Program-made: the position numbers and the translations under genes
The notes under the pieces: model-generated
What the model was told of the DNA's origin: nothing
Seen by the model: only the letters and a program-made list of their open reading frames with translations
Database searches by the model: none
In this document: in pieces, positions 1 to 37,060 of the stretch
Layout: each line of letters starts with the position of its first letter
Position numbering within the stretch: position 1 is the stretch's first letter
Source of the DNA: Methanomassiliicoccaceae archaeon
GTDB taxonomy: Archaea > Thermoplasmatota > Thermoplasmata > Methanomassiliicoccales > UBA472
NCBI GenBank assembly: GCA_003153895.1
Contig: PMBU01000076.1
Coordinates: forward strand, 3,972 to 41,031
Reading direction: 5' to 3'
Length of the DNA: 37,060 nucleotides

Positions 1-1707
<1,707 letters not shown>

Positions 1708-1816
1708 CGCAAACTTTTCCGCTCACTTCCGATTCGAGCACAGTGGTGAGACTGGCTTGATCGGATGAGCATTCCACCTATTTCCGGATTCATCCAGAGG
1801 AGGCGCTGGCAATCGA

Positions 1817-1824
1817 TTTTATAT
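1817..1824 (+). promoter_or_regulatory. TATA-like box upstream of the 28-codon ORF
   Basis: The sequence TTTTATAT is centred about 26 nt before position 1847, a suitable archaeal transcription start for the short ORF beginning at 1858. The 1708-1857 gap holds nothing else I recognise. Confidence 0.4.
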
Positions 1825-1857
1825 CCGCCGATTCGATTGTCGGTCGGAAGTGACTTC

Positions 1858-1944
1858 ATGAACAAGATTCGAATTGTCATAATCGTGGTTGCCGCGATCT
1901 TGGTAGTCGTGACAGTGTATCTGTTGGCTACCGCTAGCTCGTGA
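1858..1944 (+). CDS. Possible 28-residue single-span membrane peptide
   Basis: Short ORF not recognised as any family. It starts with MNKIRIV and is almost entirely one hydrophobic segment of about 20 residues (Ile/Val/Ala/Leu rich), ending ATASS. Support comes from the signals in front of it: a TATA-like box at 1817-1824 and a Shine-Dalgarno-like GGAAGTGA at 1846-1853, four bases before the ATG. The basic N-terminus followed by a hydrophobic span predicts a small inner-membrane peptide with the N-terminus inside. It lies downstream of katG on the same strand, but the separate promoter suggests independent expression. It could still be a chance ORF, because hydrophobic runs occur easily at this length. 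Confidence 0.45.
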   Translation: MNKIRIVIIVVAAILVVVTVYLLATASS

Positions 1945-1997
1945 TTATCCCTATCGAAATGAAACGCGGACGGTGAACGCTCGTCTGCGGGTCCAGC

Positions 1998-3326
1998 TTA
2001 CTCGACCTCTTGGCCGATCATTGGCCCCGACGATACGGTCATCGGTTCCCTGCTATCCTTCGTGGCCTGCTGGAACATCTCGTTCATACTTGTCAAGGTG
2101 GCCATTGCAATGCGCTTAGTGGCGTGGTTGCCATAGGCCAGAGCCTTGTCCGTGAGAACAAGAAATTCGCCCTCCTTTCTGAGGAGCCCCGATGCCTTCA
2201 TCAGCACCACGTACTTGCGTATGGACCCGTCATCCTTCATCAGCGCGGCCAGTTCATCCTCACGGATCTTGCCGTAGTAGAATCGACGCGCCACTCTCGC
2301 CAAGGGATAGTCCTTGAGCTCCGAGTAAGCATAGAGGGGCAGGAATCCCTCCTCCAGCATCTGGATGTAATAGACCACGGAAGGCGAGTTCAGGGTGAGC
2401 CGGTTGTTGACCATGCCCCAGGCTTTCGGCCCGATGCCGATGAAATTGCTATGCTCATACGGCCCTTCATATTTATCTGGGGCGGTGGAGAAGCTCCACA
2501 ACGTCCTCAGTTTGTAGTGGTGCTCGCGCATTGTTTGGACGATTGCCAGGTATCGCTCCTTCTCGTCCTCGTACAGGCCGCCTTCGCCTTCCACCATCAC
2601 GCCGTCCCTCTCCATCTTCTTGGTCATTGGAGTATATTCCAGCAGCATCAGCGGAAAGGTTGATATGCCCTCCACGCCGATGGTCGATGCCAGATCGATG
2701 TCGTCGACGATCATCTGCTTGGTCTGTTGCGGCAGGGAGAACATCAGGTCGATGTTGACATAGTCGAAATCGCGCTTCATAACTCTCTCTAGCGCGGAGA
2801 CGATGTCTGCCTTGCGCATCTTGCGGCCGAGATAATTGCGGAGGATGTTCTCGTCGAACGTCTGGACGCCGATGCTCAGCTGGTTCACCCCCGCCGCCTT
2901 GATGTCATCGAGGACCTCATCGGAGAGGTCGGCCGGAGAGGCTTCCATGGCGACATCGCCCTGGAGGTCGAAGTTGTCCGCGACGATTGAAAGCAGGGCT
3001 CCCATCTCCTTGTGTAATAGCGACGGGGTGCCGCCGCTGATATAGACCCTCTCCACCCTCGACTTGCCGAGGTACGATGCGTACAACTTCAACTCCTCAT
3101 TCAAGCCCGCCAGGAAGAGGCCTGCCATCTTCTGGTCATATGCTTGGCCTGGCAAAGCGCAATAGGTGCAACGTGAGGCGCAGAAAGGAATGCGGATATT
3201 GAGCGAGGTGCGATCCACCTTCTCCGGCAGGACGTCCTCAAGCTTCGTGACTCGCTTGAAGGAAACGCTGGAATTGACGCGATCCACCATCTTGTCTACG
3301 AAGCGCAAGGTCGGGTCGAAGGGCAA
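1998..3326 (-). CDS. HemN/HemW-like radical SAM protein
   Basis: Radical SAM enzyme of the coproporphyrinogen III oxidase-like family, 442 aa. The [4Fe-4S]/SAM motif is C49-x3-C53-x2-C56 (FCASRCTYC), followed by the family features SGGTPSLL, SIGVQTFDE and NIDLMFSLPQQT. The C-terminal third resembles the HemN accessory region. HemN proper decarboxylates coproporphyrinogen III, whereas HemW-type relatives act as haem chaperones, and sequence reading alone cannot separate these roles. Archaea usually make haem by the sirohaem route, so a haem-handling or other function is likelier than classical HemN activity. The start chosen is TTG, 10 nt downstream of a start predicted from the TATA-like element at 3359-3366 (minus strand); an internal ATG at 3290 is the alternative. 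It faces katG, a haem enzyme, convergently. Confidence 0.85.
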   Translation of the reverse strand: MPFDPTLRFVDKMVDRVNSSVSFKRVTKLEDVLPEKVDRTSLNIRIPFCASRCTYCALPGQAYDQKMAGLFLAGLNEELKLYASYLGKSRVERVYISGGTPSLLHKEMGALLSIVADNFDLQGDVAMEASPADLSDEVLDDIKAAGVNQLSIGVQTFDENILRNYLGRKMRKADIVSALERVMKRDFDYVNIDLMFSLPQQTKQMIVDDIDLASTIGVEGISTFPLMLLEYTPMTKKMERDGVMVEGEGGLYEDEKERYLAIVQTMREHHYKLRTLWSFSTAPDKYEGPYEHSNFIGIGPKAWGMVNNRLTLNSPSVVYYIQMLEEGFLPLYAYSELKDYPLARVARRFYYGKIREDELAALMKDDGSIRKYVVLMKASGLLRKEGEFLVLTDKALAYGNHATKRIAMATLTSMNEMFQQATKDSREPMTVSSGPMIGQEVE

Positions 3327-3395
3327 TTAAGGGCCTCTGCTCTGAAATGTTGGCGTCGTATAAGAACACTGTTCAACGATTGACGATGTCCGACG

Positions 3396-4199
3396 CTAGA
3401 TCCACATTGTGTCCAGCAATTTGCGGACGGCTTTGACCGATTGAGTAACGGAGCTCACGGTCTTGGTCTCAATAAGGACAGAGCAATGATGTTTGCGGGC
3501 GAATCGGAGCATTCCTTCGATGTCCAACTCCCCTGTGAGCGGTATCTGGTGGTCGGACCTGCCATTCCAATCATGGAGGTGCATGTGCTTGATGCGACCC
3601 CTGTGGCGCAGCAGCACCTTCTGCTCCTCGAAGTCCGTCTTGGCATCATGGCCTATGTCCCAGGTAAGATAGAAATGGTCCAGCTCGCACAGGTCGTCGA
3701 TGGCCTTGGCGACGAACGGGAAATGGAAGTTGTTCACGTTCTCGGTGCAGACCATGATTCCATATTCTGCAGCATACTTGATCACCTTGGAGTAAGCCTC
3801 CCTTAGATTGGCAATGAACTTGTCATAATAGTTCTCGTATATCCAGACCTTCTTATCTGGCAATGTGAAATAGATGCCCGGGCTGAGGTGTAGGTTTATG
3901 ACCTTCGCGCCTGCCTCAGCAGCCCAGCGCGCCGTCTCGCCGAAGCGTTTGACGTGGCCTTCCCGGATGCTGTCATGGAACGAGGCCAGGTCGGTATCGT
4001 CCGGCATGTGGATGGTGAAATCTATGCCCTTCTCTTTGGTAGCCTTCCTTATCTTCGCGGCGGGGAGCGACTCGGGGCAGAACTCCGGCATGTTCATGTT
4101 CAGCTCGACGAAGTCGGCCTTGAGCTTCGTCGCCAGAGCGATCGTGTGTTGGAAATCAGGCATCTCGATCAATGTGGGTATCCCTAGACTGAAGCTCAT
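3396..4199 (-). CDS. Sugar phosphate isomerase/epimerase-like TIM-barrel protein
   Basis: A 267-residue protein of the xylose isomerase-like / AP-endonuclease-2 superfamily. The likely divalent-metal ligands are visible along the barrel: Glu in CTENV, Asp and His in WDIGHD, His in HMHLHDWNG, and Glu near the end in LIETK. That set fits sugar isomerases or epimerases and also endonuclease IV-like hydrolases, so the substrate is unknown. GGAG lies just before the ATG as a ribosome binding site, and a TTAAT element around 4237-4243 could be its promoter. It follows the oxidoreductase operon on the same strand after a 114-nt gap and may be transcribed separately. Confidence 0.8.
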   Translation of the reverse strand: MSFSLGIPTLIEMPDFQHTIALATKLKADFVELNMNMPEFCPESLPAAKIRKATKEKGIDFTIHMPDDTDLASFHDSIREGHVKRFGETARWAAEAGAKVINLHLSPGIYFTLPDKKVWIYENYYDKFIANLREAYSKVIKYAAEYGIMVCTENVNNFHFPFVAKAIDDLCELDHFYLTWDIGHDAKTDFEEQKVLLRHRGRIKHMHLHDWNGRSDHQIPLTGELDIEGMLRFARKHHCSVLIETKTVSSVTQSVKAVRKLLDTMWI

Positions 4200-4313
4200 C
4201 TGCCCATCTCCGATATTTTCGCGCGCACGGAAAACGATTAAGAACGTTGTCCATTAAGAATTGTCGCTTCGTTTTTCCAAAATGACGCGCTTTGACGGAA
4301 GTTCCTCCGACCC

Positions 4314-5294
4314 CTACGCTCCATGGAGCGGATCGCCGTCCATATGCAACGGTTTCTCCGCGCGATAGATGTAACATGGCGGGGCTTCCACCTCGTCCTT
4401 ATAGTGGAGCCACCACTTATGGCACAGCCACCTCTGGAGCGTGTTCACGTCCTCCTCATTCATGAATGCGAACCTTCCCTGCAGCTTGAGGTATTCGATC
4501 ACCGGCTCCATCTTCTTCGGCTTATAGGTGAGCGACGATTCGCCTTTCTCCGCTTCATAGAGGGTCCACATTCCAGTTTCCACAGCCAGGCGGGCTATCT
4601 CCATGCTCTTAGAAGCTTGGGAGCGCCATCCGGGAACGCATGGGGTCAGGACGTGCAGGAATCGGAAGCCGTCCACCTGCTTCGCCTTCTCCACTTTGCG
4701 AACGAAGTCGTTCCAATGTGCGATCGAGAGGGTCGCTTGGTAGGGGATCCCGTGCGCGGCAACTATGTGGTCGATGTCTTTCTTGTGTCTCCTTTTTCCG
4801 CTGATCATTTTGCCTGCCGGTGAGGTGGTCGTCCAAGCTCCGAAGGGCGTCGCCCCCGACATCTGGATGCCGGTGTTCATATACGCTTCGTTGTCCAGGC
4901 AGACATAGATGATATCCTCGTTCCGGTCTGCTGCTCCTGACAACGCCTGGAGCCCGATGTCGAAGGTGCCGCCGTCCCCGGCCAGCCCAACGACGTAGGC
5001 TTTCTTGCCCCGGCGCTTCATTGCCGAACGTATGCCTGTCGCCACCGCCGCGGTGTTCTCGAAGGCGGTATAGAGGTAGGGTACCTCGAAAGCGGAGGTC
5101 GGGTACTGGGCGCCGAAGACCACCAAGCATGAGGCGGGAACATAAACGATGGTCTCGGGTCCGAGCAGCTTCATTATATTCTTCACCGCGATGGCCACGC
5201 CACATCCAGGACAGGCGCCATGGCCCCAGAGGAAATAGTCCTTGTTTGGAACGTCCTTGATGGTCATTGTGGAAATATCCTTGGTCTCGCTCAT
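4314..5294 (-). CDS. porB: Pyruvate/2-oxoacid:ferredoxin oxidoreductase, beta subunit
   Basis: The thiamine-diphosphate subunit that, with alpha, gamma and delta, oxidatively decarboxylates a 2-oxoacid to acyl-CoA and reduces ferredoxin. The TPP/Mg2+ motif is GDGGTFDIG (residues 107-115) with DNEAYMNTG at 134-142. Four cysteines expected to hold the catalytic [4Fe-4S] cluster are present: C28 and C31 (CPGCG), C56 and C219. SGATPFGAWTTTSPAGK is typical of archaeal PorB. Length is 326 aa against a usual 290-320. The ATG overlaps the alpha stop as ATGA (5294-5291), so the two are translationally coupled. Pyruvate is the likeliest substrate from motif resemblance; 2-oxoisovalerate cannot be excluded given the ilv genes nearby. 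Confidence 0.93.
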   Translation of the reverse strand: MSETKDISTMTIKDVPNKDYFLWGHGACPGCGVAIAVKNIMKLLGPETIVYVPASCLVVFGAQYPTSAFEVPYLYTAFENTAAVATGIRSAMKRRGKKAYVVGLAGDGGTFDIGLQALSGAADRNEDIIYVCLDNEAYMNTGIQMSGATPFGAWTTTSPAGKMISGKRRHKKDIDHIVAAHGIPYQATLSIAHWNDFVRKVEKAKQVDGFRFLHVLTPCVPGWRSQASKSMEIARLAVETGMWTLYEAEKGESSLTYKPKKMEPVIEYLKLQGRFAFMNEEDVNTLQRWLCHKWWLHYKDEVEAPPCYIYRAEKPLHMDGDPLHGA

Positions 5295-6466
5295 TTCTGT
5301 TCCCCCCTCAGTCCATGCCAGTACACGTCCCTTTCTATCTTGCCGCTTGCGCTTTCTTCGATCCGCGCGAAGATGCTGCGCATCTCCTCAAGGGTCAGAT
5401 CCCGCCCGCCCAGTCCAGCGATATGGTCTGTGAGAGGAAGGCGTAGGGGGCTCAATGCCCCTCTCACCTCGGTGAACACCGGACCGAAGGAGTTAAACCC
5501 GACGGACCGATCGAAGACGCCCAGCGCCTTGAGGTTCTTGACCGCCTGGAGCAACTCCTTCTCAGGGAAGGGACGCATGAAACGCATTTTGATGAGACCC
5601 GCTTTCTTGCCTTGTGAGCGGAGCTCGTCCACCACCCCTCGAGCGGTCGTGGTAGCCGTTCCCAGCGAGAGCAAAGCAAACTCCGCATCCTCCATCTCAT
5701 ACATATCGAAGAGGCCGCCGTAGCGGCGGCCGAACGATAGGGCGAAGGCCTCGTCGACCTCGCTTATCACCTTGCGCGAACTATCCATTGCCCGATCGAG
5801 CTGGTAGCGCATCTCCATGGCATACTCCGGCGGGACCAGCGGATTGATCATCCGTGGGTCCGATGGATCCAACGCGTTTATCGGCATGAACTTAGGCAGG
5901 AAGCGGTCGACCTCCGACTGGTCCGGCACCTCCACCCTTTCAACAGTGTGGGACAGCACGAACCCATCCAGACAGATCATGATCGGCATTCGCACCCGTT
6001 CGTCTTCGGCGATCCGATAGCCTTGCAGCACCATATCCAATGCTTCCTGGTTGTCCTCCACGTATACCTGGATCCAGCCGGATTCGCGCTCCGGCATGGA
6101 GTCGTTATGCTCCAGCCAGATGCCCGAAGCGGCGCCTAATGAACGGTTCACGTTCACCATGATAATAGGCAATCGGATCTGGGGGGCGGCGTACAGCATC
6201 TCGTGCATCAGCGCTAGCCCCTGCGATGAGGTAGCGGTGAAAGTGCGGACCCCACCCGCGGAAGCGCCGACCGCGATGCTCATGACGCTATGCTCGCTCT
6301 CCGCAGGTATGAAATCGGCATCGAACTCGCCATCATTGATGAACTCGGAAAGTAACTCCATGATCAGCGTCTGCGGGGTGATTGGGAAAGCGGGGATGAC
6401 CTCCGGCCTGCAGAGGCGGGCGCCCCAGGCGACAGCGTGATCGGCAGAGATCACCTTGGTCACCAT
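5291..6466 (-). CDS. porA: Pyruvate/2-oxoacid:ferredoxin oxidoreductase, alpha subunit
   Basis: The 391-residue alpha subunit. It begins MVTKVISADHAVAWGARL and carries FPITPQT, ESEHSVMS and FTATSSQGLALMHE, the substrate and TPP-proximal motifs of POR alpha chains. The open frame extends about 50 codons further upstream, but that part lies inside the preceding gene and is not protein-like, so ATG 6466 is chosen; a G-rich ribosome-binding element lies just before it. The gene overlaps the upstream stop by 7 nt (6460-6466) and the downstream beta start by 4 nt. This tight coupling fits equimolar production of a stable complex. Confidence 0.93.
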   Translation of the reverse strand: MVTKVISADHAVAWGARLCRPEVIPAFPITPQTLIMELLSEFINDGEFDADFIPAESEHSVMSIAVGASAGGVRTFTATSSQGLALMHEMLYAAPQIRLPIIMVNVNRSLGAASGIWLEHNDSMPERESGWIQVYVEDNQEALDMVLQGYRIAEDERVRMPIMICLDGFVLSHTVERVEVPDQSEVDRFLPKFMPINALDPSDPRMINPLVPPEYAMEMRYQLDRAMDSSRKVISEVDEAFALSFGRRYGGLFDMYEMEDAEFALLSLGTATTTARGVVDELRSQGKKAGLIKMRFMRPFPEKELLQAVKNLKALGVFDRSVGFNSFGPVFTEVRGALSPLRLPLTDHIAGLGGRDLTLEEMRSIFARIEESASGKIERDVYWHGLRGEQK

Positions 6467-7362
6467 GACTTGACCCCCCAAACCATGTCGATGGCGCTCA
6501 CTGGGCAGATCTGGGCACAGATACCACAGCCTTTGCAATAGCGGTAATCGAACTTCATGTGGTCGTCCTCCTGACGCTTGATCGTACCCTCGGGACAGGA
6601 CCACCAGCAGCGCAGGCAGCGGATGCATTTATTGATATCATAATTCGGGCTCGAAGTCCTCCACGTCCCCACAAGATTCTGCCAAGCGCTGCCCGGGCCG
6701 ATCACGACGCCCTCGACCTGGGTGATCGGGAGCGTCACGCCAATGGGCATTTGATCCCAATCAGGGAGCCATTGTGGTTTCTGCAAGATCGGACGCACGG
6801 CCTTGCAACGTCCGGTGCGAGCGGATTGGTATGCGACCCTGGCCGCATCAGAGTTCAGATTAGCTGCCCTGGGCCCCAGCCTCTCCCCGAACTTGTCCTG
6901 GATAGCTTTTACGATCGAATCCAACGAAACGAAATCCTGCGCCTTCGCCATCGCACCGAGGATAGCGGTGTTGACAATCGGAGCTTTGAGCTTCTCGAAG
7001 GCGATGGTGGTAGCATCCACCGTGGTCGTCACTACTGATATCCCCAGGTCATATTCCTCTGGAGCCATTGCGGTGTTCACGACCGCCACCCCCTCTGGCT
7101 TCAAGCCTTCCGCCACCGGCTCTATTTCCGGAAGAGTCTCGTCCAGCAGGACAAGCATGTCCGGGTTGTAAATCTGACTCTTCAAGGTTATCCGACTCTT
7201 GTCGATGCGAGCGAACGCCTTGACCGGGGCGCCGCGGCGCTCCGCGCCAAAGTAAGGGAAAGCTTGAGCATGATAGCCTTCTAGAACGGCAGCCTCGGCG
7301 AGGGTCTGAGCGGCCATGACCGCTCCCTGCCCGCCCCTGCCATGAAACCTGACCTCATACAT
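6460..7362 (-). CDS. porGD: Pyruvate/2-oxoacid:ferredoxin oxidoreductase, fused gamma-delta subunit
   Basis: One 300-residue polypeptide joins two usually separate subunits. Residues 1 to about 185 are the gamma domain (FHGRGGQGAVMAAQTLA, FGAERRGAPV). Residues about 235-300 are the delta domain, a two-cluster ferredoxin with CIRCLRCWWSCP and CKGCGICAQICP, each a C-x2-C-x2-C-x3-C motif for a [4Fe-4S] cluster. The delta clusters pass electrons from the catalytic centre to external ferredoxin. It is first in the operon, with order gammadelta-alpha-beta. A TATA-like box at 7403-7410 places transcription start near 7380, a leader of about 18 nt. Confidence 0.92.
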   Translation of the reverse strand: MYEVRFHGRGGQGAVMAAQTLAEAAVLEGYHAQAFPYFGAERRGAPVKAFARIDKSRITLKSQIYNPDMLVLLDETLPEIEPVAEGLKPEGVAVVNTAMAPEEYDLGISVVTTTVDATTIAFEKLKAPIVNTAILGAMAKAQDFVSLDSIVKAIQDKFGERLGPRAANLNSDAARVAYQSARTGRCKAVRPILQKPQWLPDWDQMPIGVTLPITQVEGVVIGPGSAWQNLVGTWRTSSPNYDINKCIRCLRCWWSCPEGTIKRQEDDHMKFDYRYCKGCGICAQICPVSAIDMVWGVKSW

Positions 7363-7402
7363 CGGAATCCAGCACCCTCAGCCACTCTATTCGAAACCGC
7401 CA

Positions 7403-7410
7403 TATTTAAT
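7403..7410 (-). promoter_or_regulatory. TATA-like box of the por operon
   Basis: On the minus strand the bases read ATTAAATA, about 40 nt before the ATG of the gamma-delta gene. No gene lies between 7363 and 7530, so this is a divergent promoter region shared with the gene at 7531. Confidence 0.5.
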
Positions 7411-7492
7411 CCCTCAGCCGAAGAGGCAATGCGGCATGATGTGATGGCGCATGCAGGCCCCAGCGCAGATTTCCGATTATGCCAGGAAAAGG

Positions 7493-7499
7493 ATTTAAG
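7493..7499 (+). promoter_or_regulatory. TATA-like box of the small acidic protein gene
   Basis: ATTTAAG, preceded by a purine-rich GGAAAAGG stretch that could act as the BRE. The predicted transcription start near 7522 lies about 9 nt before the ATG at 7531. Confidence 0.45.
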
Positions 7500-7530
7500 C
7501 CGAGCGGCTCCAAAGCATTAGGGCGATAGC

Positions 7531-7797
7531 ATGAAGACCGTAGAGATCAGATGGAAAGAGGTCGCCTCAGATGACGAGCTCTCAGACTTCAACTCGTACC
7601 TGAAGGAGATGGAGGATGTCGATACCCCCAGCGCCGTGGAGGATGGCTTCAGCTCTTGGATAAAGGAGCATGTCGAGGGGCGGAAGATCATCATCTCGGA
7701 CATGGAGATATTCGTGGACGGCAAGTACTATCCACTGGAGAGGGGGAACGAGGCGGACCATTTCTACAGGCGACTGAAAGAGGCGTCTGGAAGGTAG
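7531..7797 (+). CDS. Small acidic protein of unknown function
   Basis: An 88-residue protein that I do not recognise. It is rich in Asp/Glu with scattered aromatics, begins MKTVEIRWKEV and ends in a charged helix-like stretch. It has no cysteines, signal peptide or membrane span, so it is probably a small soluble cytoplasmic protein. Its own promoter-like element (7493-7499) and a coding-like composition support a real gene. It stands alone on the plus strand, divergent from the por operon and convergent with ilvE, so context says little about its job. Confidence 0.7.
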   Translation: MKTVEIRWKEVASDDELSDFNSYLKEMEDVDTPSAVEDGFSSWIKEHVEGRKIIISDMEIFVDGKYYPLERGNEADHFYRRLKEASGR

Positions 7798-7835
7798 GCG
7801 ATCAGAGGGGAAAGGAGTCAGGGAAAAGAGTCCTC

Positions 7836-8753
7836 TCAAACGTAGTCGACCCAGGAGGCATACTTCTTGCTCTTGCCCCTGGCCGCGTCCGAGAACAGCT
7901 TCTGCAGCTTCACCGTGATCGGTCCGGGTTTTCCGGCTCCGATGACCATTTCGTCGATGCTGTGGATCGGCTGGACCTCAGCCGCCGTCCCGGTCATGAA
8001 GACCTCGTCGGCGATCATGAGCTCGCTCCTGGTGATGTCGCGCTCGATCACTGGCATTCCCAAATCCTCGGCGATTCGCATCACCGAGTCCCTGGTTATC
8101 CCCTCTAGGATGCCCGCCGAGATTGGCGTGGTGTAGATCTTCCCCTTCCGGACCATGAAGATGTTCTCGCCCGTGCCCTCTGCCACGTTCCCGTCGGCGT
8201 TCAACAGCAGCGCCTCGTCGGCGCCCCTCTTCACCGCCTCGAGGCGTGCCAGCACAGAGACGACGTAGTGACCGCATACTTTAGCATTCAAGGCTAAGGC
8301 GCGATTGCCCGATTTTTCCCAAGATGATGTGATCACCCGAGCACCGAACTTCATCTGCTCCTCTCCCAGGTAGACGCCCATATAGACAACGGCGATCGCC
8401 AGGCTGGTCGGGAGCTTGATCGGGTTGAGGCCATAGGTCCCGGTGCCGAAGTAGGCGATGGGGCGGATGTAATCGACCTTCGACTTGGCGTTCGCACGGA
8501 CCGTCAGCTTGGTCGCTTCGCATAGCTCGTCCAATGAATAGGGGATGTTGAGAGAGATTACCTTGGCGGAGTCTAGGAAGCGTGCCATGTGCTCCCGTAA
8601 TCGGAAGATGCAACGCCCCTTCGGTGTCTCGTAGATCCTGATGCCTTCGAAGACGCCCCCGCCGTAATGCAGGCCATGCGTCATGACGTGGATGTTCGCA
8701 TTCGCATAATCCACCAACTTGCCGTCCATCCAGACCTTCTGCTGTGATGCCAT
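7836..8753 (-). CDS. ilvE: Branched-chain amino acid aminotransferase
   Basis: PLP-dependent class IV aminotransferase, 305 aa, the normal length for IlvE. It interconverts 2-oxoisovalerate, 2-oxo-3-methylvalerate or 2-oxoisocaproate with valine, isoleucine or leucine, using glutamate. Visible motifs are GGGVFEGIRIYET near residue 32, the probable PLP lysine K158 in LNAKVCGHY, EALLLNADGNVAEGTGENIF and the phosphate-binding TGTAAEV. D-amino acid transaminase and aminodeoxychorismate lyase share the fold but fit less well. Ribosome binding site GGGAG sits a few bases before the ATG, and a TATA-like element at 8785-8792 gives it its own promoter, separate from the ilvN-like gene upstream. Confidence 0.93.
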   Translation of the reverse strand: MASQQKVWMDGKLVDYANANIHVMTHGLHYGGGVFEGIRIYETPKGRCIFRLREHMARFLDSAKVISLNIPYSLDELCEATKLTVRANAKSKVDYIRPIAYFGTGTYGLNPIKLPTSLAIAVVYMGVYLGEEQMKFGARVITSSWEKSGNRALALNAKVCGHYVVSVLARLEAVKRGADEALLLNADGNVAEGTGENIFMVRKGKIYTTPISAGILEGITRDSVMRIAEDLGMPVIERDITRSELMIADEVFMTGTAAEVQPIHSIDEMVIGAGKPGPITVKLQKLFSDAARGKSKKYASWVDYV

Positions 8754-8784
8754 GTTGCTCCCTTCATGAATGTAATCGCGTTCG

Positions 8785-8792
8785 ATATATTA
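8785..8792 (-). promoter_or_regulatory. TATA-like box of ilvE
   Basis: Minus-strand reading TAATATAT, predicting a transcription start near 8762, about 9 nt before the ilvE ATG. Confidence 0.45.
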
Positions 8793-8804
8793 GATTGGGC
8801 ACCA

Positions 8805-9167
8805 TCAGAGCGCGTTCACGGCGCGGATGAAGACATCCAGATTGGTGGACTCGATCATCTTGTCCACCTCTTCTAGGTTGCCGATCAATCTTACTTTGCC
8901 TGCTGAATTAGATGCGAGCGCATACGCTTCATGCCTGGTCTCGTCGACCACTTCCGCATGAACGATATCGTGCAGTCCTTTCAGGTCTGCAACCGCCACA
9001 TCGGCCAATTGCCGGTCTTTGACGGTCAATACGACGCGCGACTTGCCAGCGATCTCGCATTTGCCAACAACGATGGTGTCGACGTTGATCCTCTTACGCG
9101 TGAAGACGCCCATCACTCGCTGCATGACACCAAATTCGTCGTTTACGACCATCGAAATCACTTCCAC
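8805..9167 (-). CDS. ilvN: Acetolactate synthase small (regulatory) subunit-like ACT protein
   Basis: An ACT-domain protein resembling the valine-sensing regulatory subunit of acetolactate synthase. The N-terminal ACT domain has the pattern VVNDEFGVMQRVMGVFTRKRI followed by a second alpha/beta region ending in NLDVFIRAVNAL. At 120 aa it is shorter than most IlvN/IlvH (about 160). A GGAGG element seven bases upstream favours the GTG at 9167; an ATG at 9197 is the alternative. No large catalytic subunit lies in the window, so it must partner with an enzyme encoded elsewhere. Its proximity to ilvE supports branched-chain amino acid biosynthesis. A stand-alone ACT sensor is a less likely reading. 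Confidence 0.8.
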   Translation of the reverse strand: MEVISMVVNDEFGVMQRVMGVFTRKRINVDTIVVGKCEIAGKSRVVLTVKDRQLADVAVADLKGLHDIVHAEVVDETRHEAYALASNSAGKVRLIGNLEEVDKMIESTNLDVFIRAVNAL

Positions 9168-9764
9168 GTTCAAGCCTCCATTCTGACTTTTCCGCATCGG
9201 ACAAGTTCCTTCATCGAAATGTCAAGTCGTTTGCCTGATTGCCTGCACGATCGGTGTGAGATGTAAGGCGAGCTGTCACTGGACCCTGCCGGCGCCATGC
9301 CGATGTCAGAAGAAGCCGCCATATGCACCATCTTCACACCACGACCGATGACGGGGAACGCCATCCCAGAGGAGAGCGCCCCCTGATCAGATAACCAAAA
9401 TGCGTAAGCTAACCAAGACAGAGTTCCCACCTGGTGAGACCGCTAGGCTAGACATTAACAGGCTGTATTAGGAACGCCATATTTATACCTTGTTAAGAAG
9501 TGACACGCTACTGGCCGAGAACTAGTGACGCTGTCCAGTCTTGCCAAAGATAGGCTCACAAATCCATCATTTCCGATCGTGACGAATCACCTATCCCCAC
9601 AAATCAGAAATATCAAATGGGCCAATCCCAGACGGAATGCCTTTTGATATCTCTGGCGTCCCGGCATCTAGCGTGAAGGCGCTTCGAGAGGCCTCGCTAT
9701 CACAAGGTGAGATGGCGAGAATCCTAACGAATAATATCGATCAAGAAAAGGAGAGATGAATGAG
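9168..9764. other. Gene-poor interval between ilvN and the glycan island
   Basis: About 600 nt without a gene I can assign. It holds a TATA-like element readable on either strand (9479-9489) and a second one, AATAATAT, near 9730. It also holds a 23-codon plus-strand ORF (9400-9471) and a minus-strand open frame starting at a GTG at 9430 and ending at 9170, two bases before the preferred ilvN start. If the 9479-9489 element drives ilvN, the transcript has a leader of nearly 300 nt. I could not fold a convincing tRNA or known riboswitch from it. Confidence 0.5.
9479..9489 (-). promoter_or_regulatory. Strong TATA-like element
   Basis: Minus strand reads GGTATAAATAT, the best TATA match in the gap. 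It would start a transcript near 9458 towards ilvN. Read on the plus strand, ATATTTATAC is also acceptable, so direction is uncertain. Confidence 0.4.
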
Positions 9765-10994
9765 ATGCCGACGCTAAGACCGATAGCATGGCTCGGAAAA
9801 CGGATCGGCTCGATCCCTCAGGCCAAGCGTGGACTGGCGCTGCTGGTCTTCGGCATTCTGCTGCTCGGCGGGTTGATCGCCCTGGACCAGCTGGTTATCA
9901 ACAAGATGCTGGAATCGAGCATTGGCCAATTCTCGGACATTTCCTTCTATCAAGAAAGAGCGCAGACCATCCTCGATGGGAAATGGCTATACCGCGACGT
10001 GCAGTCCGAGGCGCCCCCACTGATATCCTACTTCTTCGTTATCCCGCAGCTGGCTGGGGGGGCGGTGGCTGCATATCAGACCTACTTCGCCGCCTTCACC
10101 ATGCTGACGGCGCTAGCGCTGTATTATGGACTCAGGAAATGGGACAATCTCAAAGCGTTCAAGATCGGCATAATCTATCTCCTTTCGCCTTTCGGCGTGA
10201 TCGAATCGGTGTTCGGGATCCAGGACGAGTCGATCATGGTCTTCCTATTCCTTCTGGCAGTGATATTGGCATTGAGGGGGAACGGACGGCTGAGCGCCTT
10301 GACCGTCGCCGTAGGCATCTGGACCAAGGTCTTTGCGGGATTGTTCTACCCAGTTCTATTCCTGAAGACCAAGGAGTGGCGGGAGAGGCTCGTTCACTTA
10401 GGCATCATCGCCGTCCTCTCCATCGCGATCTCTCTCCCATTCCTCATCGTTGCGCCCAATGAGTTCCTGGCCTTCCCCACGTACTACTTCCTGGGAGGCT
10501 CGGCAACGCCTGCGACCGGGATCAGCATCTGGGATTTCCTCGGTGCTGGAGGGTTGAACGTTCCCGGAATGGTTTTGTTGGGCGTGGCGCTGGTCGGATT
10601 GGTCGGGGGGTTGTGGCTGGTGAAGAAGAGGGACCTGGAGATCTGGCAGGGAATCCTGCTGATCATGGTCATTTTCCTGATATTCTACTCCCGCATCCTC
10701 GTGGGCTATTACATCCTGCCGGTGGCGTTCCTGCTGGTCTGGGCGGTGGACGATCGGAAGATGCTGCTCAAGACCTTCCTTATGTATCTGCCTTTCTTCG
10801 CCAGCTTGGCGTTCACGCGGGACACCCGCTTGGGCCATGCGTTTATCAATGAGCCTTGGTCATGGGCGGCTGGATTGGCGCTGAGCTTGCTCGGGACCTT
10901 GATGTTGATCGACCTCACCCTCCAGGCACTCAGGACGAAGCCGTTCATCTATCGCTCTCAGGAAGAAACCGAGAAGGCCGTAAAATCCAGTTGA
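9765..10994 (+). CDS. Polytopic membrane glycosyltransferase-like protein (GT-C/DUF2029 type)
   Basis: An integral membrane protein of 409 aa with about 10-12 hydrophobic segments and a periplasm-facing first loop rich in acidic and aromatic residues (near QFSDISFYQERAQTILDGKW). This layout matches lipid-linked-sugar GT-C mannosyltransferases of the DUF2029/GT87 type, which use dolichyl-phosphate sugars outside the membrane. The dolichyl-phosphate-sugar synthase-like gene at 15984 could supply the donor. Two starts are possible: ATG 9756 lies only 2 nt after AGGAGAG, while ATG 9765 has an 11-nt spacing and sits about 26 nt plus a few bases from the AATAATAT element near 9730, so 9765 is preferred. 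The specific sugar is unknown. Confidence 0.72.
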   Translation: MPTLRPIAWLGKRIGSIPQAKRGLALLVFGILLLGGLIALDQLVINKMLESSIGQFSDISFYQERAQTILDGKWLYRDVQSEAPPLISYFFVIPQLAGGAVAAYQTYFAAFTMLTALALYYGLRKWDNLKAFKIGIIYLLSPFGVIESVFGIQDESIMVFLFLLAVILALRGNGRLSALTVAVGIWTKVFAGLFYPVLFLKTKEWRERLVHLGIIAVLSIAISLPFLIVAPNEFLAFPTYYFLGGSATPATGISIWDFLGAGGLNVPGMVLLGVALVGLVGGLWLVKKRDLEIWQGILLIMVIFLIFYSRILVGYYILPVAFLLVWAVDDRKMLLKTFLMYLPFFASLAFTRDTRLGHAFINEPWSWAAGLALSLLGTLMLIDLTLQALRTKPFIYRSQEETEKAVKSS

Positions 10995-10999
10995 TCGCA

Positions 11000-11911
11000 T
11001 CAGTTCCTACTCACTGCCCATCTCAAAGCCGAGCCGATCCCACGATAGTACGCTCTCAGTCCGCCCCTCACCTTCTGCATCGCGATCAAGCCGGAGTAGT
11101 ACGGAAGCGAGATGACGAACTGCCCCAAGAAGCAGGTGAACCGCCGAGGCCAGGGGACCCGCTTCAGGACCAAGAGGATCATGTTCCGCGCGTAGAAGAA
11201 GGAACGCTGTGGGGTCATGATGTTCGAACCGGGAACGCCCGAGGAGCTGGACACCTTATGGCGCACCATCGCGCTGGGAACGTAGAGCGAGCTTGCCCCC
11301 GCCTCCCTTGCCCTGAAGCCGAATTCGATGTCCTCCGCATACATGTTGAAATCTTCGTCAAAGCCGCCGATTCGCTCGATCAGCTCCCTCCGCACCATGA
11401 GCGCACAGCCGGTGATGAAGTCACACGGGCCCTCAGTCCCTTTGCCATCATCCGGAAGGTCCATGCCAGGATGCTTGGAATATCCCAGGAACCGGTTGTA
11501 GCTCCCTCCGGCGAACCAAATATTGTTGCTATCGTAATAGAGAATCTTCGGGCCCGCCAATCCGCAATCTTGAGCGCGTTGCAGTGCCTCGATGAGGTTG
11601 CTTGCACATTTCTCTACAATCACGGCATCGTTGTTCAGAAAGAAGATGAAATCGGGGTGATGTTCCAATGCCAACTTCAGACCGGCGTTCGCGCCCTTGG
11701 CATATCCTAGGTTGTTTTGCATCCTATGCAGCTCCACCTCAGGGCACTCCGAAGAGATCCGAGCTGCGGAATCGTCCGTGGAGCCATTGTCGATAACGAT
11801 CACGTGATTGTTCTCGACCCCTCCATTTCTCAAAGAAAGCAAACATTCGACCGTGTCGCTCGCCCTGTTCCAGTTCACCACAATGGTGCACAATTTAGGG
11901 CTCAGCGACAT
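11000..11911 (-). CDS. GT2-family glycosyltransferase (rhamnosyltransferase-like)
   Basis: Cytoplasmic GT-A-fold enzyme of 303 aa. The nucleotide-sugar-binding start is CTIVVNWNRASDTVECLLSL, followed by VIDNGSTDDS, the LNNDA (DxD-like) metal site in FFLNNDAVIV, and the acceptor-side GGFDEDFNMYAEDIEFGFRA. The closest functional analogues are WbbL-like rhamnosyltransferases, but the donor sugar cannot be read from sequence. A TTAATC element at 11935-11942 predicts transcription beginning near 11912, which favours a leaderless start at ATG 11911 over ATG 11923. It is convergent with the membrane GT, with a gap of 5 nt. Confidence 0.88.
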   Translation of the reverse strand: MSLSPKLCTIVVNWNRASDTVECLLSLRNGGVENNHVIVIDNGSTDDSAARISSECPEVELHRMQNNLGYAKGANAGLKLALEHHPDFIFFLNNDAVIVEKCASNLIEALQRAQDCGLAGPKILYYDSNNIWFAGGSYNRFLGYSKHPGMDLPDDGKGTEGPCDFITGCALMVRRELIERIGGFDEDFNMYAEDIEFGFRAREAGASSLYVPSAMVRHKVSSSSGVPGSNIMTPQRSFFYARNMILLVLKRVPWPRRFTCFLGQFVISLPYYSGLIAMQKVRGGLRAYYRGIGSALRWAVSRN

Positions 11912-11980
11912 CGCCTTGACCATAATCTATGGAATCTTAATCTTTGGGAATTCCTGCTCGATGCGCATCCGCCCTGCTCG

Positions 11981-12718
11981 TCATTCCCTGTCTTGGTATC
12001 TCATCAACCCCATCAATAGCAGGATCTTCGCCCTCTGAATGATGAGGGGGCGCCTCAGGCTCCAGGTCCCGCAGGTTGTATGAACGACCGCGAACGATCC
12101 CTTGTGCTTCCTCAGCACCCGTTTTATCGTCTCGTAGTAGCTGCCGCTCCTCAGCGATTGATTGTTCGATCTATGATAGCCAGGTAGAGGAAGGACGAAG
12201 ACCCCCAGGCCGTTCTCAAGAAGGGTAAGGGACATATCCACAGCATAGAGATGCCAACTAACGCAAGTTACTTCGTCAAAATGGAATCGGTCAAATACCT
12301 CTCGCGGAACGATGATCAAGCATTCATCAAGCGTCTGCACTTTCGTCACTGCCTTGATGTCGGTCTGGCTGACCCTCTTCGGAATGGGCCATCGGTCCTT
12401 GATGTTCGATACGATTTCCTTGCCCTCACCTTTGCCTGCCACTCCCGCTGCGCCTAGGCCCACCGTCCCACCGCACAGTCTCTCGCAATTCGACAGCCAA
12501 TCGCTCGATTCGAATTCGAAGTCCTGATGGACGAACATCAGGAAATCCCCTTTCGCATCTCGAGCCCCCCAATTCAAAGCGGAGGCAGCCGAGTTCCAAT
12601 TGCCCATCGAGTTGTCCACGATGATGAGCTCGTACTTACCCCGCTGAGCCTCAAGGCTCTTCAACAGGCAATCGTTCAGAATCTTCTTGTCATTCGAGAC
12701 GCAGACAACAGAGATCAG
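11981..12718 (-). CDS. GT2-like glycosyltransferase lacking an AUG start
   Basis: About 245 residues with the GT-A pattern: ISVVCVSNDKKILNDCLLKS, YELIIVDN, NWGARDAKGDFLMFVHQD and TLDECLIIVPREVFDRFHFDE ending in a WHLYAVD acceptor segment. The family N-terminus (the ISVVCVSND strand) lies upstream of the first usable TTG at 12664 and has no ATG or GTG in frame; the frame is closed by TGA at 12727-12725. A CTG at 12718 is preceded by GGTGATC (12729-12723), a good Shine-Dalgarno, with 4-nt spacing, so I place the start there. An out-of-frame ATG at 12735 raises the alternative of a small indel at the 5' end, either real or a sequencing error. Confidence 0.72.
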   Translation of the reverse strand: MISVVCVSNDKKILNDCLLKSLEAQRGKYELIIVDNSMGNWNSAASALNWGARDAKGDFLMFVHQDFEFESSDWLSNCERLCGGTVGLGAAGVAGKGEGKEIVSNIKDRWPIPKRVSQTDIKAVTKVQTLDECLIIVPREVFDRFHFDEVTCVSWHLYAVDMSLTLLENGLGVFVLPLPGYHRSNNQSLRSGSYYETIKRVLRKHKGSFAVVHTTCGTWSLRRPLIIQRAKILLLMGLMRYQDRE

Positions 12719-12836
12719 GATCGATCACCGACCATTATGGTATGCGCTCCCGGAATTTGGAGCTTATCTCTGGAACGAGTGGCAGCTTCGTCAAGCTTTT
12801 CGAAGTGCGGGATAGCAGGATTCGCGTTCATGAAAA

Positions 12837-12844
12837 GTTAATAC
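12837..12844 (+). promoter_or_regulatory. TATA-like box of the heptose gene pair
   Basis: GTTAATAC, centred 27 nt before the ATG at 12868, predicting a leaderless transcript for the GHMP kinase gene. Confidence 0.45.
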
Positions 12845-12867
12845 TCTGGAAAGGATACGGAAAACAG

Positions 12868-13896
12868 ATGAGCGGAGACAGGCACGTCATCAGATCGAAG
12901 GCGCCGTTGCGCATCAGCTTTGCCGGAGGCGGCACTGACGTCGCTCCTTACGTCGATGAGCATGGTGGCACCGTCCTCTCCTCCACCATTGGCATGTATG
13001 CCTATTGTACCATCTCGCCCCGTAACGACAAGCAGATCAAAGTGCGCTCGTTGGACATGGCAAGGGACGAGAATTGGAAAGCCGACGGAGGCATGCTGCA
13101 TTACGACGGCAACCTCGACCTGATCAAGGCGGTGCTCAACCACTTCGAGGTCGAGCAGGGCTTCGACATGTTCCTGCATTGCGACGTCCCCCCCGGGTCA
13201 GGCCTGGGCGGAAGCTCGACGGTCATGGTATCGCTCATCGGTGCGATATCGGAATGGCTGAACGTCCCGCTATCGCAGTATGACATGGCAAAGCTGGCCT
13301 TCAAGCTCGAGCGGGAGGAGCTGGGCTTCGCGGGCGGAAAGCAGGACCATTATTCCGCGGTCTTCGGGGGCTTCAACTTCATGGAGTTCAAGAAGACCGA
13401 TACCATCGTCACACCATTGCGCATCAAGAACGATATCCTGAACGAGCTTCACTATCACCTACTACTATGTTATACTGGCCAGACCAGGGACAGCGCTAAC
13501 ATCATCGAGGACCAACGGATCGGAATGAAGGTGGCCGAGAGCCCAGTGATTGAAGCGCTCGACAACGCGAAGCGGCTGGCGTACGAGACCAAGGACGCGC
13601 TCATGAAGGGGGACATCCGACGGATAGGCGAATTGCTGGACGAGAGCTGGCAGCATAAGAAGAAGTTCACCGGCCACATCACGAACCCGTACATCGATTC
13701 GATATACAACTCGGCCAAGCAGAACGGCGCCATCGGGGGGAAGATCTCCGGCGCCGGTGGAGGCGGCTACATGTTCTTCATCTGCGAGTATGACCGCAAG
13801 TACCTGGTGGCCGATTCGCTGCAGAGGCATGGCGCCCAGATCGTCAACTTCAATTTCGACAAGAACGGATTGCAGACTTGGAGATATAGGGCATGA
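12868..13896 (+). CDS. hddA: GHMP kinase, D-glycero-D-manno-heptose 7-phosphate kinase-like
   Basis: A 342-residue GHMP-superfamily kinase. The start RSKAPLRISFAGGGTDVAPY is characteristic of the HddA/LmbP subgroup, and the ATP-binding motif 2 is VPPGSGLGGSSTVMV; motif 3 is KISGAGGGGYM near the C-terminus. HddA phosphorylates heptose 7-phosphate at C1 with ATP to give the 1,7-bisphosphate in GDP-heptose synthesis. An upstream extension of 42 codons is open, but it is not family-like and precedes the promoter, so ATG 12868 is chosen. Its stop overlaps the next ATG (ATGA, 13893-13896), and that gene encodes the steps before and after it, which supports the assignment. Other sugar-1-kinases of this subgroup (for example fucose-type) remain possible. 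Confidence 0.83.
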   Translation: MSGDRHVIRSKAPLRISFAGGGTDVAPYVDEHGGTVLSSTIGMYAYCTISPRNDKQIKVRSLDMARDENWKADGGMLHYDGNLDLIKAVLNHFEVEQGFDMFLHCDVPPGSGLGGSSTVMVSLIGAISEWLNVPLSQYDMAKLAFKLEREELGFAGGKQDHYSAVFGGFNFMEFKKTDTIVTPLRIKNDILNELHYHLLLCYTGQTRDSANIIEDQRIGMKVAESPVIEALDNAKRLAYETKDALMKGDIRRIGELLDESWQHKKKFTGHITNPYIDSIYNSAKQNGAIGGKISGAGGGGYMFFICEYDRKYLVADSLQRHGAQIVNFNFDKNGLQTWRYRA

Positions 13897-14930
13897 GCCA
13901 ACTTGTCTCGAACGAGTTGGAGGAGAGCGCGGAAGCTATCGCAGGGATCGACGCCGAGCAGGTGCTGAAGATCGCGCGCCTCCTGACCAAGGCTTTCCGA
14001 GAAGGCAGGAAGCTGGTGCTGTTCGGGAACGGGGGCAGCGCTGCCGACGCGCAGCACATCGCCGCCGAGTTCTCTGGGCGATACGCAATGGAGAGGAAGG
14101 CGCTCAATGCTATCGCCTTCAGCAATCTGTCGGCGGTGACGGCGATAAGCAACGATTATTCCTACGAGCGGGTGTTCGAGCGCCAGGTGGAGGCTAGCGT
14201 GCATCAGGGAGATGCGGTCATGGCGATCTCCACCTCTGGCAACTCCAAGAACGTCCTTCTGGCCGTGGAGAGGGCACGCTCCCTCGGTGCCATCACCATC
14301 GGGCTCACCGGCAGGTCGGGCAAGCTGAAAGACGCGGTCGACATTCCGCTCATCGTCCCGTCCACTCGGAGCCCGAGGATCCAGGAAGGGTACATGGCAG
14401 CGGCGCACGTCATCTGCGGCCTGGTCGAGAAGGCGGTCTTTGGTAAACCAGCGGTGTTCGTGGACCGGGACGATACCCTGGCGAAGGATGTGCCCTATTG
14501 CTCGCGACCGGAGGACCTGAAGCTGCTGGCGGGAGCAGGGCAGGCCATAAAGCGGCTCAATGAGGCGGGGTACCTTGTCATCGTGATCACAAACCAATCG
14601 GGGATCGGTCGGGGGCTTTTCGACGAGGCCATGCTTGATAAGATCCATGCAAAGCTAAGGTCCGAGCTGGCAGAGAGCGAAGCACGCCTCGATGCCATCT
14701 ACCATTGCCCGCACCGTCCGGAGGCGGGATGCCGCTGCCGCAAACCCGACCTGGGGATGATCGAGCAGGCCATGAAGGATTTCGACATCGACATCCTCGG
14801 CTCCTATGTTATCGGCGACAGCGACAACCACGATATGGAGCTTGCTAAACGGATCGGCTGCCCGGGCATCAAGGTCAGGGAGGGCTTCGGCCTGGCAGAG
14901 GCGGTCGATGGGATATTGAAGAGGAGATAG
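13893..14930 (+). CDS. gmhAB: Fused phosphoheptose isomerase and heptose bisphosphate phosphatase
   Basis: 345 residues combining two enzymes. Residues 1 to about 185 are a SIS-domain GmhA: LVLFGNGGSAADAQHIAAEF with H55, AISTSGNSKN, and EGYMAAAHVICGLVE with H171; it converts sedoheptulose 7-phosphate to D-glycero-D-manno-heptose 7-phosphate. Residues about 186-345 are a HAD-family GmhB: DRDDT with nucleophile D191 and D193, TNQSGIGRG, the zinc loop C272-x-H274-x5-C280-x-C282 and GDSDNHD; it removes the 7-phosphate from the bisphosphate. GmhB usually has DRDGT, so the Gly to Asp change is slightly atypical. With the overlapping kinase gene, one operon covers three consecutive steps. Confidence 0.88.
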   Translation: MSQLVSNELEESAEAIAGIDAEQVLKIARLLTKAFREGRKLVLFGNGGSAADAQHIAAEFSGRYAMERKALNAIAFSNLSAVTAISNDYSYERVFERQVEASVHQGDAVMAISTSGNSKNVLLAVERARSLGAITIGLTGRSGKLKDAVDIPLIVPSTRSPRIQEGYMAAAHVICGLVEKAVFGKPAVFVDRDDTLAKDVPYCSRPEDLKLLAGAGQAIKRLNEAGYLVIVITNQSGIGRGLFDEAMLDKIHAKLRSELAESEARLDAIYHCPHRPEAGCRCRKPDLGMIEQAMKDFDIDILGSYVIGDSDNHDMELAKRIGCPGIKVREGFGLAEAVDGILKRR

Positions 14931-14937
14931 AACGCCC

Positions 14938-15828
14938 TCAATGCTTCTCGATCACGAGGTCCTTTGTCGACGGCACTTGGGCCCAGACCGCTGGATCGCC
15001 TTTATCGAGGAATACGTAAAGTGAGGAATACGCCCGAGCTAACGCCTCCAATGTCATAGCAATGGTGAACTTGAGCGGATGGCGGGCGTTTGCGCCAAGG
15101 AAACCAAGCAGCGCTGCAAATAGCAGCCTCCGGTTCCAGGTCGGCACCTGGTAGTTGAACCAGCGTTTGAGGTACTTCTCGCCTATGTTGACCCGAGTCC
15201 GTTGGATCCAGAAGTCGGCGAGCGTGGTCGGTCCCTTGTTGAAGACTATCGCCTCGGCAGCATAGACACTGCGCAGACCTTTCTTCTCCAGCTCCCTCCT
15301 TATCAGGTCCTCGTCCGATTGGGAGGTGGTGGGAAGCGCCTTGTCCAAACGGCGGAAGGCCATGAGCTCCCCTATCTTGGGATAGATCAGCGAGATGCGG
15401 TGATGCATGTCCCATAGCATGTGGACTGCGAACCCCGTCACGCTCCCTTTGTCATTGACCGGTACGGGATGACCACCGCTCACGCCGACGGTCTCATCCT
15501 CAAAGGGCTTGAGAAGGTTCTGCAGGGAACCCTCGTCCAACTGGTTGTCTGCGTTCACCAGGACAAGAATGTCGCCCTTGGCCTGCTTCAGGAACTCGTT
15601 GATAGCTGAGTTCTTTCCTTCCCTCCGCCCCTGCTGGACCAAGCGGAAGCGCCGGTCCCTTTTCTCGAACTGCCGGACGATATCGTCGGTCCCGTCGATG
15701 CTGCCGCTCGATATGATCAAAATCTCCTCGACCGGGAATTCTGCGCTCTGCCGCATGATCGAATCCAAGCAGGCGCTGATGTTACGCTCTTCGTTGTAGG
15801 CGCACACCCCGATGGAAACCGTTGGCAT
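14938..15828 (-). CDS. GT2-family glycosyltransferase with C-terminal hydrophobic region
   Basis: About 296 residues. The GT-A core shows VSIGVCAYNEERNISACLDS, IISSGSIDGTDDI, REGKNSAINEFL and the DxD-like VNADNQ. After the catalytic part there is a moderately hydrophobic C-terminal region (LLFAALLGFLG onwards) that may sit against the membrane. This architecture is that of family 2 transferases such as cellulose-synthase-like or WcaA-type enzymes; donor and acceptor are unknown. The first possible ATG is 15843, but the TATA-like element at 15851-15861 puts transcription near 15830, so ATG 15828 (leaderless) is chosen. It converges with the gmhAB fusion, 7 nt apart. Confidence 0.85.
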   Translation of the reverse strand: MPTVSIGVCAYNEERNISACLDSIMRQSAEFPVEEILIISSGSIDGTDDIVRQFEKRDRRFRLVQQGRREGKNSAINEFLKQAKGDILVLVNADNQLDEGSLQNLLKPFEDETVGVSGGHPVPVNDKGSVTGFAVHMLWDMHHRISLIYPKIGELMAFRRLDKALPTTSQSDEDLIRRELEKKGLRSVYAAEAIVFNKGPTTLADFWIQRTRVNIGEKYLKRWFNYQVPTWNRRLLFAALLGFLGANARHPLKFTIAMTLEALARAYSSLYVFLDKGDPAVWAQVPSTKDLVIEKH

Positions 15829-15850
15829 TCTAGCCCCCATCATCGGCTAG

Positions 15851-15861
15851 GTTTATTATAA
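15851..15861 (-). promoter_or_regulatory. TATA-like element for the GT2 gene
   Basis: Minus strand reads TTATAATAAAC, about 26 nt before the ATG at 15828. Confidence 0.4.
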
Positions 15862-15948
15862 ACATGAAATACCTCGCTCGATGCATTGGCTTGACGTGCC
15901 AGTCATTCTCTCCCAGGCCACAGATTTCTGAAAAATCCCATAACTGCT

Positions 15949-15955
15949 ATATACT
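15949..15955 (+). promoter_or_regulatory. TATA-like box for the dolichyl-phosphate sugar synthase-like gene
   Basis: TATATAC predicts a transcription start near 15978, just before ATG 15984. This excludes the longer open frame that begins at 15864. Confidence 0.45.
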
Positions 15956-15983
15956 ACGAGTCGATTCTTCATACGAGTGGGTC

Positions 15984-16829
15984 ATGGCATCGGGGGAAAA
16001 CGATCTAGCGAAGTTCACTGTTGTTATTCCTACCTACAACGAGGTAGAGAATATCTCGAAGATAGTGGAAGAATTGTTCCGACTCTACCCCGGCATCTCG
16101 ATCTCGGTCGTCGACGACGACTCCAAGGATGGGACAATAGAAGCTGTCCTCGCTCTCCAAAAGAAGCATGACCGTCTGGAGCTGACGCAACGTGACCCTT
16201 CGAAACGGGGCCTCACGGCCTCGCTGATGGAGGGGATCTCCTCGGTCAAGACCGATTTCTACATCGTAATGGACGCGGACTTCCAGCATCCGCCAGCTTC
16301 GGTCGTCGATTTGATGAATAGGGTATCTGGCGGGGCGGACCTCGTGGTCGGCGTCCGGATCAATAGAGAGCCCCTTACCATCACTAGGAGGATTGCCTCC
16401 ACCGGAGCGCACAAGCTGGCCTCAAGCTATCTTTGGCTGTGCCACAAGAAACGCTCCCATGATCTGATGAGCGGTTTCTTCGGCGGTCGGACCGATGTCT
16501 CTCGCAAAGTGATATTGGAGCATGGGGCAAGGTTCGAGAAGAAGGGGTTCAAGGTGCTCTTCGACCTGCTGAAGCACGCCCCCAGGGACATCCGACTGGC
16601 GGAGGCTCAGTTCGTCTTCGGGGTCAGGGCTGGTGGCGAATCGAAGCTGAATTCCGATATCATCATCTCGGTCATGAAGCAATGCGGCCTGGCGGGCAAG
16701 ATGCTGGGCACCTCGGTCCAGTTGCTGGTCATCAGCAAGGTGGCGAGGGTCATCGGATTGCTCATCCTGGTGGCGATCTTCGCCATCGCATTGGTGATGG
16801 GGACCATTCCGCACTCCCCGACGCCGTGA
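15984..16829 (+). CDS. Dolichyl-phosphate mannosyltransferase-like GT2
   Basis: A 281-residue GT2 enzyme of the DPM1 type, which moves a sugar from GDP-mannose (or another nucleotide sugar) to dolichyl phosphate on the cytoplasmic face. Motifs are FTVVIPTYNEVENISKIVEEL, SVVDDDSKDGT, VMDADFQHPP (the DxD metal site) and LMSGFFGGRT. A single C-terminal transmembrane segment (VIGLLILVAIFAIALVMG) anchors it. The product could serve the polytopic GT-C-like protein at 9765, which would use such lipid-linked donors. ATG 15984 is preferred because the upstream extension of 40 codons contains the promoter. Confidence 0.87.
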   Translation: MASGENDLAKFTVVIPTYNEVENISKIVEELFRLYPGISISVVDDDSKDGTIEAVLALQKKHDRLELTQRDPSKRGLTASLMEGISSVKTDFYIVMDADFQHPPASVVDLMNRVSGGADLVVGVRINREPLTITRRIASTGAHKLASSYLWLCHKKRSHDLMSGFFGGRTDVSRKVILEHGARFEKKGFKVLFDLLKHAPRDIRLAEAQFVFGVRAGGESKLNSDIIISVMKQCGLAGKMLGTSVQLLVISKVARVIGLLILVAIFAIALVMGTIPHSPTP

Positions 16830-16856
16830 TCCTTCGGGGCGGGAACAGCAAGCCTT

Positions 16857-16866
16857 TTCTAATATC
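16857..16866 (+). promoter_or_regulatory. TATA-like box of the ACT-domain gene
   Basis: TTCTAATATC is centred 26 nt before ATG 16887, consistent with a leaderless transcript. Confidence 0.4.
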
Positions 16867-16886
16867 ACTGACAAATAGAACTAACG

Positions 16887-17273
16887 ATGACGACCAAGCA
16901 GTTCGAGATTTACGTGCAGAACAAGCCTGGCGAGGTCGCAAGGCTTGCTGAGGTCTTGGCAAAGAACGCAGTGAACGTCCGCGGTATATCCACCGACCTG
17001 GGCGGACCGAAGTCGATCATCAGGGTCATCACCGATGACGAGGCCAGCGCCCGTTCGATCCTCAAGGCTAACGGGATCGAGAACACGGAGAGGGACGTGC
17101 TGGTGATCTCCATGTCCGATAAGCCAGGTGAGCTTGCCAAGATGACCAGGAAGCTTGCCAGGGCTGGCATTAACATCGAGAGCCTGTTCATACTTGGGAG
17201 CAAAACCCCCGAGGTCCAGTTGGCGGTAGGCGTGGACCAGAGGGAGAAGGCGCAGGATCTACTCCAAAAGTAA
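16887..17273 (+). CDS. Tandem ACT-domain protein
   Basis: A 128-residue protein made of two ACT domains, residues about 5-65 and 71-128, each beginning with the ACT signature (VQNKPGEVARLAEVLAKNAVNV and MSDKPGELAKMTRKLARAGINI). ACT pairs bind amino acids and either regulate enzymes or act as stand-alone sensors. No catalytic domain is attached, so it is probably a small amino-acid-responsive regulator. Similar stand-alone two-ACT proteins are common in archaea and are usually uncharacterised. It sits between a sugar transferase gene and the convergent transporter gene (5 nt gap), with no operon partner to hint at its ligand. Confidence 0.85.
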   Translation: MTTKQFEIYVQNKPGEVARLAEVLAKNAVNVRGISTDLGGPKSIIRVITDDEASARSILKANGIENTERDVLVISMSDKPGELAKMTRKLARAGINIESLFILGSKTPEVQLAVGVDQREKAQDLLQK

Positions 17274-17278
17274 ACACC

Positions 17279-18172
17279 TTATCTACTATTTTTCTTCGCC
17301 CCGTTCGGCTGAATGGAGATTACTATTATCGCAGCTACGACGAACACTCCTCCGATGGCCGTGAACATGGTCGGGACCTCGCTGATGAGGATGAACGCGA
17401 ATATCATCGCGAAGACTATCTCTAGCAACAGAATGATCGAGGAATCGGTCGCACCCTTGCCCTTGAGGCCGGCGATGTAGAAGAGGAATGCGCCAGCGGT
17501 GCAGACCGCCCCCAAGTATAGGATCGAAATTGCGCCATCCAGATCGATCCCTGTTCCCCCGGTCAGCAAAAGGCCGATGGGGACGCCGAAGATAGCTGTG
17601 GTGACGATGGCGCTTGCAGAGGTCATGAAGACGTCGCCGTGCTTAGCGATCGATTTCTTCTGATATACGATGTAGAAGGCCCAGATAACCCCGGCCAGGA
17701 ACACGATTAAGTTGCCAACGAAATCGCTATCCATCACTTGGTGGAAGTCTCCACCAGTGGAGATGATGATAACACCTATCAAACCGAGTCCCAGACCATA
17801 GAATGTATAGCGATTCAACGCCTCCTTCAAGACCACTGCGGCGATCATTGCGACGAAGACCACGTTGATGTCGACCAACAGTACGGTGTTCGTGGCGGTG
17901 GTCTGCGTCATTCCCACGTTCTGGAAGAATTGGCCGAAGGCGTTCAACAGCCCAATCAGCCAAATGACGGGGTCTTTGAATATCTTAAGGTCGAAGCTCC
18001 CTAGGATCAATGCCACTAGCAGTAGGATCTCGGCGCCGATGACGAAACGTGTAAGCGCCAAAAAATACGGATCGACATGGTCCAATGCGATCTTCGATGC
18101 GGCGAACGACGTCCCCCAAACGAAACTGGCGATGATGAGGAACGCCTCGTAGCGATCGACACGAAGCCGCAT
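17279..18172 (-). CDS. DMT-superfamily (EamA-type) transporter
   Basis: A 297-residue integral membrane protein with about ten transmembrane helices in two homologous EamA halves (repeat 1 from FLIIASFVWGTSFAASKIALD, repeat 2 from FVGNLIVFLAGVIWAFYIVYQKK). Members export amino acids, sugars or nucleotide-sugar-related metabolites; the substrate here is unknown. Its place in a glycan island would allow a lipid or sugar exporter role, but that is inference only. A TATA-like AAAATAATAAC around 18190-18200 (minus) fits a leaderless start at ATG 18172. Confidence 0.87.
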   Translation of the reverse strand: MRLRVDRYEAFLIIASFVWGTSFAASKIALDHVDPYFLALTRFVIGAEILLLVALILGSFDLKIFKDPVIWLIGLLNAFGQFFQNVGMTQTTATNTVLLVDINVVFVAMIAAVVLKEALNRYTFYGLGLGLIGVIIISTGGDFHQVMDSDFVGNLIVFLAGVIWAFYIVYQKKSIAKHGDVFMTSASAIVTTAIFGVPIGLLLTGGTGIDLDGAISILYLGAVCTAGAFLFYIAGLKGKGATDSSIILLLEIVFAMIFAFILISEVPTMFTAIGGVFVVAAIIVISIQPNGAKKNSR

Positions 18173-18213
18173 GTGCCGCGATACTCCTGTTATTATTTTA
18201 GGAAAACGGTGGA

Positions 18214-19302
18214 CTATTCTAGCGTCCTTCCCTCAAGCTCGATCGGGCCATCGACGGTGACCTCATCCCCCAGCACGCAGTTCGTCAACGTTACTCCTGA
18301 GCCCACTTCGCAACCCTGGCCGATGATCGACCCTATTATCCTGGACGAGCTCATCACCAAACAATCATCCAGCAGTAGCGAATCGGATATCCTTGCGTCG
18401 GCCTCGATGCTTGAGCCCCCGCCAATGGCCGATGAGGAGATGATCACTCCTCCGGCCAATGTAACGTTATCCCCCAGGTAGACCGGGCCGATGATCTTGG
18501 CCCCATTTGCGGAAAATCTGGTAGCGCATATTCTCCCTTCAGATTCCACCCCATCGATTCGCCTCTCGGTGCCCCGGCGTCCAGCCATTTGCAGGTTCGC
18601 GTCCAACAGGTCTCTCGGCCGACCGATGTCCTTCCACATTCCCTGCAACCTGACCCCATAGAGAGGATGGCCCATCTCCAGCAGCTTAGGGAAGAGGTTC
18701 TTGGAGAAATCGAACTTGACGCCTTCCGGCACGTAACGGAAGGCCTCCTTCTGGATGACATATACGCCGGCGTTGATCAGGTTGGAGAAGACCTCGGCCT
18801 GCGCGGGCTTCTCCTTGAAACGCACGATGCGGGACTTGTTGTCCAATCCGACGATGCCATACTCGGTCGGGTTGCTCACCTCGGTCAATGCGATCGTAAC
18901 CATCGCCTTGCTCTGCTGATGGAAGCTAATGACCTTCTGAAAATCGATGTCCATCAATGTATCGCCCATCACAACAACGAAGGCTTCGGGCAGCTTGCCC
19001 TCAAGTAGCTTCACAGCCCCTGCGGTCCCCATCGGCGTCTCCTCGAACGCGTACTCGATGTTCAGGCCCAGATCCTTCCCATCCCCGAGCTGGTTCACGA
19101 CCTCTTTGCCCTTGTATGCGCATGCCAGATCGATGATCTCGATACCGGCGGAGGAAAGCGCTCTCAGAGAATATTCGATGCATGGACGGCCCAGGACCGG
19201 AAGCAGGGGCTTGGGGCGATTGTTTGTCAACGGACGCAACCTGGTCCCCTCGCCGCCCGCGAGCACCACCGCCTCCTTTAATCCGCTTATCAAGTCGCCC
19301 AC
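18214..19302 (-). CDS. NDP-sugar pyrophosphorylase with left-handed beta-helix domain
   Basis: About 362 residues. The N-terminal nucleotidyltransferase domain has AVVLAGGEGTRLRPLT and RPKPLLPVLGRP, then a central GDTLMDIDF metal region; a C-terminal hexapeptide-repeat beta-helix follows (IGPVYLGDNVTLAGG, then ISSSAIGGGSSIEADARI). It activates a sugar 1-phosphate, such as mannose, glucose or heptose 1-phosphate, to an NDP-sugar. The open frame extends to an ATG at 19371, but a TATA-like box (19338-19345) lies inside that extension, so translation must begin downstream. GTG 19302 is chosen and TTG 19293 is the alternative. It could supply the activation step missing from the heptose pair, but a mannose or glucose role is equally plausible. 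Confidence 0.85.
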   Translation of the reverse strand: MGDLISGLKEAVVLAGGEGTRLRPLTNNRPKPLLPVLGRPCIEYSLRALSSAGIEIIDLACAYKGKEVVNQLGDGKDLGLNIEYAFEETPMGTAGAVKLLEGKLPEAFVVVMGDTLMDIDFQKVISFHQQSKAMVTIALTEVSNPTEYGIVGLDNKSRIVRFKEKPAQAEVFSNLINAGVYVIQKEAFRYVPEGVKFDFSKNLFPKLLEMGHPLYGVRLQGMWKDIGRPRDLLDANLQMAGRRGTERRIDGVESEGRICATRFSANGAKIIGPVYLGDNVTLAGGVIISSSAIGGGSSIEADARISDSLLLDDCLVMSSSRIIGSIIGQGCEVGSGVTLTNCVLGDEVTVDGPIELEGRTLE

Positions 19303-19337
19303 CTTGCTAGTAAGATGCGTCAGGACCGACGCCACGA

Positions 19338-19345
19338 TATTTAAA
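19338..19345 (-). promoter_or_regulatory. TATA-like box of the NDP-sugar pyrophosphorylase gene
   Basis: Minus strand reads TTTAAATA, with predicted transcription start near 19315, about 13 nt before GTG 19302. Confidence 0.5.
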
Positions 19346-19373
19346 AGTTTGATTGGAGGAGTTGAAACCAATA

Positions 19374-20240
19374 TCAGACGAAGAGTTTCGCCACGTTGGC
19401 GTTACGCCTTGAGCCGATGGTCTTGGCGACCGGCTCGCATTTCGTCCGCAGCAGATAGAGCACCGGCCGTACGTTTTCATCCGAGAGCGATTCCAGATTG
19501 GCCATCCCTTTGGCGATTATCAGGTCTGCCTCCTTGATCTCTTTTCTCAAGCGCTGCCCAGCACGCTTCAGGTCGACGCCGACTGCGAACTCCTCGGTGC
19601 TGACGATCTCGTCGAAGCAGCGATCGAGATGGACACGGAGCGCATCTTCCATTGTCACGTCGGTAAGTATCGGCTCGCCCTTCACCACACCGATGACCTT
19701 AGGGCCGAGCGCCTTGACCTCCTTGACCAGCAAGCGGTCGAACACCGATTCGCCGCAGTTGTCCAGGAGGTAGACCACCTTCCCCGCTTTCGCTAGGATC
19801 TTTCGAGCTTCTGGCAAGTCGTTGATGGCAAGTCCCTCTTTCACCAATGAATCGAACTTCTGGCCCAGCTCCTCGGGCCTCTCGAAACCGACGTCGATCC
19901 CGAAATCGAGGACGTTGCCCGCAATGGAGCATAGCGCTGCCGCTTCCAATGGGTCCTTGCTACTCTTCACGAAGCGTTCGATCCGTTCAAAAATCATTTC
20001 AGCGGCCTCATCGCTGCGCTTCTTCAGGTCTTTGTAGGGATCGTCGTAGCCAGATATCTGGTAGACCTTACGATGCACCATTGTCGCCACCTCTGCGGAG
20101 TTGCGATGGGACCAGTCCGTCTGAGAAAGGATGCCCATGCTGGCGCTAAGCGCCTCAGCCACCTTATCCGGTCCAACCAGCTCCGTCTCGTAGATGACGC
20201 GGTTGAGCAGGCAGGGAACGCACTCGGGCGAGAAGCGCAT
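19374..20240 (-). CDS. DUF89 metal-dependent damage-control phosphatase family protein
   Basis: A 288-residue DUF89 protein. The archaeal subfamily start MRFSPECVPCLLNRVIYE with a CxxC pair is present, and the metal site is suggested by YLLDNCGESVFDRLL (Asp and Asn) and an Asp in the following region (GEPILTDVTMEDA). Members dephosphorylate sugar phosphates or damaged metabolites such as fructose 1-phosphate and phosphopantetheine. The substrate here is unknown. A TTAAT element at 20264-20272 fits a leaderless start at ATG 20240. It is transcribed divergently from the CDC48 gene, and the 109-nt spacer carries both promoters. Confidence 0.88.
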   Translation of the reverse strand: MRFSPECVPCLLNRVIYETELVGPDKVAEALSASMGILSQTDWSHRNSAEVATMVHRKVYQISGYDDPYKDLKKRSDEAAEMIFERIERFVKSSKDPLEAAALCSIAGNVLDFGIDVGFERPEELGQKFDSLVKEGLAINDLPEARKILAKAGKVVYLLDNCGESVFDRLLVKEVKALGPKVIGVVKGEPILTDVTMEDALRVHLDRCFDEIVSTEEFAVGVDLKRAGQRLRKEIKEADLIIAKGMANLESLSDENVRPVLYLLRTKCEPVAKTIGSRRNANVAKLFV

Positions 20241-20309
20241 GTCATCGCGAACTCGCTCGTGACTGATTAAGACTTCGCCCGATCAATCTGACCCAGAGTT
20301 CCAGCAAAA

Positions 20310-20317
20310 GTTTATAG
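20310..20317 (+). promoter_or_regulatory. TATA-like box of the CDC48 gene
   Basis: GTTTATAG predicts transcription near 20340, with a short leader containing GGAGCG before the TTG start at 20350. Confidence 0.45.
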
Positions 20318-20349
20318 AAACGCCAGTCGTTGCCCTGCTGGGAGCGAAG

Positions 20350-22548
20350 TTGGCAGATTCGATCACGTTGAGAGTTGCTCGGGCGCATCACCAGTCCGAG
20401 GTCGGCTTTGGCCGGGCGCGCATCGATGCCAAGACTCGCAAGGACCTGGGCGTCGAGGTCGGCGACGTGATCGAGATAGTTGGCAAGCGCTCCACTGCCG
20501 CCAAAGTTTTTAGGGCGGCGCAGGAGGACGAGAACAAGGCGATCATCCGCATCGACGGCATGATCCGCTCCAATGCTGGCGTCTCCATCGGCGAGAAGGT
20601 TGCGGTGACGAAGGCGGAGCCGCAGCCAGCCGTAAAGGTGATGGTCGCTCCGAAGATACCCCAGGGGAAGCATGTCCGCTTCGGCACTGGCGTCGAAGAG
20701 CTTTTCAAGAAAGGGCTAACGAACCGCCCGTTGGTCAAGGGAGATGAGATCATCATCCCCAATATCGCCCTGATGGGCGGGTTCTTGCCATTCATTGTCA
20801 TCTCGACTCAGCCTACTGGCGTGGTCATGGTGGGCGATCATACCGAGCTTTCCGTCAAGACGGAACCGGTGGAGAGCAAGGATGCGATATCGCCTTCGAC
20901 CACGTACGATGACATCGGTGGCCTTGAGGAGGAGCTGCAGCGCGTCCGTGAGATGATCGAGCTGCCGCTGAAGCACCCCGAGCTTTTCGACCGGCTTGGC
21001 ATCGACGCTCCGAAGGGAGTGCTTCTGTACGGTCCGCCAGGAACGGGCAAGACGCTCATCGCTAAGGCTGTGGCAAACGAAGCTGGAGCGAACTTCATTT
21101 CCATCCAAGGTCCGGAGATCATTTCCAAGTATTATGGTCAGAGCGAGGAGAAGCTCAGGGAGAAGTTCGAGGAGGCGGAGAAGGGCGCACCTTCGATAGT
21201 CTTCATCGACGAGATCGATTCTATCGCTCCAAAGAGAGAAGATGTCCATGGGGAAGTGGAGCGGCGCGTGGTCGCCCAATTGCTCAGCCTGATGGATGGT
21301 CTGAGCGGCAGGGGACAGGTCATAGTGATTGGCGCAACCAACCGGGAGGATGCGATCGACCCGGCGCTGCGGCGACCGGGGCGTTTCGACCGGGAGATCG
21401 AGATCGGCGTCCCGACCCAGCAGGGTAGGCGCGAGATCCTGGAGATCCACACCCGCGGCATGCCGCTGTCGGAAGACGTTTCAATGGAGCATCTGGCCAG
21501 CCTCACTCACGGCTTCGTCGGCGCCGACCTGATGGCATTGGCCAGGGAGGCGGCGATGAAATGCCTGGCGCGCTTCGTGCCCGAACTGGACCTAGGCAAG
21601 CCGATACCGATGGAGATCCTCGAGAAAGTCCGGGTCACCGGGGAAGATTTCGCGGATGCGCTGAGGGAGCTGGAGCCGAGCGCGATGCGAGAAGTGCTCG
21701 TCGAGATCCCCAAGGTCTCATGGGACGATGTCGGTGGGCTAGAGGACGTCAAACAGCAACTCAAGGAGATGATCGAGATGCCGATGGAGAATTCCGGGGC
21801 GTTCAAGCGCATGGGCATCAGGCCGGCGAGGGGCGTGCTGCTGTATGGACCACCGGGCGGAGGAAAGACCCTCCTGGCCAAGGCGGTGGCGAACGAGTCC
21901 CACGCCAACTTCATTTCCATCAAGGGACCAGAGATAATGAGCAAGTGGGTCGGGGAGTCTGAGAAGGCAGTAAGGCAGGCGTTCAAGAAGGCCAAGCAGG
22001 TGGCGCCGGCTGTCGTCTTCCTCGACGAGATAGACGCCATCGCCCCTCGCCGGGGCGGTGGATCGGACACCAATGTCACGGAGCGCATCGTCAATCAGCT
22101 GCTCACCTCGATGGACGGATTGGAGACATTGGAGAAGGTGACGGTAATTGCGGCCACCAATCGGCCGGACATCGTGGACCCAGCGCTGCTAAGACCAGGG
22201 AGATTCGACCGCCTGGTGCTGATACCTGTGCCAGACGAAACCGCCCGCTTGAGCATCCTGAAAGTCCATACCAAATCGATGCCGCTGGCAGACGTGGACC
22301 TGAACGTCTTGGTGGATCATACAGAGGGCTTCGTCGGAGCCGACCTGGAGAACCTCTGCCGCGAGGCGGCGATGATCGCACTGAGGGAGAACAAGGACGC
22401 CAGCAAGGTGGAGATGAGGCACTTCGAGGCGGCTCTGAAGATCATCACCGCTTCGGTCGACAAGGACACGATGAAGCAGTACGAGAGCATCGGAAAGGCG
22501 CTTCATAAAGTGCGCAGCGGAAAGGACGAGCTGGGAATATACCGCTGA
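20350..22548 (+). CDS. CDC48/VCP-type AAA+ ATPase (two ATPase domains)
   Basis: A 732-residue hexameric unfoldase that extracts and unfolds proteins, often feeding the archaeal proteasome. The N-terminal double-psi-barrel domain ([20 protein letters not shown]) is followed by D1 with Walker A GPPGTGKT and Walker [12 protein letters not shown], then D2 with GPPGGGKT and [12 protein letters not shown]2 Walker A has Gly where GTGKT is usual; the Lys and Thr remain. The C-terminus is LGIYR, unlike the HbYX proteasome tail consensus although aromatic at the penultimate position. The start is TTG, preceded by GGAGCG, and is the only in-frame start that keeps the complete N domain. Confidence 0.95.
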
Positions 22549-22556
22549 AATCCTTC

Positions 22557-22940
22557 CTATTTCCTATTGGTTATCGCTGCCACGTCCTTCGACTTCGTGA
22601 GCACCTGGAACTTCGAGAGGGTCTTAGGCAAATTGATCATCGCCACGTCCCTGATCGTTTCGACGTGCTGATTGAAGACCGGCCAGGTCACATCGTCATC
22701 GAAAGTGAGAAGGTCGATATCTGAAAAGATGACCGGTCCGTCGACCGATTCCAAATCGGTCTTGGAGACGCTGAGCATGTCAAGGTCCTTAATGCGGTAG
22801 CTTGGCGAAGCTCCCCTTTCAATAGATTCGCGCATGACCTCTGTAGTCAACTCGCCGATTGCAACCCCTCGTTTCTTGGCTTCCGCGGCGAATCTTGCAT
22901 AGACATCGTCGTCCACACCTCTGATGCATACATCGGCCAT
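22557..22940 (-). CDS. Ribbon-helix-helix-like small protein of unknown function
   Basis: A 127-residue protein starting MADVCIRGVDDDVYARFAAEAKKRG, whose strand-helix-helix pattern matches Arc/CopG-type DNA-binding proteins and antitoxins. The remaining 80 residues are acidic (IFSDIDLLTFDDDVTW) and not recognisable. The GGGAGGGTTGATC element just before the ATG decides this start over the ATG 15 codons upstream. No toxin-like gene lies beside it, so I do not call it an antitoxin. A stand-alone regulator is the likeliest reading. It converges with the CDC48 gene, 8 nt away. Confidence 0.72.
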   Translation of the reverse strand: MADVCIRGVDDDVYARFAAEAKKRGVAIGELTTEVMRESIERGASPSYRIKDLDMLSVSKTDLESVDGPVIFSDIDLLTFDDDVTWPVFNQHVETIRDVAMINLPKTLSKFQVLTKSKDVAAITNRK

Positions 22941-23064
22941 GATCAACCCTCCCTTCGGTTTCCATCTTGGGAATTGGTGAAGCAAGGATAAAAACCTCCG
23001 CTATCATTGTTATCAAAGATAGACTCGGATTTTAGAAGAGCAATCTGTCCACCGGTGAAAATCG

Positions 23065-23268
23065 TCAGAGACGCCCAATTATTATCAATAGGGCACTGCT
23101 GAGGCCTTTTAGCCAGTGAGATCTGTTCTTTGCAGTTGCTCGAATTGTCTCATTCGAAGAGCTTGCTTTCCAATCGCGATAATGCCGTACGTTCTCTCTG
23201 ATTCTAGCTTCATTCTCCATTATTCTCGCATCAAATTGTCCGTATCCCGTCATTTGTGTACTTGTCAT
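23065..23268 (-). CDS. Possible 67-residue small protein
   Basis: Not recognised. The reading is MTSTQMTGYGQFD, then a charged helix-like part with the near-repeat RIMENEARIRENVRHYRD, and a hydrophobic C-terminal tail of about 12 residues (GLSSALLIIIGRL) after a basic segment. This looks like a small tail-anchored or membrane-associated protein. The start at 23268 lies about 11 nt after the transcription start expected from the element at 23301-23308; earlier ATGs would precede it. Without homologues the call is uncertain. Confidence 0.4.
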   Translation of the reverse strand: MTSTQMTGYGQFDARIMENEARIRENVRHYRDWKASSSNETIRATAKNRSHWLKGLSSALLIIIGRL

Positions 23269-23300
23269 ACAAATCAACAATATCATCATAATATTACATT

Positions 23301-23308
23301 GTATATAA
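23301..23308. promoter_or_regulatory. Bidirectional TATA-like element
   Basis: GTATATAA on the plus strand and TTATATAC on the minus strand. It lies about equally far from the small ORFs starting at 23342 (plus) and 23268 (minus), giving both a predicted leader near 11 nt. Confidence 0.4.
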
Positions 23309-23341
23309 GCATTACCATTGATTGAAATTTAAACAGGCGTC

Positions 23342-23449
23342 ATGATATCCAGTAAGAAGGAAAAGTATAGAATGCAATGTGAATTCGATGAAAATGAAAG
23401 GATCAAAGCGCCTCGAAAGGCGCGGTTCGGCAAACTTAATCGCCCATAA
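23342..23449 (+). CDS. Possible 35-residue basic small protein
   Basis: A 35-codon ORF, MISSKKEKYRM at the start and ending ARFGKLNRP, strongly basic and without cysteine clusters or a membrane span. It follows the TATA-like element at 23301-23308 with a predicted leader of 11 nt. A perfect 6-bp stem-loop (23408-23423, GCGCCT, loop CGAA, AGGCGC) falls inside the coding part, so the transcript could instead be a small non-coding RNA. No family is recognised. Confidence 0.35.
   Translation: MISSKKEKYRMQCEFDENERIKAPRKARFGKLNRP
23408..23423. repeat. Perfect hairpin, 6-bp stem with CGAA loop
   Basis: GCGCCT at 23408-23413 pairs with AGGCGC at 23418-23423 across CGAA. It lies in the otherwise AT-rich 22.94-23.46 kb gap. 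Possible RNA structure; no T-run follows, so it is not a classical terminator. Confidence 0.5.
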
Positions 23450-23461
23450 TTTTGAAAGATT

Positions 23462-23884
23462 TCACCTCTTACTCAAGATCCGATAGGCAATCCTTACCGA
23501 TTCGAGCGTGAACTCCTTGCATCTTCGCTCATGAACCGGCGACACGAAATCTCCTTTGTTGAGGACCTTGCATTGAGTCGAATTAAATCGCCTCTCGAAC
23601 TGGGTCTTGAGCTCCATGGCCGCTTCGTAGCTTGGCGTCTTATTCCCCTTCGCCTCAATTCTTCCTAAGACAGCCCCGATGCCAAGGACGCTACCCGTCA
23701 TCGCTCCGCAGGCGTCTTCAGAGCGTCCGATCCCTCCTCCGAAAGGCGTGGCCATCTTCATTGCGACCTCAGGAAGTTCGATTTCATGCGCAAAGCATAT
23801 CCCTCTCATTGCGGACTCGGCGCAATTGAATCCCTTATCCCAGCATTCAGATGCGTAATTGATGCATTCCTCTTCGGACCTCAT
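23462..23884 (-). CDS. C_GCAxxG_C_C family redox-type protein
   Basis: A 140-residue protein with the family's cysteine layout: C21 (FNCAES), the conserved segment GIGRSEDACGAMTG with C59, then C105 and C122. Members are often near redox or metal-related genes in anaerobes and are thought to be redox-active, but the reaction is unknown. GGAG ends about 8 bases before the ATG at 23884 and supports that start over the ATG 14 codons upstream. It has no obvious operon partners. Length is normal for the family (about 130-150). Confidence 0.83.
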   Translation of the reverse strand: MRSEEECINYASECWDKGFNCAESAMRGICFAHEIELPEVAMKMATPFGGGIGRSEDACGAMTGSVLGIGAVLGRIEAKGNKTPSYEAAMELKTQFERRFNSTQCKVLNKGDFVSPVHERRCKEFTLESVRIAYRILSKR

Positions 23885-24071
23885 TGACAATCTCCAGACG
23901 CGAAATGAGATGTGCGGATACTTCAACCTCTCTTTTGCGTCTCTCGGATCTGCAGCAGGGCCGTGAGATCAATGTGATCCAATCCATTGCGCCATTCGGA
24001 TGTGCCCAAAGATTCTAATATGGACAAATCATTCATAATCGCAGTTACCAGACATACTGGGAGGGTCGATC

Positions 24072-24314
24072 ATGAGGAAGTTCATCACTGAGCTAAAAGG
24101 GAAAACGGTAATGACCAACGACGGACAGATTCTGGGCATGATCGAGAACTTCGTAATCGATTCCACGACCGGGGACATTCAGCATGTTTTGGTCGTCCCA
24201 GCAGAGGAGATCGAGACCCGCTTGTTCCGCACCGACGCGCAGGGAAGATTGATCCTTCCGTTCGCGGAGATGAACGCGGTGCGCGATGTCGTGGTAATGA
24301 GCATCACCCACTAA
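24072..24314 (+). CDS. PRC-barrel domain protein
   Basis: An 80-residue single PRC-barrel domain: beta-strands with the typical LKGKTVMTNDGQILGMIENFV start and a terminal VVVMSITH strand. The domain occurs in RimM and in photosynthetic reaction-centre H subunits, and as short stand-alone proteins in many archaea whose role is unknown; a protein- or RNA-binding adaptor is a common suggestion. GGGAGGGTCGATC directly precedes the ATG and is a strong ribosome binding region, nearly the same as that before the gene at 22940. Confidence 0.87.
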   Translation: MRKFITELKGKTVMTNDGQILGMIENFVIDSTTGDIQHVLVVPAEEIETRLFRTDAQGRLILPFAEMNAVRDVVVMSITH

Positions 24315-24345
24315 ACGAAAACCTCTTCCATCCGATTCTCATCCA

Positions 24346-26556
24346 TCAGCGCTTCAGCAGCTCGCGCGCTCTCTCTCGATTGGTCTGCGCATCCCGGAAC
24401 ATCGGCGCCAAGCGCAATGCCGCGTCGTACATCTCCAGGGCGCGGGCGTTCTCCTTTCTTCTTTCGGCCACTAGACCCAACAGATTGAGCGCCTCCGCGC
24501 TCTCCTCCAACCTCAAAGCCAACGAAGCCGATTCGTCCGCGCCGTCCAAATCCTCGCACGCCAAACGGCACATTGCCAGGTTCAGATGGTAATTGGGGCG
24601 ATGGTCGCGCAGCAGCGCCTCCTGGAAGCAGCTCTCCGCTTCCTCATACGATCCGCGGAGGTAATGCACGCAGCCTAGGTTGCACCAGGTGTCGCCGTAC
24701 ATCGGTTCCGCTTGGACGGCTTGATGCAGCGTTGACTCGGCCTCCTCCAGCTGATCGGAGTAGCGCAAGCAGACGCCCAGGGCGTTGAGGACGTGGGGCG
24801 AAGGGGCATCCACTGCCGCCAGTCGCCCCAGCCTTTCCAGTGCCGGCTCGAAATGCTTCTCCTTCATCGATGCGAGCGCCCTGGTCATCTCCATTAGGTC
24901 ATTGCCACCGTCAACTGCCACGCTCTTTTGTGCCAACCCCGGCCTCCCCAGCTCCACTTGCAGCAATGCTGTCCGCACTCCCGCATCCGGCTGATCGACC
25001 ACATTGGCAAGCAACTTGAGGCAATCCTCGTAGCGTCCGAGGCGATAGCTGATCGCTTCGAAGTCGAGGAAAAGCTCGACCTTCTCCGGTGCGTGGCGGA
25101 TCCCTTCGGCCAACGCGTTGATCGCCTCCTCGAGCCACCCCTTCTCCGCGAGTATGTTCGCCCGAAGCAAATAGACCCGATGATCGCAAGAGTCGAACGC
25201 CAAAGCTCGGTCCAGCTCCTTCAGCGCCATGTCTGATTCGTTGATCGCTTGCATTACCAGGGCAGATTGCAGGCATCGCTCTAAAAAAGGTTGCTCCAGA
25301 ACCGATTCCGAAGCCTCGGGGGAGACCACGCTCTCTGCTTCCAGGACCGAATCCTTGCCTTCCTTGGCGATGGCCAGGGAAGGATCCAGAGAGGAGGCGA
25401 TGCCGAAACTCCTGCCCGCCTCGTCCAGCAAGCCGGCCGACCTTTGGGCCACGGCAAGCCCGATCCATAGGTCGGGGCGCCTGCGGTCCATCGCCACTAC
25501 CTCCTGCCAGCTTGTGACGGCTGCGATCGGTCTGCCCAGCTCAGAGAGCGTTTCCGCGATGCGGACGACCGCTCCAACGCTGCTCGGGTCGAGAGCGCGG
25601 ACGCTCTCGAAGGACGCCAGGGCATCCTCGTTCCTTCCCAATGAATGCAATATAATGCCTCGGTTCTCGATGAGCCTCGTATCCTTGACATGCTCGCGAA
25701 GCAGGTCATCATAGACCTTCAGCGCCTCCTCTTTCCGATCGAGTTGGAACAGGGTTGCGCCCTTGTTCAGCATCGCAGAGTACATCCGCTTCTGATAGCG
25801 TAGCGCCGAATCATAGGCCTTGATCTCCTCCTCGAATCGGCCCAGTTGGTGCAGTATCGTTCCAAGGAGGTACCATGAATTTGGATCGTAAGGGCGGCTG
25901 TCCAAGGCGTGCCGCATCGATTCCAGAGCCTCCTCGTTCTCGCTGATCGCAAGATGCGCGGTAGCCTTCATCCTCCAGGCGAGGTCGTGCTCCGGCTTCA
26001 GCTCTAGCGCCTTCCCGAGCTCCTCAATAGCATCGTCATACCGTCCATGCTTCAACGCGTCCTCCCCGGCTTGAATAAATGAATCGAAACGACCGATGCT
26101 GGGGAGGTAGCGAGTTCCATCCTTCTCCAGGATCTTGCGGTCGATCTCCTTTAGCAGCGGAGACATCAAATCGTACTTCTTGATCAGCTGTATCAGCTTT
26201 CCACGGTCGGCCAGGGAGACATCGAACCGCTCGGCCGCCCTCTTGGTGTCGTCATCCCCTTCCGACGTGAGTATCAGCACTGGTGCGCGGCGTTCCAGCA
26301 GCGCCTTATCCTTTACCACCATCACTCCGTCCGCGCTGGCATGCTCCGGTCGCCGGGAGGCCATGACCAGGTACTTGCCACCTTCCCTCTCGCCCTCCAC
26401 GAACGCGACGGCATCGATCATCACCGCAGCTGTGACCTTCATGCCAATGTTGCTCAACAGGTGTATGACGAAATTCTTGAACGCGTCATCGTCCAAGCCA
26501 TTCAAGGTGCCAATCATGCGCGAATCGAAACGTGATTCGTACGATTCCTCGCTCAT
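24346..26556 (-). CDS. TPR-repeat protein with N-terminal Mrr-like domain
   Basis: A 736-residue protein. Residues 1 to about 135 resemble the Mrr/restriction-endonuclease-like fold: FKNFVIHLLSNIGMKV, then an Asp (D48) and KYLVMASRRP where a QxK catalytic pair is usual. The ExK/QxK lysine is not evident, so it is probably not a working nuclease. From about residue 155 to the end it is a chain of tetratricopeptide helical hairpins (such as DAIEELGKALELKPEHDLAW and DTWCNLGCVHYLRGSYEEA), a protein-interaction scaffold. Its ATG overlaps the preceding gene's stop by one base (TGATG), so the two are co-translated. Function is unknown; sensing or scaffolding is inferred. Confidence 0.82.
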   Translation of the reverse strand: MSEESYESRFDSRMIGTLNGLDDDAFKNFVIHLLSNIGMKVTAAVMIDAVAFVEGEREGGKYLVMASRRPEHASADGVMVVKDKALLERRAPVLILTSEGDDDTKRAAERFDVSLADRGKLIQLIKKYDLMSPLLKEIDRKILEKDGTRYLPSIGRFDSFIQAGEDALKHGRYDDAIEELGKALELKPEHDLAWRMKATAHLAISENEEALESMRHALDSRPYDPNSWYLLGTILHQLGRFEEEIKAYDSALRYQKRMYSAMLNKGATLFQLDRKEEALKVYDDLLREHVKDTRLIENRGIILHSLGRNEDALASFESVRALDPSSVGAVVRIAETLSELGRPIAAVTSWQEVVAMDRRRPDLWIGLAVAQRSAGLLDEAGRSFGIASSLDPSLAIAKEGKDSVLEAESVVSPEASESVLEQPFLERCLQSALVMQAINESDMALKELDRALAFDSCDHRVYLLRANILAEKGWLEEAINALAEGIRHAPEKVELFLDFEAISYRLGRYEDCLKLLANVVDQPDAGVRTALLQVELGRPGLAQKSVAVDGGNDLMEMTRALASMKEKHFEPALERLGRLAAVDAPSPHVLNALGVCLRYSDQLEEAESTLHQAVQAEPMYGDTWCNLGCVHYLRGSYEEAESCFQEALLRDHRPNYHLNLAMCRLACEDLDGADESASLALRLEESAEALNLLGLVAERRKENARALEMYDAALRLAPMFRDAQTNRERARELLKR

Positions 26557-27353
26557 CAGCTCTCCTCCAATCGCGCCTTGAGCCTGCGCGCGCGCATGTC
26601 CACAAATGACGGTGGGATCTTCTGCAAAGCTTCCTTGGCCAGGTCGCCATTGCCAGCCCGCATGAGCAAGATCGCCTTCTTGATCATGATCTGGTAGCGA
26701 TCGTCGTCCGATCCCACATCTAACTTGCCTAGCTCCATGATCGCCTCCTCAACATTCCCAAGGAAGGCGTTCATCATCTGCAGGTTGGACGCGGCGATGC
26801 GATCCAAAGTGGGATGCTCTTTCGAACGGGCGCAAAGGCTCAAGGCCGAGCCAGTGTGGCTTCTCAGGAAAGAGGTCTGCCATATCTCATCGACTACCAG
26901 TCGCGAGACCGCTCGCACCAGCAGGATATGCACATTGGCCATTCTGAGGCTGGCGCGCGCCCATTCCTCACTGGCGATCTCCACCCCCTCCGTCTGCCTG
27001 ATCAGCTCCCAGACGAAGGAGCGACGGGGCAGCAGCTCGTCCCCGAAGAGGTGCAGTCCGATCCCCGCTCCGGCCAGGTACTGGTCGACGAATGAAGCGA
27101 AGGCAGCGATGCGCTCGTGCTCCATCAACGATGGCAGCCGCAACGGGGCGTCCAACCCGGACCCGAAGCTCAGCGCTGGGCCGTTGGTCGGGAAGATACG
27201 CATGGAGACGCTCTGCACCTTGTGAAGGCGAGCGTCGGCGGTCGGATCAATCAGCCGGGGGAGAAGGTCAAGCGGGTCTTTTAGTCCAGATAGGCATCCG
27301 GCGCAGAAAAGCACCCCGGTCTTGGTCTCCTTGCCGCATGAAGCACAGGCCAA
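26556..27353 (-). CDS. Zinc-ribbon protein of unknown function
   Basis: 265 residues starting at a TTG with MACASCGKETKTGVLFCAGC, a likely zinc ribbon (C3, C6, C17, C20). The middle is not recognised and the C-terminal part resembles short helical repeats (GNGDLAKEALQKIPPSF), like the TPRs of the next gene. The TTG is preceded by GAGGT at a 7-nt spacing and by a TATA-like TTTCTTAACC (27385-27394, minus), giving a short leader; no ATG lies upstream in frame. The one-base overlap with the TPR gene suggests they form a two-protein module. Confidence 0.75.
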   Translation of the reverse strand: MACASCGKETKTGVLFCAGCLSGLKDPLDLLPRLIDPTADARLHKVQSVSMRIFPTNGPALSFGSGLDAPLRLPSLMEHERIAAFASFVDQYLAGAGIGLHLFGDELLPRRSFVWELIRQTEGVEIASEEWARASLRMANVHILLVRAVSRLVVDEIWQTSFLRSHTGSALSLCARSKEHPTLDRIAASNLQMMNAFLGNVEEAIMELGKLDVGSDDDRYQIMIKKAILLMRAGNGDLAKEALQKIPPSFVDMRARRLKARLEES

Positions 27354-27394
27354 TCTGAAACCTCAGCCAATGATGCATGACGCAGGTTAAGAAA

Positions 27395-28951
27395 TTAATT
27401 GGACGTAAGCTCCTTGCTCATATAGGGGCCATCGCGGACGTAGCCAATGGACGAATAATAGCGGCGCACCCCAACCCCGCTCGTGACCTTCAACACCTTG
27501 TAGCCGTTCTCCAGCGCCATTCTTTCCGCCTCCAGCATCAGCTCCTTTCCGAAGCCCTTGTGCTGCCACTCCCTGCCTTCCTTGTCGAACCGCGCCATCT
27601 GGCCGAAGACCTTCAGCTCGCGCACATGCGCCGCTTCGCCCTCGCCAGGCATCCTTAGTCTGGCATATCCGACCAAGGCGTCCTGCTCCGCCAGGTCGAA
27701 GGAGATGAAGTCCTCCCGGCCGCCAGATGCGCGGTAGACCAGGTGGTTCAGCTCGACATCGCCAGCCGAGTCCATCTGGATATGGTTCAGGCCCACCTCG
27801 CGGCAGCGGATGCAATGGCATTTCGTGCCGAGCTCCGTCATCCTTCCCCGAGCCAGCTCCCGCAGGTGCCCTTTGTCCACACCAGCCTCGATCAGCTGGA
27901 CCGGAATGTCGCGCTGGATGCGCTGGATGCGGACATAGCGGGGAGCTATCGCCTTCATCGCTGCCACCACCTCGGTGGCCTGTGCGGTGGAATAAGGGGC
28001 GAACTCGCCCCTCTGCCATTGCTCGTAGAGCTTGGTACCCTTCACGACCAAAGTGGGATAGATCTTTAGCATGTCCGGCCGGAAGCGCTCGTCGTCGAAC
28101 AACAATCGGAATCGGTCCAGGTCCTTCTCCTGGTCGGAGCCGGGCAGGCCGGGCATCACATGATAGCAGACCTTCAGCCCCGCATCCTTGGCCACACTGG
28201 TGGCATCCACGACCTCTTTCGTGCCGTGCCCGCGGTTCACGCTCCGAAGTATCTCATCGTCCAGTATCTGGACCCCGAACTCGACCCGGGTCGTTCCCAA
28301 GCGCATGCACTCCCTCGCTCGTTGTAAGTCGAACCCGTCCGGGCGGGTCTCGATGGTCATGCCGATGCAGCGGTGCGGCGCGCTTTCGTTCCTGGAGTGC
28401 GCTTCCTCCAGCGATCCAGCAGCCTCGACGTTCATCGCGTCGAAGCATCTTTTGACGAACTCCTGCTGATAGTCAGGCGTTCGGGACGTGAACGTCCCGC
28501 CCATGATGATCAGGTCGATCTTGTCGGTCGGGTGCCCGATCGAGGTCAGCTGGCCGATCCTTGCGGTCACCTGCCGGAACGGGTCGAACTCATTGTATGC
28601 GCCCCGGCGTGCCGCTGGCTCTTTGCCTGTGTAGGATTGGGGCGAGTTGTTCTCGACGCCTCCAGGACAGTAGGTGCATTTGCCATGTGGACATGGCGCT
28701 GGCGAGGTCATCACCGCAACCACGGCCACTCCGCTCAGAGTACGCACCGGCTTTCGCTGCAGCAGCTCCTTGGTCAGGGCGAGCGTGCTCTCATCGGTAA
28801 GGGCCAGAGTGGCCGAGTTCGGTGGCACCGTCTCCATCCCTAGCTCGCGGCACAGGGCGATCTTGCGGCGCAACAGCTCCTTCTTGTCCGCAATCTCCCC
28901 GGACGCCAATAGCTGCAGGAGGCGCCGGTGATACTCAGTGGTCTTGTCCAT
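27395..28951 (-). CDS. elp3: Elp3-family tRNA uridine(34) acetyltransferase
   Basis: 518 residues with a radical SAM domain and a GNAT domain, the core of tRNA wobble-uridine cm5U modification. The [4Fe-4S] cysteines are C87, C92 and C95 (CPHGKCTYC), the spacing seen in archaeal Elp3. Further motifs are YTGKEPAARRGAYNEFDPF, MGGTFTSRTP and, in the GNAT part, GFGKELMLEAERMA and YYSSIGY. Archaeal Elp3 acts alone, without Elp1/2. It is the last gene of a minus-strand operon that begins at 29947; its start follows the previous stop by 18 nt, with a GAGGGCGA ribosome binding site. Confidence 0.96.
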   Translation of the reverse strand: MDKTTEYHRRLLQLLASGEIADKKELLRRKIALCRELGMETVPPNSATLALTDESTLALTKELLQRKPVRTLSGVAVVAVMTSPAPCPHGKCTYCPGGVENNSPQSYTGKEPAARRGAYNEFDPFRQVTARIGQLTSIGHPTDKIDLIIMGGTFTSRTPDYQQEFVKRCFDAMNVEAAGSLEEAHSRNESAPHRCIGMTIETRPDGFDLQRARECMRLGTTRVEFGVQILDDEILRSVNRGHGTKEVVDATSVAKDAGLKVCYHVMPGLPGSDQEKDLDRFRLLFDDERFRPDMLKIYPTLVVKGTKLYEQWQRGEFAPYSTAQATEVVAAMKAIAPRYVRIQRIQRDIPVQLIEAGVDKGHLRELARGRMTELGTKCHCIRCREVGLNHIQMDSAGDVELNHLVYRASGGREDFISFDLAEQDALVGYARLRMPGEGEAAHVRELKVFGQMARFDKEGREWQHKGFGKELMLEAERMALENGYKVLKVTSGVGVRRYYSSIGYVRDGPYMSKELTSN

Positions 28952-28969
28952 TCGCCCTCATCCAGATGC

Positions 28970-29194
28970 TCATAGCCCTTTCTCGTTCATGAACGAATAC
29001 ACGATAGCAATCGCCAGGAACAATGTCGCCATGAGGCCCACCAAGGCAAGGAGGTCGATGGCCAGCACGACACCCATCAGCGCCAATATCAAAGCCAATA
29101 CGGTCAAGATGGTGTAGACCTTCCAGCGTCCCTTGGGGACATCGAACGGATTCTTGAACTTTGACTCGACCGGACCGGAGGCGTTCTCTGGCAT
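28970..29194 (-). CDS. Small two-span membrane protein
   Basis: 74 residues: a polar N-terminus (MPENASGPVESKFKNPFDV), then two adjacent hydrophobic helices (VYTILTVLALILALMGVVL and LLALVGLMATLFLAIAIV) and a short charged tail. It is not recognised. The open frame extends upstream as an arginine-rich stretch that overlaps the previous gene's reading frame, so ATG 29194 is chosen; it lies 4 nt after that gene's TGA, with an AAGG element close in front. It sits in the operon with a regulator and Elp3, but the link to tRNA modification is unknown. Confidence 0.7.
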   Translation of the reverse strand: MPENASGPVESKFKNPFDVPKGRWKVYTILTVLALILALMGVVLAIDLLALVGLMATLFLAIAIVYSFMNEKGL

Positions 29195-29198
29195 CCTT

Positions 29199-29492
29199 TC
29201 AACCGAAGTAGACCTTGGCCTCTTCCTTCTCTTTCTCCTTCTCCTCTTGCTTGAAGGTGATGACATCAACGGCAAGTACCGTCGTGCATGGGACGAATCG
29301 CATCTTGCCTGGCTCTCCCTCCTTCTCCGGGTCGACGAGGATTGATAGCGCGGTGTCGTGACCGAAACTGGTATAGCCTTTGAAGATGCCGATGGTTACG
29401 ATTGGCTCAGGCCCGCTGCCTTTACTCGTTACTCGGTAGGTGGAGCCGCGTGATAACTTCGTCTCTTCGCACTCCGATTTGTTAGCGACCAT
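29199..29492 (-). CDS. Conserved-looking 97-residue protein
   Basis: Not recognised. The N-terminal 75 residues are beta-rich (STYRVTSKGSGPEPIVTIGI and FVPCTTVLAVDVITF), like a small barrel domain, possibly nucleic-acid or ligand-binding. The C-terminus is a very charged Glu/Lys helix (KQEEKEKEKEEAKVYFG). It starts 2 nt after the regulator's stop and ends 4 nt before the next ATG, so it clearly belongs to the operon. A role cannot be read from the sequence. Confidence 0.75.
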   Translation of the reverse strand: MVANKSECEETKLSRGSTYRVTSKGSGPEPIVTIGIFKGYTSFGHDTALSILVDPEKEGEPGKMRFVPCTTVLAVDVITFKQEEKEKEKEEAKVYFG

Positions 29493-29494
29493 TG

Positions 29495-29947
29495 TTACTT
29501 GCCCTCCTCATAGAGCTTCTGGAGATGGTCTATCGTCTTCCGATAAGCTTCCATAGCCATCTCGACGTTCGCTTCAGTGAAGTTCCAGGCCTTCGACAGA
29601 TCGCCATAGCGGATCCGATAACCTTTCTTCTTATCTCCGCTCCGGTCGGTGTCCACTTCCTCCAATATGTCTATGGCCTTCAACTTGTTGAGGTGACGAT
29701 AGATCGTCGGCTTCGTGGTCTTGAGCTTGGCAGCCATCTCCTCAACCGTCCAGGCGCGCTTAGTGTTTTTCATAAGGCACTCGGTGAACATCTTGTAGGG
29801 TACGCTGTCCTGAACGTTCGATGCGCTGGTCTTCGGGTCGTAGCCTTTGGGAAGATAGCCGATCATCTGCAGGAATTGGAGCGAGACGTCATCGGTGTCA
29901 TCCAATGGGGTTAGAGGAGTGTTGCTTACCACTTGAAGTTCGAACAT
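29495..29947 (-). CDS. Winged-helix transcriptional regulator
   Basis: 150 residues with a winged helix-turn-helix at about residues 60-110: KNTKRAWTVEEMAAKLKTTKP as HTH helices and TIYRHLNKLKAIDILEEVD leading to the wing, with basic GDKKKGYRIRYG. An N-terminal arm (FELQVVSNTPLTPL) and a C-terminal helical region probably mediate dimerisation or ligand response. It is the first gene of the operon that ends with Elp3, and its TATA-like element lies just outside its start (29966-29975). Two perfect inverted repeats between it and the divergent ABC transporter operon are candidate binding sites, suggesting control of both. Confidence 0.83.
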   Translation of the reverse strand: MFELQVVSNTPLTPLDDTDDVSLQFLQMIGYLPKGYDPKTSASNVQDSVPYKMFTECLMKNTKRAWTVEEMAAKLKTTKPTIYRHLNKLKAIDILEEVDTDRSGDKKKGYRIRYGDLSKAWNFTEANVEMAMEAYRKTIDHLQKLYEEGK

Positions 29948-29965
29948 ATTATCGGTCGAACTGAT

Positions 29966-29975
29966 TATTTTTTAA
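29966..29975 (-). promoter_or_regulatory. TATA-like element of the wHTH-Elp3 operon
   Basis: Minus strand reads TTAAAAAAT, centred about 24-26 nt before ATG 29947, predicting a leaderless transcript. Confidence 0.45.
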
Positions 29976-29984
29976 GTATAGATA

Positions 29985-29999
29985 ATTCTTTCTAAGAAT
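29985..29999. repeat. Inverted repeat 1 (candidate operator)
   Basis: ATTCTT-TCT-AAGAAT, a perfect 6-bp inverted repeat with a 3-nt spacer. It lies just upstream of the winged-helix gene's TATA-like element, where a bound protein could block TBP/TFB. Confidence 0.55.
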
Positions 30000-30087
30000 C
30001 CCTGCAATTTGTTGATTCCTCACTGGCAAATACAATGGGCGAGAATAGGACGTCTTGGTGATTAAACAGAAAAATGAGTCTATTAGT

Positions 30088-30106
30088 AGAATTATCAAAT
30101 AATTCT
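30088..30106. repeat. Inverted repeat 2 (candidate operator)
   Basis: AGAATTAT-CAA-ATAATTCT, a perfect 8-bp inverted repeat with a 3-nt spacer. It shares the 9-mer ATAATTCTT with repeat 1 and lies 40-60 nt upstream of the ABC operon TATA-like box. Confidence 0.6.
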
Positions 30107-30146
30107 TGTACATATAGGATACAATTCGCACCTTTGGAGACAAGGC

Positions 30147-30154
30147 ATTTATAT
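30147..30154 (+). promoter_or_regulatory. TATA-like box of the ABC transporter operon
   Basis: ATTTATAT, predicting a transcription start near 30177 and thus a leaderless or 10-nt-leader transcript for the substrate-binding protein. Confidence 0.55.
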
Positions 30155-30187
30155 GACGCGCCCACTAAACAGCCTTAGGTGTCTTCT

Positions 30188-31318
30188 ATGGACAAGAAAG
30201 TGCTAACGGCCCTTGCAGCGGTGGTCGTGGTAATAATCGCGATCGGAGCGGTGATCGCGAGTGGCGTACTTACCACACCTCCTCAAAGCAATGTCATTTA
30301 TTATAAAACCTATTTGCCAAGCCAGCAAAAGACCGTCATTGGAAATCATAGTGTCGACGGTGGAATCATGTGGGAGCCTTTTGTCTCAGATGCGGTCCTA
30401 AGTGGAACAGGACACGTGCTGGTCAATTCGAAGGACCTATTCCCGAACCATCCATGCTGTGTCATTGTGGTCAGGGAGGAATTCGCGGTGGCTCATCCCG
30501 ACCTCGTGAATGCAGTTCTCAAGGCGCATATAGAAGCCAATAAATGGATAGCGGATGCAGTTGCCAATAAGGTAACCAATCCGACCAACTACAGCAAGCT
30601 GCTTGGTATGGGGGCGTCCTTCAGCGGTGTCTCCGAGGCAGCGGTGGCAGCATCGCTGGACGACATGATATTGGACTATCATTTGACCTCAGCGTTCAAG
30701 AGCGGAATGGCGAACTTCACTCAGTTGTACCTCAATACTACGCCTCCTCTTCTGAAAATGTCGGATATCACCGGAAAGGGCTACTCCTCTGTCCAAAACT
30801 TCATTGACAACTACTTAAATGACAGCTACCTCGCTGCCGCGGAAGCGGTTCAACCCAGTGCGACAAGCCTTGGAACGGTAAGCATTGCCTATCTGACAGG
30901 TGACCTTCACCAGTTCGCCAGAGTTGTCGCAATGAACACAACCCTATTCCCAGGAGGCAAGAACCTGTTCCAAATCTACGGAGTGACCGTCACGGACCCG
31001 CAACCCGGTGGATACCAGAATGGCGGCGGTGTGATGACGGCGATCACCGCTGGAAGCTTAGCGAACGGGCCGAATGTGGGGTATTTGGGATGCGCACCAG
31101 CAATCCGCAACTATCTTACCGGTGATATCACCAAGCTGAACACCCGCATTGTTGCAGCGGTCAACAGCGAGGGTTCCGCCCTGGTTGTGAATAGTGACAT
31201 CCACACTGTCAAGGATCTTGGTGGTAAGGTAGTGGCCACGCCCGGAGTCTCGTCAATTCAACAATTGATGCTGATCGAGATTGCGAAACAGTACAACATG
31301 ACCTTGTCATCGAAGTAA
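30188..31318 (+). CDS. ABC transporter substrate-binding protein, apparently circularly permuted
   Basis: A 376-residue SsuA/TauA/NMT1-family binding protein behind an N-terminal membrane anchor (residues 5-27). Family motifs are present but in reversed order. Residues about 35-215 carry GGIMWEPF (59-65), DLFPNHPCCVIVVREEF (83-99) and the helices that normally end the protein. Residues 228-376 carry VSIAYLTGDLHQ (231-242), LGCAPAI (300-306), VNSEGSALVV (325-334) and TPGVSSIQ (351-358), which normally begin the mature protein. The C-terminus ends where the N-terminal segment would conventionally continue. Substrates of the family are nitrate, sulfonates, taurine or pyrimidine precursors; the ligand is unknown. 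ATG 30188 is chosen; GTG 30179 is in frame. Confidence 0.85.
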   Translation: MDKKVLTALAAVVVVIIAIGAVIASGVLTTPPQSNVIYYKTYLPSQQKTVIGNHSVDGGIMWEPFVSDAVLSGTGHVLVNSKDLFPNHPCCVIVVREEFAVAHPDLVNAVLKAHIEANKWIADAVANKVTNPTNYSKLLGMGASFSGVSEAAVAASLDDMILDYHLTSAFKSGMANFTQLYLNTTPPLLKMSDITGKGYSSVQNFIDNYLNDSYLAAAEAVQPSATSLGTVSIAYLTGDLHQFARVVAMNTTLFPGGKNLFQIYGVTVTDPQPGGYQNGGGVMTAITAGSLANGPNVGYLGCAPAIRNYLTGDITKLNTRIVAAVNSEGSALVVNSDIHTVKDLGGKVVATPGVSSIQQLMLIEIAKQYNMTLSSK

Positions 31319-31364
31319 ACCCCTTACCAAACCTTTTTCCTATTCCATTTCCTTGAGGGTTGAA

Positions 31365-32189
31365 ATGAGCACTACGATAAGTTCGCGCGTTAGAAAGCGC
31401 TTAGTCTTTTTTGTGAGGAAGGGCAAATTCTCCGACTTTATCGTCATGGCGCTCTCAATTGGGGTGTTCCTCGCCCTTTGGTATATCGCTTCAGACTTGC
31501 TCCATACAGTCTATTTCCCGAATCCCTCAACGGTGTTCGATGCCTTGATGAACTCATTCACCTACAGCAACCCTCAGGTTGGTGTATTGCTGATGGGACA
31601 GAACATCGCTGCTAGCATGACAAGGTTCCTGGAGGGGTTCGCCTTGGCGTTTATCGTAGCCCTGCCAGTGGGGTTGCTGATGGGGTATCTTAGATATGCC
31701 TATGATGTCGGGTCTCCAATAGTAGAGATCTTCCGGCCAATACCACCGATAGCTTGGGTACCGTTCTTCATCATCCTACTCGGTCCACTGGTTGGTCCGA
31801 TCTGGGTTATCTTCTTGGGAGCCTTCTTCCCAATACTCTCCAATGTTATTTTTGGGGTGAGAAGTGTCGATAATACATTGCTAGATGCCGCTAAGACTCT
31901 AGGCGCAAAGAGGATAACCATATTCTCAAAAGTAGTGCTCCCTTACACAATTCCATTCATCATGGCCGGCGTAACTATCGGCGTCGGAATTGCATGGATG
32001 TGCATCGTTGCCGCTGAAATGTTAGGAGCAGAAGGTGGAGGAGTTGGCTCCTATATTAGAGTGAACAGCGACCTCAACAATTTCCCTGCTATGTTTGCCG
32101 GGATGGTCGTAATCGCGGCTTTGGGGTTAATCACTCTTGGCGTAGCGAGACTTTTGGAAAAGCAGGTATCACCTTGGAGGGGCAAGTAA
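31365..32189 (+). CDS. ABC transporter permease (SsuC/TauC-like)
   Basis: A 274-residue inner-membrane permease with about six transmembrane helices. The coupling region is [20 protein letters not shown], the EAA-like loop that contacts the ATPase, and the first external segment has [11 protein letters not shown], typical of the nitrate/sulfonate/taurine group. ATG 31365 follows GAGGGTTGA and is preferred over an in-frame TTG 12 nt upstream. Its stop overlaps the ATPase ATG by one base (TAATG, 32187-32191). It is the middle gene of the transporter operon. Confidence 0.93.
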
Positions 32190-32986
32190 TGAGCATGCTC
32201 TCCATCAGCAATCTGGAGAAGGTCTTCACCAAAGGTAAAGGTGAGGAGCAGCTCCTGGCCATAAAGGACTTCAACCTGGAGGTGGAAGAAGGACAATTCA
32301 TCTGTCTGTTGGGCCCCTCAGGATGTGGCAAGACCACCTTGCTTAGGATTGTGGCCGGGCTGGAATTTCAGACCAGAGGAACGATCCTGATCAATGGCAA
32401 AACGATCACTGGACCAGGCTCCGACCGTGGAATGGTCTTTCAGGAATTCGGATTGTTCCCTTGGAGAACCGCGCGAAAGAACATCGAATTCGGGCTTGAG
32501 CTAAGGAAAGTGCCGGCCAAGGAGAGACAAACGATTTCGCAGAAATATATCGAACTGGTCGGTTTGAAAGGATTTGAGGATGCCCACCCCTATGAGCTAT
32601 CGGGAGGAATGAAACAGAGAGTGGGGATTGCCAGGGCATTGGCGAATGATCCAGCGGTGTTGCTGATGGACGAGCCTTTCGGGGCTCTGGATGCTCAAAC
32701 CCGCAATCTCATGCAGAAGGAATTGTTGCGCATCTGGAAGGAAACAAAGAAGACCGTCCTTTTCGTGACTCACTCTGTAGATGAGGCTTGTTTCCTAGCT
32801 GATCGCATCGTGGTCATGACGTCTAGACCAGGGGCTATAAAAGAGATCTTTCCTATCGATTGGGAGCGACCTAGAGACAGGGCAAGCGTGGAATTCGCCA
32901 ATCTGCGCAAAAGGATACTCGCCGAGCTGGAACGCGAAGTGATCGCTGGGCCTACCGCGCCAATCAATCCGACCGACAAGGTTTAG
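32189..32986 (+). CDS. ABC transporter ATP-binding protein (SsuB/TauB-like)
   Basis: A 265-residue ATPase. Walker A is [11 protein letters not shown], the signature is [15 protein letters not shown], Walker B is [15 protein letters not shown] and the switch His is in [15 protein letters not shown]. It energises the permease encoded upstream. GGAGG precedes the ATG at 8-nt spacing. Its stop codon and that of the convergent regulator gene overlap by 4 nt (32983-32986). Confidence 0.95.
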
Positions 32987-33504
32987 AGCGCTTTCTTCGC
33001 CGCGACCTCTATCGCGCGCAGCGCCGAATCCCTCGGAATGATGATCGAAACTGGGATGGAGAGCAGCTTCTCGATTGTCGGAGCGATTATCGGAGCGCAT
33101 ACCACGGCCAACGCCCCGTCCCGCTCGGCCATCACCGCGGCGATTATCGCATCCTCGACCGTCTGGGCCGGGTATTCCTTCACCTTGAGCGATTTCTCGC
33201 CCACCTGCACGATGCGCTCCTCGATCTTGCTCAATACCCCTCTGGATGCTATGACCGCGATGAACGGTCCGCTCGGCTGCTTCTCCAGCTGCCTTACAGC
33301 GCGAAGCACGCTTCTTACGGTCCTGAGATTGGGCTCGCGCTTCTCCTGCATGATCTTGTAAATGGTGCTGGGCGAGAGCCCAGTCCGGGAGCAGAACTGG
33401 TTCACGCTCATCTTCAGGTCCTCGGCCAGGATCTCACGCAACGCATTCTTGAACCCGTCCGGTCCGCGCATGATCCCCAAAATGAGCTCGTCCACCAGCG
33501 TCAT
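32983..33504 (-). CDS. XRE-like helix-turn-helix regulator
   Basis: 173 residues. An N-terminal HTH of the Cro/C1 type is seen at about residues 30-65: [20 protein letters not shown] followed by [19 protein letters not shown]. The C-terminal half ([20 protein letters not shown] onwards) is an alpha/beta domain of unknown ligand, found with this HTH in archaea. ATG 33504 overlaps the stop of the thioredoxin reductase-like gene as ATGA, so the two are co-translated; the longer open frame upstream is an out-of-frame shadow of that gene. Coupling to a redox flavoprotein suggests a redox-linked regulator, but this is inference. Confidence 0.82.
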
Positions 33505-34409
33505 TCGGGCTCTCCCGCGCCATACAGAACGAAATTGGCGGCGTTCGTGCCAGCGATGCACCCTTGACCGACCGCTCGGGCCAGTTGCCACGGTCGCCCG
33601 GTCACGTCCCCCGCTGCATATATGCCTGGAACCTCGGCCTCCATCTTCGCGTTCACGCTGATCAGTCCGTTCGGGTCCGGGATTATGCCCAATTCCAATG
33701 CCAGATCGGCAGAACCTTTTGCTCCCAGCTCGATAAAGACGGCGTCCACGTCAAGGACTCGGCCATCATCCAACATAATCTTCCTGACTCTCTGGTCACC
33801 CTCGATCTTCTTTGGCCACGCAGCTTTCACGACCTGCGCTTTGGTTGCGATTACCTTTTCCAGGAGGGGAGGTGCGACCGTCGGCTCCTTCGTCACCCAA
33901 TATACGTCCGAAGCGACGTTGGTCAATAGTACCGTAGAAATCGCGGCCATTGAATCGTTCCCAACCACGGCCACCTTCTTGCCTTTGAAGAAGTTCGCAT
34001 CGCAGGCGGCGCAATAGCTAACGCCTCGCCCAAGGAATTCCTTCTCGCCTTCAGCGTTCAGCCTCATTCGGGAGATGCCCAATGCCAGGATGACCGCTTT
34101 CGCGGTGAACTCGGTTTCGTGATCAGTATGGAGGACGAACTTGTCCCCCACTTTCTCTGCCTTCAGCACATCCTCCTCATAGATCTTCGCCCCAGCTTTC
34201 TTGGCTTGCTCCAAGCCAATGCTGACTATCTTTTGGCCCTTGATCCTTGGGATGCCGAAGTAATTCTCGATCTGCGCTTTGACCAGCGCTCCCTGGTCCG
34301 GACGTCCTATGACAACGGTCTTCACCTTCCGTCTGGCAGCGTGAATCGCCGATTGCAGACCGGCCGGCCCAGCACCGATTATAGCAACATCCGCATCAAT
34401 TGACTGCAT
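33501..34409 (-). CDS. trxB: Thioredoxin reductase-like FAD/NAD(P)H oxidoreductase
   Basis: 302 residues with the FAD-binding GAGPAGLQSAIHAARR (from residue 12), the redox-active C133-A-A-C136 (YCAACDANFF) and the second Rossmann motif VAVVGNDSM. The family end ATGRPWQLARAVGQG-like segment (GDVTGRPWQLARAVGQG) is present. It reduces thioredoxin with NAD(P)H or another donor; the second Rossmann site reads VGNDSMA rather than the usual GGGNSA, so the nicotinamide donor is uncertain. A thioredoxin gene lies 162 nt upstream on the same strand. An inverted repeat (34447-34465) sits before its start. Confidence 0.88.
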   Translation of the reverse strand: MQSIDADVAIIGAGPAGLQSAIHAARRKVKTVVIGRPDQGALVKAQIENYFGIPRIKGQKIVSIGLEQAKKAGAKIYEEDVLKAEKVGDKFVLHTDHETEFTAKAVILALGISRMRLNAEGEKEFLGRGVSYCAACDANFFKGKKVAVVGNDSMAAISTVLLTNVASDVYWVTKEPTVAPPLLEKVIATKAQVVKAAWPKKIEGDQRVRKIMLDDGRVLDVDAVFIELGAKGSADLALELGIIPDPNGLISVNAKMEAEVPGIYAAGDVTGRPWQLARAVGQGCIAGTNAANFVLYGAGEPE

Positions 34410-34446
34410 CGGGGTCGATATAAGAGGATTAAGCTAATATGTCTAT

Positions 34447-34465
34447 TTGTCAGGAAAATGGACAA
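34447..34465. repeat. Inverted repeat before trxB
   Basis: TTGTC (34447-34451) and GACAA (34461-34465) with a 9-nt spacer, about 40 nt upstream of the trxB start and near TATA-like bases at 34432-34441. It may be an operator; a short arm of 5 bp can also arise by chance. Confidence 0.3.
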
Positions 34466-34571
34466 TTAGGAAGCATCGTCGACTTGATTTGAATGACCTT
34501 TGGCCGGTCCTGAAAAGCCAAATCTCAGGATTGAAATCGGCGATGGAATCCGAAACGGAAGGGAAGGCGTT

Positions 34572-34970
34572 TCAGAAATTGCGCTTTATCCTTGCAGCCA
34601 GTGCTTCCTTGGGTTGAGCGCCAATGATGCGGTCGATCATCTTGCCGTCCTTGAACATCATCATGGTCGGAATGGCAGAGATGCTGAACTTGTTCGGGAT
34701 GACGGAGTTCTCATCGGTATTGAGCTTCCCGAAGACGACCTTCCCGCTCATCTCCTTTGCCAGTGCATCGATAACGGGGGCAACCATACGGCATGGTCCG
34801 CACCATGGGGCCCAACAGTCCACTAGGACCAAAGGATACTTGGCCACGAATTTATCGAAATCGGCATCGGTCACCACGACAGGTTCGGTCGGCATCTTCT
34901 TATCGGATTTAGCGTCACTCTTGAGTTCTGCCATTTTGCGTCTCCTTATCGCTTCCAATTCATCGTCCAT
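34572..34970 (-). CDS. trxA: Thioredoxin
   Basis: 132 residues with the redox site W56-C57-G-P-C60 in CWAPWCGPCRMVAPV and the cis-Pro region SAIPTMMMFKDGK. It reduces protein disulfides and is recycled by a reductase, probably that encoded downstream. A charged N-terminal extension of about 28 residues (DDELEAIRRRKMAELKSD) precedes the thioredoxin fold. ATG 34970 is chosen over ATG 34994; a TATA-like CTATATAT at 35024-35031 (minus) predicts transcription near 35002 and is compatible with either. The stretch of 34410-34571 has no gene. Confidence 0.93.
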   Translation of the reverse strand: MDDELEAIRRRKMAELKSDAKSDKKMPTEPVVVTDADFDKFVAKYPLVLVDCWAPWCGPCRMVAPVIDALAKEMSGKVVFGKLNTDENSVIPNKFSISAIPTMMMFKDGKMIDRIIGAQPKEALAARIKRNF

Positions 34971-35023
34971 TGTGTTCCCATCTCGGTTGTGCATTAATGT
35001 GGAAAAACCGAATCAGCTCGATG

Positions 35024-35031
35024 AATATATA
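35024..35031 (-). promoter_or_regulatory. TATA-like box of the thioredoxin gene
   Basis: Minus strand reads CTATATAT, predicting transcription near 35002, shortly before the thioredoxin start codons. Confidence 0.45.
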
Positions 35032-35202
35032 GCTTTGCTTTTCAGGAACGAAGCTCGCTAAATAAGTAATTTACGAGAGGCGCATGATAGATCCCGAGGG
35101 AATTTACTTTGACTCTTATTGAGATTCGGTCATCATTTGCGAGGGTTCTTGCCAGCAAAGAGTTTAAAAGATGTCACTACCATTTCCGCAACGTGATGAA
35201 GG

Positions 35203-35472
35203 ATGATGGAAGAAGCTTCTGAGCTCATCGGGCTGCAAGTGTATACGCCGAATGGCGTCTTCCTAGGGAATGTGAACAACCTGGTAATTGACCTTGAAGG
35301 GAAGAAGATCGACGGTCTTTTCATCGGGGAGTCCAACCCGCTGCTGGTCGAAGATTCCAAGGCGGTAAACGTGCCATATCGCTGGATCCAGGCGATCGGG
35401 GACGTCGTCATCCTCCGCTACTTCCCGAAGCGCGTCACCACCCGCAAGGGCGCGGCACCAGCTAAGAAGTAA
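35203..35472 (+). CDS. PRC-barrel domain protein
   Basis: 89 residues forming one PRC-barrel: SELIGLQVYTPNGVFLGNVNN and NLVIDLEGKKIDGLF, with a basic, alanine-rich C-terminal tail (KRVTTRKGAAPAKK). This is the second small PRC-barrel protein in the window, the other being at 24072. Role unknown; a basic tail could bind nucleic acid. A TTTAAAAG element at 35163-35170 is a plausible promoter, and GAAGG sits in front of the start. It is 38 nt upstream of the carbonic anhydrase-like gene, probably one transcript. Confidence 0.87.
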   Translation: MMEEASELIGLQVYTPNGVFLGNVNNLVIDLEGKKIDGLFIGESNPLLVEDSKAVNVPYRWIQAIGDVVILRYFPKRVTTRKGAAPAKK

Positions 35473-35510
35473 TCGGTCAGGCGGCGCAAGCCGCATCCTT
35501 CTTATTCTCC

Positions 35511-35993
35511 ATGGCTCAGAACATCTACATCGATCCGACCGCAATCATCATCGGGGACGTCCAGATAGGCGAGGGAGTGAGCATCTGGCCTTTTGCCGTT
35601 CTGCGAGGTGATGAAGGTCCAGTTGTCATTGGTGAAGGAAGCAACGTCCAAGACCACGCGATCGTCCATGTGGGCAAGATCGGAAAGAACGTGACCCTGG
35701 GTCACGCGGCCATAGTGAATAATGCTACGGTCGGAGACAATTGCATCATCGGGATGAACTCATCCATTCTGGACAATGCCCAGATCGGCGATGAATGCAT
35801 CGTCGGGGCGAACGCGGTCGTCATTGCCGAAACGCTGGTTCCTCCTCGGTCGGTGATCGTCGGTGTGCCGGGCCATATCATCCGATCCGAGGACAGGACC
35901 ATTCTAAAAAGAGCATTAACCAGCGCAGAGACCTACCATGCCCTCAGGGACGAGCATCTCGCTGGCCGGTATAAGCGGCGCACGGTCCCTTGA
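35511..35993 (+). CDS. Gamma-carbonic-anhydrase-like hexapeptide-repeat protein
   Basis: A 160-residue left-handed beta-helix protein of the gamma-CA/YrdA group. LRGDEGPVVIGEGSNVQD matches the family, and Q47, D48, H53 and H65 align with Gln75, Asp76, His81 and His117 of the Methanosarcina thermophila enzyme Cam. The position of the third zinc ligand, His122, is N70 (LGHAAIVNNATVG), so zinc binding and catalysis are doubtful. Such homologues can have other roles, for instance acyltransferase-like or structural. Its last 50 nt overlap the 3' end of the convergent HD gene. Confidence 0.87.
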   Translation: MAQNIYIDPTAIIIGDVQIGEGVSIWPFAVLRGDEGPVVIGEGSNVQDHAIVHVGKIGKNVTLGHAAIVNNATVGDNCIIGMNSSILDNAQIGDECIVGANAVVIAETLVPPRSVIVGVPGHIIRSEDRTILKRALTSAETYHALRDEHLAGRYKRRTVP

Positions 35994-36549
35994 TCCGTCC
36001 GGTCGAGCGCAGACCTCGCACTATCTCGTCGACGTTCTCCCCACAGGCCTCTGAAAGCTCTGCGTGCATCCTCTCCATCCTTTCTGCCGTAATTGAATAT
36101 CCCCGACGTTGCATCTCCTTCAAAGCCTCGTCGAGCGTCTGGAGCCCTCCTGTTCCCTTCACGAGATTGTCGGCGTGGCACACTATCTTTTCCTCGAGGG
36201 TCCGAGGCATATAGGTCCCTGGCGGGAGGCCAGAGTCCTTTGCTTCTTCTTCGGTCAGACCGGCCGCGACATGCCGCTCGATAACGTTCACAAGGGCATC
36301 TGGCAGATTCCGCTGCCTGGCTATCCTGGCGCCTTCGGAAACATGCAATATGTCATGTCGCTGACATCGACCCACGTCATGCAGGAGCGCCCCAGCCGCG
36401 ACCAGGTCACGGTCGGCGGAGCTCAGCCGCGCCATCTCCACAGCGATCGAGTGCACCGTGCACACGTGCTCGATCACATTGCGCTTGCACCCTTCTTCCC
36501 GGAGGATGTCCAGGCATTCCGTCTCACTCGGCATCCTCGGTGTTGACAA
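35944..36549 (-). CDS. HD-domain putative phosphohydrolase (TIGR00295-like)
   Basis: 201 residues with an HD-superfamily metal site: H29 ([13 protein letters not shown]), then [12 protein letters not shown] providing the HD pair, and a later ERHVAAG. These domains hydrolyse phosphodiesters or nucleotides; the natural substrate of archaeal TIGR00295 proteins is unknown. ATG 36549 is kept, with ATG 36534 as the alternative; both overlap the Trm56 stop (36524-36526), so the genes are coupled. The 3' end runs 50 nt into the convergent carbonic anhydrase-like gene. Confidence 0.87.
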
Positions 36550-37051
36550 CCCGTTTCCCCCTCTCGCAGGGCAGCACCTTGATCTTGCCAGTGAAGTCGG
36601 AGCGCAGCCCCTTTCCCGCGGTCAGGCGGTCCAAGAAGATCGCCAAGGCGGCTACCTCGCTATGCGGCTGGTTGCCGACGGCGACATTGAAGTCTGCGGC
36701 CTGATAGACCTCGGGCGGAACCTTCTCTGCGCCGACGATGACCAGCATATCCTCCTTCGCCTCCTTGACGATGCGAGGCACCGCGTCGTCGACGTGGATG
36801 CCATACATGGTGAGATGCACCTTTGTTCCTTTGAACTCCTTCAGAACGGTCTTCCATCTGACCCCGGTCTGGATGAAGAAGCCTCCCCCGAAACGGTCCG
36901 CGACGTCGCGCACGCTCTCTTCTAGGTCTGGGTCCTTGGTCGAAACGTAAATGCCCTGGCAACCTAGCGCCCTTGCGGTGAGCGCCACATGAGTGGAGAT
37001 GCGCTTATCGCGGGTGGGACGATGCCCGAGCCTCAGGACGTAGACGCCCAT
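36524..37051 (-). CDS. trm56: tRNA (cytidine(56)-2'-O)-methyltransferase Trm56
   Basis: 175 residues, full family length. It methylates the 2'-OH of C56 in the T-loop of archaeal tRNAs using SAM, and folds as a SPOUT methyltransferase. The archaeal signature is clear: [20 protein letters not shown] at the start, [22 protein letters not shown], then the SPOUT-knot region [20 protein letters not shown] and [20 protein letters not shown]. It is a good archaeal marker. The ATG at 37051 leaves 9 nt to the window edge, so any upstream promoter is not seen. Confidence 0.95.
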
Positions 37052-37060
37052 TGCCGGACC

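Follow-up and report, generated by a model that had tools for sequence, protein, structure and literature searches.

The window, by which we mean the whole 37,060-nucleotide stretch of Methanomassiliicoccales DNA that was analysed, carries a substrate-binding protein (SBP) gene in an importer operon, an assignment that is established and is accompanied by a cognate permease and ATPase beside the gene. The SBP reading frame runs unbroken from the ATG at 30188 to the stop at 31318, and an in-frame GTG is found at 30179, 5′ of this ATG. Segments of the protein are named after their place in canonical family members, namely 1a (GYLxGDLHQ...GSPPA), 2a (NSEGS...TPGPSSIQHL), 2b (VIYW...WEPY...HPCC) and 1b (the C-terminal helices), and the arrangement found in the window is referred to as CP-A. 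The features of the locus are as follows.

29495..29947, minus strand: ArsR-type HTH regulator, divergent, kept beside canonical and permuted SBP genes alike
30188..31318, plus strand: CP-A NMT1/TauA-like SBP, 376 aa (ORF, Pfam, NCBIfam, AlphaFold, rotation test)
30188..30268, plus strand: N-terminal membrane anchor helix, residues 1-27 (AlphaFold helix 3-27; hydrophobic sequence)
30293..30496, plus strand: segment 2b, residues 36-103, the latter half of lobe 2, containing the WEPF and NHPCC motifs; third in the canonical order
30497..30853, plus strand: segment 1b, residues 104-222, the helical C-terminal portion of lobe 1; last in the canonical order
30872..31135, plus strand: segment 1a, residues 229-316, the N-terminal portion of lobe 1, containing AYLTGDLHQ and GYLGCAPA; first in the canonical order
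31142..31315, plus strand: segment 2a, residues 319-376, the initial half of lobe 2, containing NSEGSA and TPGVSSIQ; second in the canonical order
31353..32189, plus strand: ABC permease (BPD_transp_1, TauC/SaoP-like), same operon as the SBP (Pfam, NCBIfam, synteny)
32174..32986, plus strand: ABC ATPase (SaoA/TauB-like), same operon as the SBP (Pfam, NCBIfam, synteny)
32983..33591, minus strand: XRE-type HTH regulator, convergent, a conserved neighbour of the SBP cassette

The XRE-type regulator has a weak PrpR_N-like match in its C-terminal part and adjoins the cassette even in relatives that are mcrA-negative; it may be a sensor of the transported ligand. A second CP-A SBP module was found just upstream of the window (G000:C70, L003:1-2700, minus strand), and likewise in G001 (L005), where in both cases it forms the N-terminus of a surface-type protein of about 900 aa. 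In G000 the module precedes fn3, PKD, CARDB and beta-helix domains; in G001 it precedes repeats of fn3-like type and a membrane helix at the C-terminus. These surface-type modules have lost the HPCC motif, and no permease turned up within 1.5 kb of them. At the left edge of the window (about 1-1704; L003:3810-5675), a catalase-peroxidase-like ORF whose translation includes an ambiguous residue was identified by eye in this methanogen genome.

The segments of the window SBP follow the anchor in the order 2b-1b-1a-2a, compared with 1a-2a-2b-1b in canonical proteins. This inversion follows from the crossed Pfam matches, since residues 54-125 correspond to NMT1_2 positions 171-242 (E 2e-16) and residues 321-373 to NMT1 positions 66-119 (E 2e-5); the protein passes the cut-offs of both models (60.9 bits against 24.7 for NMT1_2 and 25.1 against 20.5 for NMT1). 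The NCBIfam matches are also crossed, and those of a canonical homologue are collinear. The window SBP scores below the NCBIfam cut-offs for SsuA_fam (95.8 against 163.5) and TauA (37.9 against 304), and the canonical homologue likewise falls under the SsuA_fam and taurine equivalog cut-offs. The TauA chain 6ssy aligns to the window SBP as two crossed pieces.

Rotation of the window sequence raised its alignment score from 314 to 598 against the anchor-free canonical homologue of G010 (24±6 for shuffled sequences) and from 368 to 644 against the canonical homologue of G034; shuffled sequences scored about 25±7 in the tests against these two homologues, and rotation brought no gain in canonical controls. 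After rotation, 129 of 319 residues were identical to the G010 homologue, with a sole gap of 6 residues located at the new termini. The best cut falls between ...SATSLGT and VSIAYLTGDLHQ, the junction being exactly SATSLGT/VSIAYL, and every segment is present. The window SBP is a true circular permutant of an NMT1/TauA-type SBP in which all segments are kept. The sequence-only reading had proposed such a permutation, which is borne out by the crossed Pfam matches, the rotation test and the AlphaFold model described below, and its further statement that nothing had been lost agrees with the full-length homology obtained after rotation.

Of the 147 Methanomassiliicoccales genomes searched, 132 gave a match. 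Typing with segment-wise HMMs identified four segment orders: canonical, CP-A, CP-B and CP-C. The canonical 1a-2a-2b-1b order was found in G010 (a single contig), G011 and G034 within the Methanomassiliicoccales, and in G221 and G384 in the wider group. A sixth family of the Methanomassiliicoccales (f6) carries CP-B, CP-C and tandem-fused copies. CP-B (2a-2b-1b-1a), in which residues 31-195 match NMT1_2 positions 75-241 in Pfam, occurs in this family, including the single-contig genomes G052, G056, G058, G093 and G097. In CP-C, which is carried by G055 (a single contig), G061, G101, G103, G112 and G113, the cut lies inside 2b; the chain begins xxLTNNxFPDHTCC and ends ...WEPQYQ..., an arrangement visible by eye in the translations, and residues 195-406 match NMT1_2 positions 7-187 in Pfam.

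The tandem fusions comprise doubled CP-B units in G099, G102 and G104 (frames of 770-793 aa) and a doubled CP-A unit in G019 (a 731-aa frame, L010:397-2523). The top Pfam match of the G019 fusion crosses the junction between the units, and the canonical domain is therefore reconstituted in sequence. Its first unit is degenerate throughout, having lost WEP, CC and GDLHQ, and its second unit is intact, so that the conserved unit is the second permuted one. This degeneracy marks the first unit as a duplicate without showing a step toward the canonical order; the idea that the G019 tandem represents a step back to that order is unsupported, given that the whole of the first permuted unit is degenerate.

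The different orders mostly occupy the same chromosomal position. The CP-A loci and the canonical G010 and G011 loci have in common a block consisting of a TPR protein, an Elp3-like protein, small proteins, an ArsR-like regulator, the SBP-permease-ATPase cassette, an XRE regulator, TrxB and thioredoxin. The Elp3-to-thioredoxin part of this block is shared by the canonical G034 locus, and its stretch between the ArsR regulator and thioredoxin, both included, by the CP-B locus of G126. Three genomes of the Methanomassiliicoccales, one of them a single contig, hold a canonical SBP between the same regulators, permease and ATPase. At three of the four f6 loci checked (G097, G099 and G112), no syntenic block was detected beyond the permease and ATPase; since only these two genes were recognised beside the SBP, the locus has either moved or had its flanks diverge in these genomes.

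We mapped the cut points through the TauA alignment, with the offset fixed by Leu204-Asp205. Domain II of TauA comprises residues 105-201, and its hinges lie at residues 103-106 and 200-202 (PMC6906117). The CP-A cut maps to TauA residues 141-151 approximately, in the middle of domain II, while the CP-B cut lies at about 92-94, before hinge 1, and the CP-C cut at about 186-188, before hinge 2. The earlier suggestion that the permutation places the anchor at the hinge consequently misfits the window protein, whose N-terminus is in the middle of lobe 2; it is in the sister family carrying CP-B and CP-C that the cuts lie near the two hinges. All forms inspected have an N-terminal anchor, either a helix or, in several, a lipobox-like AGC/SGC, and because it remains N-terminal in every one of them, its position is shifted relative to the fold.

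In the tree of permease and ATPase sequences, the CP-B/CP-C operons and the CP-A operons of family f4 form a joint clade (100/100), within which CP-B and CP-C make up one weakly supported lineage (81/30) with CP-C inside CP-B. The canonical G034 operon is sister to that of the window (98/95), canonical rows interleave with CP-A, and a tree constrained to a single group of canonical operons is worse by 78.6 log units (AU p 3e-56). Backbone support is weak in the SBP tree, and the polyphyletic appearance of CP-B in it is treated as long-branch trouble. Because the operon trees nest CP-C in CP-B beside CP-A, with canonical operons interleaved with CP-A, we conclude that the order changed three times or more (from canonical to CP-A, from CP-A to CP-B and from CP-B to CP-C), perhaps with reversion as well. 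A broader reading, to which we give an even chance, is that one orthologous Thermoplasmatota SBP gene exists in four orders and as tandem fusions, and that its permutation has been recurrent and reversible, the canonical order being regained via tandem intermediates.

The canonical order in G010, G011 and G034 might instead be a retained ancestral state, with CP-A having arisen several times independently at the same loop. Such a history would fit the basal position of the canonical SBPs relative to the CP-A clade of the Methanomassiliicoccales in the SBP trees, as well as the identical cut loop of the CP-A proteins inspected. It sits poorly, however, with the sister relationship of G034 to the window and the interleaving of canonical and CP-A operons, and a single gain followed by reversions is more parsimonious than the same permutation arising independently many times; we therefore regard it as a credible but somewhat doubtful account. 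Horizontal transfer could also have swapped canonical SBP genes into existing operons without any reversion, and a single canonical SBP clade is indeed not rejected in the larger, 60-row set (p 0.285). Nonetheless, this clade is rejected in the cleaner, trimmed 38-row set (p 0.0003), and the canonical SBPs of the Methanomassiliicoccales are nearest to one another and to the CP-A proteins of the same taxon (46-50%, against 23-42% for other canonical SBPs), which makes such replacement improbable.

The explanation that we favor, and consider very likely as a whole, is that the window encodes a membrane-anchored CP-A SBP of a TauABC/SsuABC-like importer, permuted via duplication and fusion and re-permuted in a sister family. 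An in-frame tandem duplication and fusion would have changed the segment order, the outer ends then being lost behind a retained N-terminal anchor. A short linker would thereby connect the former C- and N-termini of lobe 1 and the new termini would lie in a loop halfway through lobe 2, while the CP-A chain would still fold as one two-lobed clamp that may capture a small anion, probably sulfonate-like, and pass it to the adjacent permease and ATPase. In the sister family, the same gene would have been re-permuted to CP-B and then to CP-C, and in a few genomes the canonical order would have been retained or regained. The origin by duplication and fusion, which the sequence-only reading had raised as a possibility, is made plausible by the tandem-fused copies of relatives.

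AlphaFold modeling of the window SBP with 27 relatives gave a pLDDT of 91.6 and a pTM of 0.86, and the canonical G010 protein gave values of 87.3 and 0.81. The helix and strand lists of the two models match one to one once rotated, minor elements aside. The proposed two-lobed fold is supported by a confident model whose elements are those of the canonical protein in rotated order. Using Foldseek, which aligns in chain order, the canonical model had 973 PDB matches at E<=0.001, with TauA and SsuA on top and target TM values of up to about 0.8, whereas the permuted model had no PDB match at E<=0.001, its best matches being Bacillus subtilis OpuAC (E 1e-3, TM 0.33/0.46). The sequence would also be compatible with a permuted chain that forms a domain-swapped dimer or works as an SBP in two parts instead of a monomeric rotated fold, but the confident monomer model and the ordinary length of the 1b-1a linker render this very unlikely.

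When the same order was sought in related genomes, the full collinear CP-A form, counted from match coordinates, was found in 38 genomes from five families of the Methanomassiliicoccales, and CP-A was also present in further families of the class and phylum (Thermoplasmatota) and in the single-contig genomes G170, G160 and G201. Although the genome of the window exists as a fragmented draft of 157 contigs with 79% completeness, an assembly chimera or mis-joined contig has practically no chance of being the cause and is ruled out as an artefact, since CP-A occurs at the syntenic locus in dozens of independent genomes, some of them single contigs. A CP-A SBP in G031:C46 (L101) is split into two frames (residues 2-261 and 260-372) by a frameshift, a pseudogene state or a sequencing error.

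With regard to the ligand, TauA G61, G79 and T132, which hold the sulfonate by main-chain amides (PMC6906117), align with G279, G301 and S356 of the window SBP, and TauA W176 aligns with W62. The specificity position Leu204-Asp205, of which Asp205 binds the amine of taurine in TauA, aligns with C90-C91; TauA Gln30 lies outside the alignment. This Cys-Cys pair is present in 56 of 58 CP-A entries, all 24 CP-B/CP-C entries and 5 of 7 archaeal canonical entries, and in none of 13 bacterial outgroup entries; the two CP-A entries without it are paralogues fused to surface domains, and the Staphylococcus aureus SBP 3un6 also has it. Judging from these residues, our best guess for the predicted ligand, a tentative one, is a small sulfonate-like anion. 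Coenzyme M has appeal because of the Cys-Cys in place of TauA Asp205 and the mcrA gene in the genome of the window. mcrA was detected in this genome and in most other Methanomassiliicoccales members checked, and no match to it was found in G034. As the sole ligand, coenzyme M was rejected: relatives in the class and phylum with no detectable mcrA match have the same Cys-Cys transporter kind, so that the transporter is probably not methanogenesis-specific.

Circular permutants found in nature are generally regarded as isolated end points, and their homology is often doubtful. Here, the homologous and mostly syntenic SBPs of one transporter occur in three permuted orders, in the unpermuted order and as tandem fusions. 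Since relatives of the window SBP carry the canonical order and two further rotated ones, mostly at the same spot, the locus offers a natural series for studying circular permutation, in which its origin, reversibility and functional consequences (which lobe is tethered, hinge motion and SBP docking) are directly testable. The permutation also explains the poor, split profile-search scores of these SBPs.

Natural circularly permuted SBPs are already known from the OpuAC group and TpMglB-2. OpuAC of Bacillus subtilis was related to ProX by a natural circular permutation among class II SBPs using CPSARST, and belongs to a group of glycine-betaine-binding proteins that are circularly permuted (PMC2395249). 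It resembles the window protein in being a natural permutant SBP, and its structures are the best Foldseek matches of the latter; however, it belongs to another family, the window protein scoring 17.4 against the Pfam OpuAC cut-off of 21.2 and matching the structures only in part, and in the sources consulted we found no single locus that alternates between several orders. TpMglB-2 of Treponema pallidum is, like the window protein, an ABC importer SBP that is tethered to the membrane and naturally permuted in a circular manner, but it has a Cluster B sugar-binding fold, a single permutation and a permuted part that is poorly similar in sequence (PMC4990184), whereas all parts of the window SBP are about 40% or more identical to canonical homologues. 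In the open-access literature, we found no circularly permuted SBP for the NMT1/TauA family or in archaea, and no locus with several alternative permutants; a combined literature search on permutation driven by duplication likewise returned nothing. TauA and SsuA (NMT1 family; TauABC/SsuABC) share with the window protein the sequence of each segment, the operon partners and several ligand-site positions, and differ from it in that the window order is rotated, Leu204-Asp205 gives way to a Cys-Cys that is conserved across the archaeal transporter clade, and the scores fall below the NCBIfam cut-offs.
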